Positions 1 through 64,000 of a stretch of 64,000 nt of DNA are shown here, in pieces. This DNA is from Bradyrhizobium sp. WSM1417. GTDB lineage: Bacteria > Pseudomonadota > Alphaproteobacteria > Rhizobiales > Xanthobacteraceae. Both the position numbers and the translations under genes were made by a program. Numbering within the stretch: position 1 is the first letter of the stretch; each line of letters opens with the position of its first letter. The notes under the pieces are model-generated. The model made no database searches, had not been told where the DNA came from, and saw only the letters and a program-made list of their open reading frames with translations. The stretch spans positions 350,501-414,500 of the forward strand of contig NZ_KI911783.1 in the NCBI RefSeq assembly GCF_000515415.1. The letters run 5' to 3'.

Positions 1-1648
1 GCGACGAGGTCTGATCCACGGCAGCGCCTCGACCGTTGGCGAGCACAAAGCTGCCATTGCCGCGGTTGCGCGCGACGCGATCCGGGAAGGCGTAGGCCAG
101 CATCAGACCGGTCGAGAGGTCACCTTCTCCGGCCGCCGTCTTCTCTGACGCCGCCACCTGCGCGGCCCAGCGCCGCGCGAGGTCGCGCGCGTTTGCGGCC
201 CGCGGGGAACGGTCGCGGCGGAACTGATCGCGCCGGTGCTCGAGATCGACGCTGTCGCCGCCGAGCCCGCGCTCGGTGATGATGGCGGCGATCTCGGCGG
301 CGGCTTCGCCCTCGCCGGCACGATGCGAATCCACGATCATGCGCGCGAGCCGCGGCGGCAGCGCCAGTGCGCGCAGGCTCTTGCCTTCCGCCGTGATGCG
401 GCCATCGGCATCGAGCGCGTTGAGCTCGGAGAGCAGGCTTTTGGCTTCCTTCCAGGCCGGCTGCGGCGGCGGGTCGAGAAACGACAGTGCGGCAGGGTCG
501 ACGACGCCCCATTGCGCGAGATCGAGCACCAGCGAGGACAGATCGGCGCTGAGGATCTCGGGCTGGGTGTAGGGCGCGAGCGAGGCTGTCTGAGGTTCGT
601 CCCAGAGCCGGTAGCAGACACCGGGCTCGGTGCGGCCGGCGCGGCCGCGGCGCTGGTCCGCTGCCGCGCGCGAGACGCGCACGGTCTCGAGCCGGGTCAG
701 GCCGATGTCGGGCTCGTAGCGCGGCACGCGGGCAAGACCGGAATCGACCACGATACGCACGCCCTCGATGGTCAGCGAGGTCTCGGCGATCGAGGTCGCC
801 AGCACCACCTTGCGCGTGCCCTTGGGCGCCGGCGAGATGGCACGATCCTGCACGGCAGCGTCGAGTGCGCCGAACAGCGGCACGATTTCAATCGAAGCGT
901 CCTGCACGCGCTCGCCGAGGAAATTCTGGGTGCGGCGAATTTCAGCGGCGCCCGGCAGGAACGCCAGCACCGAGCCGGCATCGGCGCGCAGCGTCGAGGC
1001 GATCGCATCCGCCATCTGCCGCTCGATCGGCGCGTCCGCCTTGCGGCCGAGATAGCGCGTCTCGACCGGAAAGGCGCGGCCCTCGCTTTCGACGACGGGC
1101 GCTTCGCCGAGCAATCTTGCCACGCGGGCGCCATCGAGCGTGGCCGACATCACGAGGATGCGCAAATCCTCGCGCAGGCCGGTTTGCGCATCGCGCGCGA
1201 GCGCGAGGCCCATGTCGGCATCGAGCGAACGCTCGTGGAATTCGTCGAACAGGACGGCGGCAATGCCGGAGAGTTCGGGATCGTCGAGGATCTGGCGGGT
1301 GAAGATGCCCTCCGTTACCACCTCGATGCGGGTCGCGCGCGAGATCTTCGACCCGAAGCGGACGCGATAGCCGACAGTCTCGCCGGCGCGTTCGCCGAGT
1401 GATTTAGCCATGCGGTCGGCGCTGGCGCGCGCCGCGATGCGCCGCGGCTCCAGCACGATGATCTTCTTGCCTTTGGCCCAGGGGGCATCGAGCAGCGCCA
1501 GTGGCACGCGCGTGGTCTTGCCGGCGCCCGGCGGCGCCACCAGCACGGCGGCATGATGCGCCTCCAGCGTGCGCGAGAGCTCGTCGAGCACGGCATCGAT
1601 CGGGAGGGGCGTGTCGAAACTGCGGGGCAAATATCTCGCTTCCGTCAT
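1..1648 (-). CDS. hrpB: ATP-dependent helicase HrpB, 5' portion (gene runs off the left edge)
   Basis: DEAH-box superfamily 2 helicase. About 549 N-terminal codons are inside the window; HrpB proteins are usually about 820 residues, so the C-terminal third is missing. The start is the ATG at 1646-1648 (MTEARYLPRSFDTPLPIDAV). Visible motifs are Walker A APPGAGKTT near residue 42, LEPRRIAARASADRMA (motif Ia region), and DEFHERS (motif II, DEAH class) near residue 135. The family probably acts on RNA or nucleoprotein, but its substrate is poorly defined. Long open frames on the opposite strand are codon-bias artefacts. Assignment to HrpB rather than another DEAH helicase is from overall N-terminal similarity. 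Confidence 0.9.
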   Translation of the reverse strand, partial: MTEARYLPRSFDTPLPIDAVLDELSRTLEAHHAAVLVAPPGAGKTTRVPLALLDAPWAKGKKIIVLEPRRIAARASADRMAKSLGERAGETVGYRVRFGSKISRATRIEVVTEGIFTRQILDDPELSGIAAVLFDEFHERSLDADMGLALARDAQTGLREDLRILVMSATLDGARVARLLGEAPVVESEGRAFPVETRYLGRKADAPIERQMADAIASTLRADAGSVLAFLPGAAEIRRTQNFLGERVQDASIEIVPLFGALDAAVQDRAISPAPKGTRKVVLATSIAETSLTIEGVRIVVDSGLARVPRYEPDIGLTRLETVRVSRAAADQRRGRAGRTEPGVCYRLWDEPQTASLAPYTQPEILSADLSSLVLDLAQWGVVDPAALSFLDPPPQPAWKEAKSLLSELNALDADGRITAEGKSLRALALPPRLARMIVDSHRAGEGEAAAEIAAIITERGLGGDSVDLEHRRDQFRRDRSPRAANARDLARRWAAQVAASEKTAAGEGDLSTGLMLAYAFPDRVARNRGNGSFVLANGRGAAVDQTSS

Positions 1649-1734
1649 CACCCGCCTTGTGCGCACCTTGCGCACTGGTGCGGGCGATCCAGTAAACTCG
1701 GATCCCGGCTATTGCGAAGATCGCGGATTACTGG

Positions 1735-1756
1735 ATACCCCGCCTTCGCGGGGTAT
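1735..1756. repeat. Short palindrome, ATACCCCG...CGGGGTAT
   Basis: An 8-bp perfect stem with a CCTTCG loop lies between hrpB and the end of the UDP-glucose dehydrogenase gene. It matches the style of palindromic intergenic repeats common in Bradyrhizobium (recalled, not checked). It could also act as a transcription terminator for the dehydrogenase gene, which ends at 1775 on the minus strand. Confidence 0.5.
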
Positions 1757-1774
1757 GACAATCATATGCCGCTA

Positions 1775-3091
1775 TCAGCCCTGCACGGGCGGTCGTCCAA
1801 TGCTCTCATACACGAAGCCGGCCGCAGCCATTTCTTCGGGGCGGTAGATGTTGCGCAAGTCGACGATGACGGGCTGCGCCATGGTCGCCTTCAGCCGATC
1901 GAGATCGAGCGCCCGGAACTGCACCCATTCGGTGACGATCACGATCGCATCGGCGTCTTCCGCGCAGGAATAGGCGTCCTCGCAATAAGTGATGCTGGGC
2001 AGCTCGCTCTTCGCCTGCTCCATGCCGACGGGATCGAAGGCCTTCACCTTCGCGCCCATGTCGATCAAGCCCGTAACCAGCGGGATCGACGGCGCATCGC
2101 GCATGTCGTCGGTGTCGGGCTTGAAGGTGAGGCCGAGCACAGCGATGGTCTTGCCGCGCAGCGAGCCGCCTAGCGCCTGGCTGACCTTGCGGGCCATCGC
2201 GCGCTTGCGGTTCTCGTTGACCGCCAGCACGGATTCGACGATGCGCAAGGACACATCGTAGTCCTGCGCGATCTTGATCAGCGCCTTGGTGTCCTTTGGG
2301 AAGCACGAGCCGCCGAAGCCAGGTCCGGCATGCAGGAACTTGGTGCCGATGCGGTTGTCCAGGCCAATGCCACGGGCGACCTCCTGCACGTTGGCGCCGG
2401 CCTTTTCAGAGAGGTCCGCGATCTCGTTGATGAAGGTGATCTTGGTCGCGAGGAAGGCATTGGCGGCGTATTTGATCATCTCGGCGGTGCGGCGTTCCGT
2501 GAACATCAGCGGCGCCTGATTCAGCGACAGCGGACGATAGATGTCGCTCATCACCTTGCGGCCGCGCTCGTCGGAGGTCCCGACGACGATGCGGTCGGGA
2601 AATTTGAAGTCGCGGATCGCCGCGCCCTCGCGCAGGAATTCGGGGTTGGAGGCGACGACGACGTCCGCTTTGGGACTGGTCTCGCGGATGATGCGCTCGA
2701 CCTCGTCGCCGGTGCCGACCGGAACGGTCGACTTGGTCACCACGACGGTGAAGCCGGACAGCGACTGCGCGATCTCTTTCGCGGCGGCATAGACGTAGGA
2801 CAGATCGGCGTGGCCGTCACCGCGGCGCGACGGCGTGCCGACCGCGATGAACACGGCATCGGCATCCGCGACCGGCTTGGACAAGTCGGTGGTGAACTCC
2901 AGCCGCTTGGCCTTGACGTTGGTCGCAACCAGCTCTTCGAGCCCGGGCTCGTAGATCGGGATCTCGCCGCGATGAAGCGCCGCGATTTTCTTCTCGTCCT
3001 TGTCGACGCAAACGACATCGTGACCGAAATCCGCAAAGCAGGCCCCGGACACCAGTCCCACATAGCCCGTGCCGATCATAGCAATGCGCAT
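1775..3091 (-). CDS. UDP-glucose 6-dehydrogenase
   Basis: Oxidises UDP-glucose twice with NAD+ to UDP-glucuronate, a precursor for exopolysaccharide and LPS sugars, in the cytoplasm. At 438 residues it is the normal family length. The N-terminal Rossmann motif GTGYVG is at residues 7-12, the STVPVGTG segment near 121, and the catalytic cysteine is C263 in GFGGSCFPKD. A C-terminal UDP-binding domain follows (GLTFKPDTDDMRDAPS). It is transcribed divergently from the membrane acyltransferase at 3285, which fits a polysaccharide-modification context, although no other EPS genes are adjacent. Family names ugd, udg and rkpK are all in use, so no symbol is assigned. Confidence 0.95.
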   Translation of the reverse strand: MRIAMIGTGYVGLVSGACFADFGHDVVCVDKDEKKIAALHRGEIPIYEPGLEELVATNVKAKRLEFTTDLSKPVADADAVFIAVGTPSRRGDGHADLSYVYAAAKEIAQSLSGFTVVVTKSTVPVGTGDEVERIIRETSPKADVVVASNPEFLREGAAIRDFKFPDRIVVGTSDERGRKVMSDIYRPLSLNQAPLMFTERRTAEMIKYAANAFLATKITFINEIADLSEKAGANVQEVARGIGLDNRIGTKFLHAGPGFGGSCFPKDTKALIKIAQDYDVSLRIVESVLAVNENRKRAMARKVSQALGGSLRGKTIAVLGLTFKPDTDDMRDAPSIPLVTGLIDMGAKVKAFDPVGMEQAKSELPSITYCEDAYSCAEDADAIVIVTEWVQFRALDLDRLKATMAQPVIVDLRNIYRPEEMAAAGFVYESIGRPPVQG

Positions 3092-3284
3092 GAAAAACCC
3101 TGTTTGGCTTGGTTAACGAAACCGCAATTCCAAGGCGGTTTAGCATTTTACCGGGGTGAGGGAACAGCCCGCGTGCAAAAAACGGCACAGCAATTGTACC
3201 AGTTAAGAAATCGTAAGCCGCAAGGCGCCAAACTGCTCCGCGTTCACACAGATCCTGGCGGAACACGCCTCGAAAAGAGACACT

Positions 3285-4352
3285 ATGGCACTATCAGGCA
3301 CAATCGCTGCGAGCGGGGGACTCAAGGCCCCGACTGCTGCGCGTGTCGATTGGGTCGATTACGCCAAAGGCATCTGCATCGTCATGGTCGTGATGATGCA
3401 TTCGGTGCTGGGGGTCGAGCTTGCCGCCGGTGAGACCGGTTTCATGCATGTCTTGGTGGCTTTCGCGAAGCCATTCCGGATGCCTGATTTCTTCCTGATT
3501 TCGGGCCTGTTCCTGCCACTGGTGATCGACCGGGACTGGCGAACCTATCTCGACCGCAAGGTGGTGCATTTCGTCTATTTCTATGTCGTCTGGGTGACAA
3601 TCCAGTTCGGCTTCAAGGCCCCCGCATTCGCAGCGGAAACGAGCTGGCGCGACGCCGGCTTGCTGTATCTTGAATCCTTCGTCGAGCCGTTCGGCACGCT
3701 CTGGTTCATTTACCTCTTGCCGATCTTCTTCGTCGTCACAAAACTGACACGGCTGGTCCCGCCGCCCGCGATCTGGCTCATCGCGGCCGCACTGGAGACG
3801 GCGCGCATTTCGACCGGCTGGACCGCGATCGACGAGTTCTGCGCGCGTTTCGTCTATTTCTATTCGGGCTATCTGTTCGCGCCCTACGTGTTCGCGCTGT
3901 CGGACCGCGCGCGCAATCATCCCGCATGGGCGCTGACAGCGCTCGCGACATGGGCGCTGGTCAATGGCGGCCTGGTTATGCTCGGCGCCAGCGAGTGGAA
4001 ATTCGTATCGCTCGTGCTCGGCTTCGCCGGCGCCTGCGCCATCATCACGATGGGCACGCTGCTCGCGCGCGTGCAATGGCTGAATGTCTTCCGCTTCTGC
4101 GGCGAGCATTCGATCGTGATCTATCTCGCCTTCTTCCTGCCGATGGCGGCGACACGGACACTGCTCTTGCGCACGGGAATCATTCCTGACATCGGTGCGG
4201 TGTCGTTGATCGTGACCATCGTCGGCGTGATCGGCTCGCTCGCGATCTGGCAGATCGCTCTACGTCTTGGCGGCAATTTCCTGTTCGAGCGGCCTGATGC
4301 GTTCTGGATCGCGCCGAAGAGGGCGGGCGCGCGATTGCAGGCGGCGGAGTAA
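3285..4352 (+). CDS. Acyltransferase 3 family integral membrane protein
   Basis: A 355-residue polytopic membrane protein with about ten hydrophobic segments. The N-terminal signature RVDWVDYAKGICIVMVVMMH carries the conserved Asp and, at its end, the His (MMHS) thought to be catalytic in acyltransferase family 3. The family transfers acyl groups, often acetyl or succinyl, to extracytoplasmic sugars. The start ATG at 3285 has only a weak upstream GAGA-type ribosome site. Together with the divergent UDP-glucose dehydrogenase gene it suggests decoration of a surface polysaccharide; the acceptor cannot be deduced from sequence. Confidence 0.85.
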   Translation: MALSGTIAASGGLKAPTAARVDWVDYAKGICIVMVVMMHSVLGVELAAGETGFMHVLVAFAKPFRMPDFFLISGLFLPLVIDRDWRTYLDRKVVHFVYFYVVWVTIQFGFKAPAFAAETSWRDAGLLYLESFVEPFGTLWFIYLLPIFFVVTKLTRLVPPPAIWLIAAALETARISTGWTAIDEFCARFVYFYSGYLFAPYVFALSDRARNHPAWALTALATWALVNGGLVMLGASEWKFVSLVLGFAGACAIITMGTLLARVQWLNVFRFCGEHSIVIYLAFFLPMAATRTLLLRTGIIPDIGAVSLIVTIVGVIGSLAIWQIALRLGGNFLFERPDAFWIAPKRAGARLQAAE

Positions 4353-4367
4353 TCCTGCCTCCACATC

Positions 4368-4508
4368 GTCGTCCCGGCGAAGGCCGGGACCCATACCGCG
4401 TGATTAGTCGATAGATCGCGGTCTTCGTACTGCGGCACGATCGCTTAGCTGCCAGTCTTCGCCAAACTTCGCCCTGTGGTTATGGGTCCCGGCCTTCGCC
4501 GGGACGAC
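4368..4508. repeat. MITE-like inverted-repeat element, copy A (141 bp)
   Basis: Two inverted copies of a palindromic terminal sequence, GTCGTCCCGGCGAAGGCCGG at 4368 and its reverse complement ending at 4508, enclose about 85 bp. Read on the minus strand, the interior closely matches the interiors of the copies at 7656-7782 and 16040-16177 (shared GGCGAAGACT and ATCACGCGGTATGGG blocks). The element sits between the acyltransferase stop and polA. Confidence 0.85.
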
Positions 4509-4583
4509 ATTTGAGTGTGGGCTCCGGCCAGATTTCCCACATCCAAGGCTGTCAAAGGCCGCAAAAATTCATACATTGCGGCC

Positions 4584-7500
4584 ATGCCCAAGACATCTCC
4601 CAACACATCCCCGAAGACCGCCGCCAAAGCCGACACCAAGCCCGCTGCGGCGACAGCTGCTGCCAAGCCCGTCGCCGCGAAGGCGGCCGGCAAGGGCGAC
4701 CATGTCTTCCTGGTCGACGGTTCCGGCTACATCTTCCGCGCCTATCACGCGCTGCCGCCGATGAACCGCAAATCCGACGGCTTGCAGGTCAATGCCGTGC
4801 TCGGCTTCTGCAACATGCTGTGGAAGCTTTTGCGCGAGATGCCGGAGGACAACCGGCCGACGCATCTGGCGATCATCTTCGACAAATCGGAAATCACCTT
4901 CCGCAACAAGATCTATCCTGAGTACAAGGCGCACCGGGCGCCGGCGCCGGACGATCTGATCCCGCAATTTTCGCTGATCCGCGAAGCGGTACGCGCCTTC
5001 GACCTGCCTTGCCTGGAACAGGTCGGCTTCGAGGCCGACGATCTGATTGCGACCTATGTGCGGCAAGCCTGCGAGCGCGGCGCGAGCGCGACAATCGTGT
5101 CCTCCGACAAAGACCTGATGCAGCTCGTCACCGATTGCGTCACCATGTACGACACCATGAAGGACCGCCGCATCGGCATCCCCGAGGTGATCGAGAAGTT
5201 TGGCGTGCCGCCGGAGAAGGTGGTGGAAGTGCAGGCCCTGGCCGGCGATTCCACCGACAACGTTCCTGGCGTGCCCGGCATCGGCATCAAGACCGCGGCG
5301 CAGCTGATCGTCGAATATGGCGATCTCGAGCAATTGCTGTTCCGCGCCACCGAAATCAAGCAGCCGAAGCGGCGCGAGGCGCTGATCGAGAACGCCGAGA
5401 AGGCGCGCATCTCGCGGCAGCTCGTATTGCTCGACGACAAGGTCGACCTCGACGTCCCGCTGGACGATCTCGCCGTCCACGAACCCGATGCGCGCAAGCT
5501 GATCGCGTTCCTGAAGGCGATGGAATTTTCCACGCTGACGCGCCGCGTCGCCGAGTTCTCGCAGATCGATCCGGCCAACGTCGATGCCGATCCGGGCTAT
5601 TCCAGCGGCGCCAGCGTCTTCTCGCCGCTGCCGCCTTCGGACGTCGTGCCGGCCCCGGGAACCGGCGCGCCGGCGCAAGCGCCAGTGGGCCAGCGCAACG
5701 CATCGGCGACCAAGGAGGACAAGGCCGCGAGCCCGAAAGGCGCGCCGATTTCTCTCGCCGCCGCGCGCGAAGAGGCTTTGCGCAAGCTTCCGGTCGACCG
5801 CAGCAAGTACCAGGCCGTCAAGACGCTCGCGGAATTGAACGCGTTCATCGCGCGCATCCACGATGCCGGCCATGTCGCGGTCGAGATCCGGGCAAACTCG
5901 ATCGACCCGATGCAAGCCGATCTCTGCGGTATCGCGCTGGCGCTGGCGCCGAACGAAGCCTGCTACGTGCCGCTGGCGCACAAACAATCCGGCGGCGGCG
6001 CTGGCCTGTTCGACGCCGGCCTCGCGCCCGATCAGGTCAAGCACAGTGATGCGATCGAAGCGTTGCGGCCGGTGCTGGAATCACCAGGCATTCTCAAGAT
6101 CGGCTTCGACGTCAAATTCACCGCGGTGATGCTGGCGCAGCACGGCATCACACTGCGCAACACCGACGATGCGCAGCTGATCTCCTACGTGCTCGATGCC
6201 GGCCGCGGCTCGCATGCACTGGAGCAGCTGTCCGAGCGCTGGTTCGGGCACGCCATGCTCAAGGAGAACGAGTTGCTCGGCAGCGGCAAGGGCAAGATCA
6301 CGTTCGACCAGGTGCCGATCGACAAGGCCGCGACGTTGTCGGCGGAAGGTGCCGACATCACCTTACGCGTCTGGCGCGTGCTGAAGCCGCGCCTTGTCGC
6401 CGAGCACATGACCACGGTCTACGAGACGCTGGAACGCCCGCTGGTCGCAGTGCTCGCACGCATGGAGCGGCGCGGCATCTCGATCGACCGCCAGGTGCTG
6501 TCGCGTCTCTCCGGCGACTTCGCCCAGACCGCGGCGCGCGTCGAAGCCGAGATCCAGCAGATCGCGGGCGAGCCCGTCAACGTCGGCAGCCCGAAGCAGA
6601 TCGGCGACATCCTGTTCGGCAAGATGGGACTGTCCGGCGGCACCAAGACCAAGACCGGCGCGTGGTCCACCACCGCTCAGGTGCTCGATGAGCTCGCCGA
6701 GCAGGGCCACGACCTCCCGAAGAGAATTCTGGAGTGGCGCCAGGTCTCGAAGCTGAAATCGACCTACACCGATGCGCTGCCGACCTATGTGAATCCCCAG
6801 ACCCACCGCGTCCACACGACCTACGCGCTGGCCGCGACCACGACGGGCCGGCTGTCGTCGAACGAGCCGAATTTGCAGAACATTCCAGTGCGCACCGAGG
6901 ACGGGCGCAAGATCCGGCGCGCCTTCATCGCGACGCCGGGGCACAAGCTCGTCTCCGCCGACTATTCGCAGATCGAGCTGCGGCTGCTCGCCGAGATCGC
7001 CGACATTCCCGTGCTGCAGCAGGCGTTCCGCGACGGTCTCGACATTCACGCCATGACCGCATCGGAAATGTTCGGCGTGCCGATCAAGGGCATGCCGAGC
7101 GAAATCAGGCGCCGCGCCAAGGCGATCAATTTCGGCATCATCTACGGCATTTCGGCGTTCGGCCTCGCCAACCAGCTCGGCATCGGGCGCGAAGAGGCCT
7201 CCGCCTACATCAAGAAATACTTCGAGCGCTTCCCCGGCATCCGCGCCTACATGGATGAGACGCGCGACTTCTGCCGGAACCACGGCTACGTCACGACGCT
7301 GTTCGGACGGAAGATGTACTATCCCGACATCAAGGCTTCGAACGCCTCGGTGCGCGCCTTCAACGAGCGCGCCGCGATCAACGCCCGGCTCCAGGGCACC
7401 GCCGCCGACATCATCCGCCGCGCCATGACGCGCATGGAGGCTGCACTGGCCGAGAAGAAGCTGTCTGCGCAGATGCTGCTGCAGGTGCATGACGAATTGA

Positions 7501-7646
7501 TCTTCGAGGTGCCGGACGCGGAGGTCGAGGCCACGCTCCCCGTCGTGCAGCACGTGATGCAGGACGCGCCGTTCCCAGCCGTGCTGCTCTCGGTGCCGCT
7601 GCATGTCGATGCACGCGCGGCCAACAATTGGGACGAGGCGCATTGA
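4584..7646 (+). CDS. polA: DNA polymerase I with degenerate proofreading domain
   Basis: Removes primers and fills gaps in replication and repair. The 1020-residue protein starts at ATG 4584; an upstream in-frame GTG at 4515 lies against the preceding repeat and is less likely. An Ala/Lys/Pro-rich leader of about 35 residues precedes the 5' nuclease domain (VFLVDGSGYIFRAYH, GFEADDLIATY, VSSDKDLMQL, GDSTDNVPGVPGIG). The polymerase domain has motif A (ADYSQIELRLLAEI), motif B (RRRAKAINFGIIYG) and motif C (LLQVHDELIFEV). The central 3'-5' exonuclease fold is present, but all four catalytic positions appear substituted: E434 and R436 for Asp355 and Glu357 of E. coli, T513 for Asp424, L585 and G589 for Tyr497 and Asp501. 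The enzyme is therefore probably non-proofreading. Confidence 0.97.
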   Translation: MPKTSPNTSPKTAAKADTKPAAATAAAKPVAAKAAGKGDHVFLVDGSGYIFRAYHALPPMNRKSDGLQVNAVLGFCNMLWKLLREMPEDNRPTHLAIIFDKSEITFRNKIYPEYKAHRAPAPDDLIPQFSLIREAVRAFDLPCLEQVGFEADDLIATYVRQACERGASATIVSSDKDLMQLVTDCVTMYDTMKDRRIGIPEVIEKFGVPPEKVVEVQALAGDSTDNVPGVPGIGIKTAAQLIVEYGDLEQLLFRATEIKQPKRREALIENAEKARISRQLVLLDDKVDLDVPLDDLAVHEPDARKLIAFLKAMEFSTLTRRVAEFSQIDPANVDADPGYSSGASVFSPLPPSDVVPAPGTGAPAQAPVGQRNASATKEDKAASPKGAPISLAAAREEALRKLPVDRSKYQAVKTLAELNAFIARIHDAGHVAVEIRANSIDPMQADLCGIALALAPNEACYVPLAHKQSGGGAGLFDAGLAPDQVKHSDAIEALRPVLESPGILKIGFDVKFTAVMLAQHGITLRNTDDAQLISYVLDAGRGSHALEQLSERWFGHAMLKENELLGSGKGKITFDQVPIDKAATLSAEGADITLRVWRVLKPRLVAEHMTTVYETLERPLVAVLARMERRGISIDRQVLSRLSGDFAQTAARVEAEIQQIAGEPVNVGSPKQIGDILFGKMGLSGGTKTKTGAWSTTAQVLDELAEQGHDLPKRILEWRQVSKLKSTYTDALPTYVNPQTHRVHTTYALAATTTGRLSSNEPNLQNIPVRTEDGRKIRRAFIATPGHKLVSADYSQIELRLLAEIADIPVLQQAFRDGLDIHAMTASEMFGVPIKGMPSEIRRRAKAINFGIIYGISAFGLANQLGIGREEASAYIKKYFERFPGIRAYMDETRDFCRNHGYVTTLFGRKMYYPDIKASNASVRAFNERAAINARLQGTAADIIRRAMTRMEAALAEKKLSAQMLLQVHDELIFEVPDAEVEATLPVVQHVMQDAPFPAVLLSVPLHVDARAANNWDEAH

Positions 7647-7655
7647 TCGGACGGC

Positions 7656-7782
7656 GTCGTCCCGGCGAAGGCCGGGACCCATAACCACGGAGTCGAATTC
7701 GGCGAAGACTCGTCGTTCTGTACTCCGACCATCTGCGATCGATAGATCTCGCGGTATGGGTCCCGGCCTTCGCCGGGACGAC
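7656..7782. repeat. MITE-like inverted-repeat element, copy B (127 bp)
   Basis: Starts with GTCGTCCCGGCGAAGGCCGG and ends with the reverse complement at 7782. Its interior CCATAACCACGGAGTCGAAT...GGCGAAGACTCG...GATAGATCTCGCGGTATGGG matches copy C at 16040. It immediately follows polA and may terminate its transcript. Confidence 0.88.
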
Positions 7783-7886
7783 GCTGGAGGGACACGCACA
7801 AGCTGAATTGTCCTCCGTGCAATTGCGCGATGGCTCCACTGCGCCACGCATATTAGAACCATGCCGTCTCGCGCACCGGTTCAGCC

Positions 7887-8522
7887 ATGCCCCACACGTC
7901 CGCCCTGCTCGGCTTCGCCCTCGTCTGCCTCGGCCTCGTGCTCACGCCCGGGCCGAACATGATCTACCTGATCTCGCGTTCGATCACGCAAGGGCCGGTG
8001 GCGGGCATCGTCTCGCTTGGCGGCGTGGCGCTCGGCTTCGTGTTCTACATGCTGTGCGCGGCGTTCGGCATCACGGCGCTGCTGCTCGCCGTTCCCTTCG
8101 CCTATGACGCGCTGCGCTTTGCCGGCGCCGGTTATCTGTTGTGGCTGGCTTGGCAGGCGGTGAAGCCGGGGGGGCGCTCGCCGTTCCAGGTGAAGCAGCT
8201 TGCGATCGACAGCCCGCGCAAATTGTTCGCAATGGGGTTCGTCACCAATCTGCTCAACCCGAAGATCGCGATGCTTTACCTCGCGCTGCTGCCGCAGTTC
8301 ATCGATCCCAACGCCGGCAGCGTGCTGGCGCAGTCTGTGGTGCTCGGCGCAATCCAGATCGCGATCAGTGTCAGCGTGAATGCCGTGATCGCGCTCGCGG
8401 CAGGATCGATCGCGCTGTTTCTCGCAAGCCGGCCAAGCTGGATGCTGGTCCAGCGCTGGCTGATGGGCACGGTGCTGGCCGGGCTCGCGGTACGGATGGC
8501 GGTGGAAGCGCGGAAGGTGTGA
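7887..8522 (+). CDS. LysE/RhtB family amino-acid exporter
   Basis: A 211-residue inner-membrane protein with about six hydrophobic helices and the family signature LTPGPNMIYLISRSI near residues 18-32. The conserved GYLLWLAWQAVKPG and MGFVTNLLNPKIAMLYLALLPQF segments are also present. LysE/RhtB proteins export amino acids such as lysine, homoserine, threonine or other small solutes by proton exchange; the substrate cannot be told here. The gene is alone, between inverted-repeat elements on both sides. Confidence 0.9.
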   Translation: MPHTSALLGFALVCLGLVLTPGPNMIYLISRSITQGPVAGIVSLGGVALGFVFYMLCAAFGITALLLAVPFAYDALRFAGAGYLLWLAWQAVKPGGRSPFQVKQLAIDSPRKLFAMGFVTNLLNPKIAMLYLALLPQFIDPNAGSVLAQSVVLGAIQIAISVSVNAVIALAAGSIALFLASRPSWMLVQRWLMGTVLAGLAVRMAVEARKV

Positions 8523-8527
8523 TTTTC

Positions 8528-8660
8528 ACCTCTCCCCGCCTGCGGGGAGAGGTCGGATCGCTCTTGCGATCCGGGTGAGGGGGTACAGGTCTCACGGCCA
8601 TCTCATCCGCGGAGAGAGGCCCCTCACCCCAACCCTCTCCCCGTAAGAACGGGGAGAGGG
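8528..8660. repeat. CCTCTCCCCG-type palindromic intergenic repeat
   Basis: Contains CACCTCTCCCCGCCTGCGGG near 8528 and a related CCCTCTCCCCGT...ACGGGGAGAGGG stem near 8633-8659, with GATCGCTCTTGCGATC between. The same family occurs at 49361-49500. It separates the convergent LysE and GST genes and may act as a bidirectional terminator. Confidence 0.7.
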
Positions 8661-8672
8661 AGAAGAGCCCCC

Positions 8673-9299
8673 TCAATCCAGCTTCGCCTCCATGCCCCGT
8701 TTCACCGCCGGGCGTGCCATCAGGGCCTCGTACCAGCGCTTGACGTTGGGGAAGTCGGTGAGGTCAACCTTGTGGCGAGGGTGACGCCAGGCCCAGCCCA
8801 GGATGGCAAAATCGGCAACCGAGAGCTCGTCGGCGACGAAATCGCGGGCCTCCAGCCGGCGGTCGAGGACGCCGTAGAGCCGTCGCGTCTCCGCCACGTA
8901 GCGCTTGAGGCCGTAGGCGCGGTCCTGCTCGTTCTCGAGCGCGATGAAATGGTGCACCTGGCCCGGCATCGGCCCGAAGCCGCCCATCTGCCACATCAGC
9001 CATTCATAGACGGGGATGCGGCCCGCAAGCGATTTCGGGAGGAATTTGCCGGTCTTTTCGCCGAGATACAGCAGGATCGCACCCGACTCGAAGATGCTGA
9101 CGGGCTTGCCGTCCGGGCCATCGGGATCGAGGATCGCGGGGATCTTGTTGTTGGGTGAGAGCTTCAGGAACTCCGGCGCCATCTGTTCGCCCTTGCTGAT
9201 ATTCACCGGGATCACCTTGTAGGGCAGCCCCATTTCCTCCAGCGCAACCGAGATCTTGCGGCCGTTCGGCGTGTTCCAGGTGTGCAGCTCGATGGTCAT
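8673..9299 (-). CDS. Glutathione S-transferase family protein (YfcG/YghU-like)
   Basis: A 208-residue cytosolic protein starting at ATG 9297-9299 ([20 protein letters not shown]). The N-terminal thioredoxin-like domain has the nu-class signature [18 protein letters not shown], cis-Pro loop [12 protein letters not shown] and glutathione-binding [12 protein letters not shown]. The all-alpha C-terminal domain contains [17 protein letters not shown], typical of YfcG-like disulfide-bond reductases. An upstream in-frame extension to 9452 runs through low-conservation sequence and was not used. Likely role is glutathione-dependent peroxide or disulfide reduction, inferred from family. Confidence 0.92.
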
Positions 9300-9473
9300 T
9301 TTTCGCGTGTCCTTCCCGGGGAGATCAGGCATCCACCTACTCCAGAACGTTGCACCCCCACAACCGATGGCCCGGGATGGCCGATCCCTGTTGACGGGGG
9401 AAGCCCCCTCTGGAATGTCGGGGCCGTCGCAGATAAATTCCGCCACCTCCAAAAACGCTCCCGAGGGCCCGCC

Positions 9474-10037
9474 GTGTCTAAATCAGCCTCCCGCGCCCGC
9501 CTGTTCGAGATCATCCGCCGGCGCTCCTTCGGCCGCGGCGAGGTGACGCTCGCGTCGGGCCGCAAGAGCGACTTCTACTTCAACCTCAAGCCGACCATGC
9601 TCGACCCGGAAGGTGCGACGCTGCTCGCCGAGCTGACCTATGAGGCGCTGAAGGACGACAATCTCGATTTCATCGGCGGGCTCGAGATGGGCGCGGTGCC
9701 GCTGGCCGGCGCGCTGGCGCAGATCTCCTGGATCAAGGGCCATCCCATCGCGGCCTTCTTCGTGCGCAAGAAGCCGAAGGAGCATGGCGCGAAGCTCGCG
9801 ATCGAGGGGCTGCCCAGGGGCGAGACGCTGGAGGGCAAGCGCGTCGTGATCGTCGAGGATGTCACCACCACCGGCGGCTCGGCGATGAAGGCGGTGGAGG
9901 CGGTGCGCGAGACCGGCGCGGAAGTGGTGCTGGTGCTGACCATGGTCGACCGCGAGGAAGGCGCCGACGACACTTTTGGCGCTGCGGGCCTGCCATTCCG
10001 GTCGCTGTACAAGGCGTCGGAATTTTTGAAGGCTTGA
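9474..10037 (+). CDS. pyrE: Orotate phosphoribosyltransferase
   Basis: Converts orotate and PRPP to orotidine 5'-phosphate in de novo pyrimidine synthesis. GTG start at 9474 ([19 protein letters not shown]) gives 187 residues, the usual length for this group; the longer in-frame reading to 9282 runs antisense into the GST leader. The PRPP-binding loop [21 protein letters not shown] is at about residues 123-143, and upstream the catalytic flexible-loop [11 protein letters not shown] is present. It is divergent from the glutathione transferase gene with about 175 bp between starts. Confidence 0.95.
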
Positions 10038-10057
10038 GCGGCTAGACTTTCTCCGCC

Positions 10058-10140
10058 GTCGTGCCCGGGCTTGACCCGGGCATCCACGTCTTTGCCGCAC
10101 CAGAGATCGTGGACGGCCGGGACAAGCCCGGCCATGACGA
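10058..10140. repeat. GTCGTGCCCGGGCTTGACCC-type palindromic repeat
   Basis: Two palindromic arms, GCCCGGGCTTGACCCGGGC near 10063 and GGCCGGGACAAGCCCGGCC near 10114, in an inverted pair separated by about 20 bp. A repeat style distinct from the GTCCCGGC and CCTCTCCCC families. It lies directly after pyrE. Confidence 0.7.
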
Positions 10141-10246
10141 GGTCCCGCTCCCCCTCAACCGCTCATTTACCATCCCGCCTTATGGTGAATCATGTGCTGA
10201 GACCTGAGGGTCCCGGCCGGTTGGTAGCGTCGGGTGGAGTAAGCGT

Positions 10247-11062
10247 TTGCGTACAGTCATGTCCCATGCGCGCCGGAATCGCGCGATGCTCGTCGCCGCC
10301 ACACTGGCAGCACCGCTGCTTGCGGCTCCCGCCCCGGTTTCGGCCGAAGGCCTCTTCGATTTCTTCTTCGGCGGAATGCAGCAGCAGCAGCGGCCGCAGC
10401 GTGAGGTGCCGCAGCAGGCGAGCTCCTACGCCGACCCCTTCACCGGCCAGCAGAATGCCGCATCCCCGCAATACGTGCCGCCGACACGTTCGGCCGCGGC
10501 CGGCGGCTCGGGACCGGCGTTCTGCGTGCGCAGCTGCGATGGCAAATATTTCCCGCTGATGCGCGGTCTCACCTCGCCCGCGCAGATGTGTCAGGCCTTC
10601 TGTCCTGCGAGCGCCACCAAGATCTATTTCGGCTCCTCGATCGACGGCGCGGCGTCGCAGACCGGCGAGCGCTATGCCGATAGCGAGAACGCGTTCGCCT
10701 ATCGCAAGGCGCTGCGCGCCGATTGCACCTGCAACGGCCGCGAGCCGGTCGGCCTCGCTCCGGTCGATCTGGCGCTGGACTCATCGCTCAAGCCCGGGGA
10801 CGTGATCGCCACCAGCGACGGCCTCGTCGCCTATACCGGCATCCGCGTCGGCAACGACCAGGCCGCGGACTTCACCCCGGTCGCCTCCTATCCCGGTCTC
10901 ACCGCGCAGGTCCGCGCACGGCTCGGCGAGATGAAGGTGGCGCCGGTGCGCGCCGACACGGTGGCGGCGGATGCCCCTGCCGCGGAGATCGTGCGCGAGA
11001 CGCTGCCTGACGTGACGGTGCCGAAGACGCAGAAGCCCGCGAAGCGGGCTGGGCTGGAGTAA
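10247..11062 (+). CDS. Secreted DUF2865-like protein
   Basis: A 271-residue protein with a cleavable-looking signal sequence (MLVAATLAAPLLAAPAPVSAEG). A Gln/Pro-rich linker follows, then a cysteine-containing core (FCVRSCDGKYFPL, MCQAFCPASATKIYFG, ADCTCNGREP) typical of the uncharacterised DUF2865 family of Rhizobiales. The TTG at 10247 has GGAG at 10236-10239, seven bases upstream, and so is preferred; an ATG four codons later at 10259 is the alternative. The six or so cysteines suggest disulfides in the periplasm. Function is unknown. Confidence 0.8.
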   Translation: MRTVMSHARRNRAMLVAATLAAPLLAAPAPVSAEGLFDFFFGGMQQQQRPQREVPQQASSYADPFTGQQNAASPQYVPPTRSAAAGGSGPAFCVRSCDGKYFPLMRGLTSPAQMCQAFCPASATKIYFGSSIDGAASQTGERYADSENAFAYRKALRADCTCNGREPVGLAPVDLALDSSLKPGDVIATSDGLVAYTGIRVGNDQAADFTPVASYPGLTAQVRARLGEMKVAPVRADTVAADAPAAEIVRETLPDVTVPKTQKPAKRAGLE

Positions 11063-11083
11063 AGCCCCAACTCTCACCAAGTC

Positions 11084-11168
11084 GTCATTGCGAGCGAAGC
11101 GAAGCAATCCAGAATCTTTCCGGAGAGAGGCTCTGGATTGCTTCGTCGCAAGAGCTCCTCGCAATGAC
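11084..11168. repeat. GTCATTGCGAGCGAAGCGAA-type inverted repeat
   Basis: An 85-bp inverted pair: GTCATTGCGAGC...GAAGCAATCCAGA at the left and TCTGGATTGCTTC...GCTCCTCGCAATGAC at the right. It would fold into one long interrupted hairpin and lies between the convergent DUF2865 gene and the hypothetical at 11182. Similar sequences are common in alphaproteobacterial genomes (recalled). Confidence 0.75.
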
Positions 11169-11181
11169 GGAGGATGGTGGA

Positions 11182-11613
11182 TCACCGTCCGATGATCACG
11201 CCGATCACATTCGGCGCCGCCAGATATTTCTCCTCGATCGCCGCGCGCGCGGCGGCGCGGTTGTCTGCCGTGAGCAGGCCGCGCTTCTCGGCCAGGATCA
11301 TCCAGCAAAAACCCCACCAATCGGTGAGCATGCCCTGATCGTCGACGAGGTCATATCCCTGCTCGGCGGCGAAGATGCGCGCATGCGCTTCGTCCAGCGT
11401 GTCTAAGAACAGATGGTCCTCGGCCGAGAACAGATCGTCGCTGACGTCGTCGATGGTGTAGCCCCAGATCGACTGGCACACCGCATTGAACTCGCGGTCG
11501 AACTGGTCGTCGTCGACCGCGTAGCGCCGCGCCGCCTGATGCAGCCGCGACAGCGAGCGCGCGAAATCGGCGATCCTGGTGAGGGCAAACTGGTCGAAGG
11601 CAATGGTGGACAT
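11182..11613 (-). CDS. Conserved hypothetical acidic protein
   Basis: 143 residues from ATG 11611-11613, preceded by a GAGGA ribosome site about five bases upstream; an in-frame start at 11658 would add 15 residues. No signal peptide or membrane segment. The sequence is Asp-rich with aromatic segments (AVCQSIWGYTIDDVSDD, GMLTDWWGFCWMILAEKRG) and looks like a single small helical domain. I do not recognise the family. The ATG choice is supported by the ribosome site. Confidence 0.7.
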   Translation of the reverse strand: MSTIAFDQFALTRIADFARSLSRLHQAARRYAVDDDQFDREFNAVCQSIWGYTIDDVSDDLFSAEDHLFLDTLDEAHARIFAAEQGYDLVDDQGMLTDWWGFCWMILAEKRGLLTADNRAAARAAIEEKYLAAPNVIGVIIGR

Positions 11614-11727
11614 GTAGTCCTCGCGAAGTCTGACGGACGCTAGATATTGTGTCGGCAATGCGCCGAATCACAATGATATATCAAAGACTTGCTAAAGTGT
11701 TCTTAATTTGTTCTATTACTTGCTTAT

Positions 11728-12126
11728 GTCGTCCCGGCGAAGGCCGGGACCCATAACCACCGTTGCCAGACGTTTCCAGGATCGGTGCTCAGCGATGAAT
11801 GCACCAGCCGCGTACTACGTCTACATTCTCGCGAGCCGGCGGTACGGCACGCTATACATCGGCATCTGCAACGACCTGGGCAATCGATTATCACTACATC
11901 GTTCGGGACGTGGTTCGAAGTTCGTCAGCAAGTACGGCGTGACGCGGCTCGTCTATGTCGAGACATACGCAACTCCATCCGAAGCAATCGCACGCGAGAA
12001 GGCGCTGAAGGAATGGCACCGCGACTGGAAGATTCGCCTGATTGAGCAGGAAAATCCGGATTGGCGCGACTTGTCCCATCTCATCTGATAGCGGTGGTTA
12101 TGGGTCCCGGCCTTCGCCGGGACGAC
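11728..12126. mobile_element. Inverted-repeat element carrying a GIY-YIG gene (about 400 bp)
   Basis: A 35-bp perfect terminal inverted repeat starts GTCGTCCCGGCGAAGGCCGG at 11728-11762 and is mirrored at 12092-12126. Each arm is itself a palindrome followed by CCATAACCACCG. Only one gene lies inside, starting 32 bp from the left arm and ending 3 bp before the right arm. The outer 28 bp match the ends of gene-less elements at 4368, 7656 and 16040. No target duplication is obvious at the flanks. Confidence 0.75.
11795..12088 (+). CDS. GIY-YIG nuclease family protein (UPF0213/YhbQ type)
   Basis: A 97-residue single-domain protein starting at ATG 11795. Motif YYVYILASRRYGTLYIGICN gives the two-strand GIY-YIG core (YVY...YIG), followed by R(L)SLHRSG with the catalytic-type Arg and His, and by the helical EAIAREKALKEWHRDWKI segment with the Glu that usually ligates metal. 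The family is related to nicking endonucleases and SLX1-like enzymes; free-standing members lack known targets. An in-frame upstream stretch encoding SSRRRPGP is simply translation of the inverted repeat. The gene is boxed in by 35-bp inverted repeats, suggesting it is part of a mobile unit. Confidence 0.88.
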   Translation: MNAPAAYYVYILASRRYGTLYIGICNDLGNRLSLHRSGRGSKFVSKYGVTRLVYVETYATPSEAIAREKALKEWHRDWKIRLIEQENPDWRDLSHLI

Positions 12127-12152
12127 ACCGTTTTTGTAGCGCGCGATCGTCC

Positions 12153-12407
12153 TCACATCGCCGACATCAACCTATCCCCGCACGCGCTCGCATAAAACTT
12201 GGCGCCGCATTGGCGCTTGATGGCGGCGCAGCGGGCGGCGGGGGATGCGTTATGCGGGAGCGAGACGGCGCAGCTCAGGCCGTCGGCGCTGCGGCCCAGC
12301 TTGCCGGCCGCGAAGGCGGCGCTGGACGCCGTGATGCAGACAACGAGGAAGGTGGCCGCAGCGATTTCGATCAGCCGTCTCATCACCGGTCTCATCAGAG
12401 CTGTCAT
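12153..12407 (-). CDS. Small secreted cysteine-containing hypothetical protein
   Basis: 84 residues from ATG 12405-12407. The N-terminus MRRLIEIAAATFLVVCITAS followed by SAAFAAG is a clear export signal. The mature part of about 50 residues has four cysteines (LSCAV, ARCAAIKRQCGAKF, ASACGD), consistent with two disulfides in the periplasm. No family recognised. It is divergent from glgP, with about 195 bp between their starts. Confidence 0.65.
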   Translation of the reverse strand: MTALMRPVMRRLIEIAAATFLVVCITASSAAFAAGKLGRSADGLSCAVSLPHNASPAARCAAIKRQCGAKFYASACGDRLMSAM

Positions 12408-12603
12408 GGGCGTCTCCTCCACACTGATGGCTGAATTGGCCGCCATTCTAGCACCAAATCCACGTTTCCCCGTATGCGTCCGGGTTCCCAAATCGGCCCG
12501 TTCCTTGCATAATTTTACGCCAGCGCAGTGCACGGTCGCACCAGCGACGGTTCCGGTGCACGGGCAAGATGCGTAGGGTCAGTAGTGTTCTCGCGACCAG
12601 GAA

Positions 12604-15129
<2,526 letters not shown>

Positions 15130-15223
15130 TTTTCCGCTGCGTGAAATCGGTTACCCACGAGGTAATTGCATAAGCCGGCGGCGGACGTGATATGACGTCC
15201 GTCATTGAACGCCGGACCAAACA

Positions 15224-16039
15224 ATGCACGCCAAGCTCCCGCACCCTTTCGACGATGCCACCCGCGTCACGGCCGGCGACTCCAGCTGGCAGGGACACAC
15301 CAGCGACGACTATTGGGCCTTTGTCGGCCCGTTCGGCGGCGTCACCGCTGCGACCATTTTGCGTGCGCTGATCGAGCATCCGGAACGTGCCGGCGATCCG
15401 CTGGCGCTCACCGTCAATTACTGCGCGCCGATCGCGAAGGGGCCGTTCGATCTGGATTTGCGGCTGGTGAAGGCCAATCGCTCCAGCCAGCACTGGAGCG
15501 TCGAACTGTCGCAAGGCGGCGGCGATGTCGCAACGCTCGCCACCGCCGTATTCGCCGAACGCCGGCCGTCCTGGGAGCACAGGGTGGCGCAATATCCTGA
15601 TGCAAAGCCGTTCGGAGAGACGATGCCGTTCCCGAAGATCGCGGCGTCCTGGGCCAACCAGTATGAATTCCGCTTCGTCGAGGGCGAGATGCGGATCGGC
15701 CCGCCCAAGCCCGAGCTCGCCGGCACTTACTCAAAGCTCTGGATCAGTGATCGCGAGCCGCGCAAGCTCGACATGCCGTCGCTGATGTCGATGTCGGACG
15801 CTTTCTTCGGCCGCATCTTCCACGCGCGGCGCGAGCTGGTGCCGTTCGGCACGGTATCGCTGACGACGTATTTCCACACCGACAGCGAAGAGCTCGCGGC
15901 CGAGGACATCACGCGCGTGCTGGCGACCGCCGATTCGAAGATCATGCACAAGAGCTACGCCGACCAGAACGCCGAGCTGTGGTCGCCGAACGGAAGGCTG
16001 CTCGCGACGACGACGCAGATCGCGTATTTCAAGGCTTGA
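15224..16039 (+). CDS. TesB-like acyl-CoA thioesterase (double hotdog)
   Basis: 271 residues with the thioesterase-superfamily layout of two hotdog domains. The first includes AFVGPFGGVTAATILRALIEHP and LTVNYCAPIAKGPFDLDLRL. The second includes SDAFFGRIFHARRELVPFGTVSLTTYFH and ADSKIMHKSYADQNAELWSPNGRLLATTTQ, where the Asp/Gln residues near the C-terminus match the catalytic region of TesB-like enzymes. It would hydrolyse acyl-CoA in the cytoplasm; chain length preference cannot be told. It follows glgP on the same strand after 95 bp, probably with its own promoter. Confidence 0.85.
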   Translation: MHAKLPHPFDDATRVTAGDSSWQGHTSDDYWAFVGPFGGVTAATILRALIEHPERAGDPLALTVNYCAPIAKGPFDLDLRLVKANRSSQHWSVELSQGGGDVATLATAVFAERRPSWEHRVAQYPDAKPFGETMPFPKIAASWANQYEFRFVEGEMRIGPPKPELAGTYSKLWISDREPRKLDMPSLMSMSDAFFGRIFHARRELVPFGTVSLTTYFHTDSEELAAEDITRVLATADSKIMHKSYADQNAELWSPNGRLLATTTQIAYFKA

Positions 16040-16177
16040 GTCGTCCCGGCGAAGGCCGGGACCCATAACCACAGGGTCGAGTTTGGCGAAGACTCGCAGT
16101 GATCTTCTTGGCCGGTATGCGCAACGTGCTCCTTCGATAGATCACGCGGTATGGGTCCCGGCCTTCGCCGGGACGAC
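16040..16177. repeat. MITE-like inverted-repeat element, copy C (138 bp)
   Basis: Starts GTCGTCCCGGCGAAGGCCGG one base after the thioesterase stop codon and ends with the complement at 16177. Interior blocks CCATAACCACAGGGTCGAGT, GGCGAAGACTCG and TCGATAGATCACGCGGTATG match copies A (inverted) and B. Confidence 0.88.
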
Positions 16178-16214
16178 ACTGAGTATGAGGTTTCCGCGAG
16201 TGACCACCAACAAG

Positions 16215-16240
16215 AAGGGCGGCCTCACGGCCGCCCTTTT
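16215..16240. terminator. Bidirectional rho-independent terminator
   Basis: A perfect 10-bp stem AAGGGCGGCC/GGCCGCCCTT with a TCAC tetraloop, followed by TTTT on the plus strand. It sits between the convergent thioesterase (plus) and pckA (minus, stop at 16261) and can serve both. Confidence 0.8.
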
Positions 16241-16260
16241 GCATTCCAGACAGAGAGAAA

Positions 16261-17877
16261 CTACTCCGCCGCGAGCTTCACGTCCGGTGCAGCGGCGCGG
16301 ACCTCGGCGTCGACCTGGGCTTCGAACTTGGCAAAGTTCTTCTGGAACATGCCGACCAGGGCGCGGGCGGTCTTGTCGAACTCATCCTTGTCCTTCCAGG
16401 TGTTGACCGGATTGAGGATCTCGCTCGGCACGCCGGGCAGCGCGGTCGGGACCGCGAAGCCGAAATATTTGTCGGTGCGGAATTCGACGTTGCGCAAACT
16501 GCCGTCGAGCGCCGCGGTCAGCAGCGCGCGCGTCACCTTGATCGGCATGCGCGAGCCAGTGCCGTACTTGCCGCCGGTCCACCCCGTGTTGACCAGCCAG
16601 CAGTCGACATTGTGCTGGGCGATCAGGTCGCGCAGCATGTTGCCGTAGACGCTAGGATCGAGCGGCAGGAAGGGCGAGCCGAAGCAGGTCGAGAATTCCG
16701 GCTGCGGCTCGTTGCCGAGACCGCGCTCGGTGCCGGCTACCTTCGCCGTGTAGCCCGAGAGGAAGTGATACATCGCCTGCGCCGGCGAGAGCTTGGCGAT
16801 CGGCGGCAGCACGCCGAACGCATCGGCGGCGAGCATTACCACGTTCTTCGGCTGCGGGGCGCGGCCGGTGCGCGAGGCGTTCGGGATGAATTCGAGCGGA
16901 TAGGCCGAGCGCGTGTTCTCGGTCTTGGAGCCGTCGTCGAAGTCGACCACGCGGGTGTCTTCGTCGAGCACGCAATTCTCAAGCACCGCGCCGAAGCGGG
17001 TCGAGGCGGCGTAGATCTCGGGCTCGGCTTCCTGCGACAGCTTGATGCACTTGGCGTAGCAGCCGCCTTCGAAATTGAAGACGCCGTTCGGGCCCCAGCC
17101 GTGTTCGTCATCGCCGATCAGCGTGCGGTTCGGATCGGCCGACAGCGTGGTCTTGCCGGTGCCGGACAGGCCGAAGAAGATCGCGGTATCGCCCTTGGCG
17201 CCGACATTGGCCGAGCAATGCATCGGCATCACGCCGCGCTCGGGCAGATAGTAGTTCAGCGTGGTGAAGACCGACTTCTTCATCTCGCCGGCATAATAAG
17301 ACCCGCCGATCAGGACGATCTTGCGGGCGAAATCGATCGCGACGACGTTCTCCGACTTGCAGCCATGGCGCTTCGGATCGGCGCGGAAGCTCGGCATGTC
17401 GATGATGGTGAGCTCGGGCACGAACGCCGAGAGCTCGATCGCCTCGGGACGGATCAGCAGCGTGCGAATGAACAGCGAGTGCCAGGCGAGCTCGGTGAAG
17501 ACGCGGGTTTTGATGCGGTAGGCCGGATCGGCGCCGCCGTAGAGGTCCTGCGCGAACAGCGACTTGCCTTCGGCGTGCTTGAGGAAGTCCTGGTAGAGCG
17601 TCTCGAACTGCTCTGCGGTGATCGACTGGTTGCCGGCCCACCACATCTTCTTGTCCGTGGTGGCGTCACGTACCGTGAACTTGTCCTTGGGGCTGCGGCC
17701 GGTGAACTCACCGGTGTCGGCGCAGAGCGCGCCATCGGCCGACAGCACCGCCTCGCCCGCGGAGAGCGAGTATTGATAGAGTTGCGGCGCACCGAGGTTC
17801 CAGTGAACCTGCTTGAGATTCTTTAAGCCGAATTTGTCGGCGCCGAAGGCACCGTTGCGCACGCCCGTCTCTTGCAC
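16261..17877 (-). CDS. pckA: Phosphoenolpyruvate carboxykinase (ATP)
   Basis: Decarboxylates and phosphorylates oxaloacetate to phosphoenolpyruvate, the entry to gluconeogenesis on C4-dicarboxylates. 538 residues from GTG 17875-17877, which has a strong AGGAGG eight bases upstream; longer in-frame readings are rejected on this ground. The kinase P-loop [14 protein letters not shown], the metal-binding [16 protein letters not shown], the substrate-site [23 protein letters not shown] and LIGDDEHGW blocks are all present. In many alphaproteobacteria pckA neighbours chvI/chvG; here a CHAT gene and a HugZ-like gene lie between. Confidence 0.97.
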
Positions 17878-18177
17878 GAAAAATCCTCCTAGAACCCACT
17901 CAGCGCGATCATGCTCGGCGCCGCCGCGGTCACCGTGATTACAGGCCGTTCGGCCTCGGTTGGAACGACCTAATACTGATGAACGCTGGCGTTGCCAAGC
18001 TGATCCCTTAGGATTTGGTTTATTCAAGGACCGCGCCAAACGTCGCGCATGTCTGCTCTGAGCAGGCGCATCAAAAAAACAACAATGATCGCGCAACCAA
18101 ATGTGCGTTTCGGCGTTTCCCGAGATTGTTGCGACGCACAATATCGAAGACAACTGAAGGACAATCGCAAGCCCACC
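17878..18177. promoter_or_regulatory. Intergenic region upstream of pckA (300 bp)
   Basis: Leader and promoter region of pckA between its start and the end of the TPR-CHAT gene. Contains the AGGAGG site (about 17885-17890) but no clear promoter hexamers or terminator that I can identify. No gene is seen here. Confidence 0.4.
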
Positions 18178-20790
18178 CTATCGTACCGCGCCTTCGCCGA
18201 TGAGCGCGAAGGGCCCCCACATCGCAGGATACGCGTTGCGCGGAGACGAGGTGTCGTCAACATAGGTTAACATTGCGCGGCGCAAGGCTTCGGCACGCCC
18301 CATTGTTGGTTCGTTTTTGAGCAGCTCGAAAGTCATCGTGGTCAGGCGTGTGGCAGCTTCCGAATCCACGGCCCAATGCGAGACCAGCAGTGCGCGCGCG
18401 CCGGCGTAGAAGAACGAGCGCGCCAGTCCGGACAGGGCCTCGGCGCCCGGCTTGTCGCCCGCGATGGTGTTGCAGGCCGACAGCACAACCCAATCCGCAT
18501 TGAGCTTGAGCTGAGCGACTTCACTTGCGGTGAGCAGACCATCGTCGAACTCAGTGGGCTGATCGGGAATGGAGAGCGCGAGCGAGGGCTCACCCAGTCC
18601 CTTGATGTCGCCGGCAACGAGGCCGTGGGTGGCAAAGTAGATGATGCCGTATTGAGCAAGCGCTGCACGCTTGAGCGTCGTCTCGCTGGCGTCGCGGCCG
18701 AGATGGATATCGGCCTCGGCAGCCCCGACATCCCTGGCCACCGCGTTCAACTCATCGGCGGTGTCGGGCAGTTGCGGCAGCGCCTGCGCAAGCCGCGCGC
18801 GATCGACGCCGGCACCGCGCCAGAAATCACTATAGGCGATGGTCGCGATGCTGCGCGCGGCGACCTTGCCGTTCGCGGCGCGCCGCTCGGCGGCGGCCCC
18901 TTCCAGTGCGGGATTGAACACGGGATCGCCAAAGCCTGTCATCGGCTTCACGCTTTGGTCCCGACGCGCGAAGGCGCGCAGCGATTTCAGACTGACCACC
19001 GACGGCAGCACCGAGACGGCCTGACGCCGCAGCAGCCAGGCGGCGCCGCGATAGCCTTCGAGGGTGTCCGGGATCGCAGCCTGCGGCTTCTCGGTGACGA
19101 GCAGATGAAACGGCAATGCGGTCAGCGCAGCCGACGGCACCACCAGCAGGCTGCGCTTGTCCTTTGTCAACGTCTCGACCGGACCGAGCAGCGCGACATG
19201 GAGTTCGTTGGCGAGTGCGAGATCGAACAATCCGGATTTGCCGGAGGCATCGCGCGCTTTGCCGACATCGAGTCCCTTGCGGAATGCCGTCACCTTCTGC
19301 GTCAGCGCATCCGCGCCGAGTGGAATAGCCTTCCAGTCCACGCCCTCGCGCGTGATCGCGACGACATAGCTCTGCTTGTCGACGACGGAGTAGAGCACCA
19401 TCGCCTCGTCGGCCGACAGCAGCGACTGGATGTCCTTTGCGGTCAACGGCAGGGGATTGGAAAGCGACGCGTAGTCGGGAAACTCGACCGCGAGCGTTTT
19501 CTGCAAGCCCGCACGCTCGTTGGCAATCGTTGCAATCCGCGCCCGGCTGCGCTGCTCGGTCGCGAGATCGCGCTGCGCGGATTGCTTCGACACCGCGGTG
19601 ACGATCGCCTTGTCGAGTGCCTCGGACTCAGCCGCGAGATCCTGGTCCCGGCGCACCAGCTCGGCGAGGCGGTCGCTGCCGGCGGCAAGCCGAACCGCGA
19701 GCTTGTTCACGGCGGATGCGGCGGAGGATTGCGTGCCGCGCTGGATCGCGGCGAGGGCCTCGTCCAGCGCCTTGTCGCCGGGCAGCAGATCCTGTTGGCG
19801 CGCGGCAAACAGGACCGGCAACACGACGCGCAACTGCGCGCGATCGCCCCGAAGCGTCTTTTCCGCGAGCGGCAATGCGTCCGCGGTGCGCCCGGCCACG
19901 TAGAGGAAATAAGCGAGATTGCTGGTCGAGGTCATGACCTCGGGGTGATCGAGCCCGAGCGCGCGTTCGCGGATGACCAGCGCGCGGCGATAGAGCGGCT
20001 CGGCGTCGCCGTAGCGCTGCTGGTGCTCGTAGAGCCCGGCGAGATTGTTCAGCGAGCGGGCGACGTCGGGATGATCCGGTCCCAGCACCTTCTCCCGGAT
20101 CGCGAGCGAGCGTTTGATCGGCGCTTCCGCGTCCGGATCGCGATTGAGATCGCGATAGACCTGGCCGAGATTGTTCAGGACGGTGGCCACCGCCGGATGC
20201 TCGGAGCCACCGGCCTTCTGGTAGATCGCGAGCGCCCGCTGAAACAGCGGCTCGGCGTCGGCATAGTGCTGCTGCTTCACATAGAGCGTGGCGAGATTAT
20301 TGAGCGACTGGCCGACATCGGGATGCTCGCGCGACAATCCCTTCTCGCGAACGGCGAGCGCGCGCTTGAATAGCGGCTCAGCCTCGGCGTAGCGGCTCTG
20401 CCGCTGGTAGAGCGCAGCGAGGTTGCTCAGTTCGGCTCCGATCAACGGGGTTTCGAGACCGAGCGACTTTTCCATCAGCATGATGGCGCGCTTGTAGAGC
20501 GGCTCCGCCAGATCGTCGTGGCCCTGACCGGCATGAACCTGGCCGAGGTTGTTCAGCGCGGCGGCGAGCTCGCGACCGGTGTCGCTCTTCTCCAGGTTCG
20601 CGACCATGCCTTGCGCCAGCGGCAGTGCTTCCGAATATCTGCCGGCGCTCATCAGGGCGTTGATCCGCGCGCTCTCCGCGGCGAGACCTTTCTGGGCAGG
20701 GCTTGTCTGAGCAAGGCTGGGCGTGACAAGCGATGCGGTGATCGCGAGCGTCAAACCCGCAACCAGCGTCAGTTTTTTCCATTCTGCCAT
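18178..20790 (-). CDS. Secreted TPR-CHAT protein (caspase-like protease family)
   Basis: 870 residues from ATG 20788-20790. An export signal ([22 protein letters not shown]) is followed by about six 42-residue tetratricopeptide repeats of the kinesin-light-chain type ([24 protein letters not shown] and relatives, roughly residues 60-330). A helical linker and a C-terminal CHAT domain of about 350 residues follow. The caspase-like dyad is intact: H722 in YFATHG and C773 in VLSACNT. The CHAT family includes peptidases activated through their TPRs, some in defence or cell-death systems; an exported version would act in the periplasm. No partner effector is adjacent. Target unknown. Confidence 0.88.
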
Positions 20791-20854
20791 GACGCTCTCG
20801 CCGGCCGCCTTCTGACCAATTATGGTCTTGGGTCGCCGCGATGGGCAGCAGCGT

Positions 20855-21631
20855 TCAATGTGTCGCGCTCTGGTCCATCCTGCTGCGCGCTTCGCCGGCG
20901 AGGCGAACCAGCATCTTGCGCAACGCCGTGCCATCAGCGACGCGCTCCGGAAAATCCAACCGCAAGGCGGTCTGGCCGTCCTGCATGTCGAGGCCCTCCG
21001 GATCGCAGCCGGTGCAGCGCCAGTCGCCGGCGGCAGCACCCAGCAATTTTGTGGCGTAGAGGCCCATGGCCTCGCGGTGGTCGGCATTCATGTGCTCGAC
21101 CGCCCCCTGCTCCGCCGCCAGCAAGTCCTCGGCCCCCGTGAGGTCGGTCAGGAATTGCTCCGGCTTGAGGTCGACGATCCGGCCGAAGCCGGCGACCAGA
21201 TGGGTTCCCGTGGGCCGAATCCGGAAGAAGGAAAAATCCTTAAAGGAAACAAAAGCTTCCGCTGAGGGATGGGCATTGAGATACCGTCGCCGGAGCAGGT
21301 CCTTGTCCGCGTCGGCCGGCTCGGCATGGCCGGACAGCATGATTCGGGCACCTTCCAGCGGATCGCCCGCCGCGCGCTCGTCCAGCATCAGGGACATCCG
21401 GCTGTCGGCCAGGATGTTCCTGGTGTGCACGGCCAATTCCGAGATCAGCAGGATCGGAGAGCCATCCGGATGGCTGGCCAGATTGACCAGGGAGCAATAG
21501 GGATCGCCGCTGCCGGCCATCAACGTCGCCAGGGCACCCTGCCGTGACCGCCGCAGCAGCGATCTGGCGAGCTTTCCGGGGTCGAAATCAGGGGTCGGTT
21601 GCATCGGCTTTCTCGGGTCAGGTGGTTGCAT
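20855..21631 (-). CDS. HugZ/HutZ-like heme-binding protein (PNPOx fold plus DUF2470)
   Basis: 258 residues, or 249 from the ATG at 21602-21604. The N-terminal split-barrel pyridoxamine-phosphate-oxidase-like domain has [24 protein letters not shown] and [18 protein letters not shown]-terminal DUF2470 domain starts near [17 protein letters not shown], whose histidines match the heme-ligand region of HugZ. Such proteins help release iron from heme or are heme-responsive oxidoreductases; both are inferences from family. It lies between the CHAT gene and chvI, divergent from chvI. Confidence 0.85.
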
Positions 21632-21845
21632 GGAGGGCCTTTTTTCGGGTAAACCGGGGCCCGGTTATGGGTCGAGATGCGGCGAATCTGCCGTGTTTCG
21701 TGGAACTTGGTCACACTTCAGCCTAGCTTGCATTGCTCGGTGACAAGGTTCGAATGCCAACTCGGCACCCATGTATGCGGCGCATCAGTGGATTGCTCGC
21801 CGTTTTCAAGCCACGACCCAAACGGAAAGCAGAAAGCAGAGGCTC

Positions 21846-22547
21846 ATGCCCACAATCGCTTTGGTCGACGACGACCGCAACATTCTCACATCCGTCTCGA
21901 TCGCGCTGGAGGCCGAAGGCTACCGCATCATGACCTACACCGACGGCGCCTCCGCGCTCGACGGTTTCCGCACCACCCAGCCCGATCTTGCCATCCTCGA
22001 CATCAAGATGCCGCGCATGGACGGCATGGAGACGTTGCGCCGGCTGCGGCAGAAATCCGACCTGCCCGTGATCTTCCTGACCTCCAAGGACGAAGAGATC
22101 GACGAGCTGTTCGGCCTCAAGATGGGCGCCGACGACTTCATCCGCAAACCGTTCTCGCAGCGCCTGCTGGTCGAGCGCGTCAAGGCGGTGCTGCGCCGTT
22201 CGGCGCCGAAGGACCCGACCGTCACGCCGAAGGAGAACGACGCCAAGGCACTCGACCGCGGCCTGCTGCGCATGGATCCTGAACGGCACACCTGCACCTG
22301 GAAGAACGAACCGGTGACGCTGACCGTCACCGAATTCCTGATCCTGCAGGCGCTCGCGACCCGGCCCGGCGTGGTGAAGAGCCGCAACGCGCTGATGGAC
22401 GCCGCCTATGACGACCAAGTCTATGTCGACGACCGCACCATCGACAGCCACATCAAGCGGCTGCGCAAGAAGTTCAAGGTGGTCGACAACGAGTTCGAGA
22501 TGATCGAGACGCTCTACGGCGTCGGCTACCGCTTCAAGGAAGCCTGA
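21846..22547 (+). CDS. chvI: Response regulator ChvI
   Basis: OmpR-type DNA-binding response regulator, 233 residues from ATG 21846. The receiver has acidic pocket DDD at 8-10, phosphoacceptor D52 ([13 protein letters not shown]) and K near 102 (IRKPF). The C-terminal winged helix ([36 protein letters not shown]) follows. It partners the ChvG kinase encoded 116 bp downstream. ChvG/ChvI controls acid response, envelope, exopolysaccharide and host interaction in rhizobia and Agrobacterium. The upstream 214 bp is a divergent region shared with the HugZ-like gene. Confidence 0.96.
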
Positions 22548-22663
22548 GGCGCGCGCGCCTCCACGAAAGACCGAGAGCATCGCCGGTTCTGATTCCATCG
22601 GGACCGGGATGGCTCTAGAATGCGGGGACCTTCGCACGAGCTGTCCTAACGCGGGCGTGAGCA

Positions 22664-24469
22664 TTGCTTGACCGAACGCAGCCTGACGAGAACCAGAACG
22701 CCGAGGACGTCACCGCCCACGGCGCTCCGGATCAATTGGCCGAGGACAAGCCGGCCGTGCGGGGCTGGCGTCCGCTGAACTGGCTCAGGCGCGCCGGGCA
22801 GTTCTTCTTCGCGCTGTCCTTCTCGAGCCTGACCCGCCGCATCGTCTCGCTCAACCTCGCCGGCCTGGTCGCGCTGGTGGCGAGCATCCTCTATCTGTCG
22901 CAATTCCGCGCCGGCCTGATCGACGCGCGCGCGCAGAGCCTGCTGGTACAGGCGGAGATCATCGCCGGCGCGATCGCGGCCTCCGCGACGGTGCAGACCA
23001 ACGCCATCACCATCGATCCCGACCGGTTGCTCGACCTCAAGCCGGGCGAGACCTATGGCGGCTCGGACGAGTATTCCCCGCTGGATTTTCCGATCAATCC
23101 GGAGCGCGTGGCGCCGGTGCTGCGCACGCTGATCTCGCCCACCAAGACACGCGCCCGCATCTACGACCCTAACGGCAGCCTGCTGGTCGACAGCCGCAGC
23201 CTCGATACCGTGGTGCGCTTTCCCCTGCCGTCGGTCGCCGCCGAGAAGCCGGGCATGGTCGAACGCGGCATGGTCGCGGTCCGCACTTGGCTCAATCGCG
23301 GCGACCTGCCGCTCTATCGCGAGCTCGGACCCGAGAACGGCAATGGCTATGCGGAGGTGGGCGATGCGCTCCAGGGCCAGAAGCGCTCGATGGTGCGGGT
23401 CAATGCGCGCGGCGAGGTGATCGTCTCGGTCGCGGTCCCCGTGCTGCGCTCGCGCGCCATCCACGGCGCGTTGATGCTGTCGACGCAGGGCGACGACATC
23501 GACCAGATGGTCACCGCCGAGCGCCTCGCGATCCTCAAGGTGGGCGGCGTCGCCGCCGCGGTCATGATCATGCTGTCGCTGCTGCTCGCCAGCACGATCG
23601 CAGGTCCAGTCCGCCGGCTCGCCGACAGCGCCGAACTGATCCGCCGCCGGATCAGGACCCGGGTCGAAATTCCCGACTTCACCCGTCGTCGCGACGAGAT
23701 CGGCCATCTCTCCGGTGCGCTGCGCGACATGACCAGTGCACTCTACAGCCGCATCGAAGCGATCGAGATGTTCGCCGCCGACGTCGCCCACGAATTGAAG
23801 AACCCGTTGACCTCTTTGCGCTCCGCGGTCGAAACGTTGCCGCTGGCGCGCAACGAGAACAGCCGCGCGCGCTTGCTCGAGGTGATCGAGCATGACGTCA
23901 AGCGGCTCGACCGGCTGATCTCGGACATCTCCGACGCCAGCCGTCTCGATGCCGAACTGCAGCGCCAGGATGCGATCCCGGTCGATCTGCGGCGCCTGCT
24001 GACGACGCTCGTCTCCGTTGCCAATGAAACCAAGCTCGGCCATGACGTCGCGGTCGAAATGCGTTTCGAGGGCCGCGGCCCGACCGACAATTTCGCCGTG
24101 ACCGGCCACGATTCGCGGCTCGGACAGGTGGTCTCCAACCTGCTCTCGAACGCACAGTCCTTCTCCGAGCCCGGCAACAAGGTGCGCCTCACCTGCCGCC
24201 GCGTGCGCGGCGAGATCGAGATCGTGGTCGACGACGACGGCCCCGGAATCCGCGACGACGCGCTGGAGCGCATCTTCGAGCGCTTCTACACCGACCGCCC
24301 TCATCAGGGCTTTGGCCAGAACTCCGGCCTCGGCCTGTCGATCTCCAAGCAGATCGTCGACGCGCATGGCGGACGCATCTGGGCGGAGAACCGGTCCGGC
24401 CCGGCGGACGAGGACGGAGCGCCTGTTGTTGTCGGCGCGCGCTTCGTGGTGAGGCTGCCGGCGCTATGA
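22664..24469 (+). CDS. chvG: Sensor histidine kinase ChvG (ExoS)
   Basis: 601 residues with TTG start at 22664; no better start was seen. Domains: N-terminal cytoplasmic tail, first membrane helix near residues 50-75, a periplasmic sensor of about 200 residues (ExoR-type partner binding in relatives), second helix near 290-310, HAMP, the HisKA H-box (AADVAHELKNPLTSLRSAVETL) and an HATPase with N box (VVSNLLSNAQSF) and G boxes (DDDGPGIRDD, GLGLSISKQIV). The ATGA overlap with hprK downstream means the two are translationally coupled. Confidence 0.95.
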   Translation: MLDRTQPDENQNAEDVTAHGAPDQLAEDKPAVRGWRPLNWLRRAGQFFFALSFSSLTRRIVSLNLAGLVALVASILYLSQFRAGLIDARAQSLLVQAEIIAGAIAASATVQTNAITIDPDRLLDLKPGETYGGSDEYSPLDFPINPERVAPVLRTLISPTKTRARIYDPNGSLLVDSRSLDTVVRFPLPSVAAEKPGMVERGMVAVRTWLNRGDLPLYRELGPENGNGYAEVGDALQGQKRSMVRVNARGEVIVSVAVPVLRSRAIHGALMLSTQGDDIDQMVTAERLAILKVGGVAAAVMIMLSLLLASTIAGPVRRLADSAELIRRRIRTRVEIPDFTRRRDEIGHLSGALRDMTSALYSRIEAIEMFAADVAHELKNPLTSLRSAVETLPLARNENSRARLLEVIEHDVKRLDRLISDISDASRLDAELQRQDAIPVDLRRLLTTLVSVANETKLGHDVAVEMRFEGRGPTDNFAVTGHDSRLGQVVSNLLSNAQSFSEPGNKVRLTCRRVRGEIEIVVDDDGPGIRDDALERIFERFYTDRPHQGFGQNSGLGLSISKQIVDAHGGRIWAENRSGPADEDGAPVVVGARFVVRLPAL

Positions 24470-25005
24470 GCCAAGGCAGCTTGGACGAAGGCGGCCCCAG
24501 CATTCACGCCTCGGCGGTCAAGGTTGGAGATCTGGCGGTGCTGATCCGCGGGCCCTCGGGCTCCGGCAAGTCGCGCCTTGCCTTCGATTTGATCATGGCG
24601 GGACGTAGCGGCGTGCTCGAAAGGGCCGTTCTGGTCGGTGATGACCGTGTCCATCTGGCGACAGTCGGCCGCGAAATTGAGGTCCGCCCCGCTCCGGTCC
24701 TGGCCGGCCTGATCGAGATCCGGGGCCTGGGAATCCGCCGCTGCGACTTCGTGGAGCATGCGACCGTCGGCCTCGTGGTCGATCTGGACGCCGCGGATGC
24801 GGAGCGGCTGCCGCCGGCCGAATCCCTGAAAACAGCCATTTTAGGTGTCGAAATACCGCGAATCCCGATCGGCCGCGGCTATTCGCCCCTTCCTCTGGTT
24901 GTCGCGGCCTTGACCACTACCAAGAGTTCATCTTCCGTTAACCCTTCAGGCGATTGTTTGAAGGGAAATGGTAACCATATGAACCCCACACTCGCGACCG
25001 AATAG
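24466..25005 (+). CDS. hprK: HPr kinase/phosphorylase, short alphaproteobacterial form
   Basis: 179 residues; the ATG overlaps the chvG stop by four bases. Only the catalytic domain is present, as in other alphaproteobacteria, which lack the N-terminal half of the Firmicutes enzyme. Walker A is GPSGSGKSRLAFDLI at residues 29-43, followed by DDRVHLATV and LAGLIEIRGLGIRR, the second matching the family signature. It phosphorylates a serine of HPr, encoded at 25537. The C-terminal tail beyond residue 145 is Ser/Asn-rich and poorly conserved. Confidence 0.92.
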   Translation: MSQGSLDEGGPSIHASAVKVGDLAVLIRGPSGSGKSRLAFDLIMAGRSGVLERAVLVGDDRVHLATVGREIEVRPAPVLAGLIEIRGLGIRRCDFVEHATVGLVVDLDAADAERLPPAESLKTAILGVEIPRIPIGRGYSPLPLVVAALTTTKSSSSVNPSGDCLKGNGNHMNPTLATE

Positions 25006-25138
25006 ACCGGCGCAGCTCCCCTTATCCATCCGTCTAGATTCAGGGAGATACGCAACATCCCCTCTTGCGCGGGGGCTCTGGATGGTCAAAGTGGCGCGTT
25101 CGTGCGGTGCACCAAAAGCGCCCGCGAGGAGTTTTCCG

Positions 25139-25540
25139 ATGATTGGTCTAGTACTTGTGACCCACGGGCGCCTTGCCGACGAATTCAAGGCAGCGCTTGA
25201 ACATGTCATGGGCCCACAAAAGCAAATCGAAGCGATCACGATCGGCGCCGAAGATGATTCCGATCTCTGTCGAAGCGACATCATCGAGGCGGTTAACCGC
25301 GTCGATTCCGGCGACGGCGTCGCGATCCTCACCGACATGTTCGGCGGCACGCCATCCAATTTGGCAATATCCTGCATGAGCCGGCCGAAGGTCGAAGTGC
25401 TCGCGGGCATCAACCTTCCCATGCTGGTGAAGCTTGCCAAGGTGCGCGAGGAGCGTCCGCTCCCCGACGCGATCGCGATGGCTCAGGAAGCCGGCCGCAA
25501 ATACGTCACCATCGCCAGCCGCGTCCTCGCCGGCAAATGA
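25139..25540 (+). CDS. PTS EIIA component of the mannose family
   Basis: 133 residues from ATG 25139, which has AGGAG about eight bases upstream. The phosphorylatable histidine is H9 in MIGLVLVTHGRLADEF. The fold signature DMFGGTPSNLA follows near residue 75. No EIIB, EIIC or EIID is nearby, so this is a regulatory rather than transport component, phosphorylated through HPr. Its stop overlaps the HPr start by four bases (ATGA). In relatives it is annotated manX or ptsL and acts with PTS-Ntr in carbon/nitrogen signalling. Confidence 0.93.
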   Translation: MIGLVLVTHGRLADEFKAALEHVMGPQKQIEAITIGAEDDSDLCRSDIIEAVNRVDSGDGVAILTDMFGGTPSNLAISCMSRPKVEVLAGINLPMLVKLAKVREERPLPDAIAMAQEAGRKYVTIASRVLAGK

Positions 25541-25854
25541 GCGACGAGGCGCCGCAAGCCGGGACGGGCGTGCCCGCGGGCGCGATCTCCAAGGACCTTC
25601 TGATCATCAACAAGCGCGGCCTGCACGCGCGGGCCTCCGCGAAGTTCGTCCAGGCCGTGGAGCGCTTCAGCGCGCAGGTCTGGGTGACGCGCGGCGGCGA
25701 AACCGTCGGCGGCACCTCGATCATGGGCCTGATGATGCTCGCCGCCGGTCCCGGCACCACCATCACGGTCGCCGCTGCCGGGGACGACGCCGAAGCCGCG
25801 CTCGCGGCGATCACCGAACTCGTTGAAAGCAAATTCAACGAGGAAGGGATTTAG
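25537..25854 (+). CDS. HPr phosphocarrier protein
   Basis: 105 residues with an N-terminal extension of about 18 residues relative to E. coli HPr. The PEP-dependent site is H30 in NKRGLHARASAKF; the regulatory serine is S61 in GGTSIMGLMMLAA, the target of HprK. It passes phosphate to the EIIA encoded immediately upstream and receives it from EI-Ntr (ptsP), which is not in this window. Usually named ptsH or npr. The gene converges with the glycosyltransferase gene 15 bp downstream. The ahcY gene that often follows in relatives is absent. Confidence 0.94.
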   Translation: MSDEAPQAGTGVPAGAISKDLLIINKRGLHARASAKFVQAVERFSAQVWVTRGGETVGGTSIMGLMMLAAGPGTTITVAAAGDDAEAALAAITELVESKFNEEGI

Positions 25855-25869
25855 GCGGCGTCGCCTCGA

Positions 25870-27507
25870 TCAATTCCCCGGCGGCGCGATGTAGATGTTC
25901 CAGCTCATCGACGGACCGGCCTTGCCGTGGGTGAAACGGCGCGTCGTCATCACGATGCGCTCGGCGTTCGGCGCAACCTCGGACACCCATTTCTCGAACG
26001 CCGGCAGGCGACCGTCGGCCGGATCGAACACGCCGATGAAGCCGTATCTCTTGACGTCATCGGGCGAGATCAACCCGGATCCCCAGGCTTCGAGCGGCGT
26101 GAACGCGGCCGGATGATCCGGGCTGTAGAACACCATCGGCTGGATCGACTCCATGGTGCCGGCGACGACCGCCCAGCGCGAGGCGAAGCGCGCGTGCCAG
26201 GCCTGCGTCAGCTCGCGCGCGAGATCCGAGCGCGCGCCATAGGTCGCCGTGTTGCCGGCATTGGCCGCCATCTCGCGCGCAGCGATCCAGGGCGAGGCAG
26301 CGAGCGTGGCGACGCTGAGCACGAGCCAGATCGCGACAATGTTGAACAGCGCAGCACTCTGCACCCGCAACGCCGGGATCGCGACCAGCGCGAGCGGCAC
26401 CAGGAAGAACAGCGAGATGCCCCAATCGGTCTTCATGTAGATGCTGAAGGCCAATGCGCCGAGCGCGGGGCCGACCGCGACGATAATTTGAATGAGCCAG
26501 ACGTTGCGCGCCTGCGAAAGATTCACGCCCGGATTCGCGCCGCGGGCCCAGGCCCGCGTGACGATGCGCAAGGGCGAACGCAGCAGCAGCCTGAACCAAG
26601 GCGGCACCAGCGCCATCGCCAGCGCGGCCAGCGCCACCGGCAATGCCAGCAGCGCGAAATTATGCAGGGCATAGCCCGCCACGAGCTGATGCACCTGGCC
26701 GCTGTCCTCGAGGCTGTAGGTATCGCCGGCATAGGTCAGCGGCACGAAATGCGCGTCCGCGAGCCAGACGATGTGCGGGATCATCGCCGCCGCCATCGTC
26801 GCGATCGCAACCCATGGCGCCGGTGACGACAGGAATCTCATTCGCTCCGGATGGATCAGCGCGGCAAGCCCGATGGCGCCGATCATGGTCAGCACCCAGT
26901 ATTTGGTCATCAGCGCCAGCGCGCCGGCAAGGCCGAGCAAGACTCCGGATTGCCAGCTCCGCTTCTCGAACGCATTGAGATAAGCGAGCACGAGGAGCGG
27001 CAAGGTGACGAGCTGGAGCAGGTCGGGATTGTACTTGAAGCCCTTGAAATTGAAGATCGGGTAGAGCGCGACCATCACCACGACCAGGAATGCGCGCCGC
27101 GCATCCACGACGCGCAGCGCGATGAGCCAGCAGATCACCATACCGGTGCCGACGGTCGCCATCGCCAGCGCATAGGTCGCCCAGTCCGTCGGCGGGAACA
27201 GTGTGAACCAGAGGCCGGCAACCCAGCCCGACAGCGGCGGGTGCTTGCCATAGCCCCAGAGGAATTTCTGCCCCCAGCCCCAGGCTTCCGCGACGTCCAT
27301 GTGAACGTCCTGCGCTGCCTTCAGATTGATCAGGATGAAGGTCCAGAGCACCGCATGCAGGATGGCGAGCTGGATCACCAGCCAGAGGCGCGCCTCGGGG
27401 CGGGTCGCGCTGGCAACGAGCCACGCCCGAAAGCGGGCATAGCTCACCCGGGTCTTCGCGCGGGCTCGGGCAGACGGGATCGAGGTCGTGGACATGGGCC
27501 TGGACAT
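25870..27507 (-). CDS. Glycosyltransferase family 39-like membrane protein
   Basis: 545 residues, strongly hydrophobic, about 11-12 membrane helices. The first large loop has a GT39/ArnT-like acidic motif (AQDVHMDVAEAWGWGQKF...GKHPPLSGWVAGLW), where the acidic residues are thought to bind the lipid-linked sugar donor. ArnT relatives transfer sugars from polyprenyl phosphate to lipid A or proteins on the periplasmic face. The final 130 residues form a soluble periplasmic domain (AWHARFASRWAVVAGTMESIQP). Donor and acceptor unknown. It is divergent from lepA. Confidence 0.82.
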   Translation of the reverse strand: MSRPMSTTSIPSARARAKTRVSYARFRAWLVASATRPEARLWLVIQLAILHAVLWTFILINLKAAQDVHMDVAEAWGWGQKFLWGYGKHPPLSGWVAGLWFTLFPPTDWATYALAMATVGTGMVICWLIALRVVDARRAFLVVVMVALYPIFNFKGFKYNPDLLQLVTLPLLVLAYLNAFEKRSWQSGVLLGLAGALALMTKYWVLTMIGAIGLAALIHPERMRFLSSPAPWVAIATMAAAMIPHIVWLADAHFVPLTYAGDTYSLEDSGQVHQLVAGYALHNFALLALPVALAALAMALVPPWFRLLLRSPLRIVTRAWARGANPGVNLSQARNVWLIQIIVAVGPALGALAFSIYMKTDWGISLFFLVPLALVAIPALRVQSAALFNIVAIWLVLSVATLAASPWIAAREMAANAGNTATYGARSDLARELTQAWHARFASRWAVVAGTMESIQPMVFYSPDHPAAFTPLEAWGSGLISPDDVKRYGFIGVFDPADGRLPAFEKWVSEVAPNAERIVMTTRRFTHGKAGPSMSWNIYIAPPGN

Positions 27508-27621
27508 CAGGCGTTGCGTAGCGCGTTTCGGGCCTTCGTGGAATCAGCTTGGCGTGAACAAAGGCCCTGAAATTACAGCAATATGGTTGCCGCACGGGGG
27601 TGTGAGTGGTATCCCGCGCCC

Positions 27622-29433
27622 ATGACGACCGTCCCCATTTCCAACATCCGCAATTTCTCCATCGTCGCCCATATCGACCATGGCAAATCGACGCTGGCCG
27701 ACCGCCTGATCCAGATGACCGGCGGCCTCACCGACCGTGAAATGGCGGGCAAGGAGCAGGTGCTCGATTCCATGGATATCGAGCGCGAGCGCGGCATCAC
27801 CATCAAGGCGCAGACGGTGCGCCTCGCCTACCGCGCCAAGGACGGCAAGGATTACATCTTCAACCTGATGGACACGCCCGGCCATGTCGACTTCGCCTAC
27901 GAAGTCTCGCGGTCGCTGGCGGCCTGCGAGGGTTCCCTGCTGGTGGTCGACGCCAGCCAGGGCGTGGAGGCGCAGACGCTCGCCAACGTCTACCACGCGC
28001 TCGATGCGGGACATGAGATCGTTCCGGTCCTGAACAAGGTCGACCTTCCCGCCGCAGAGCCGGAGAAGGTCAAGCAGCAGATCGAAGACGTCATCGGCAT
28101 CGACGCGTCCGAGTCCGTGATGATCTCGGCCAAGACCGGCCTCGGCGTGCCCGACGTGCTGGAGGCGATCGTCACCCGCCTGCCGCCGCCGAAGGGCGAC
28201 CGCGACGCGACGCTAAAGGCGCTGCTGGTCGACAGCTGGTACGACGTCTATCTCGGCGTGGTGGTGCTGATCCGCGTCGTCGACGGCGTCATGAAGAAGG
28301 GCAGCCGGGTCCGCATGATGGGCACGGGCGCGGCCTATGACATCGAGCGGGTCGGCTTCTTCACCCCGAAGATGACGCAGGTCGACGAGCTCGGCCCCGG
28401 TGAGATCGGCTTCATCACCGCCGCGATCAAGGAAGTCGCCGACACCCGCGTCGGCGACACCATCACCGACGACAAGAAGCCGGTGACCGACATGCTGCCG
28501 GGCTTCAAGCCGGCCATTCCCGTGGTGTTCTGCGGCCTATTCCCTGCCGACGCCGACGACTTCGAGACCTTGCGGGCGGCGATGGGCAAGCTGCGCCTCA
28601 ACGATGCCAGCTTCTCCTACGAGATGGAGACCTCGGCCGCACTCGGCTTCGGCTTCCGCTGCGGCTTCCTCGGGCTGTTGCATCTGGAGATCATCCAGGA
28701 GCGTCTGTCGCGCGAATTCGATCTCAATCTGATCGCGACCGCGCCGAGCGTGATCTACAAGATGAGCCTGACCGACGGCCAGGAAATCTCGATTCACAAT
28801 CCTGTCGACATGCCGGATGTGGTCAAGATCGCGGAGATCCAGGAGCCCTGGATCGAGGCCACGATCCTCACCCCCGACGAATATCTCGGCAGCGTGCTCA
28901 AGCTGTGCCAGGACCGCCGCGGCGTGCAGAAGGAGCTGACCTATGTCGGCTCCCGCGCCATGGTGAAATACGATCTGCCGCTCAACGAGGTCGTGTTCGA
29001 CTTCTACGACCGCCTGAAGTCGGTCTCCAAGGGCTATGCCTCGTTCGACTATCATCTCACCGACTACAAGCCGGCCGATCTGGTCAAGATGCAGATCCTG
29101 GTCAACAACGAGCCGGTCGACGCGCTCTCGATGCTGGTGCATCGCACCCGCGCCGAAGGCCGCGGCCGCGCCATGGTCGAGAAGATGAAGGATTTGATCC
29201 CGCCGCACATGTTCCAGATCCCGATCCAGGCGGCGATCGGCGGCAAGGTGATCGCGCGCGAAACGGTGCGCGCGCTGCGCAAGGACGTCACCGCAAAGTG
29301 CTACGGCGGCGACATCACGCGCAAACGAAAACTTCTGGAGAAGCAGAAGGAAGGCAAGAAGAAGATGCGGCAGTTCGGCAAGGTCGACATCCCGCAGGAA
29401 GCTTTTATTGCCGCGCTGAAGGTGGACAGCTGA
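27622..29433 (+). CDS. lepA: Elongation factor 4 (LepA)
   Basis: Ribosomal GTPase implicated in back-translocation and initiation/biogenesis, 603 residues. Start ATG 27622 ([24 protein letters not shown]); upstream in-frame codons encode nothing conserved. Motifs: G1 [10 protein letters not shown]2 RERGITIK, G3 DTPGHVDF, G4 NKVDLPAA, then the EF-G-like III/V domains and LepA-specific C-terminal domain ending [21 protein letters not shown]. The stand-alone gene is normal for the family. Confidence 0.97.
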
Positions 29434-29579
29434 GGCGGGGGCTTTAGGCCGCCGCGAGCGCGACGAGACAGGTCCGGTCTGCGCTTTTCAGGAACCGAAA
29501 AATAAAAACCGCGAAAACAACCCCATGCACAGTAGCGAGGGGCTTGTTCGGATTGAACTTTTGATTTTCAGAATTTCGC

Positions 29580-29609
29580 TTGACCTGTCGGGCAAAACAC
29601 GGGCATAAT
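29580..29609 (+). promoter_or_regulatory. Sigma-70-like promoter with no obvious gene downstream
   Basis: TTGACC at 29580-29585 and CATAAT at 29604-29609, spaced 18 bp, within the 269-bp gap between lepA and the convergent SDR gene. The preceding AT-rich stretch (AAAATAAAAACCGCGAAAAC near 29499) is unusual for this genome. No same-strand gene follows, so it may be chance or drive a small or antisense RNA. Confidence 0.35.
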
Positions 29610-29702
29610 GACATCATGCAGCCCGCGGCAATGCCGTGCGCATGAGGGGCAGCATCCTCCTCCGGACGCTTTGGGAAGATGTGGCCTTCAGGCGAATTGC
29701 TT

Positions 29703-30476
29703 CTACGCTGGAGGCAGCGTCACCCCCGTCAACTCGCCCAGTCTGCCCAGAAGCCTCTCCTGAAAATCGGGATCAGCCGCTTCGTGCGCCGGCTCTTGTT
29801 GCCGGAGGTCATGCCAGTAACGACCGCTGACCAGGGCGGCGGGATCATCGCTCACGGCGAGCCAGGTCTGCGTCCGTTGTCCGGTGGCCACGCCGACCGG
29901 CGCTCCGGCACCGCCCATTTTGGTGCGTGCCCAGCCGGGATCGACGGCGTTGCTCAGCACCTGCGGCCAACGCCGCGCCAAGGCAAAGGCCAGTGCGACC
30001 ATGTGCAGCTTGCTCTCCGCGTACGCCTTGGCCGGATCCCAGGTTCGCCTGGTCCAGTCGAGATCGCCTAGCGATCCCTCTCCGCCGTGATGAAGTCCGC
30101 TGCTGAGATACACCAGCCGATCGGGGCGCTTCATCAGGGCGGTGAGCAAATAGGGCGCGAGCGTGTTGACCGCCAGCGTGGTGGCGTGGCCTTCGGGCGT
30201 TGGGCCGCGGCTGCGCTCGGTATAGACCCCGGCGTTGTGGATGACCGCGTCCATTCGTCCGATTGCGTTGACCTGATCTGCCACGTGTCTGGTCTGGGCG
30301 GCGCTCTTGAGATCGCCGATCACGACCCGTGCGGAATGCGATTCAAGCTCGGAGATTGCGGCCGCACGTTCCGCCGATCGCGCGTGCAGGACGATTTGGT
30401 GGCCCTGTTCGAGGAGAGACTGGGCCGCTGCGCGGCCCAAACCGTCCGTGCTGCCCGTGATGAAGACGATCGCCAT
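29703..30476 (-). CDS. Short-chain dehydrogenase/reductase family protein
   Basis: 257 residues from ATG 30474-30476 (MAIVFITGSTDGLGRAAAQ). Rossmann motif TGSTDGLG at 7-14, structural NAG in VIHNAGVY, catalytic Ser in VYLSSGLHH and the YxxxK pair in KAYAESKLHM. Closest to the retinol-dehydrogenase/WW-domain oxidoreductase-like classical SDRs. Substrate unknown. It stands alone, converging on lepA and divergent from the receiver protein at 30643. Confidence 0.9.
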   Translation of the reverse strand: MAIVFITGSTDGLGRAAAQSLLEQGHQIVLHARSAERAAAISELESHSARVVIGDLKSAAQTRHVADQVNAIGRMDAVIHNAGVYTERSRGPTPEGHATTLAVNTLAPYLLTALMKRPDRLVYLSSGLHHGGEGSLGDLDWTRRTWDPAKAYAESKLHMVALAFALARRWPQVLSNAVDPGWARTKMGGAGAPVGVATGQRTQTWLAVSDDPAALVSGRYWHDLRQQEPAHEAADPDFQERLLGRLGELTGVTLPPA

Positions 30477-30642
30477 TGCCGCTCCTGTTCGATCCCCGCT
30501 TCGGCGCCTGCCTCGAAAGCTCAAGGAGAATGCAACATGTTCGACTGATCATGCCGTGGCGCACGGAGCGCCGAACGAAGACATCACAACCGAACAATCT
30601 TCCAGGCTGCGCATTAACATTCGATAAGTTGGGAATGACCGC

Positions 30643-30981
30643 ATGTCGAATTTCGTCATGCTGCTGGTCGAGGACGACTCGCTCCAGCGCGAAGTTTTAT
30701 CCGACCTTCTCAAGGACGAAGGGTTCGAAGTCGTCGAATGTGCCACCGCGGAGGCGGCGGAGCTCATCGTGGCGTCGACGGGCACGGAGCTAAGAGCGCT
30801 CATCACCGATCACAACCTCGCGGGGAGAATGACCGGGCTCGAGCTCGCAGAGTACGCGCGCAGCGCTCATCCCGGGCTCAACATCGTGCTGATGTCCGGG
30901 ACGGTGATGGCGCCGCTGCCGCCCAACACCACCTTTTTGCGCAAGCCGTTTCCGCCCGCCCATTTGCTGGCGGCCGTGTAG
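30643..30981 (+). CDS. Single-domain response regulator (receiver only)
   Basis: 112 residues: a receiver without an output domain. Acidic pocket E10-D11-D12, phosphoacceptor D56 (LITDHNLAGRMTG) and K101 (FLRKPF). Such stand-alone receivers act as phosphate sinks, phosphorelay intermediates or allosteric partners. No histidine kinase is adjacent. Upstream is a 166-bp gap shared with the SDR gene. Confidence 0.9.
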   Translation: MSNFVMLLVEDDSLQREVLSDLLKDEGFEVVECATAEAAELIVASTGTELRALITDHNLAGRMTGLELAEYARSAHPGLNIVLMSGTVMAPLPPNTTFLRKPFPPAHLLAAV

Positions 30982-31001
30982 AATCAGAATGCCGTCGAGG
31001 G

Positions 31002-31211
31002 TCATCCGCCCGAATTTTCCGCGCCGACGGCGTTCTCGCTCTCCGGCACCGTCAGCCGCACGGAATGACCCTGCCGCATGGCGAGCGATGCCGCGGCCAC
31101 AGCCGCCTCGAAAGCGGCTTCCTTGGTCTGGTAAGTGTTCCGGATTTCGCCATCGTGGTCGACGTGCCAGGCACCATCCCTGCCAACAATATCATAGGCT
31201 GCGAGGCCCAT
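31002..31211 (-). CDS. Small DUF2188-like protein
   Basis: 69 residues. The start ATG 31209-31211 follows an excellent AGGAGG site about eight bases upstream. The sequence AYDIVGRDGAWHVDHDGEIR...YQTKEAAFEAAVAAASLA has the compact beta-strand/helix pattern of DUF2188-like proteins (W-x-V...G, then an Ala-rich helix). Function unknown. It follows the FPASDP-motif protein gene after 14 bp, so the two are likely cotranscribed. Confidence 0.75.
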   Translation of the reverse strand: MGLAAYDIVGRDGAWHVDHDGEIRNTYQTKEAAFEAAVAAASLAMRQGHSVRLTVPESENAVGAENSGG

Positions 31212-31225
31212 AGTCTATCCCTCCT

Positions 31226-31399
31226 TCATGCGTCCGGCGTCGCCTTGGACGCCTGGGTGCTGCTCACCGGGTCCGACGCCGGGAAACTGTCCTTCAAGCC
31301 CTTGTCCAACTCGTCGTCCTTGGCCTTGTCGCGCCGGATGCCGCGCTTGAGATCTTCCGCGTTCTTGTCCGGCGGTGCCGGATCGAATTTCTCGGTCAT
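31226..31399 (-). CDS. Small FPASDP-motif protein (57 aa)
   Basis: A 57-residue protein read from ATG 31397-31399 (MTEKFDPAPPDKNAEDLKRG) to TGA at 31226-31228, shorter than usual gene-calling limits. It is very charged and ends LDKGLKDSFPASDPVSSTQ, matching the motif L-D-x-x-L-x-x-(S/T)-FPASDP found in many tiny proteobacterial proteins of unknown role. Intrinsic disorder is likely. It is the upstream gene of a two-gene unit with the DUF2188-like protein. Confidence 0.75.
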   Translation of the reverse strand: MTEKFDPAPPDKNAEDLKRGIRRDKAKDDELDKGLKDSFPASDPVSSTQASKATPDA

Positions 31400-31594
31400 G
31401 CAAGTGTCCTTTCGCTACCTCAAACGCGTTGAGCTGCTGACCGTTCCTTCAGAGGAACCAACGCTGTCGCGGTTTGCTGTCGAATGGAAAGACCAGAAAG
31501 CGCGCGCAGCACAGTGCTCCTTCATCTCGGTTGCATCTTCTGCTACAACACATCCTGGGATAGCATGACGCATCCCTGCGATCAGGAGAGAGCA

Positions 31595-31861
31595 ATGAAA
31601 GCTTCGGTTTTGGCGTTAGGCGGCTTGATCATCTTGTCGATCACATCAGCCAACGCAGCTCCCAAAGCCACGGCCGCCCCGACCACGGCGGTCAGCCCGG
31701 TCGCGTGTTCCACCTCGGGTGGCGGCTTTGGGAGCTACCCGTCAGGCTGCCGAAACGGAGCAAACTTCAAGACCTACAATGAGTGCAAGGAATCAGGCGT
31801 CAAGCGCGGCTGGCGACACGAAGATATGGCGTGGTACTGCAGCGGTCTGGGACTGCAATAG
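31595..31861 (+). CDS. Small secreted cysteine-containing protein
   Basis: 88 residues from ATG 31595, with AGGAG seven bases upstream. Signal peptide VLALGGLIILSITSANA, cleaved after ANA. The mature part of about 65 residues has a Thr/Ala linker and four cysteines (VACST, SGCRNG, NECKESG, WYCSG). Family not recognised; likely a disulfide-bonded periplasmic protein. Confidence 0.75.
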   Translation: MKASVLALGGLIILSITSANAAPKATAAPTTAVSPVACSTSGGGFGSYPSGCRNGANFKTYNECKESGVKRGWRHEDMAWYCSGLGLQ

Positions 31862-31950
31862 CGCGGTCATTGTGCATTTCATGGCCGCAGGGGCGAACAG
31901 CCATTGTGCTGTATACGGCCGCGGACCTACAGCGACGGTTGGAGCGTCCC

Positions 31951-32411
31951 ATGGAATGCACAATCCGGCCCGCACTCGTAGATGATGCCGATGAGATCAG
32001 CGTGGTCATCTTACGGGCGCTGCGGGAAACGAACGCGAAGGACTACGCGGACGAGATCATCGAAAGGATCGCGCATAGTTTCAGTCCAGATGCCGTACGG
32101 CGGCTGATCGGACAACGCACCGTGTTTGTCGCCACGATCCGCAGCCGCATCGTTGCGACCGCAGTCTCGACGGAAGCGTGGTCCGCACGGTCTTCGTCGC
32201 TCCCGATGTTCAGGCCCGGGGCATCGGCAAGCTGCTGATGGTCGAGATCGAGCATACCGCACGCGAGCGCAACATCCCTTCGTTGACCCTCTCTTCGTCA
32301 GTCACCGCTGAGGCCTTCTACGCCCGGCTCGGGTTCAACGGCGTGCGCGACAACTATCATGGCGACGAACGCACGATCGTCATGGAGCGATTGCTAAAGG
32401 ACCCGACCTAG
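31951..32411 (+). pseudogene. GNAT-family N-acetyltransferase, frameshifted
   Basis: Two overlapping frames encode one acetyltransferase. The first (ATG 31951, MECTIRPALVDDADEISVVI) reaches the central strand VATIRSRIVATA at 32163. It then needs a -1 shift into the second frame, SLDGSVVRTVFVAPDVQARG, which carries the acetyl-CoA motif V-x-P-x-x-Q-x-x-G-I-G and the C-terminal FYARLGF. One base appears missing near 32163. Without the shift the first frame runs on only to 32238 in unrelated residues. It could be a genuine decay or a sequencing error. Confidence 0.8.
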
Positions 32412-32464
32412 ATCCGGTTTGGACTGTTCTCTGGGATTCAGCGGGCGCGGGCTTATTGTATCGC

Positions 32465-33865
32465 CTACCGCCGCGCGGCGAGCACGTTCGAAGGAGGGGT
32501 TTGCAACGCTGCGCGCCTCTCGCTGAGGGCATGATCGAACAGTTCGAGCACCAGGCCGAAGGCTGCCAGCTCCTCTTCCTCGATGGCGCCGTCATCGTAG
32601 CAGCCGAGCGTTTCCTCTATGATGCTGTCAACCTCCTGCTGCATGGCCAGCAGCTCATGGTCGAACTCTGCAGTGCGCACCTTGGAAACCAGCGCCAGAA
32701 TTCTGTTGCGATGGCCAGTGTTCTCGTCGCGTTCATCCCGATTCAGATATTGACGCAGCCAGGCGCCCGCCGAGCCAATGCCGGAGAGAAGCAGGAGCGC
32801 AAACCAGAAGTAGTCGCCGTACCTGTCGAGGAAGGTGCGCTCAGTGCCGTCGATCACGGCCGCCGCTCCCCGGTGAACCGGCAGCTCGGCTTCTTTCTCA
32901 GTGTCCGGCTTGGTGATTTGCGCAGCGCCTGGTACCTGCCTGGCAATCGCCTGGCGGAGGGCGAATTGCTGGCGGTAAAACGCCGCCACTGTGGTTTCGG
33001 ACAAGGCATTCCGCGCTACGATCAAATGGCTGACACTGACGGTCTCCACCTTGTCATCCGGCCGGGCTGGATTCGCATTGAAAATGCTTGGCGGAATTTC
33101 CTCCGATTCATAACGCGGATGCTTCAGGGCGATGGCTTCCGATGCGTCGATCGCGAGAAATTTCGGCTCGCCACGCGTCCGGGCGGTCGCGGCAATCGCG
33201 TCGGCGGTTATCTTGCTATCGAGCGGACCGACCGCCATGAAGGCGTCGAGGCTCGGGTCACGCGCCAGCTCCTCAAGCTGGCCCGTGCCGAATTGAGCGA
33301 CCGTGACCTTGTCCGGCTCCACACCGGCGGCGCTCAGGATGACTCTCAGCAACGCGGCGTTCGCTGGGGTCGCGCCAATCACCCCCACCTTATGCCCAGC
33401 GAGATCTGCGACCTCCTTGATTTTCGGCGCCGGCTTTCGCTTGGAGCCCTTGCCCGCCGGTCCCGAAGAAGACCACAGCACGACGAAGTTCTTGCGCAAG
33501 ATGACGACTGTTTGCGCGTCGGCCGGCATTTCCAGATCGCCGCGACCCACCGCAAGATCGGCTTTGCCGGCACCGAGCAGGGCGAGAGCTTCGGCCGCTC
33601 CGGCGGTCGTGATCGGAGACAGCCTCACGGTCCTGCTCTCGTTGGCAAAGGCCTCGGTCATCGCCTCGATCACTTTGTGATCGTTGCTTCCCGGCGGTCC
33701 GACGGCAATCCGGAGCGTTATCGGCCGCAGCGCGTAATACAATGTACCCGCAGCAGCTCCGAAAACGAGAAACCCGATGGCTAAAATCAGCAGCAGGGTC
33801 TTCGTCTGTCTCCGCCCTCGGCGGGCTGCGTCACTGCGTTTCATCGGAGCATCAGACGAGGACAT
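32465..33865 (-). CDS. Membrane-anchored TAXI-family solute-binding protein
   Basis: 466 residues from ATG 33863-33865 (MSSSDAPMKRSDAARRGRRQ); an in-frame start at 34000 would add 45 unconserved residues. A single N-terminal helix (TKTLLLILAIGFLVFGAAAGTLYY) anchors an extracytoplasmic TAXI binding domain (ITLRIAVGPPGSNDHKVIEA, GKADLAVGRGDLEMPADAQ, AGHKVGVIGATPANAALLR). A second helix (YFWFALLLLSGIGSAGAWL) leads to a cytoplasmic tail of about 95 acidic helical residues. No TRAP permease is adjacent, so a sensing role is possible. Ligand unknown. Confidence 0.8.
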   Translation of the reverse strand: MSSSDAPMKRSDAARRGRRQTKTLLLILAIGFLVFGAAAGTLYYALRPITLRIAVGPPGSNDHKVIEAMTEAFANESRTVRLSPITTAGAAEALALLGAGKADLAVGRGDLEMPADAQTVVILRKNFVVLWSSSGPAGKGSKRKPAPKIKEVADLAGHKVGVIGATPANAALLRVILSAAGVEPDKVTVAQFGTGQLEELARDPSLDAFMAVGPLDSKITADAIAATARTRGEPKFLAIDASEAIALKHPRYESEEIPPSIFNANPARPDDKVETVSVSHLIVARNALSETTVAAFYRQQFALRQAIARQVPGAAQITKPDTEKEAELPVHRGAAAVIDGTERTFLDRYGDYFWFALLLLSGIGSAGAWLRQYLNRDERDENTGHRNRILALVSKVRTAEFDHELLAMQQEVDSIIEETLGCYDDGAIEEEELAAFGLVLELFDHALSERRAALQTPPSNVLAARR

Positions 33866-34047
33866 TTGCCGCTGCCGGTTGGAGGCCAAAATCGCTGCCT
33901 GTTTCGGAAGAGTATCACGCTGTTCTGGAAAACGATAATGTCCGAGCAGCACCAATAGTTTCTTGGAGCCGGCGTGAGCTCTTCGAGCTTGCATCATCAT
34001 CTCCGATTCCGCACTTCACGTCGCGATTGCCGGATTGACGCCACACT

Positions 34048-34122
34048 ACCTTGATCCTCCTCGCCAAATAGACCACCATCGTGCGATTGACCGCTCACGG
34101 TAGAATGGGCGAGGAAACGCGA
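34048..34122 (+). promoter_or_regulatory. Amidase leader, first copy of a duplicated 5' region
   Basis: About 75 bp that recur at 35830-35904. Shared blocks are ACCTTGATCCTCC, ATAGACCACCAT, ACCGCTCAC and AGAATGGGCGAGGAAACGCG. The last includes the ribosome site and ends just before the ATG in both copies. Likely promoter/operator plus ribosome site. Confidence 0.6.
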
Positions 34123-35745
34123 ATGTCCGAGCTTCCTGGATCTTGCCTGACTGAACGGACGCCGTCGGCGCCGACCATGCAGATGCTCGCGCACGCGCCG
34201 ATGAGCGACATCATCGATGCCTTGGCCGGCGGGCGGATCACCGCGAGGGCGCTGGCCGAATTCTATCTCGCGCGCATCGCGGCGTATGACCGCGACGGGC
34301 CTAAGCTCAACTCGGTCCGTGCACTCAATCCCGATGCGCTCGCGGGCACGCTCGACGGCACGAGGCCGTCGCCCCAGCGGCCGCTGGCGGGCGTCCCTAT
34401 CCTACTCAAGGACAATATCGCGACCGGGGACGAACAGCCGACCACGGCGGGCTCGCTGGCGCTGGAGAGTGCGCGCGCCAGGGATGACGCCACCATCGTC
34501 AAGCTGCTGCGGCGTGCCGGCGCGGTGATCCTGGGCAAGGCGAACCTGATGGAGTTCGCCAATATGCTCGCGATCGACATGCCCGCGGGCTATTCATCGC
34601 TCGGCGGCCAGGTGAAGAACCCCTATGCGCCCGCGCTGGACGATCGTGGGATTCCGGTGATGTCTCCAGGGGGATCGAGCTCGGGTTCGGCGGTCGCCGT
34701 GACAGCCGGCCTCTGCGCGGCCTCAATTGGCACGGAGACCTCAGGCTCGCTGCTGCATCCCGCCAGCCTGAACGGCCTCGTCACCGTGAAACCGACCGTC
34801 GGGCTGATCAGCCGCGCCGGCATCCTGCCGATTGCGCACAGCCAGGACACCGCCGGTCCGATGACGCGCACGGTGCGCGATGCCGCGATGCTGCTGAATG
34901 TGCTGGCTGCCAAGGACCCGCTCGACCCAGCGACGCAAGAGCAACGGCGGCCGGCCGACTACACCGCCGGCCTCGTCACCGACGCGATGAAGGGCGCGCG
35001 CATCGGCGTGCCGAGCGACCCCGCCGACCCGCTGAACGATTGCTATTACGGCAAGCTGCCGCCGAAGTCGGCCAAGCTGATGGCCGAGGTGATCAAGGTG
35101 CTGGAGGATCTCGGCGCCGTCATCGTGCAGGCCAGCATGCCGACACTTGGCTGGATCGGTGGACCGGGCACGACCATGGCCGTGCTCAACCGCAATCCGC
35201 TGAGCACCCACAAAGGCACGGTCGCAAGACCCCCGGTCGTCTTTCTGTACGAGATGAAGCACGGTCTCAATCTCTATCTGCGGGAATGGGCGACCAACAC
35301 TGACATCAAGACCATGGCCGACATCGTGGCCTTCAACGCAGCGAACGCCGACAATGCGCTCCGTTTCGGACAGGACCACTTCCTCGCCGCTGACCTGACC
35401 AGGGGCGATCTGAGCGAGCCCGAGTACAAGTCCGCACGTGCCATGGACCTGCTCTCCGCCAGGACGCGCGGAATGGACGCCTATATGAACCAGCACGAGC
35501 TCGACGCGGTGCTGTTCCCCGGCGCCTACGGCGCCATAATCGCCGCCAAGGCGGGCTATCCCAGCGTCATGGTGCCTGGCGGCTTCGTCTCGGGGACGAA
35601 CGACGGCAAAGACACGCCCGACTATCCGCTCGGCGTCACCTTCGCAGGGCGCGCCTGGAGCGAGCACAAGCTGCTGCGTCTGGCGTATGCCTTCGAGCAA
35701 GCAACGAACGCACGCAAGCCGCCGCCGGGTTTGCCCGAGCTGTGA
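34123..35745 (+). CDS. Amidase signature family hydrolase
   Basis: 540 residues from ATG 34123, preceded by GAGGAA about six bases upstream; an in-frame GTG at 34081 lies in the shared leader and is rejected. The Ser-cisSer-Lys triad is intact: Lys in PILLKDNIATG, cis-Ser in SPGGSSSGSAVAV, nucleophile Ser in GTETSGSLLHPAS. These enzymes hydrolyse C-N bonds of amides, ureas or related compounds; the substrate is not predictable. There is no signal peptide. The downstream truncated dehydrogenase shares its leader, which suggests common control. Confidence 0.92.
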   Translation: MSELPGSCLTERTPSAPTMQMLAHAPMSDIIDALAGGRITARALAEFYLARIAAYDRDGPKLNSVRALNPDALAGTLDGTRPSPQRPLAGVPILLKDNIATGDEQPTTAGSLALESARARDDATIVKLLRRAGAVILGKANLMEFANMLAIDMPAGYSSLGGQVKNPYAPALDDRGIPVMSPGGSSSGSAVAVTAGLCAASIGTETSGSLLHPASLNGLVTVKPTVGLISRAGILPIAHSQDTAGPMTRTVRDAAMLLNVLAAKDPLDPATQEQRRPADYTAGLVTDAMKGARIGVPSDPADPLNDCYYGKLPPKSAKLMAEVIKVLEDLGAVIVQASMPTLGWIGGPGTTMAVLNRNPLSTHKGTVARPPVVFLYEMKHGLNLYLREWATNTDIKTMADIVAFNAANADNALRFGQDHFLAADLTRGDLSEPEYKSARAMDLLSARTRGMDAYMNQHELDAVLFPGAYGAIIAAKAGYPSVMVPGGFVSGTNDGKDTPDYPLGVTFAGRAWSEHKLLRLAYAFEQATNARKPPPGLPEL

Positions 35746-35829
35746 TGTCGCCCGCGTCAGCGCGAGCTTGCGAGACCAAACCGTCATTCCGCGGCGCCAG
35801 TTGGCCCGAGCCCGGAATGGCGGTGGACC

Positions 35830-35904
35830 ACCTTGATCCTCCCTGCCACATAGACCACCATTGCCTCCTTACCGCTCACACCAAGAATGGGCGAGGAAAC
35901 GCGC
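35830..35904 (+). promoter_or_regulatory. Second copy of the amidase-type leader
   Basis: Same blocks as 34048-34122 (ACCTTGATCCTCC, ATAGACCACCAT, ACCGCTCAC, AGAATGGGCGAGGAAACGCG), roughly 85% alike by eye with small offsets in the middle. It now precedes only a truncated dehydrogenase start. Confidence 0.6.
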
Positions 35905-36006
35905 ATGTATGCAACTCCCGGATTTGGCCTCATCGAGCGCGCCCGCGCCGTCGCGCCGCTCATTGCCGACGCGGCGACTGGCGTAGCAACCATTAAGTCT
36001 GGATGA
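35905..36006 (+). pseudogene. Truncated 5' end of an acyl-CoA dehydrogenase-like gene
   Basis: ATG 35905 opens a 33-codon frame. Residues 9-22 (LIERARAVAPLIAD) match the intact dehydrogenase at 38562 (LVERARAIAPLIAS), including nearly identical DNA. After about 35978 the similarity stops, and the frame runs into the 3' end of the IS110 transposase gene and stops. The rest of the gene is not found on the other side of the transposase. Confidence 0.75.
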
Positions 36007-36946
36007 CGTTTTCGCGCCAGGGCGTACCTCTGGCAACGACAGTGTTGGCATAGATCAGGAGCTTCCTGGCGCAAGCCACCATAGCGACGTTGTGGGCTTT
36101 CCCCGCGGCCGTGAGACGGCTGTAGAGGTTGATCAAGGCCTTATTCCAGCGGAAGGCTGCGGGGAGCGCGGCGGCGTAGAGGGAGCGCCGAAGACGGCCC
36201 CGGCCCCCGGCGATGTGACGCTGGCCTTTGTATTTCCCGCTGTCGTCGTCGAAGGGAGCAAGACCTGCGAGCGCCGATGCCTGCTCCCGGTTGATGCGGC
36301 CGAGCTCGGGCATCCGGATAATCAGGGCAAGCGCGGTGCGTTCGCCAATGCCCGGAACGCTTATGACGAGATCAAGTCGGGCAGCCAGGTCGTGGTGATC
36401 GCGCAATTGCTTGGCAATGAGGCGTAGCTGCGCCAGTCTTCGCACCTTGAGCCGCGCAATGTCGGCGAGAACCATTCGTTTCAGGCGCGGTTCGGCAATG
36501 TGCTCGAGCCGGGTCTTGAAGCGAGCGATATCCTCTTCGATTTGCTCGACGAAGGTCAGGCCGTCGGCAAGTGCCGTCAGTCGCTGGTCCGCCCCTATCT
36601 CATGTGGTTCGATTGCGGTCGCACATGCGGCAATCAAAGCCGCATCGAGCGCATCATTTTTAGCCCTCTGGCGGTGCATGCGCGCAAAGGCCCGCACCTG
36701 GATCGGTTGGAGAACCAGAACGAGAAAACCTGCCGCCTGCAGGTGCCTGACCACACCACGTTCGTAACCACCGGTCGCCTCGATCCCGACGCGTTCGACT
36801 CCGGCCTTTGTCAGCTCCAAACGAAGTTGTTTCCAACCCCGCATTGAGTTTGCGACTTGTAAACGCTGAGTCTGTCCGCAAATCGCAACGTCCAGCTTGT
36901 CTTTGGCCGTATCGATGCCGGCCACAATCATGCTAGTCTTTTCCAT
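35993..36946 (-). CDS. IS110/IS1111 family transposase
   Basis: 317 residues from ATG 36944-36946 (MEKTSMIVAGIDTAKDKLDVA); an in-frame start at 36991 is possible. The DEDD catalytic residues are visible: D in GIDTAKDK, E in GIEATGGYERG, and the D pair in RAKNDALDAALIA. The C-terminal transposase-20 domain has VPGIGERTALALI and ELGRINREQASALAGLAPFDDDSGKYKG with the conserved Ser absent or shifted. The frame appears intact. It acts as a recombinase via a Holliday-junction-like mechanism, by family knowledge. Confidence 0.92.
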   Translation of the reverse strand: MEKTSMIVAGIDTAKDKLDVAICGQTQRLQVANSMRGWKQLRLELTKAGVERVGIEATGGYERGVVRHLQAAGFLVLVLQPIQVRAFARMHRQRAKNDALDAALIAACATAIEPHEIGADQRLTALADGLTFVEQIEEDIARFKTRLEHIAEPRLKRMVLADIARLKVRRLAQLRLIAKQLRDHHDLAARLDLVISVPGIGERTALALIIRMPELGRINREQASALAGLAPFDDDSGKYKGQRHIAGGRGRLRRSLYAAALPAAFRWNKALINLYSRLTAAGKAHNVAMVACARKLLIYANTVVARGTPWRENVIQT

Positions 36947-37077
36947 CTTCCTCGACCCTGCCTTGTGAAGCGAACCAAATTGTTCCGGCAACCATCCGGG
37001 TCCGATGAAGGTGCTGGCGCGATCACGCTACGGGGCAGCCACAAACTGCTCAGGATGGGTACGATCCGATCGCCAGC

Positions 37078-37109
37078 GGCCTGCTGCGGATTGCAGTCCG
37101 CAGCAGGCC
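37078..37109. repeat. 13-bp perfect palindrome
   Basis: GGCCTGCTGCGGA (37078-37090) and TCCGCAGCAGGCC (37097-37109) flank a 6-base loop. It has no T-run on either side, so a terminator is unlikely. It lies in the 338-bp gene-poor gap between the transposase and the MFS gene, in which I see no supported gene. Confidence 0.7.
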
Positions 37110-37329
37110 ATTCCTCACGGAACGGGTCGATGATATTCGATTCCGCTATTACAAGGATGGGTTGAGCTCTTGCGAAACCCATCACCCGAAGTGCAGTCCA
37201 GAAGTTTGTGAGTTTCGCTTCCGCTCTACTCATCCTGCGGGCTGATACCGCAGCCTTGCCCTCCCCCGGCAGATCGGTCACCATCCCTGCTGCGCACCAT
37301 CAACAAGACCAAAAGCGCAGAGGAACCGC

Positions 37330-38550
37330 ATGAGCAAGCCATCAGGCTTCAACTACGGCTGGGTCGTCGTCGCCGCGGGTGCGCTGATGACATGCGTCGG
37401 CTTCGGCACGATGCTGTCGCTTGCGGTCTTCCTGCAGCCGATCTCGGACTCGATGGGATGGTCGCGCGCCGGTGTGTCGGCGGCGGCGACGATCGATTTC
37501 CTCTGCATGGCTGCTGCCGCGTTTGTCTGGGGCACGCTGTCGGACCGGTTTGGCACCCGCATCGTGGTGCTTGCCGGAAGCGTTCTGTTGGGGCTCGGTC
37601 TCGTGGCCGCGAGCCAGGCCGCAAGCCTGTGGCAGTTCCAGCTGTACTTCGGCGTGCTGATCGGCATCGCCGCCGGCAGCTTCTACGCGCCGATGATGGC
37701 GCTCGCGAGCGCCTGGATCGAGACCCACCGCAGCCTCGCGGTGGCACTGGTCTCCGCCGGCATGGGCGTGTCGCCGGTGACGATCGCGCCGACCGCAAGC
37801 TGGCTGATCACCGCCTATGACTGGCGCATCGCGATGCTGGTGATCGGCATCGCCGCGTGGGCGCTGCTGATCCCCGCCAGCTTCCTGGTGCGCTCGGCGC
37901 CGGCAGCGGCCGGGCCCACAACGGCGAATGCCGCGCCGGAGATGGAGTTGACGGGGTCGCAGGCGCTGCGCACGCCGCAATTCATCGCGCTCGCGGCGGC
38001 GCATTTCGCCTGCTGCGCCGCGCATTCCGGCCCGATCTTTCACATGGTGTCCTATGCGATGGTGTGCGGCATCGCCCCGCTCACGGCAGTGACGGTCTAC
38101 AGTGTCGCCGGGGTCTCCGGGCTCGGCGGCCGCCTGCTGCTGGGCGCGGCTGCCGATCGCATCGGCGCCAAGCCGGTGCTGGTCGCCGGCCTGTTCGTGC
38201 AGGCGATGTGCATCGCGACTTATCTCGCGGTGGCGCAGCTCGGTGAATTCTACGCGCTGTCCGTCGTGTTCGGTCTCGCCTATGGCGGGGTGATGCCGCT
38301 CTATGCGGTGCTGGTCCGCGAGTTCTTCGGCGCGCGCATCATGGGCACGGTGTTCGGCGCGGTGTCGGCCTTCGCGAGCCTCGGCATGGCAATCGGGCCG
38401 TGGGCCGGCGGACTCGTGTTCGACAATTTCCAGCGCTACACATGGCTGCATGCGGGCTCCTTCGCAATCGGGCTTGCCGCCGTCGCGGTGGCACTGAGCT
38501 TCCCGACCAGGCGCCGGCAATCGCTCGACCTTGGCCGCGCCGCGGCCTGA
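37330..38550 (+). CDS. Major facilitator superfamily transporter
   Basis: 406 residues with 12 predicted membrane helices in two halves. The cytoplasmic loop 2-3 motif GTLSDRFGTRIV matches the MFS motif A (G-x-x-x-D-R-x-G). Similar to the oxalate/formate antiporter-like and monocarboxylate branch (GWVVVAAGALMTCVGFGTMLS). Substrate unknown, but it is followed after 11 bp by an acyl-CoA dehydrogenase-like flavoenzyme, so it may import that pathway's substrate. A GAGGAA-like site precedes the ATG. Confidence 0.9.
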   Translation: MSKPSGFNYGWVVVAAGALMTCVGFGTMLSLAVFLQPISDSMGWSRAGVSAAATIDFLCMAAAAFVWGTLSDRFGTRIVVLAGSVLLGLGLVAASQAASLWQFQLYFGVLIGIAAGSFYAPMMALASAWIETHRSLAVALVSAGMGVSPVTIAPTASWLITAYDWRIAMLVIGIAAWALLIPASFLVRSAPAAAGPTTANAAPEMELTGSQALRTPQFIALAAAHFACCAAHSGPIFHMVSYAMVCGIAPLTAVTVYSVAGVSGLGGRLLLGAAADRIGAKPVLVAGLFVQAMCIATYLAVAQLGEFYALSVVFGLAYGGVMPLYAVLVREFFGARIMGTVFGAVSAFASLGMAIGPWAGGLVFDNFQRYTWLHAGSFAIGLAAVAVALSFPTRRRQSLDLGRAAA

Positions 38551-38561
38551 CGAGGTGGCGC

Positions 38562-39728
38562 ATGAACAGGTCGCAAGTCTTCGATCAAGGCCTTGATCTC
38601 GTCGAACGTGCCCGCGCCATCGCGCCGCTCATTGCCAGCGAAGCCGACGAGATCGAGCGGACGCGGCGGCTGACGCCGGCCGTCGTCTCCGCGCTGATCG
38701 AGAACGGGCTCTACCGCGCGCTGCTGCCGCAGAGCCTCGGCGGCACTGAAGCGCCGCCGGAAGCCTTCATGCAGATGCTGGAGGAGATCGCGAAGGCGGA
38801 TGCCTCCACCGCATGGTGCCTCGGTCAATGCACGGTCTGCGCGATGATCGCGGCGTCACTCGACCACGACACCGCGCAGGAGATCTTCAACACGTCGCCG
38901 GGCATCCTCGCCTGGGGCGCGATCGGGCATGAGGCGCGGGCGGTTGAAGGCGGCTATCGCGTCACGGCGCGCTGGGATTTTGCCTCGGGCTCGCGGCAGG
39001 CGAGCTGGCTCGGGGCGCATGTCCGCATCGTCGGGGCCGACGGCGCGCCGCGGAAAAATGCCGACGGCTCGGCGGAGGTGCGCACCATCCTGTTTCCGGT
39101 CGCGAGCGCCGTGCTGCACGACGTCTGGCAGGCGATCGGGCTCGCGGGCACCGGCACCGATTCCTACGAGGTCGCCGACCTGTTCGTCCCCGAGCGCTTC
39201 ACCGCGTTTCGTGACGTGCCGTCCGCGCTGCGCGAGCAGGGTCCACTTTACAGGATCGGCACCGGTTCGACATTCAGCCTCGGCTTTGCCGCGGTGTCGC
39301 TCGGCGTGGCGCGCGCCACGCTGGATGCCGCCATCGCGCTGGCGCGCGGCAAGCATCAGTCGCTGGCAGCCAGCGCCATGCGCGACAACGGGGCGGTCCA
39401 GGGCCTGATCGGCCGCACCGAGGGCGACCTGCGGGCCGCGCGCGCCTATCTCTATGCGACAGCAAGCGCGATGTGGCGCGATCTCTGCGCGACCGGCGAA
39501 TTCAGCGCGGCGCATCGGAGCTCGGTTCGCCTCGCCGCGACCTGGACCATTCACCAGTCGGCCAGGGTGGTCGACACCGCCTACCACATGGCGGGCGCCA
39601 CGGCCGTATTCCGCAGCAATCCGTTCGAGCGCCGCTTTCGCGACATGCACGCCATCGCGCAGCAGATCCAGGCGCGCGACACGCATTACGAAGATGTCGG
39701 TAAGATGATCCTTTCAGGGGACCGCTGA
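38562..39728 (+). CDS. Acyl-CoA dehydrogenase-like flavoprotein (group D monooxygenase type)
   Basis: 388 residues from ATG 38562, 11 bp after the MFS gene. The N-terminal helical domain (ERARAIAPLIASEADEIERTRRLTP), middle strand domain (GYRVTARWDFASGSRQASWLGA) and C-terminal helices (VRLAATWTIHQSARVVDTAYHMAGATAVFRSNPFERRFRDMHAI) resemble the HsaA/DszC-type flavin-dependent monooxygenases rather than classical acyl-CoA dehydrogenases. The latter ends with a DxH-like segment. Such enzymes use reduced flavin supplied by a separate reductase, not seen here. Substrate unknown; the operon suggests catabolism of an imported compound. Confidence 0.88.
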   Translation: MNRSQVFDQGLDLVERARAIAPLIASEADEIERTRRLTPAVVSALIENGLYRALLPQSLGGTEAPPEAFMQMLEEIAKADASTAWCLGQCTVCAMIAASLDHDTAQEIFNTSPGILAWGAIGHEARAVEGGYRVTARWDFASGSRQASWLGAHVRIVGADGAPRKNADGSAEVRTILFPVASAVLHDVWQAIGLAGTGTDSYEVADLFVPERFTAFRDVPSALREQGPLYRIGTGSTFSLGFAAVSLGVARATLDAAIALARGKHQSLAASAMRDNGAVQGLIGRTEGDLRAARAYLYATASAMWRDLCATGEFSAAHRSSVRLAATWTIHQSARVVDTAYHMAGATAVFRSNPFERRFRDMHAIAQQIQARDTHYEDVGKMILSGDR

Positions 39729-39934
39729 CGTCGACCAGTTGCGAAAGTGCACGCACGCTGACCTATATTGAGTTCGCATCCAGCGTCTTCGCCGCTGAAC
39801 CTTTGTCAATTTTCCCGGACCAATTTCTATAGCTACAAAAACGACAGCTTTTCCGCTGTGACCGCGCCGACCATTTGGACGTGATAGTTCTGAATTGCTT
39901 TTTAGCGCGCCGATTTGCGCAAGAGAGGTCCGTT

Positions 39935-40687
39935 ATGGGCCGCACAGCTGGCAGGAAAGTCAGTTGCCATGCCATTCAGGGGCGTTCGCCGGGATGGCAC
40001 CATGGTGGCATTCTCATTGTTGCCACCCTCTGCATCGCATGCACTCTCCTGTTTGCGAGCGAAGCCGTGGCTCAATGCTCGGCGCGAGACGTCCTGCGGA
40101 ATCAGCTGAAGCTCAAGCAGGCGCCGTCTGATCGGCCGCAAGTCCCAATCAAATCCGCCGTCGATCTCCCCGCGTGGAAGACGATCCGGATCGGGACGTT
40201 TGCAAACTTCTTCGCCCTCAGCAACGCTTTGGATGCGGCAGGTTGCGGCATCGGAAGCTCGGCTGGCGAAATTCTCGCGCGGCCGACGTTTACCGTTAGC
40301 GCCACGAAGACGAGCGTAGAGCTTTTCACGGTGTCGGCTGCCGAACTGGGCTTTCGAACCGACGCGGCGTTGCTGGCGGACATCTACGCGCGCGCCAAAC
40401 GCTTGGGCTTCGGCCTCGCGGCGGCAGAACTCGGACCACAATTGAGGCTTCAATATTTCGACCAGCCGATCGGTGAGTTTCTCATCATCGGAATGGAGCC
40501 AATCAGGACCTGGCAGGGTGCCCCCGTCATCTTGAATGTCGCCAATGGCGGCGCGGGACTCATCCTCATCGGCCAGGATGGCAGCGCCGACGCACAGATC
40601 CCCGTGGCATCCCGCTTCGTATTCGTGCGGTCCCATGAAACCGCTCCTGCCGAGGAGCAAGAGGCCGTAACGCTTGTCGGCCACTGA
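39935..40687 (+). CDS. Exported hypothetical protein
   Basis: 250 residues from ATG 39935, six bases after GAGAGG. A late hydrophobic segment (GGILIVATLCIACTLLFASEAVAQC) is probably a signal peptide; N-terminal basic residues extend before it. The mature region has two cysteines (QCSARD, AAGCGIG) and no motif I recognise. The C-terminal half is beta-rich with alternating residues. A periplasmic role is likely; function unknown. The 206-bp gap upstream shows no further gene. Confidence 0.7.
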   Translation: MGRTAGRKVSCHAIQGRSPGWHHGGILIVATLCIACTLLFASEAVAQCSARDVLRNQLKLKQAPSDRPQVPIKSAVDLPAWKTIRIGTFANFFALSNALDAAGCGIGSSAGEILARPTFTVSATKTSVELFTVSAAELGFRTDAALLADIYARAKRLGFGLAAAELGPQLRLQYFDQPIGEFLIIGMEPIRTWQGAPVILNVANGGAGLILIGQDGSADAQIPVASRFVFVRSHETAPAEEQEAVTLVGH

Positions 40688-40732
40688 ATTTCAACTGTGC
40701 CCAACTCAAGACGCAAGCCGGCATCCCGCAGC

Positions 40733-43015
40733 CTAGGCCACCAGCGCGGCGTCCTCGCCTACGCCGTCGATGCCGCGCTGCGCGGCGAGCAGGCTGATGA
40801 TCTCGGCATTCGGCCGGGCCTTGCTGAACAGAAACCCCTGGCCTTCGTCGCAGCCCTCAGTGCGGAGGCAGCTCAGCTCGGTTTCGGTCTCGACGCCTTC
40901 GGCGGTGATGGTGACGCCGAGGCCCTTGCCGAGGCTGACGATGGAGCGGATGATCGCCTGGGCCTCGCGATTGGCGCCGAGATCGCGCACGAAGGACTGG
41001 TCGATCTTGATCTTGTCGAACGGGAAGCTGCGCAGATAGCTCAGGCTGGAATAGCCGGTACCGAAATCGTCCATCGAGACGCGCACACCGAGCGCGCGCA
41101 ACGCGTGCAGCGTCGCCAGCACCTGGGCGCTTTTCTCCAGCAGCAGCGTCTCCGTGATCTCGAGCTCGAGCCGCCGCGGCGGCAGGCCGGAATGCTTCAG
41201 CGCATCCGTTACCACCGAAAGCAGATTGCCGCTGCGGAACTGGAGCGGCGACAGGTTGACGGCGACGCGGACGTCGTCCGGCCAGGTCGCGGCGTCGTGA
41301 CAGGCCCGGCGCAGCATCAGGCCGCCGAGCGGGTTGATCAGCCCGGTTTCTTCCGCGACCGGAATGAACTCGGCCGGGGGGACCATGCCGCGCTCGGCAT
41401 GCGGCCAGCGCACCAGCGCCTCGAAGCCGGTGATGCGGCCGCTCTGAAGGTCGATCAGCGGCTGGTAATACGGCCGCAGCACGTCGTTCTGGATGGCGTC
41501 GCGCAGCTCGACCTCGATCTTGCGGCGGGTCTGCGCTTTCGCATCGAGCGCCGCCTCGAAGAACGCGAACGAGCCGCGCGCATCCAGCTTGGCGCGCGAC
41601 AGCGCCATGTCGGCGCTCTTGAGCAGCTTTTCGGAATCGTCGCCGTCGCCCGGCGCCATCGCGATGCCGATGGAGGCGCTGATCACCACTGAATGGCCGT
41701 CGAGCAGATAGGGATCGGCGATGGCTTCCAGCAGGCGCTTGGCCAGCAGCACCGCATCCTCGGGACGCGTCAGGCCGCTCTGCACGATTGCAAACTCGTC
41801 CGAGTTCAGCCGCGCCAGCGCGTCCTCCTCGCGCAAGGTCGAACGCAGCCGCTTGCCGACGCCGCGCAGCAGCTTGTCGCCGACCGCGTGACCCAGCGTG
41901 TCGTTGACCGCCTTGAAATTGTCGAGCCCCAGCATCAGCAGGGCGACCTTGTCGGTGCTGCGCCTCGTATGCAGCAGCATCTCGTCGACCTGCTGGCGCA
42001 GCAGGTTGCGGTTTGGCAGACCGGTCAGCCCGTCATGCTGGGCCATGAAGGCGAGCCGTGCCTCGGCGCGCTTGCGCTCGGTGATGTCCATCAGCGCGAG
42101 CAGCACCGCGGGCCGCTCGGCATAGGTCAGTTCGCGGGAATAGATCGCAAGGTCGATCAGGGCGCCGTCGGCCTTGACGTGCTTCCAGGTGCGGCCGGCC
42201 TGCTCCTCGCCGGCCGAATCGGCGGTCCAGGGCGGCTTGCTGTCGAAGGCCTGAAGGGAACGGATCGTCAGCAGCTCGAACTCGGCGCGGCTGTAGCCGT
42301 AATGGGCGACAGCTGCATCGTTGACGCCGAGGATGCGCTCGTCGCCGAGCGCGCAGACGATCATGGGGACGGGATTGCCGTCGAACAGCAGGCGGAACGA
42401 GGCCTCGCGCTGCTTCAACTCGGTGATGTCGACGCGCAGGCCGACGACGCCGCCGTCGTCGGTCAGCCGCTCGTCGATCAGAATGACGCGGCCGTCCGCC
42501 AGCTTCTGCTCGTGGCGTGAGCCGGGCTGATAGAGCTTTTGCAGCCGCTCGGCGATCCATTCTTCCTCGTGGCCGGCGGCTTCGGGATAGTCGCCGCGGG
42601 CGACGCCGATGCGCAACGTGTCCTCGAGGCGCGCGCCTTTCTCGAACAGATCGGCGGTCTTGCTGTAAATCTCCGCGTATTGCTTGTTCCAGAGGACATA
42701 GCGGCCCTCGGCATCGAGGAACACGATGCCTTGCGGCAGGATGTCGATGGCCTGGCGCAGGCGCTCATGGGATTTGCGCGCTTCCGCGATCGCGGCCTCG
42801 GCACGGCCGCGCAGAACTTCGTCGCGTTCGGACGGAGGACGAGGGGCGCGCGCAAAGCGCGGCTTGCGCGGGTGCAGGCCGGACCTGCCAAGCACGCTTC
42901 CCTTTCGCTTTTTTGGTCTTCGAAACCCCAAACTCAACTTCACTCGTCCCAGTCGCACCCAGCGACCGCAACTCTTGGGGCAAGTGTCTGAAAGAAAGGT
43001 AATCTTGGGTGGCAT
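40733..43015 (-). CDS. PAS-GGDEF-EAL protein with degenerate GGDEF
   Basis: 760 residues from ATG 43013-43015; a longer in-frame reading to 43189 lacks support. A basic N-terminal region precedes two PAS domains (RLRQAIDILPQGIVFLDAEG, FRLLFDGNPVPMIVCALG), a GGDEF domain and a C-terminal EAL domain. The GGDEF signature is N404-S-D-E-F408 instead of GGDEF, and the metal Asp in LGLDNFKAVNDTLGH is Gly, so cyclase activity is unlikely. The EAL domain is intact (FEALVRW, NLSPLQF, ITETLLLE, DDFGTGYSS, KIDQSFV, AEGVET), so c-di-GMP hydrolysis is expected. There is no membrane helix. Confidence 0.93.
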   Translation of the reverse strand: MPPKITFLSDTCPKSCGRWVRLGRVKLSLGFRRPKKRKGSVLGRSGLHPRKPRFARAPRPPSERDEVLRGRAEAAIAEARKSHERLRQAIDILPQGIVFLDAEGRYVLWNKQYAEIYSKTADLFEKGARLEDTLRIGVARGDYPEAAGHEEEWIAERLQKLYQPGSRHEQKLADGRVILIDERLTDDGGVVGLRVDITELKQREASFRLLFDGNPVPMIVCALGDERILGVNDAAVAHYGYSRAEFELLTIRSLQAFDSKPPWTADSAGEEQAGRTWKHVKADGALIDLAIYSRELTYAERPAVLLALMDITERKRAEARLAFMAQHDGLTGLPNRNLLRQQVDEMLLHTRRSTDKVALLMLGLDNFKAVNDTLGHAVGDKLLRGVGKRLRSTLREEDALARLNSDEFAIVQSGLTRPEDAVLLAKRLLEAIADPYLLDGHSVVISASIGIAMAPGDGDDSEKLLKSADMALSRAKLDARGSFAFFEAALDAKAQTRRKIEVELRDAIQNDVLRPYYQPLIDLQSGRITGFEALVRWPHAERGMVPPAEFIPVAEETGLINPLGGLMLRRACHDAATWPDDVRVAVNLSPLQFRSGNLLSVVTDALKHSGLPPRRLELEITETLLLEKSAQVLATLHALRALGVRVSMDDFGTGYSSLSYLRSFPFDKIKIDQSFVRDLGANREAQAIIRSIVSLGKGLGVTITAEGVETETELSCLRTEGCDEGQGFLFSKARPNAEIISLLAAQRGIDGVGEDAALVA

Positions 43016-43363
43016 GGCGATGGGACGCACGGTCTGGCGGTCTCGAAAAAACAGCCCGCATTGCTCGTTTGCAAGGCGCGACAGCGCCGATGGGCGCTCC
43101 AGGCGCGCCGCGTCGTCGTCATCGGAGAACGAGATGGCGCAAAATTCCGCGCTGCCTTGAATCATTTCCGGGATCGCGCGCGCTTGCATGCAGAAGGGGG
43201 TGAGTACGCGTCCCGCGCACGAATTTTGGTCAATGCATGAGAGGGTTATTGCATCGTTAAAAATCGGCCGGCCGACGCACTGGAACTGCGACTTCGAGAC
43301 GATATTTCAGCCGAGGGACTGTTTCTTAACCCTGACCCGGTGTTGGGCTATAAGGATGTCAAC
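43016..43363. promoter_or_regulatory. Divergent intergenic region between EAL protein and mepA (348 bp)
   Basis: Separates the minus-strand EAL gene from plus-strand mepA. No supported gene. The AT-richer part from about 43225 (TTTTGGTCAATGCATG, TTATTGCATCGTTAAAAATC) probably holds promoter elements for mepA, but no clear hexamer pair is called. Confidence 0.35.
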
Positions 43364-44308
43364 ATGAGTCCCCGCCGCCTCGCCCCTCTCCTGCTCGTCA
43401 TGACGCTCCTGGCCGCCGGCGACGCGCTGGCCCAGGACAAGGGCAGTGTCAACCCAAAGCCGCTGCCGCCGCTCGCCAATCCGAACGATCCCAATATCGG
43501 CGCCAAGGAGCTGTTCGCGCGAAAGCTGCTGCCGTCGACCGGACCGGCGCACGTCATCGGCTCCTATGTGAAAGGCTGCATCGGCGGCGCCGAGCAGATG
43601 CCGCTCAATGGCGACAATTGGCAGGTGATGCGGCTGTCGCGCAATCGCAGCTACGGTCACCCCGCGATGATCGCGCTGATCAAGCGGCTTGCGGCCCGAG
43701 CGCACAAGGACGCGGGATGGCCGGGCATCCTGGTCGGCGACATCGCCCAGCCGCGCGGCGGGCCGGCGCTGTCCGGCCATGCCAGCCACCAGATCGGCCT
43801 CGATGCCGACATCTGGCTGACGCCGATGCCGGACCATCGGCTCTCGCGCGAGGAGCGCGAGGACATGTCGGCGGTGATGATGGTGCGCCCGGACCGGCTC
43901 GATATCGATCCAAAGGTGTTCACGCCGGGCCATGTGCTGGTGCTGCGCGACGCGGCGCAGGAGCCGGCGGTGCAGCGCATCTTCGTCAATGCCGCGATCA
44001 AGAAGGCGCTGTGCCGCGAGGCCAAGGGCGACCGTTCCTGGCTGTCGAAGATCCGGCCGTGGTGGGGCCACGACTATCATTTCCACATCCGCATGCACTG
44101 CCCGGCGGGCGCGAGCGACTGCGAGGGCCAGCCGTCGCAATCCGAGGACGAAGGCTGCAAGCCCTCCGATCTCGCCTATTGGTTCAGCGACGGCGTGCTG
44201 CACCCAAAACCCCCGCCGGAGCCGCCGAAGCCGAAACCGCCGATGACGCTGGCGCAGATGCCGGCGGCGTGCAAGGCCGTGCTGCACGCGGGCAATGCGA
44301 AGCCGTGA
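43364..44308 (+). CDS. mepA: Penicillin-insensitive murein endopeptidase
   Basis: 314 residues from ATG 43364 with AAGGA eight bases upstream (GTG at 43340 is the alternative). Signal peptide APLLLVMTLLAAGDALAQ. It cleaves D-Ala-meso-DAP cross-links in peptidoglycan without a serine. LAS-type zinc ligands are visible: SGHASHQIGLDADIW (His and Asp) and HDYHFHIRMHC (the second His pair). Cysteines (KGCIGG, LCREAKG, HCPAG, DCEGQ, GCKPSD, AACKAV) probably form disulfides. A Pro/Lys-rich tail follows the catalytic domain. Confidence 0.95.
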   Translation: MSPRRLAPLLLVMTLLAAGDALAQDKGSVNPKPLPPLANPNDPNIGAKELFARKLLPSTGPAHVIGSYVKGCIGGAEQMPLNGDNWQVMRLSRNRSYGHPAMIALIKRLAARAHKDAGWPGILVGDIAQPRGGPALSGHASHQIGLDADIWLTPMPDHRLSREEREDMSAVMMVRPDRLDIDPKVFTPGHVLVLRDAAQEPAVQRIFVNAAIKKALCREAKGDRSWLSKIRPWWGHDYHFHIRMHCPAGASDCEGQPSQSEDEGCKPSDLAYWFSDGVLHPKPPPEPPKPKPPMTLAQMPAACKAVLHAGNAKP

Positions 44309-44529
44309 AGCTCTCCGCCGGGATGACGAATTCCTGGTTGGCGCTATGCGAACCGTCGCCTTTGACCTGTTCCGCCACCCTGTTATGATGACTCAGCGAT
44401 CGCTTGCCGGACCGTAAGTCCGTCGGGCTTGTCGGAACAGCGCTTCCGCCGGTCGCAAGCCTCATTCAACCAACGCCGTCTTGCGCGCGCCGCCTTGCGT
44501 GCCTTGAGCGCGCGCATGGAGCGCTTCCG

Positions 44530-45312
44530 ATGTCCCGCCTTTCCGTGCTTTTTTCGGCCTTGTTCGTTCTGGCCGCGACCCTTTCGCCTGCTGGAGCCGA
44601 GGACAAGACCATCACCGTGTTCGCCGCAGCCTCGATGAAGAACGCGCTCGACGAGGTCGACGCCGCCTACACCGCCAGGACCGGCGTTAAGTTCAGCGTC
44701 AGCTATGCCGCAAGCTCCGTGCTCGCCAGGCAGATCGAGCAGGGCGCGCCGGCCGATGTGTTCGTCTCCGCCGACACCGACTGGATGGATTACGCGATCT
44801 CGAAGAAGACCATCAATGAATCGACCCGGGTCAATCTGCTCGGCAACAGCATCGTGCTGATCGCGCCGAAGGATTCCAGGCTCGACAACGTCGCCATCAC
44901 GCAGGGTTTTGACCTCGCAAAGCTCGCCGGCGACGGCAGGATCGCGACCGGCGACGTCAAATCCGTGCCGGTTGGTAAATATGCCAAGGCGGCGCTGACG
45001 AGCCTGGGCGCCTGGCAGGCGGCGGAGCCGAAATTCGCGATGGCCGAGAGCGTGCGGGCTGCGCTGACGCTGGTCGCGCGTGGCGAGGCCAATCTCGGCA
45101 TCGTCTATTCCACCGATGCCAAGGTCGAGCCCGGCGTGGAGATCATCGGCACCTTCCCGGCGGATTCGCATCCCGTAATCATCTATCCCGTCGCTGCAAC
45201 CACGACAGCAAAGGGTGAGACCAGCGACTATCTCGCCTTCCTACGCTCGACCGCCGCCAAGACCATTCTGGAAAAATACGGTTTCAAGTTCCTGATCAGC
45301 CCCTCCACTTGA
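44530..45312 (+). CDS. modA: Molybdate ABC transporter substrate-binding protein
   Basis: 260 residues from ATG 44530. Signal peptide SVLFSALFVLAATLSPAGAE. Typical ModA opening TITVFAAASMKNALDEVDAAY, with anion-binding serines in FAAASMK and SYAASSVLARQIEQGAPADVF. The GIVYSTDAKVEPGVEIIGTFP block and ATTTAKGETSDYLAFLRS near the C-terminus are also family features. First gene of modABC; it precedes modB by 12 bp. No molybdate riboswitch or ModE dyad was recognised in the 221 bp upstream. Confidence 0.94.
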   Translation: MSRLSVLFSALFVLAATLSPAGAEDKTITVFAAASMKNALDEVDAAYTARTGVKFSVSYAASSVLARQIEQGAPADVFVSADTDWMDYAISKKTINESTRVNLLGNSIVLIAPKDSRLDNVAITQGFDLAKLAGDGRIATGDVKSVPVGKYAKAALTSLGAWQAAEPKFAMAESVRAALTLVARGEANLGIVYSTDAKVEPGVEIIGTFPADSHPVIIYPVAATTTAKGETSDYLAFLRSTAAKTILEKYGFKFLISPST

Positions 45313-45324
45313 TTTTGCGATTTG

Positions 45325-46020
45325 ATGCTCGACATCTCTCCCGCCGAATGGACCGCGATCCTGCTCTCGCTCAGGGTTGCCGTGATCGCGACGCTGGTGG
45401 CAACGCCGTTCGGCATTGCCCTGGCGTGGCTGCTCGCGCGGCGTGATTTCTGGGGCAAGTCGGTGCTCGATGCGCTGGTGCATCTGCCGCTGGTGCTGCC
45501 GCCTGTCGTCACCGGTTATCTGCTGCTGCTGACCTTCGGCCGCCGCGGCCTTGTCGGCGGTTTTCTGGCCGATACTCTCGGCATCGTCTTCGCCTTCCGC
45601 TGGACCGGTGCTGCGCTTGCCTGCGGCCTGATGGCGTTTCCGCTGCTGGTGCGCCCGATGCGGTTGTCGATCGAGGCGATCGACCGTCGGCTCGAACAGG
45701 CCGCCGAGACGCTCGGCGCTGCGCCGTGGAAAGTGTTCTTCACGGTGACGCTGCCGCTGGCGCTGCCCGGCGTGCTCGCCGGCATGGTGCTTGGCTTTGC
45801 CAAAGCGATCGGCGAGTTCGGCGCCACCATCACCTTCGTCTCCAACATTCCCGGCGAGACCCAGACGATTTCGTCCGCGATCTATTCGCTGATCCAGACC
45901 CCCGACGGCGACGCCGCCGCGGGACGGCTCGTGATCGTCTCGATCGTGCTGGCGCTCGGTGCGCTGATCGCCGCCGAATGGTTCGCCCGCCGCGCCACCG
46001 CGCGCCTGCACGGGAATTGA
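45325..46020 (+). CDS. modB: Molybdate ABC transporter permease
   Basis: 231 residues from ATG 45325 (a TTG one codon earlier is possible). About five membrane helices. The EAA-type loop is ETLGAAPWKVFFTVTLPLALPGVLAGMVLGFAKAIGEFGATITF, where ETLGAAPWKVFFTVTLPLALPG couples to the ATPase. It sits 12 bp after modA and 2 bp before modC, in one operon. Confidence 0.95.
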   Translation: MLDISPAEWTAILLSLRVAVIATLVATPFGIALAWLLARRDFWGKSVLDALVHLPLVLPPVVTGYLLLLTFGRRGLVGGFLADTLGIVFAFRWTGAALACGLMAFPLLVRPMRLSIEAIDRRLEQAAETLGAAPWKVFFTVTLPLALPGVLAGMVLGFAKAIGEFGATITFVSNIPGETQTISSAIYSLIQTPDGDAAAGRLVIVSIVLALGALIAAEWFARRATARLHGN

Positions 46021-46022
46021 CC

Positions 46023-46685
46023 ATGCTGCGCGTCGACATCGAAAAGCAGCTCGGCGAGTTCTCGCTGTCCGCCGCCTTCGCGAGCGAAGGCCGTGTCATC
46101 GGCCTGTTCGGGGCGTCGGGCGCCGGCAAGACCTCGCTGGTCAACATGATCGCGGGGCTGCTGCGGCCCGACCGCGGCACCATCGTGATCGACGGCGAGA
46201 CCGTTGACGACAGCGCGGCCGGCATTCATGTCCCGACCTGGCGCCGCCGCATCGGCTATGTGTTCCAGGATGCGCGGCTGTTTCCGCATCTCAACGTCGC
46301 GCAAAATCTCGACTATGGCAGGCGGATGAACGGCCTCGCCCCCGATCCGGCGCAGCAAAAGCGCGTCATCGAGCTGCTCGACATCGGCGCGCTGCAGGGT
46401 CGCCGCCCCGGAAAGCTCTCCGGCGGTGAGCGCCAGCGCGTCGCGCTCGGCCGCGCGCTGCTGTCGCGGCCGCGCCTGCTGCTGCTCGACGAACCGCTCG
46501 GCGCGCTCGACGAGGGCCGCAAGCTGGAGATCCTGCCCTATCTGGTGCGGCTGCGCGACGAGGCCAACGTCCCCATGGTCTATGTCAGCCACGACGTCGC
46601 CGAGCTGCGCCAGCTCGCGACGCAGATCGTGATGCTGAAGCAGGGCCGCGTGACGTCGTTCGGCGGGGTGAAGGTGCTGACGTAG
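46023..46685 (+). CDS. modC: Molybdate ABC transporter ATP-binding protein, short form
   Basis: 220 residues from ATG 46023, two bases after modB. Walker A GASGAGKTSLVNMIAG, Q-loop YVFQDARLFPHL, signature LSGGERQRVALGRALL, Walker B LLLLDEPLGAL, H-loop VYVSHDVAELRQ. The regulatory TOBE/Mop domain (about 130 residues) normally found after the ATPase core is missing; the gene stops soon after the core, at KVLT. It is therefore probably not inhibited by molybdate through that domain. In this group a short ModC may be normal. Confidence 0.93.
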   Translation: MLRVDIEKQLGEFSLSAAFASEGRVIGLFGASGAGKTSLVNMIAGLLRPDRGTIVIDGETVDDSAAGIHVPTWRRRIGYVFQDARLFPHLNVAQNLDYGRRMNGLAPDPAQQKRVIELLDIGALQGRRPGKLSGGERQRVALGRALLSRPRLLLLDEPLGALDEGRKLEILPYLVRLRDEANVPMVYVSHDVAELRQLATQIVMLKQGRVTSFGGVKVLT

Positions 46686-46711
46686 CCATACTGGCGGTCG
46701 CACCCTTCGCC

Positions 46712-46740
46712 GTCGTCCTGGCGAAAGCCAGGACCCATAC
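46712..46740. repeat. Single GTCCTGGC-type palindromic arm
   Basis: GTCGTCCTGGCGAAAGCCAG with CCATACCGCGTGATC after it resembles the left arm and interior of the inverted-repeat elements at 7656 and 16040, but with the stem CCTGGC/GCCAGG in place of CCCGGC/GCCGGG. The partner arm is decayed (CCCCGGGGTTAATGG near 46815). The 46686-46917 gap otherwise shows no gene. Confidence 0.7.
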
Positions 46741-46917
46741 CGCGTGATCTATCAGCGGCAGGTGGTGTGCGTACCAGCGAAGAAAACGTAACTGCCGGTG
46801 TTCGCAAAACTACTCCCCGGGGTTAATGGATCGCGCCGCGAGCGGCGATCGCGCGGCATTGGATGGTGGCGGTGCCGGCCGAGTGATCCTCGCCGACACC
46901 GCTACCGAGAACCGCAA

Positions 46918-47178
46918 CTACCAGCCGCGATCGACGTTGCGCACCTCGCCCGTTCGGGCGTCCACGTCGACCTCCATCCAGCGGCCGGCGCGATCACGGC
47001 CTTCGATCTGCCATTCGTCGCCGAGGAACTCGGTGTGCGAGACGGTCATGACGCCGATGTCGGTGGCGACGTCGAGTGCGACCTGCATCGAGATCTGATC
47101 GCCGGTGTCATAGGCCATCGCAGGCGCGGCCGATCCGAGGCCGATCGCAACGATCGCCGGCAAGATGAACTTTCGCAT
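46918..47178 (-). CDS. PepSY-domain small exported protein
   Basis: 86 residues. Signal peptide (MRKFILPAIVAIGLGSAAPAMA) followed by one PepSY-like domain: ISMQVALDVATDIGV, EWQIEGRDRAGRWMEVDVDARTGEV. PepSY domains often inhibit proteases or bind envelope targets. The gene is isolated between repeats. Confidence 0.85.
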   Translation of the reverse strand: MRKFILPAIVAIGLGSAAPAMAYDTGDQISMQVALDVATDIGVMTVSHTEFLGDEWQIEGRDRAGRWMEVDVDARTGEVRNVDRGW

Positions 47179-47327
47179 GGATTACTCCTGATCAGATGCG
47201 TTTACGCCGCTAAGAACGACCGGCATCACGGAGCGTTCCGGGAGCAGCGGTCACGAAGACGCGCAAATCTTCGGTGGTTGCGGCGATTTGGTGGCGGTTC
47301 CCGCGCTGTCGCCATCGCTCTCCACCC

Positions 47328-47447
47328 TCGTCCTGGCGAAAAGCCAGGACCAATTACCCAGGGAGGAGTGGTGGGGGCAGATCGTCACCACCAGCATTCG
47401 CAAAACAGCAGACGGTGGCTATGGGTCCTGGCCTTCGCCAGGACGAC
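47328..47447. repeat. Inverted-repeat element with GTCCTGGC arms, copy D (120 bp)
   Basis: Left arm GTCCTGGCGAAAAGCCAGGA at 47330 and right arm ending GGACGAC at 47447 (GTCCTGGCCTTCGCCAGGAC at 47425-47444). Same layout as copies A-C, but the stem has T:A in place of one C:G pair on both sides, keeping pairing. The 324-bp gap 47179-47502 holds this and no gene. Confidence 0.8.
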
Positions 47448-47502
47448 ATCGGGGAGGCATATCGCTTCAACGATTCTCACGGCCACGACGCGCGAAACGC
47501 CG

Positions 47503-49296
47503 CTAAACCCCGGCCACCGAGATCCACAAATCCGCGAGCTTGCGCCGCAGGACCTGCCTGCGCGTCAATGGCGCGGGCGTTTCCTCGTCTTCCGGCAGGC
47601 GCAGGCCGACGACGTTGACTCGGCCACCGGAGATCGAGCGCGCCACAAGCACGATCGGATCCAGCACGAGCTCCGCGCCCTCTTTCGGCGCGCGGTCGAG
47701 ATGGACGTCGAAATAGTCGGCCAAAGTGAGCTTGCTCTCGTCTTCGCCGGCCTTCACGCCGTAGATCTCCGCGAGCTCGGCCAGCGTGTGCTCGCCGGAG
47801 ACCATGAAGTCGCCCAGCAGATGCGGGTCCGGCGCCGAGCTCGGCTGCATGTCGACGAAGAAGCGGTCGAGCGATTCGGCCTTTTCCGGCGGCGCCAGCA
47901 GATAGATGTAATCGCCGGGCGCGATCGGCTCGGCTTCCGCCGGCGTCAAAATATTCTCCTTGCGGATCACGAGCGTCGGCTTCGACCAGGACGGGATCAG
48001 GCCGCGGCGAAAATACAGGCTCTTGGACCGCACCGGATAGCCGACGAGCTGCTGCTCGAGCTGCCCAGGCAGATCCAGTTCGACACGGCGCGGGCCGCGT
48101 TCGGCGCGCGGCAGCGCCACATGCAGCTTGCGCGCGGCCGGCCCCAGGGTCCAGCCCTGCAGCAGGAGCGAGATGATGACGACGACGAAGGCGACGTCGA
48201 AATAGAGATAGGCCTTGGACAGCCCGACCAGCATCGGGATCGAGGCCAGGAAGATCGCGACCGCGCCGCGCAGGCCGGTCCAGGCGATGAAGATCTTTTC
48301 GCGCCAGTTGAAGCGGAACGGCGCCAGGCACACGAACACCGCGATCGGCCGCGCCACCAGCATCAGGACGAATGCAATCCCGACCGCCGGCAGCACGCTG
48401 CCGCCAAGCCGGCTCGGCGAGACCAGCAGGCCAAGCAGCACGAACATCACGATCTGCGCCAGCCAGGTCGCGGCGTCCAGAAAGGCCACCACCGAATTAT
48501 GCGCGCGCGTCGGGCGGTTGCCGATGATGATGCCGGCGAGATAGACCGCGAGGAAGCCTGAGGCGTGCATGATCTGCGAGCCGCCGAAGATGACGAGCGC
48601 GGCGGTGGTGACAAACGGCGCATGGAGGCCCTGCGGCAGCGCGACCTTGTTGAGCGCGATGACCACGAGCCGCCCGCCGATCACCCCGACGACGGCGCCC
48701 AGCACGGCCTCCTGGGCGAACTCCATCAGCACATGCGCGGCCGTGCCCGTTCCCAGCGAGATGTATTCGACCAGCATCAGGGTCAGGAAGATCGCGAAGG
48801 GATCGTTGGTGCCGGATTCCACCTCCAGCGTCGCGCCGACGCGCGGGCGCAGGCGCAGGCCCTGGGTATGCACCAGCAGGAACACTGCGGCCGCGTCAGT
48901 CGAGGCCACCACGGCGCCGACCAGCAGCGACTCCGTCCAGTTGAGATCGAGCGCATATTTCGCGAATGGCGCCGTGATCAGCGCGGTCAGCAGCACGCCG
49001 ACGGTCGCGAGCACCATAGAAGGCGCGAGCACGGTGCGAATGCTGGCAAAGCGGGTCCGCAGGCCGCCGTCGAACAGGATCAGTGCGAGCGCGACCGAGC
49101 CGACCAGATAGGTGGTTCGGACGTCGTCGAACTGCAGTTGTCCGGGACCGGAATCGCCCGCGAGCATGCCGATCGCGAGGAAGACGAGCAGAAGCGGCGC
49201 GCCGAAGCGCAGCGCAAGCAGGCTTGACAGGATCCCGGCCAACACCAGGACGGCGCCGAGCAATATGGCGAGGCTGACTGTGTCGAGGGAAGCCAT
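47503..49296 (-). CDS. Potassium/proton antiporter, CPA1 (NhaP2/CvrA-like)
   Basis: 597 residues. About 12-13 membrane helices (residues 1-390) with the CPA1 core including the VLTALITAPFAKYALDLNWTESLLVGAVVASTDAAAVF and ESGTNDPFAIFLTL segments that carry the ion-site acidic residues. A TrkA-C-like domain follows (YIYLLAPPEKAESLDRFF), then a small C-terminal regulatory domain (GEHTLAELAEIYGVKAGEDESKLTLADYF). NhaP2-type transporters exchange K+ or Na+ for protons. Divergent from the MscS channel gene with 442 bp between them; both respond to osmotic or ionic stress in other bacteria. Confidence 0.9.
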   Translation of the reverse strand: MASLDTVSLAILLGAVLVLAGILSSLLALRFGAPLLLVFLAIGMLAGDSGPGQLQFDDVRTTYLVGSVALALILFDGGLRTRFASIRTVLAPSMVLATVGVLLTALITAPFAKYALDLNWTESLLVGAVVASTDAAAVFLLVHTQGLRLRPRVGATLEVESGTNDPFAIFLTLMLVEYISLGTGTAAHVLMEFAQEAVLGAVVGVIGGRLVVIALNKVALPQGLHAPFVTTAALVIFGGSQIMHASGFLAVYLAGIIIGNRPTRAHNSVVAFLDAATWLAQIVMFVLLGLLVSPSRLGGSVLPAVGIAFVLMLVARPIAVFVCLAPFRFNWREKIFIAWTGLRGAVAIFLASIPMLVGLSKAYLYFDVAFVVVIISLLLQGWTLGPAARKLHVALPRAERGPRRVELDLPGQLEQQLVGYPVRSKSLYFRRGLIPSWSKPTLVIRKENILTPAEAEPIAPGDYIYLLAPPEKAESLDRFFVDMQPSSAPDPHLLGDFMVSGEHTLAELAEIYGVKAGEDESKLTLADYFDVHLDRAPKEGAELVLDPIVLVARSISGGRVNVVGLRLPEDEETPAPLTRRQVLRRKLADLWISVAGV

Positions 49297-49360
49297 GCGG
49301 TGCTGCGGTTACTCCAGGAGATCGACGATTTTCAGTCAGGGGGCCACCGGCCGGGCACTC

Positions 49361-49500
49361 CCTCGCCCCGCTTGCGGGGAGAGGGTGGGGTGAGGGGGGG
49401 CCTCCGCGGGGGCGGTGACAGTGGGACTCGCGGAGAGTCCCCCTCACCCGAAATTCAAGCTGCGCTTGAATTTCGACCTCTCCCCGCAAGCGGGGCGAGG
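49361..49500. repeat. CCTCTCCCC-type palindromic repeat, second copy
   Basis: Left part CCTCGCCCCGCTTGCGGGGA, right part CCTCTCCCCGCAAGCGGGGC, with an inner GAAATTCAAGC/GCTTGAATTTC stem at 49450-49474. Related to 8528-8660. It accounts for a third of the 442-bp antiporter/MscS gap; no gene was seen in the remainder. Confidence 0.7.
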
Positions 49501-49738
49501 TGAAGTGTGCCGCGACCAACAGATTTGCCCGTCTCGAAAACATGCGCTTCAGCATCCTTATCGTCGGCGGACTCCCACGCCAACCCATTTTCTCCCGCTC
49601 GCGGCAATCTGCCCGCATTTTGCGGCCTTAACGCACTTCACTTGGCGGTGTATCGGTGGTCCGGCCGCGCCCTTTGTGGGATTCTCCGGCGCGCTCGAAT
49701 CAATGCCTCCCGCCCGCTCCCCGACGAGACCGATAGAC

Positions 49739-51049
49739 ATGGACCTCAAAGACTTCATGGAGTTCGTGCAGACCACCGCGCGTAGCGTCGGGGCCGAAAT
49801 CTCCTCGCCCTGGTTCTACCTGCAATTCGGGCTCATTCTGGCCGCGGCCGGCATCGCCTATGCCGCGGAAGCCGCGGTTCGCAGCCGCGTCGACATGACC
49901 TCGCTGGCGATGCGCTGGCCGCTGCCGCTCCGGCACTTCGCCCGGGTGATGGTCTCCAGCGCCTCCACGGCGGTTTTCACCCTGCTCGTGATCGTCTCGC
50001 GCGTGGTGATGTACCACGCGACCTGGCCGAGCCGCAGCTATCTCCTGATGGTCGCCGCCAAGCTGGGGCTGGCCTGGCTCGCGATCCGGCTCTTGACCTC
50101 GGTGCTGCGCAACGCCTTCATCGTCAAGCTGGTGTCGATCACGGCCTGGTTCGTCGCGGCGCTCTCGATCCTCGGCCAGCTCGATGCGACGGTCGACCTG
50201 CTCGACTCCTTCGCCATCGTGCTCGGCGGTCTGCGGCTGACGCCGCTGCTCGTGATCAAAGCCGGTGCGCTGCTGCTCATCGCGCTCTGGCTCACCAACA
50301 TCGCCAGCAATTTCGCCGAGAGCCGGATCAACTCGACCACCGATCTGACGCCGTCGGTGCAGGTGCTGCTGGTCAAGATCATCCGCATCGGCCTGCTTGC
50401 GGTCGCGATCGTGATCGCGCTCGGCACGGTCGGCATCGATCTCTCGGCGCTCGCGGTGTTCTCCGGCGCGGTCGGCGTCGGCATCGGTATCGGCCTGCAG
50501 AAGATCGTCGCCAATTTCATCTCGGGGATCATCCTGCTCGCCGACAAATCGGTGAAGCCCGGCGATCTCGTCACCATCGGCGACAACACCGGGCGGATCA
50601 GCGCGATGAAGACGCGCTATATTTCCGTCGCCGCTGGCGATGGCCGCGAATTCCTGGTGCCGAACGAGGATCTGGTGACGCAAAAGGTCGTCAACTGGAC
50701 CTACACCGACAAGAACACGCTGGTGAAGATCGCCTTCGGCACCAATTACGACGCCGACCCGCGGCTGGTCTGCAAGCTCGCCGCCGAGACCGCGGCCGCT
50801 CATCCGCGCGCACAGAAGGGCAAGCCGCCGAATTGCATCCTGACCGAGTTCGCGGAAGCCGGGATGAAGTTCTCGCTGACGTTCTGGATCGCCGACCCTG
50901 ACGGCATGGACAGCGTCAAGAGCGACGTAATGCTGGCGCTGTGGGACGCCTTCAAGCGCGAGGGCATCCGGGTTCCCTACCCCGTCCGCGAAATCCGCGT
51001 CCGCGGTGGCGCCCTGCCGGTGGAAACCATCATGGAAGTCCCGAATTAG
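49739..51049 (+). CDS. MscS-family mechanosensitive channel
   Basis: 436 residues from ATG 49739 (an ATG at 49703 is possible). Five or six hydrophobic helices precede the pore helix and beta domain: VGIDLSALAVFSGAVGVGIGIGLQKIVANFISGIILLADKSVKPGD matches MscS TM3 (Gly/Ala-rich) and the conserved LADKSVKPGDLV segment. Mixed C-terminal cytoplasmic domain. It releases solutes on hypo-osmotic shock. It is longer than E. coli MscS, with extra N-terminal helices. No signal peptide. Confidence 0.92.
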   Translation: MDLKDFMEFVQTTARSVGAEISSPWFYLQFGLILAAAGIAYAAEAAVRSRVDMTSLAMRWPLPLRHFARVMVSSASTAVFTLLVIVSRVVMYHATWPSRSYLLMVAAKLGLAWLAIRLLTSVLRNAFIVKLVSITAWFVAALSILGQLDATVDLLDSFAIVLGGLRLTPLLVIKAGALLLIALWLTNIASNFAESRINSTTDLTPSVQVLLVKIIRIGLLAVAIVIALGTVGIDLSALAVFSGAVGVGIGIGLQKIVANFISGIILLADKSVKPGDLVTIGDNTGRISAMKTRYISVAAGDGREFLVPNEDLVTQKVVNWTYTDKNTLVKIAFGTNYDADPRLVCKLAAETAAAHPRAQKGKPPNCILTEFAEAGMKFSLTFWIADPDGMDSVKSDVMLALWDAFKREGIRVPYPVREIRVRGGALPVETIMEVPN

Positions 51050-51177
51050 GCCCGCTTTCAGGCGCAAGGCAGGCAAGCTCGGCTTGCATGCAGGCCCGCA
51101 ATCATTAAATTAGGGCCTTAAATCAGACCCTTGCGCCCACCTCGATACCGGCCCCGTGCCGAGAAGACCGCATCCGC

Positions 51178-51996
51178 ATGAGCTACGTCGAAGCTACCGA
51201 TACCTCGCTGCGCAAGACCGGGCAGATCAAGCTGCATGGACCAAGCGCCTTTGCCGGCATGCGCAAGGCGGGCGCGCTGGTGGCGAAGTGCCTCGACGAG
51301 CTCACCGACATCGTCGGGCCCGGCGTTCCGACCGACCGCATCGACCAATTCGTCCGCGACTTCGCCTTCAGCAACAACGCCTATCCGGCGACGCTGATGT
51401 ATCGCGGCTACCGCTATTCGACCTGCACCTCGCTCAACCACGTGGTCTGCCACGGCATGCCCGGCGACCGTCCGCTGAAAGAGGGCGACATCGTCAACAT
51501 CGACGTCACCTTCATCGTCGACGGCTGGTACGGCGATTCCAGCCGGATGTATGCGGTCGGCCCGATCGCGCGCAAGGCGGAGCGGCTGATTGAGGTGACC
51601 TATGAGGCGATGATGCGCGGCATCGCCGCGGTGAAGCCCGGCGCCACCACCGGCGACATCGGCCACGCCATCCAGAGTTTCGTCGAGCCGCAGGCCATGA
51701 GCGTGGTGCGCGATTTCTGCGGCCATGGCCTCGGGCGCATGTTCCACGACGAGCCGAACATCATCCATATCGGCCGGCCCGGCGAAGGCGTGCAGCTCAA
51801 GCCCGGCATGTTCTTCACCATCGAGCCGATGATCAATCTCGGCAAGCCGCATGTGAAGATCCTCTCCGACGGCTGGACCGCCGTGACCCGCGACCGCTCG
51901 CTGTCGGCGCAGTTTGAGCATTCCGTCGGCGTCACCGCGACAGGCGTCGAGATTTTCACGCTGTCGGAGCGCCACGGCGAGAAGCAGATCGGGTGA
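51178..51996 (+). CDS. map: Methionine aminopeptidase, type I
   Basis: Removes N-terminal methionine from nascent proteins. 272 residues with ATG 51178. Metal ligands and signature: NIDVTFIVDGWYGDSSRMY (two Asp), CGHGLGRMFHDEPNI (His), TIEPMI (Glu) and AQFEHSVGVT (Glu). The family-specific GTSLNH-type block is CTSLNHVVCHGMP. Upstream 128 bp has no gene. radC follows after 98 bp. Confidence 0.96.
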   Translation: MSYVEATDTSLRKTGQIKLHGPSAFAGMRKAGALVAKCLDELTDIVGPGVPTDRIDQFVRDFAFSNNAYPATLMYRGYRYSTCTSLNHVVCHGMPGDRPLKEGDIVNIDVTFIVDGWYGDSSRMYAVGPIARKAERLIEVTYEAMMRGIAAVKPGATTGDIGHAIQSFVEPQAMSVVRDFCGHGLGRMFHDEPNIIHIGRPGEGVQLKPGMFFTIEPMINLGKPHVKILSDGWTAVTRDRSLSAQFEHSVGVTATGVEIFTLSERHGEKQIG

Positions 51997-52094
51997 GGGC
52001 GACTGGCCCTTCGGGTCGCCGGCTGGCGTGAACCGGATTTGCCGCCGCAATTGACGGTTGCAAAAACGATTGCCCGCGGCGATGCTGGCGGCCG

Positions 52095-52808
52095 ATGCCC
52101 GCCAAGCCCGACCACGACAAGAGCAAGCCCGAAGAAGCGCCGCACTATCTCGGCCATCGCGAACGGCTGCGCGAGCGCTTCTACAGCGCGGGTGCGGACG
52201 CGCTCAGCGATTACGAGCTGCTGGAGATGGCGCTGTTTCCGGCGCTGCCGCGGCGTGACACCAAGCCGCTGGCGAAGTCGCTGATCAAGATTTTTGGCTC
52301 GTTTGCCGAGGTCGTGCATGCGCCGGTGGCGCGCCTGCGCGAGGTGGACGGCATCGGCGAGTCCGCGATCCACCAGCTCAAGCTGCTCGCGGCCGCGGCG
52401 CATCGCGTCGCCAAGGGCGGGGTCAACAGCCGCAACGCGCTGTCGTCCTGGAACGAGGTGATCGACTATTGCCGCACCAGCATGGCGTTCGCCGACAAGG
52501 AGCAGTTTCGCCTGCTGTTCCTCGACAAGCGCAACCAGCTGATCGCCGACGAGGTGCAGCAGACCGGCACTGTGGATCACACCCCGGTCTATCCGCGCGA
52601 GGTGATCAAGCGCGCGCTGGAATTGTCCGCGACCGCGCTGATCCTGGTGCACAACCACCCCTCAGGCGATCCCTCCCCTTCACAGGCCGACATCCAGATG
52701 ACCAAGGCGATCATCGACATCGCAAAGCCGCTCGGGATTGCGGTGCACGACCACATCATCGTCGGCAAGAGCGGACATGCGAGTTTGCGCGGGATGCGGC
52801 TGATCTAG
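52095..52808 (+). CDS. radC: RadC-family JAB-domain protein
   Basis: 237 residues. An N-terminal helix-hairpin-helix-type region ([22 protein letters not shown]) precedes a JAMM metalloprotease-like domain with motif [14 protein letters not shown] near residue 187 and E in the strand before it. RadC was named for a DNA repair phenotype now known to be due to another gene, so its role is uncertain. It ends within the glycine-zipper gene on the other strand (four bases of overlap). Confidence 0.92.
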
Positions 52809-53125
52809 TAGCAATAGCGCGGATCGACCGGGACGTAGGACCCGTCCCGGCGCTGCATATAGCAGCCGCGCTGATAGGCGTAATAGCCGGAGCGGCGGCG
52901 TTCGCCCTCTGAGGCGATCGCAGCGCCCGTGCCGGCACCGACGACGGCGCCGATGGCGGCGCCGCGGCCTCCGCCGATGGCGCCACCCACGATCGCTCCA
53001 CCGACGCCGCCGAGGATGGCACCGCCAATGGCGTCCTGCGCTGCCGCCTCATGAGCCGGCATCGCCATCACAACTGTCAGACATGCCGCGATAGCGAAAC
53101 TTCCAATGCGAAGACCTCGAAGCAT
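52805..53125 (-). CDS. Glycine-zipper exported protein
   Basis: 106 residues. Signal peptide ([25 protein letters not shown]) and a Gly-rich zipper ([20 protein letters not shown], then [17 protein letters not shown]) that probably forms a membrane hairpin, followed by a Tyr-rich tail with cysteines ([13 protein letters not shown]). Common in rhizobial envelopes; function unknown. It converges with radC. Confidence 0.8.
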
Positions 53126-53288
53126 GCTCGCCCTCCCCTGTGATCAGACGAGTCATAGCGCCGCAACCGGATTCGGACCAGACAAATCACCATGCCGGGA
53201 CCCGGCACTTCGCGCGATGGCGTCGGAGGCTCGGCTCGAAGGCGGCTCAGACCATGCACGTGCGCCGCGCGGGGCCGGCCGCTTCATC

Positions 53289-53663
53289 TCATGCATCGAC
53301 CCAGCGCTGCACGGCCTCGGCGGTGTCGGCTGGCGTGGTGTTGAAGCAGATCGCGGCGTCGGGCGCCAGGCGATGGACGAGGTTGAGCACCTTCTCGAAC
53401 AGCAGCAGGCGCTCCCTAGGCTCGCGCAGCCCCGCGCCGATCACGATGCAGTCGAAATTCTCCTCGCGCAACGCCGCCGAGACGGCGGCTTCCGCCGCGG
53501 CATCGAGATCGATCAGGCAACTCGTGACCTCGTAACCGAGATCGCGCAGGCGCAGCAGCTGCGCATCAATATAGTTGCGCACGAGCTCCGGCGTGAGCTG
53601 CGGGAATGCGCTGTAGTCCGCGTTGCCGGGTTCGATGCCGATCGCGAGGACGCGCGTGGTCAT
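53289..53663 (-). CDS. Conserved hypothetical protein (Rossmann-like)
   Basis: 124 residues from ATG 53661-53663 (MTTRVLAIGIEPGNADYSAF). Alternating strand-helix pattern: TRVLAIGIEP, VTSCLIDLDAAAE, FDCIVIGAGLREPRE, DAAICFNTTPADTAEAVQRW. This is compatible with a small Rossmann-like or response-regulator-like fold without catalytic motifs. No family assigned. Divergent from the lysozyme-like gene. Confidence 0.65.
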   Translation of the reverse strand: MTTRVLAIGIEPGNADYSAFPQLTPELVRNYIDAQLLRLRDLGYEVTSCLIDLDAAAEAAVSAALREENFDCIVIGAGLREPRERLLLFEKVLNLVHRLAPDAAICFNTTPADTAEAVQRWVDA

Positions 53664-53917
53664 GCTGGACTCCTTGGCCAGACTGTCTCGCGTCGCTAAC
53701 GGGACAGCGGCCCTGCCGGTTCCCTCGCCGCCGGCCGCCCGGATTCCCATCCTGCCGCTCATTTTCCCGGCGAAGCTGTAACCCACTTCACACGCACCGC
53801 GCCGGCGGCCTGCCAGACTTGCGGGAGATCACGCTAGCCTCACGCCCTGATCACGGCACCTGGTTCACTTCGACTGACACGCGGTTGCGAAAAATTTCTT
53901 CATTGCAGGAGCGGGAA

Positions 53918-55321
53918 ATGATTTCATTCGAGAGTCTGAAAAGCGAATACGAGCAGAATTGGACCAATCTCGAGATCCGGCCTTCGCGCCTCTCCGACGC
54001 GAACGCGGTCGCACGCAAGGCCATCAACGGCAAGGCGACCTATCAGCAAATCGAGCGGTTGACCGGCGTCCCCTGGCATTTCGCTGCCCTCTGCCACTAC
54101 CGCGAGTCCAATTTCGATTTCGACACCTATCTCGGCAACGGCGAGACGCTTCATCGCGCGACGACCCTCGTTCCGAAAGGGCGCGGTCCGTTTGCCACGT
54201 TCGTGGACGGCGCCGTGGACGCCTTCAGGATCGAGAATTTCATCGGCGCTCACGATTGGGGGATCGCGCGGATTTTGTTCCGGCTCGAAGCGTTCAACGG
54301 CTTCGGCTATCACGCCAAGGGCTGCAATTCGCCCTATCTCTATGGCGGTTCGACGCTGTATGGCCCGCCCGAGGCAAGGGCCGGCAAATTCGTCCGCGAT
54401 CATGTGTTCGATTCGGGTCATGTCGATTCCCAGCTCGGCACCGCGGTGATCCTGCATGCGATGATGTCGCTGGATTCCTCGATCACCCTCGACGGCAGCC
54501 CGCAATTCGCGAGCCGCGTCGAACCGGAGGACGACGCGGCATCGACGATCGTTCTCATGCAGCAGGCGCTCAACAAGCTCGGCGCCAATCCGCCGCTCGC
54601 CGAGGACGGCATCAGCGGACCGAAGACCAGAACCGCGGTCTCGCAGTTTCAGCAGCAGAACGGCCTGAGGGATACCGGACTTCTCGACGGCGCCACGGTC
54701 GCCGCCCTCACGCGCGCGGCGCAGCCGGGCCCCACCGGAGCGACCGGCGATATGTCCCGGATCATGAAGCGGCTGGAGGATCTCGCGCAATTGCTGCGGC
54801 CACCCGTAGGCGCTGCGACCCCGGCAACGACCACGCCGGCAACGACGACATCGGGCAACACGCTGCCCGCCACCACGGATCCGATCAGCCTGTTCGAACG
54901 GCTCTTTTCCCTCGTCAACAAGACAGCCCCGATGCCAGGACCCCTCACTCAGACCAGTTCCGCCCCGGTCGATCAGTTGAAGCAGGTCGTCGACCTGCTC
55001 GGCACCTTGCTTAACCGGGACGGCAAGCCCGTCCTCGGCCAGGTCAATGGCGCGCTCGGCGAGACCATCGGCAAGATGCTCGACGGCAAGAAGACTGCGC
55101 TCGGCATCGGCGGCTCACTGATCACGGCGCTGCTCTCGTCGGTGACGGCGAGCCCCAATGCAGGAGGACTCGCGGGGTTGCTCGGGACGCTCGTGTCGGC
55201 GGTGCCGGGCCTCGGCCAATTCGCGATGCCGATCTCGCTGGCGCTCACGGCGTGGGGCGTTCTCGGCAAGATGGAGAAGTGGGCCCAGGGCACCGCGCCG
55301 CCGCCCAAGCCGACGACGTAG
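53918..55321 (+). CDS. Lysozyme-like protein with peptidoglycan-binding domain
   Basis: 467 residues from ATG 53918 with AGGAG about eight bases upstream. The N-terminal domain (residues 30-195) resembles phage-type lysozymes: catalytic E63 in CHYRESNFDFDTYLGNGETL, and FATFVDGAVDAFRIENFIGAHDWGIARILFRLEAFNGFGY. A PG-binding-1 domain follows (IVLMQQALNKLGANPPLAEDGISGPKTRTAVSQFQQQNGL), then a Thr/Pro linker and a hydrophobic C-terminus (GIGGSLITALLSSVT, LAGLLGTLVSAVPGLGQFAMPISLALTAWGVLG). There is no N-terminal signal sequence. Phage-like origin is possible. Confidence 0.82.
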   Translation: MISFESLKSEYEQNWTNLEIRPSRLSDANAVARKAINGKATYQQIERLTGVPWHFAALCHYRESNFDFDTYLGNGETLHRATTLVPKGRGPFATFVDGAVDAFRIENFIGAHDWGIARILFRLEAFNGFGYHAKGCNSPYLYGGSTLYGPPEARAGKFVRDHVFDSGHVDSQLGTAVILHAMMSLDSSITLDGSPQFASRVEPEDDAASTIVLMQQALNKLGANPPLAEDGISGPKTRTAVSQFQQQNGLRDTGLLDGATVAALTRAAQPGPTGATGDMSRIMKRLEDLAQLLRPPVGAATPATTTPATTTSGNTLPATTDPISLFERLFSLVNKTAPMPGPLTQTSSAPVDQLKQVVDLLGTLLNRDGKPVLGQVNGALGETIGKMLDGKKTALGIGGSLITALLSSVTASPNAGGLAGLLGTLVSAVPGLGQFAMPISLALTAWGVLGKMEKWAQGTAPPPKPTT

Positions 55322-55330
55322 CCTGCGGCC

Positions 55331-55375
55331 ATCCTCCGAGACGCCCGCCTTAGGGCGGGCCCTCAGGATGAGGTC
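55331..55375. repeat. TCCTCCGAGACGCCCGCC-type palindromic repeat
   Basis: ATCCTCCGAGACGCCCGCCT, then GGGCGGGCCCTCAGGATGAG, forming a stem-loop around CGCCCGCC/GGGCGGG with flanking ATCCTC/GAGGAT-like ends. It is between convergent genes and may help terminate them. Confidence 0.55.
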
Positions 55376-55389
55376 GCGTTTCGCGGCGC

Positions 55390-56082
55390 CTACTGCCGCA
55401 GCATGATCAGGGGATCGGCGGTGTCGGGGACGCGCCGCCATTGCGCGTTGTCGTCGGCCTCGAACTGCCAGGCCTCGCCGGCCTTCGACAGCAGGATGAT
55501 CTGGCCGCGCTCGAGCCGCCATTGCGTCGGGTTGAACTGCGCGATGACCGCGTCGCATTTCGGCTTGAGGAAGACCTGGAAATTGTCCGGGCCGGCTTCC
55601 GTGTTGGTCAGCGTCAGCCCGCAGACCGGTTGACCGTTGCCGCGCACGATCGACCAGTCGCCGATCATCTGGTCCATCGACTTCGCCATCGAGCGGGCGG
55701 CGGCGAGGTCTTGCAGGATGTAGACGCCCTCGCCTTGCCGCAGGCCCTCGAAGATGCCGGCCTCGACCTCGGTGAAGTCGATCACGGCTTCACCGCTCGC
55801 ATCCTGCAAGCGGACGATGTCGAGGCCCCTGACGCTCCAGGCGACGATGTCCTTGGTGAAAGGCAGCGCGGCCTTGCAGGCTGGCTCCAGCTCGAGCTTG
55901 AAGCCTTGCGCCGCAGCGTCGGCCTTGAGCGTGACGACGCAGGTCTTGCTGCGCTCGGTGGTCGAGAGCTCCCACTGCCCGGGCATTTCCTTCTTCAGGG
56001 TCGTCGTATCCTGCGCCTGCGCGATGCCGATCGCGGCCAAGCAGGCCGCCACGCCGAATGCAACGACCCGAAGAACTCTCAT
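55390..56082 (-). CDS. Secreted protein with two Inh (metalloprotease inhibitor-like) domains
   Basis: 230 residues. Signal peptide (VLRVVAFGVAACLAAIGIAQAQ), then two repeats of the AprI/Inh fold: MPGQWELSTTERSKTCVVTLKADA...GFKLELEPACKAALPF, and MIGDWSIVRGNGQPVCGLTLTNTE...FQVFLKPKCDAVIAQFNP. Each has a conserved Cys pair. Inh proteins bind periplasmic serralysin-type proteases. Its ATG overlaps the dehydrogenase stop codon (ATGA), making it the last gene of the operon at 55390-59749. Confidence 0.85.
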   Translation of the reverse strand: MRVLRVVAFGVAACLAAIGIAQAQDTTTLKKEMPGQWELSTTERSKTCVVTLKADAAAQGFKLELEPACKAALPFTKDIVAWSVRGLDIVRLQDASGEAVIDFTEVEAGIFEGLRQGEGVYILQDLAAARSMAKSMDQMIGDWSIVRGNGQPVCGLTLTNTEAGPDNFQVFLKPKCDAVIAQFNPTQWRLERGQIILLSKAGEAWQFEADDNAQWRRVPDTADPLIMLRQ

Positions 56083-57071
56083 CAGCGCCCCTTGAACGGC
56101 GTTTCCGCAACCGGCGTCAACGGCGCCTTGCCTGAGAACCAGGACTTGAGATTGTCGACCACGAGCTGATCCATCGCGTTGCGCGTCACCACCGAGGCCG
56201 AGCCGATATGCGGCAGCAACACGACGTTCTGCATGGTCTTGAGCTCGTCCGGCACGCTCGGCTCGGCCGCGAACACGTCGAGGCCGGCGGCAAGGATGGT
56301 GCCGGACTTGAGCGCCTGGACCAGCGCCGGTTCGTCGATCACCGAGCCGCGCGCGACGTTCACCAGCACACCGCGCGGGCCGAGCGCCTTCAGCACCTCG
56401 GCATTGATCATCTTGTTGGTGCTGGCGCCACCGGGCACGATCACCATCAGCGTGTCCACCGCCTTCGCCATCTCGATCAGGTCGGGGTAGTGCTTGTAGG
56501 CGACGTCCTTGGACGGATTGCGGGTGTGATAGACCACCGGCACCAGCGAGGCATCGAGCCGGCGCGCGATCGCCTGTCCGATCCGGCCCATGCCGACGAT
56601 GCCGACCTTGCGGTCGCGCAGCGAGCCGACGCTGAGCGGATAATTCTGGGTCTGCCAGAGACCGGAGCGCACATAACGGTCGGCCTTGATGAACTCACGT
56701 ACCGTGGAGATCAGAAGGCCCATCGCGACGTCGGCGACCTCCTCGGTCAGCACGTCTGGCGTGTTGGTGACGATGATGTTGTGCTCGGCTGCGTATTTGG
56801 CATCGACGTGGTCGTAGCCGACGCCGAAGCTCGCCACCATCTCGATCTTCGGCAGCTGCGACAGCGAATGCCGGTCGGCGCGCACGGTGTGATAGGTCAC
56901 CGCCACGCCGCGGATCTTCTCGCGAATCGCCGGCGTCAGCCGCTCGAGATCGCCCCGCGTCTCCGCCTTGTGCACGACGAAATGATCGGAAAACCCGTTC
57001 TCGAGGATCGGCCGGACCGGCCCATAAATCAGGAGGTCGATCTTTTCGGACGAAATCGAACCGGTGGTCAT
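56082..57071 (-). CDS. D-2-hydroxyacid dehydrogenase family protein
   Basis: 329 residues from ATG 57069-57071, overlapping the permease stop (ATGA). Rossmann motif VGIVGMGRIGQAIARRL near residue 160; catalytic Arg in NVARGSVIDEPALVQAL, Glu in AGLDVFAAEP, His in NVVLLPHIGSAS. It would interconvert a 2-oxoacid and 2-hydroxyacid with NAD(P)H, such as glyoxylate/hydroxypyruvate. Placement after the ABC transporter suggests its substrate or product is linked to the imported compound. Confidence 0.93.
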   Translation of the reverse strand: MTTGSISSEKIDLLIYGPVRPILENGFSDHFVVHKAETRGDLERLTPAIREKIRGVAVTYHTVRADRHSLSQLPKIEMVASFGVGYDHVDAKYAAEHNIIVTNTPDVLTEEVADVAMGLLISTVREFIKADRYVRSGLWQTQNYPLSVGSLRDRKVGIVGMGRIGQAIARRLDASLVPVVYHTRNPSKDVAYKHYPDLIEMAKAVDTLMVIVPGGASTNKMINAEVLKALGPRGVLVNVARGSVIDEPALVQALKSGTILAAGLDVFAAEPSVPDELKTMQNVVLLPHIGSASVVTRNAMDQLVVDNLKSWFSGKAPLTPVAETPFKGR

Positions 57072-57889
57072 CAGTTGTCCTTTCCAAGCGCGCTCTCGTG
57101 CCAGCGCCGTAAAACGAGGTGGGAAACTAGCGCCAGCACCCCATAGATGACAATCCCGGCCAGCGACAACAGCAGCAGCGCTGCGAACATGCGGGGTATG
57201 TTCAAGCGGTAGCCGGATTCTGCGATCCTGTAGGCGAGCCCGGAGCCGGCGCCGGCCGTTCCGGCCGCGATCTCGGCCACGACCGCGCCGATCAGCGAAA
57301 GGCCGCCGGCAATGCGCAGGCCGCCGAGAATGTAAGGCAGCGCCGCGGGCAGCTTGAGAAAGCGCAGGGTCTGCTGTGGCGAGGCGCCATAGAGCTGGAA
57401 CAGGCCGGCGAGGTTGCGATCGACCGAATTGAGCCCGAGCGTGGTGTTGGACAGCACCGGGAAGAAGGCGACGATGAAGGCGCAGACCACGATCGCGGTC
57501 TGCTGTTCCAGATAGATCAGCAGCAGCGGCGCGATCGCGATGACAGGCGTGACCTGAAGCACCACGGCATAGGGGAACAGCGAAGCTTCGACCCATTTGG
57601 ACTGGTTGAACAGCAGCGCCAGCGCAATGCCGCCGATGCTGGCCGCGACAAACCCTTCAAGCGTGGTCAGCAGCGTCGCGGCGAGCGATTGCGACAGCAC
57701 CGCCCAATCCTTGATCAGTGTCAGCAAAATGACGGAGGGCGCCGGCAGCACGTAAGGCGGGATGTCCTTGATGCGGACCACGAGCTCCCAGGCAAGGAGT
57801 CCCGCCGCGAACACGATGACGGGCAGCACGAAGCGCACCGCGCGTTTTGCGCCGGACGGCTTCGCAGGGACGGAAGCTGGCGCGTTCAT
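57071..57889 (-). CDS. ABC transporter permease (SsuC/TauC-like)
   Basis: 272 residues from ATG 57887-57889. Binding-protein-dependent transport permease with about six helices; the EAA-like loop is FQLYGASPQQTLRFLKLPAALPYILGGLRIAGGLSLIGAVVAEI. Belongs to the sulfonate/nitrate/taurine permease class. The start overlaps the ATPase stop and its own stop overlaps the dehydrogenase start. Confidence 0.92.
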   Translation of the reverse strand: MNAPASVPAKPSGAKRAVRFVLPVIVFAAGLLAWELVVRIKDIPPYVLPAPSVILLTLIKDWAVLSQSLAATLLTTLEGFVAASIGGIALALLFNQSKWVEASLFPYAVVLQVTPVIAIAPLLLIYLEQQTAIVVCAFIVAFFPVLSNTTLGLNSVDRNLAGLFQLYGASPQQTLRFLKLPAALPYILGGLRIAGGLSLIGAVVAEIAAGTAGAGSGLAYRIAESGYRLNIPRMFAALLLLSLAGIVIYGVLALVSHLVLRRWHESALGKDN

Positions 57890-58716
57890 AGCGTCGACTG
57901 CCCTGCATAGGACGGCGCCAGCGCCGCTGACACTTTCCGGCAATAATCGGAATAGGCGACTGACGTGCGAAACTCCTCGCCGCGCGGCTCGACCGTTTCG
58001 ATGCGGAAGTCGGCCTGGATGCGGCCCGGCCGCGCCGTCATGACCACCACGCGCTGCGACAGATAGACGGATTCGAACACCGAATGCGTGACGAAGATGA
58101 CGGTCTTGCCAAGCCTGCGCCACAGCGCGAGCAAATCGTCATTGAGGCGGAAGCGCGTGATTTCGTCGAGCGCCGCGAAGGGCTCATCCATCAGGAGGAT
58201 ATCAGGGTCGGTGACGAGCGCGCGCGCCAGCGACACCCGCATCTTCATGCCGCCGGAGAGCTCGCGGGGAAAGGCGTCGGCGAAATCGGCAAGCCCGACG
58301 CTGGCCAGCGCCTCATCGGCACGCCCGCGCGCTTCCGCCTTAGGAACGCGTGCAAGCTTCAGCGGCAATCGCACGTTTTCGCGCACGCTCGTCCAGGGCA
58401 TCAGGGTCGGTTCCTGAAACACGAAGCCGATGCCATGACCTGGTTGAACAAGTCCTGGCTGGGGTCCGCCCTCGCGACGCGCCAGCCGCACGATTCCGGA
58501 CGATGGCGCGCTGAGTTCGGCGATCAGCCGCAGCGCGGTGGATTTGCCGCAACCTGACGGTCCCAGCAGCGAAATGAACTCGCCCTTGCGCACCGCAAGA
58601 TCGAGCGGGCCGAGCGCCAGCACGCCGTTGTCGTAGGTCTTCGTCACGCCGCGCAGGCTCACAGCCAGGGCCGTCAGGCCAGCATCGCCCGCCGCCGAAA
58701 TTTTGACTGATGACAT
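57886..58716 (-). CDS. ABC transporter ATP-binding protein (SsuB/TauB-like)
   Basis: 276 residues from ATG 58714-58716. Walker A LLGPSGCGKSTALRLIAE, Q-loop GFVFQEPTLMPWTSV, signature ELSGGMKMRVSLARALV, Walker B ILLMDEPFAALD, H-loop IFVTHSVFES. It starts 10 bp after the substrate-binding protein gene and its stop overlaps the permease start. Confidence 0.94.
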   Translation of the reverse strand: MSSVKISAAGDAGLTALAVSLRGVTKTYDNGVLALGPLDLAVRKGEFISLLGPSGCGKSTALRLIAELSAPSSGIVRLARREGGPQPGLVQPGHGIGFVFQEPTLMPWTSVRENVRLPLKLARVPKAEARGRADEALASVGLADFADAFPRELSGGMKMRVSLARALVTDPDILLMDEPFAALDEITRFRLNDDLLALWRRLGKTVIFVTHSVFESVYLSQRVVVMTARPGRIQADFRIETVEPRGEEFRTSVAYSDYCRKVSAALAPSYAGQSTL

Positions 58717-58726
58717 CGACCTTGCG

Positions 58727-59749
58727 CTACGGCTTGTTCGGGCGCAGCTCGGCGCCAACGCCCTTGTTGACGAAGCGCAGCGTATAGGATTTGCGGAAAT
58801 CGAGGTCTGCCTTCACCACGCCGGCCTTCACCATCTTGTTGAAGAAGGAGGTGTAGCGCTCGTCGCTCATCGCGCCGATGCCGTTCTTCAGCGAATCGCC
58901 GGAATCGACGATGCCGTATTCCTTCATCTTGGCGACGGAATAGGCGAGCAGCTCGTCGGTCATCTCCGGATTGAGCTTCTTGATCATGGCGTTGCCCGCG
59001 GAATTGTCGCGGTAGATGTAATTGTACCAGCCGACCATGGAGGCATCGACGAAGCGCTGCACCAGGTCGGGTTTCTTCTCGACCACGTCGCGGCGGCTCT
59101 CGATCAGGGTCGAATAGGTGTTGAAGCCGTAATCGGCGAGCAGCAGCACGTTGGGCTTGAAGCCGGCGGCTTTCTCGACGGCGAAGGGCTCGGAGGTGAC
59201 GTAACCCTGCATCGCGCTCTTGGGATTGGCGATGAAGGGCTGCGGATTGAAATTGTAGGGGCGAACGTTCTTCTCGCTGAAACCGTATTCGGATTTCAGC
59301 CACTGGAAATAGCTGGTCATGCCCTCCTTGGAGACGAACAGTGTCAGCGGCTTGAGGTCCTCGATCTTGGCGACCTTGGCATCGGGCTGCGTCAGCATCA
59401 CCTGCGGATCCTTCTGGAACACCGCGGCGATCGTGACGACCGGGACGTTGTTGGCGACCGCGTCGAACGACATCAGCGTGTTCGCGGCCATGAAGAAATC
59501 GATCTTGCCGGCGATCAGCAGCATCCGGTTGTTCTCGTTGGGCCCGCCGGGGACGATGGTGACGTCGAGGCCGTATTTCTTGTAAGTGCCGTCGGCGACG
59601 GCCTGGAAAAAGCCGCCATGCTCGGCCTCGGCGACCCAATTGGTGCCGAACATGACCTTGTCCAGGGTTTCGGCGCGCGCCGGAACGACCGAGACGAAAG
59701 CGGCCATCAGGCCCGCCATTAAGGCTCGCCGCAGATGAGAGGGGCTCAT
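58727..59749 (-). CDS. ABC transporter substrate-binding protein, NMT1/THI5-like
   Basis: 340 residues from ATG 59747-59749 with GGAG about eight bases upstream. Signal peptide RRALMAGLMAAFVSVVPARAE. The mature sequence KVMFGTNWVAEAEHGGFFQAVADGTYKKYGLDVTIVPGG is typical of NMT1/THI5-like binding proteins for sulfonates, nitrate, pyrimidines or amines; the ligand is not clear. First gene of a five-gene operon, divergent from the creatininase-family gene (138 bp between starts). Confidence 0.92.
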   Translation of the reverse strand: MSPSHLRRALMAGLMAAFVSVVPARAETLDKVMFGTNWVAEAEHGGFFQAVADGTYKKYGLDVTIVPGGPNENNRMLLIAGKIDFFMAANTLMSFDAVANNVPVVTIAAVFQKDPQVMLTQPDAKVAKIEDLKPLTLFVSKEGMTSYFQWLKSEYGFSEKNVRPYNFNPQPFIANPKSAMQGYVTSEPFAVEKAAGFKPNVLLLADYGFNTYSTLIESRRDVVEKKPDLVQRFVDASMVGWYNYIYRDNSAGNAMIKKLNPEMTDELLAYSVAKMKEYGIVDSGDSLKNGIGAMSDERYTSFFNKMVKAGVVKADLDFRKSYTLRFVNKGVGAELRPNKP

Positions 59750-59887
59750 GATGGGACTCCGTCGATCGCTTCTAGCCGATGTCCAAGCAACGCGATAAAA
59801 CCGCAAGACATTCAGGGACGCGAGCCGGCCTGGCCCGCGTCCCCTGATACCCCAAATTACGCGACAAATTCGGGCAAAGAAACCTTG

Positions 59888-60694
59888 ATGACGCCTTCCC
59901 GCGACTGGACCGAGATCCGCTGGGCCGATTCCAGCCCCGCCGAGGTTTCGCGCTGGATCGCAGTGCTGCCGCTGGCGGCCACTGAACAGCACGGCCCGCA
60001 TCTGCCGCTCGAGACCGACGTGCTGATCGCGGACGCCTATCTCGCGCGGGTGCGCGAGCTCCTGCCCGAGAGCGCTCCGGCCACTTTCCTGCCCGTTGAA
60101 CCGATCGGGATTTCCACCGAGCATATCGACTATCCGGGCACGCAGACGCTGCCGACCGACATCGCGTTGAAAAAATGGACCGCGATTGGCGAAGACATCG
60201 CGCGCCGCGGATCGAAGAAGCTCGTCATCGTCACCAGCCATGGCGGCAACAGCGCGGCAATGATGCTGATCGCGCAGGATCTTCGCGCGCATCAGAAGCT
60301 GTTCGTGGTGACGACGTCGTGGTCGCGACTGTCGGGCGCGGACCAGCTGTTCCCGGCCGACGAAGTACGCCACGGCATCCACGGCGGCGCCGTCGAGACC
60401 TCGATCATGCTGGCGCGCTATCCCGATCGGGTGCGCGGTGATGCGATCGCGGATTTTCCCGCGAGCAGCATCGCGATGGAGCAGCAATATCGCTGGCTGT
60501 CGACACAGCGACCCGCACCGTTCGCCTGGCAGGCGCAGGATCTCAACCCAAGCGGCGCTATCGGCAATGCGACACTGGCCGTGGCCGCGAAAGGCGAGCA
60601 ACTGATCGACCAGGGCGCCCGCGCTTTTTGCGAGCTGCTTGCCGAGGTTGATAACTTCGACGTGAACAGGCTCGCCAAAGGCCCGCTCGGCTAA
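59888..60694 (+). CDS. Creatininase-family amidohydrolase
   Basis: 268 residues from ATG 59888 (an upstream in-frame start exists but lies in the divergent promoter). Metal ligands of the creatininase fold: AATEQHGPHLPLETDVLIADAY (Glu, His, Asp), TSHGGNSAAMM and HGIHGGAVETSIML (His/Glu). Family members hydrolyse creatinine, guanidino or formamide compounds, and also include MftE-like and pyrroloquinoline-type enzymes. Likely works with the divergent ABC transporter: import plus C-N hydrolysis. Confidence 0.88.
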   Translation: MTPSRDWTEIRWADSSPAEVSRWIAVLPLAATEQHGPHLPLETDVLIADAYLARVRELLPESAPATFLPVEPIGISTEHIDYPGTQTLPTDIALKKWTAIGEDIARRGSKKLVIVTSHGGNSAAMMLIAQDLRAHQKLFVVTTSWSRLSGADQLFPADEVRHGIHGGAVETSIMLARYPDRVRGDAIADFPASSIAMEQQYRWLSTQRPAPFAWQAQDLNPSGAIGNATLAVAAKGEQLIDQGARAFCELLAEVDNFDVNRLAKGPLG

Positions 60695-60833
60695 CGTCTA
60701 TCCTCCTGGAATCATTCGAGAAGAAGCCAGCCTCGACCTCCGCTTTTGCCGGTTTCGAACCGGACGCGCGGAGCCTCCGTCCAACTCGGTACGCGGGCCA
60801 CAACGGACCGCCTCAACCCGGATGGAGTTTCAC

Positions 60834-61097
60834 ATGTCGATCAAGACCAAGATTTTTGCAGTTGCCCTCACCGCGCTCACCCTGACCGGCAGCGTCGTCG
60901 CCACCACCTCGCAGGCGCAAGCCAAGCCGCTCGGCTGGGGCGTCGGTGTCGGCCTGGGCATCGCCACCGCCGCCGTCGTCGGCTCCGCGATCGCCGCCAG
61001 CAACGACCCTTATTACAACGGCTATCACCGCTGCGGCTGGGCCGCCCAGTACAATGCCTTTGGCCAGTACGTTGGCCGCGTGCGTACCTGCTTTTGA
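60834..61097 (+). CDS. Small exported hypothetical protein
   Basis: 87 residues from ATG 60834 with GGAG six bases upstream (ATG 60822 is less likely). Signal peptide KIFAVALTALTLTGSVVATTSQAQA, then a Gly/Val-rich hydrophobic stretch (GWGVGVGLGIATAAVVGSAIAAS) and a Tyr/Cys tail (GYHRCGWAAQYNAFGQYVGRVRTCF). Resembles other short rhizobial exported proteins of unknown role. Confidence 0.75.
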   Translation: MSIKTKIFAVALTALTLTGSVVATTSQAQAKPLGWGVGVGLGIATAAVVGSAIAASNDPYYNGYHRCGWAAQYNAFGQYVGRVRTCF

Positions 61098-61173
61098 TTT
61101 GAGTCCCTGAGGCCGATCTCACGTGGATCCTGCGTCCGACACGGGCGCCTCATCCACCCCGTGTCGTGCCCCC

Positions 61174-61215
61174 GACCCCGCCCGGATGTCCCCCCGGGCG
61201 GGGTCAACTGTTTTT
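61174..61215 (+). terminator. Rho-independent terminator
   Basis: GACCCCGCCCGG (61174-61185) pairs perfectly with CCGGGCGGGGTC (61194-61205) across an 8-base loop, followed by AACTGTTTTTG. It closes the gene ending at 61097. Confidence 0.85.
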
Positions 61216-61284
61216 GCATCTGGGGATTTGTTGCAGCCCCGTCACACAGCGGTGCGAACTATCCCCTGCGGCAATTCGCACTAG

Positions 61285-61307
61285 TTGCTATTGCGAATTA
61301 ATAGCAA
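61285..61307. promoter_or_regulatory. Operator-like dyad upstream of the porin
   Basis: TTGCTATT and AATAGCAA form a perfect 8-bp dyad around GCGAATT, with neighbouring GCAATTCGCA and GTTCGCAAC half-sites. The AT-rich TTGCGAAT core recalls Fur-type iron operators, but this is only a resemblance. It lies in the 396-bp gap between 61097 and the porin start. Confidence 0.45.
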
Positions 61308-61493
61308 TAAGGTTCGCAACAGGCTCAGGGGCTTGGGAAGATATCGCGCCGCATCGAGATCATCTCGACCGATCGCGGAGCACCTAATCCTGATGACAGG
61401 GTCGCCGCGAATCGGCAGGGATAGTGCGGCGAGTGGACACATTCGCGTTTGGGGGCGTGCGTTTTGACGTTGAGGGGTCACCGTTACAGGTAT

Positions 61494-63458
61494 ATGCGGA
61501 CGGCCGCGGCGATTGCCTCGGGCGTATTGTCTTTTCCGGCCACCAGCCGCGCGGCCGATCTGCCGCTGAAGGCACCGGCCTTGAAGGCGGTCTATGACTG
61601 GACCGGCCTCTATATCGGCGCGCATGCCGGTTTCACCCGCGGCACGTCCTCGGCCACGCTGGCCGATCCCACGGCCGCGACCGACAATCATGTGTTCACC
61701 GGCGCGACCGGCGGCGTGCAGGCCGGCTACAATTGGCGGCTCAATTCGGGCTTCCTGCTCGGCGTCGAAGGCGACATCTCCTTTCCGAACTATCTGCCTT
61801 CCAACCATGTGGTGTCGTCGGCTGTGACCGCGCTGTCGAGCGCGGAGGAACGTTGGGACTATGTCGCGAGCCTGCGCGCGCGGCTCGGTTACACCACCGG
61901 CGCCTTTCTGTTCTACGCGACCGGCGGCGCCGCTTTTGCCGGCGAGCGCTTTCTCTCGACACCGACAGGCGGCACTGAGGAGAAAGTGTTGAACACGCGG
62001 TTCGGCTGGACCGCCGGCGGCGGCGTCGAATATGCCTTCGCGCCGCACTGGAGCGCTCGGCTGGAATATCTCTACAGCAAGTTCGAGAACGCCCACGTCA
62101 CCTTCCCCTCGGGCGCGCAATATTCGTCCTCGATGGATTTCCAGAGCCTGCGGATCGGCCTCAATCGCAAGATCGACTGGCCGGGCCTGCCGACCTACAA
62201 CCCGAAGTCGGATGTGACGGACACCGAGTCCAGCCGCTGGGAGATTCACGGACAGTCGACCGTACTGGGGCAGGGCTACCCCGCGTTCCACGCGCCCTAT
62301 ACCGGACCGAACAGCCTGCTCCCATCGCCGGATTTCCAGCAGACCTGGAGCAACTCGCTCTATCTGAATGCGCGGCTGTGGGACGGCGGCGAGGTCTACT
62401 TCAATCCCGAGCTGCTGCAGGGCTTTGGTTTCAACAACACGACGGGCGCTGCCGGCTTTCCCAACGGCGAGGCGCAGAAGTCCGGCTTTCCCTATCCGCA
62501 CTTCAACGCCTCGCGATTGTTCGTGCGCCACACCTTTGGCTTCGGCGGCGAGCAAGAGGAGCTTGCCAGCGGCCAGTTTCAGCTTGCCGGCAAGGCCGAC
62601 GTGTCGCGTCTGACTTTGCAGGTCGGAAAGCTCTCCGTGGTCGACGTCTTCGACGGCAATTCCTATGCTCACGACCCGCGCAAGGATTTCATGAACTGGT
62701 CGATCTGGGCATCCGGCGCCTTCGACTACGCCGCCGACAAGCTCGGCCTCGGCTATGGCGCAACGGCCGAATTGAATCAGAAGCAATGGGCGCTACGCGC
62801 CGGCTATTTCCTGATGGACGCGCAGTCCAACTCGAGCAATTTCGACATGAATATCGGCCGCCGCGGCGAATACGTCGCGGAGCTCGAGACGCGCTATTCG
62901 CTGTTCGGCCAGCCCGGCAAGCTGCGCATACTCGGCTTCGTCAACAGCGCTTTCTCCGGCAGCTATCGCGAGACGCTGGACAATCCGCTGCTCAATCTCG
63001 ACATCAGCCAGACCCGCCGCGGCCGTCTCAAATACGGCTACGCTTTGAATGTCGAACAGGCGATCACTGACGACTTCGGCATGTTCGGCCGCTGGAGCTG
63101 GAACGATGGCCGCAACGAGATCATGGCCTTCACCGACATCGACCGCAGCCTGTCCGGCGGTGTCTCGGTGAAGGGAGCGAAATGGGGCCGGCCCGACGAC
63201 GTCGTCGCCATTGCGGGCGCGATCAACGGCCTGTCGCAGGACCATCGCGACTTCATCGCCGCCGGCGGTCTCGGTCCGCTGATCGGCGACGGCCAGCTCA
63301 ACTACCGCAGGGAACGCGTGCTGGAAACCTATTACGCCTACGCCCTGAACAAGGCGCTGACCTTCACTGCCGACTACCAGCTGATCGTCAATCCCGCCTA
63401 CAACGCCGATCGCGGCCCGGTGTCCGTGTTCTCAGGACGGTTGCACGGCGAGTTCTGA
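61494..63458 (+). CDS. Outer-membrane protein: Omp25-like barrel fused to a carbohydrate-porin domain
   Basis: 654 residues from ATG 61494 (longer in-frame start at 61449 possible). Signal peptide (MRTAAAIASGVLSFPATSRAAD). Residues about 30-235 resemble Omp25/RopB-type 8-strand barrels (VYDWTGLYIGAHAGFT, GVQAGYNWRLNSGFLLGVEG, ARLEYLYSKFEN, LRIGLNRK). Residues about 255-654 resemble the OprB carbohydrate-selective porin (SSRWEIHGQSTVLGQGYP, NSLYLNARLWDGGEVYFNPEL, LTLQVGKLSVVDVFDGN, YYAYALNKALTFTADYQLIVNPAYNADRGPVSVFSGRLHGEF). Two barrels in one chain is the striking feature. The intergenic region upstream carries a dyad that may be an operator. Confidence 0.85.
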   Translation: MRTAAAIASGVLSFPATSRAADLPLKAPALKAVYDWTGLYIGAHAGFTRGTSSATLADPTAATDNHVFTGATGGVQAGYNWRLNSGFLLGVEGDISFPNYLPSNHVVSSAVTALSSAEERWDYVASLRARLGYTTGAFLFYATGGAAFAGERFLSTPTGGTEEKVLNTRFGWTAGGGVEYAFAPHWSARLEYLYSKFENAHVTFPSGAQYSSSMDFQSLRIGLNRKIDWPGLPTYNPKSDVTDTESSRWEIHGQSTVLGQGYPAFHAPYTGPNSLLPSPDFQQTWSNSLYLNARLWDGGEVYFNPELLQGFGFNNTTGAAGFPNGEAQKSGFPYPHFNASRLFVRHTFGFGGEQEELASGQFQLAGKADVSRLTLQVGKLSVVDVFDGNSYAHDPRKDFMNWSIWASGAFDYAADKLGLGYGATAELNQKQWALRAGYFLMDAQSNSSNFDMNIGRRGEYVAELETRYSLFGQPGKLRILGFVNSAFSGSYRETLDNPLLNLDISQTRRGRLKYGYALNVEQAITDDFGMFGRWSWNDGRNEIMAFTDIDRSLSGGVSVKGAKWGRPDDVVAIAGAINGLSQDHRDFIAAGGLGPLIGDGQLNYRRERVLETYYAYALNKALTFTADYQLIVNPAYNADRGPVSVFSGRLHGEF

Positions 63459-63464
63459 GCGCGC

Positions 63465-64000
63465 TCAGAACAGCAGCGCGACGCCGGAGACGAACAGCAG
63501 CGCGAGCACGATCTTGCGGAACATGGCCTCATCGATCCGGCCGAACAGCTTCAGCCCGAGCCACGTCCCGCCAAACAGGAACGGCAGGCCGAGCACGAAC
63601 AGCTTTGCGGTGTCGAGCGTGAGCGCCCCCTTGGCGCCCAGCAGCAGCGCCGCCATGGCGAACACCACGACCGCGACGGGCTGGAACGTGGCGCGCTGGA
63701 CCTCCTTGGGCAGGCCGCGCAGATTGCACCAGATGGTGACGATGATGCCGGCAAGGCCGGTCAGCCCGCCGAGCAGGCCGTTGACAAAACCAATCGACAT
63801 GTCGGCGGCGCGCGGAACGACGGTCGCGACCTTAAGCTGCGGCCGGAAAAACGCATAGAGGCTGTAGGCGATCAGAATCGTTCCAACAGCAATGCGGACG
63901 CTGTTCGGGTCGGCCCGAGTCAGAAGCGACACGCCGACCGGCACGCCAAGGACGGCGCCGAGCACGAACGGCCACAACCGCCGCCAGTCGAGCGCCGCGC
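63465..64000 (-). CDS. TauE/SafE-family sulfite exporter-like permease, C-terminal part (runs off the right edge)
   Basis: At least 178 codons, continuing past position 64000 (upstream in-frame ALDWRRLWPFVLGAVLGVP). Family length is about 250 residues. Hydrophobic helices: FVLGAVLGVPVGVSLL, IAVGTILIAYSLYAFF, SIGFVNGLLGGLTGLAGIIVTIWCN and VVVFAMAALLLG. The conserved GFxNGLLGGLTGLAG motif identifies the TauE/SafE family of anion permeases. It converges on the porin gene, 6 bp between stops. Confidence 0.9.
   Translation of the reverse strand, partial: AALDWRRLWPFVLGAVLGVPVGVSLLTRADPNSVRIAVGTILIAYSLYAFFRPQLKVATVVPRAADMSIGFVNGLLGGLTGLAGIIVTIWCNLRGLPKEVQRATFQPVAVVVFAMAALLLGAKGALTLDTAKLFVLGLPFLFGGTWLGLKLFGRIDEAMFRKIVLALLFVSGVALLF

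Follow-up and report, generated by a model that had tools for sequence, protein, structure and literature searches.

Why would a small nuclease gene lie, with hardly any DNA to spare, between two inverted copies of a palindromic repeat that elsewhere in the same genome occurs without it? The locus that raises this question is part of the 64,000-nucleotide stretch of DNA analysed here (the window; G000:C1:350501-414500, where G000 is a single-contig genome of 8.05 Mb). In a unit of 401 bp (11727..12127), two inverted repetitive extragenic palindromes (REPs) of the CGTC kind enclose a GIY-YIG nuclease gene. An initial annotation of the window had likened this arrangement to that of REPs and their RAYT transposases, with a GIY-YIG nuclease in place of the transposase, and the likeness has held up: flanking of the gene, matching of gene clade to REP type and abundance of the repeats all agree with it across genomes.

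The REP-gene-REP unit and the gene-less dimers

The ends of the unit form a perfect inverted repeat of 36 bp (11727-11762 and 12092-12127), one more than the 35 bp first given for it; extended to 44 nt, the arms match at 41 of 44 positions. Each REP of the unit is a 27-bp palindrome. The left one (11727..11753, + strand) consists of a TGTC tag, a GTCCCGGC stem, a 4-nt loop and a CCA tail, and the right one (12101..12127, − strand) is an inverted copy of the left-REP sequence. Between them lies a gene of 97 codons (11795..12088, + strand), whose ATG at 11795 is 32 bp inward of the left arm and whose stop codon (12086-12088) falls 3 bp short of the right arm, spacings that the initial annotation had already reported.

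PF01541 (E=2.5e-16) is the only domain match of the encoded protein, NCBIfam yielded no match to it, and its nearest named proteins are from Bradyrhizobium. This domain, the motif positions and the fold place it in the GIY-YIG superfamily; an AF2 model with a mean pLDDT of 91 has UPF0213 BH0048 and Slx1 as its nearest folds. Like the UPF0213 proteins (PDB 1zg2, 1ywl), its best PDB matches both by sequence and by Foldseek, it is a single-domain GIY-YIG protein of about 95 residues; those proteins have no known link with repeats. We dropped the idea that UPF0213 is a distinct, REP-free group because BH0048, the UPF0213 protein of solved structure (1zg2), is matched not only by the protein of the window (1.1e-7) but also by a control protein of that genome whose gene is REP-free (9e-7), and the label therefore fails to separate the two groups. 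In fold and catalytic positions the protein also resembles the GIY-YIG homing endonuclease I-TevI as well as Slx1, which cuts branched DNA. Unlike those systems, however, that of the window has neither an intron nor a separate DNA-binding domain, and its gene is tied to dispersed palindromes whereas GIY-YIG homing endonucleases are tied to one homing site.

The residues Y10, Y21, R31, H35, E68 and N87, which we take to be the catalytic positions of the superfamily, are conserved in 157 (Y10), 160 (Y21), 159 (R31, H35 and E68 each) and 158 (N87) of 160 family proteins. Among family genes the median dN/dS is 0.078, and the ratio is below 1 in all 470 usable pairs (from 678). Judged by these ratios the family genes are under purifying selection, in contrast to RAYT genes, which are described as fast-evolving (PMC2817692).

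Gene-less dimers built from the same REP type as the gene unit lie at 4367..4509, 7655..7783 and 16039..16178, where the initial annotation had seen gene-less elements with the ends of the unit (at 4368, 7656 and 16040), and its variant near 47328 corresponds to a dimer of the GTCCTGGC type (47326..47448) whose left REP carries a CCTC tag. In the relatives G007 and G010 a gene is framed by GTCCTGGC-type REPs; no such gene was found in the window's genome. The window also contains a lone GTCCTGGC-type REP (46711..46737, + strand), dimers of further CGTC types at 1643..1760 (ATCACCCGC / ATACCCCGC) and 10057..10139 (GTGCCCGGG / ATGGCCGGG) and, near the gene unit, a pair of CGTCATTGCGAGG-type repeats at about 11063-11182, between a gene of 271 and one of 157 codons.

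Throughout the 8.05-Mb genome the pattern CGTCCCGGCNNNNGCCGGGACCCATA, of 26 bases, occurs in 74 exact copies, as against 0 for the reversed pattern. Fifty of these 74 strict REPs are taken up by 25 pairs with the tags outside; the other strict neighbours within 500 bp amount to one opposite (−/+) pair and zero same-strand pairs. The start-to-start distance is 87-112 bp in 24 of the 25 tags-outside pairs and 369 bp in the 25th, which is the gene unit. What the gene-less dimers have in common with that unit is only the REP and a tail of roughly 8-10 bp (e.g. CCATAACCAC) at one or both ends; between the ends the dimers carry a spacer sequence of their own, which is conserved from one dimer to another. 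The proposal that the gene-less elements derive from the gene unit is weakened by this, since the spacers are not remnants of the gene and the dimers are not internal deletions of the unit. The type-A REPs are concentrated in a single part of the chromosome: 64 of the 74 strict copies are found before 1.8 Mb or after 7.0 Mb, which together make up about 35% of the contig, and the position of the gene is 0.36 Mb. No PF01797 gene was found in this genome, which carries 80 type-A REPs.

These repeats can be placed in the CGTC REP superfamily, which is apparently without a dedicated transposase according to the parts of Di Nocera et al. (2013, PMC3733652) drawn on here; those parts also record CGTC-1 in Bradyrhizobium and assign the Neisseria repeat dRS3 to it. 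The window REPs have the CGTC/TGTC or CCTC tag, the 8-bp stem, the 4-nt loop and the CCA tail described there, and the window dimers have the outward tags (the HH form) and conserved spacers (PMC3733652). With its 74 strict-pattern copies and 25 inverted pairs the window repeat fits family 1 of these CGTC REPs by its sequence, and it differs from the description at the start of the stem: A-T pairs are said to stand "almost invariably" at its first and second positions (PMC3733652), and the window type has G-C at position 1 and T-A at position 2. A further difference is that the same parts of that paper report no associated enzyme gene, whereas the window REPs frame a GIY-YIG gene.

Association of the gene family with its repeats

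To what extent this pairing is general was assessed with the window protein as query in 41 genomes, of which 35 were positive at E 0.001, weak matches included. The loci fetched comprised 70 family genes (64-216 bits) and, as controls, 20 weaker GIY-YIG matches (22-32 bits); a strict REP had to possess a GTC tag, at least 8 stem pairs and a CCA tail and to lie no more than 350 bp from the gene. By this measure 49 of the 70 family genes have a strict CGTC REP beside them, 37 of them on both sides, compared with none of the 20 controls. A sample of 150 Pseudomonadota genomes, 38 of them positive at E 1e-12, gave strict REPs at 18 of 30 loci (9 on both sides), and named loci among the matches listed gave 58 of 80 (42 on both sides), including loci from Rhodopseudomonas, Tardiphaga, Nitrobacter, Microvirga and Methylobacterium. 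REPs on both sides were also found in metagenome-assembled genomes labelled Marinimicrobia, Parcubacteria, Omnitrophota, Deltaproteobacteria and Calditrichaeota, labels that may reflect binning errors.

Pooling these sets (70 + 28 + 80 = 178 loci, the 80 being the named loci among the matches listed, and L131 and L132 being omitted as repeats of L035 and L055) left 175 family genes after removal of identical gene sequences. A strict CGTC REP adjoins 121 of these 175, and 88 have one on both sides. Random ORFs and random slots, drawn from arbitrary stretches that total 400 kb in ten of the 41 genomes, have a strict REP in 15 of 312 and 176 of 7560 cases, respectively, and in neither group does one lie on both sides; among Y1_Tnp genes of the same 41 genomes the strict count is 0 of 20. 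The initial annotation had suggested asking whether such genes are flanked by these repeats beyond chance, and they are (88/175 on both sides as against 0/312 random ORFs). What it had named as refutation, fixed synteny with unrelated flanks, is not what we see: synteny is largely fixed, yet what flanks the gene is a REP type that goes with it.

A score for inverted repeats between the two flanks, computed for 174 of the 175 genes, reached 40 or more in 133 family genes compared with 2 of 312 random ORFs. Strong flanking inverted repeats are present at 42 of the 54 family genes that lack a strict REP, and 12 of the 175 have neither. The 20 weaker controls score 0 with the strict finder and 5 by the inverted-repeat score: fifteen have neither feature, and the five others (L116 and L120-L123, of a longer kind of about 120 codons) are framed by another repeat, CCGTCATCCTGAGG...CCTCGAAGGATG. 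Flanking inverted repeats were found at 12 of 16 Y1_Tnp genes (4 of the 20, near contig ends, are left out of this count), as expected for REPtrons.

A plasmid collection contains 33 matching records, and eight loci were inspected. The Azospirillum lipoferum gene lies between sufB and sufC with CGTC REP dimers on both sides, the Aeromonas caviae relative has CGTC REPs on both sides, the Novosphingobium relative a CGTC palindrome pair, the S. meliloti relative CTC-tagged palindromes and that of Neisseria gonorrhoeae ATTCCCGC-type repeats, which we read as dRS3. Other repeats accompany the relatives in Planktothrix and Spirosoma, and the Rhizobium tumorigenes copy inspected, one of eight similar Rhizobium plasmid matches, has no adjoining REP. 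On four Sphingobium plasmids the gene is enclosed by a pair of CGTC palindromes whose tail is CCC. No REP was recognised in a 50-kb stretch of S. meliloti pSymB, and phage records gave no match. The Planktothrix relative (L289) is situated between an MmeI-like gene and the DISARM gene drmA, amid TGTCATTCTGAG repeats. A second GIY-YIG clade has CGTCATTGCGAGG...GAAGCAATCCAG flanks, another CGTC-tagged repeat (L098, L099, L102, L104 and G000:C1:7091536-7091793).

Not only the presence but also the type of the repeat goes with the gene. Protein distance and stem distance are correlated between genomes (Mantel r=0.45, p=0.001; 119 of the 121 typed genes, two being too short). When REP labels were permuted only between paralogues within a genome, so that species ancestry drops out, 24 of 34 genes in 14 genomes matched the REP type of their nearest relative elsewhere, compared with 10.2 expected (p=0.0002). 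On a poorly resolved protein tree of 162 of the 175 genes, 126 of them labelled, the REP labels require 19 changes as against a mean of 75.1 after shuffling, and none of 200 shuffles was as low; the changes of label "A" within this figure are inflated because that label also took in a second repeat (the GTGTCCCGGAC type). One shared site has a type-D flanking REP in 9 genomes and a type-F one in 12, a split that corresponds to one change on the protein tree, at a branch with next to no support. These sequence comparisons show that REP type tracks protein clade.

The number of REPs was compared among 25 genomes of the genus, with gene types assigned by hand. The p-values, which are optimistic because the genomes are related, were 1.7e-4 for type A (median 71.5 REPs in the 8 genomes that carry a type-A gene, intact or damaged, and 5 in the 17 without), 1.1e-3 for type B (51 with and 1 without the gene), 0.016 for E1 (8 and 3) and 0.008 for F (5 and 1), the last two pairs having been chosen before counting. 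The cross-pairs gave p=0.60 and 0.92 for A/B and 0.21 and 0.91 for E1/F. After subtraction of the flanking copies (2 each, 4 for B) the values became 1.9e-4 for A, 3.5e-3 for B, 0.025 for F and 0.088 for E1, the last not significant. Taken together, the counts in these genome sequences show cognate REPs to be commoner where the matching gene is present for all four pairs, weakly so for E1 after subtraction. As we read the damaged copies, that of G017 is frameshifted near its end, that of G007 is frameshifted, that of G009 is degraded and that of G014 is an inverted fragment at a contig end. A type-A gene was not found in G005, G012 and G020, despite 54, 51 and 36 type-A REPs, respectively.

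Stability of the gene and turnover of its repeats

The initial annotation had taken the gene unit for an autonomous element and the gene-less ones for its non-autonomous derivatives. The REP-framed anatomy and the shared ends on which this rested are as described; the copies, however, for the most part occupy shared sites. Of the 155 between-genome protein pairs that are at least 85% identical, 134 have a flank site in common and 21 do not (e.g. L040 with L041 and L044), and the 175 family genes occupy 90 flank sites over many genera. Judged from this positional evidence, the gene itself is for the most part passed on without a change of position. That the gene hops between genomes, an idea drawn from its scattered copies, was dropped since these copies are mostly at shared sites.

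The window copy, intact or damaged, recurs at the same site in at least seven other genomes by flank clustering (G003, G004, G007, G009, G010, G017 and G150), and also in G014. Its neighbour, the 157-codon gene, is present in 15 other genomes and is adjoined by the unit or its remains in six of them (G003, G004, G007, G009, G010, G014) and by other sequence in nine. In a search of 265 members of the genus (193 positive), some of the matches listed span the unit and others stop some 12-14 bases before it. By its flanks, then, the window copy sits at an old site. At this site the REP type is GTCCCGGC in G000, GCCCCGGC in G004 and GTCCTGGC in G007 and G010; both ends mostly agree, those of G003 being different (GTCCCGGC and GCCCCGGC). 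At the contig end in G014 (L182 / L197) the gene fragment lies reversed beside the REP at the shared site, as if inverted.

Stems also differ at the slot of the 7655 dimer. In G008 and G005, placed by their flanks, and in G375, placed by position only, the dimers in this slot have spacers that are 80-84% identical and stems that are GTCCCGGC, GTTCCTGC/GTCCCTGC and GTCCCCGC; the window's own dimer has a different spacer (67-69%). Differing stems over similar spacers suggest that stems were converted in place; more than one insertion into the slot may also account for them. The intergenic slots of the 4367-4509 and 7655-7783 dimers contain, in other species, different REP types, other repeats or nothing (L191-L205, L325-L342). 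When 43 REP dimers were followed through 22 genomes at orthologous positions, neither a clean empty site nor a target duplication was found among the matches listed, and the four regions compared on Sphingobium plasmids had no clean ends or duplication; such features are unreadable here because intergenic DNA turns over too fast and the flanks are too diverged. On the Sphingobium plasmids, a CCGTTCGGGCTGAGCCTGTCGAAG inverted repeat near 35575 (about 146 bp extra) is present in L343 and L346 and absent in L344 and L345.

A proposed nuclease for CGTC REPs

The link between RAYTs and their REPs rests, in the parts of Nunvar et al. (2010, PMC2817692) drawn on here, on inverted flanking REPs, coevolution and a correlation with the abundance of cognate REPs. 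Each has its counterpart in the present system (TnpA-REP and REPtrons being the comparison): the window gene lies between two inverted REPs, gene and REP type coevolve in the family, and presence of the gene goes with cognate REP abundance (PMC2817692). The enzyme and the tag are different, a GIY-YIG protein (PF01541) here and an HUH tyrosine (Y1) transposase in RAYTs, with CGTC/TGTC here and GTAG there. Because these three findings recur, we consider the GIY-YIG family to be probably the dedicated nuclease of CGTC REPs, promoting their spread or their uniformity; some action of the enzyme on the cognate REP, of whatever kind, seems to us very likely.

As to how it might act, we infer binding, cutting and a spread driven by cutting. 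The small single-domain nuclease would recognise the folded cognate palindrome, as a hairpin or cruciform, and cut at or near the CGTC end of the REP; host repair would then make copies of REP dimers elsewhere or keep the copies uniform, with the gene acting in trans like a domesticated RAYT. GIY-YIG enzymes are not known to form a covalent tyrosine link when they hydrolyse DNA, and for this reason homing-like copying through break repair or gene conversion would be likelier than strand transfer of the RAYT type.

It is also conceivable, if unlikely, that the host keeps the nuclease for housekeeping, to resolve REP cruciforms and hairpins in the manner of Slx1 without any spreading, and that the enzyme is retained in REP-rich genomes and lost from REP-poor ones. 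A fold close to Slx1, purifying selection and mostly fixed synteny would suit such a host function, and the correlation between gene and REP abundance has no direction of its own; but framing of the gene by its own matching REP type, the matching of clade to stem and the genomes with 36-54 type-A REPs and no gene would all be left unexplained. The view of the initial annotation, a true transposon in which the nuclease moves the REP-gene-REP unit (autonomous) together with REP dimers (non-autonomous), we regard as quite improbable. It draws on the anatomy of the unit, on gene-less dimers with the same ends, on the 90 flank sites for 175 genes, on the 21 close pairs at different sites and on the Azospirillum lipoferum gene lodged between sufB and sufC, and it is opposed by the 134 of 155 close pairs at a shared site, by gene-less spacers that are not gene-derived, by the failure to find a clean-ended empty site and by the chemistry of GIY-YIG enzymes, which is not known to yield a covalent intermediate.

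We give very little credence to the gene as a mere passenger, with REPs moved by another enzyme gathering in permissive intergenic DNA and gene and repeat matching through shared ancestry only. The REPs are indeed intergenic, and gene and REP type are both common to related genomes, but REPs lie on both sides of 88 of 175 family genes and of none of the 312 random ORFs or 20 weaker GIY-YIG matches, the within-genome permutation controls for ancestry, and the window's genome has no Y1 transposase.

In a wider and more tentative form, to which we lend slightly less than even belief, the CGTC REP superfamily as a whole, from rhizobia to Neisseria dRS3 and in several other phyla, might be both spread and kept uniform by GIY-YIG nucleases that act in trans, cutting hairpins that break repair then mends. 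Such a process would be homing-like and need no transposase, enzyme and palindrome would coevolve closely, and several nuclease clades would each own one repeat family, CGTCATTGCGAGG and CGTCATCCTGAGG included. None of the open-licence PMC papers among the matches listed links GIY-YIG nucleases with repetitive extragenic palindromic repeats; a rayt gene and a GIY-YIG gene appear in one gene list, unlinked (PMC9465073). Which enzyme mobilises CGTC REPs, if any, is left open in the parts of Di Nocera et al. (2013, PMC3733652) used here. The present analysis names a concrete enzyme family for them, and as their missing partner the GIY-YIG family is a strong candidate. Specificity can readily be tested on natural, matched pairs of gene and repeat whose stems are set apart by one or two bases. 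If the proposal is true, REP-dedicated enzymes would have evolved on two or more occasions, from families that are unrelated; a common gene whose annotation says no more than "GIY-YIG nuclease family protein" would acquire a function; and a nuclease that is guided by hairpins, and whose specificity can be read, would become available.
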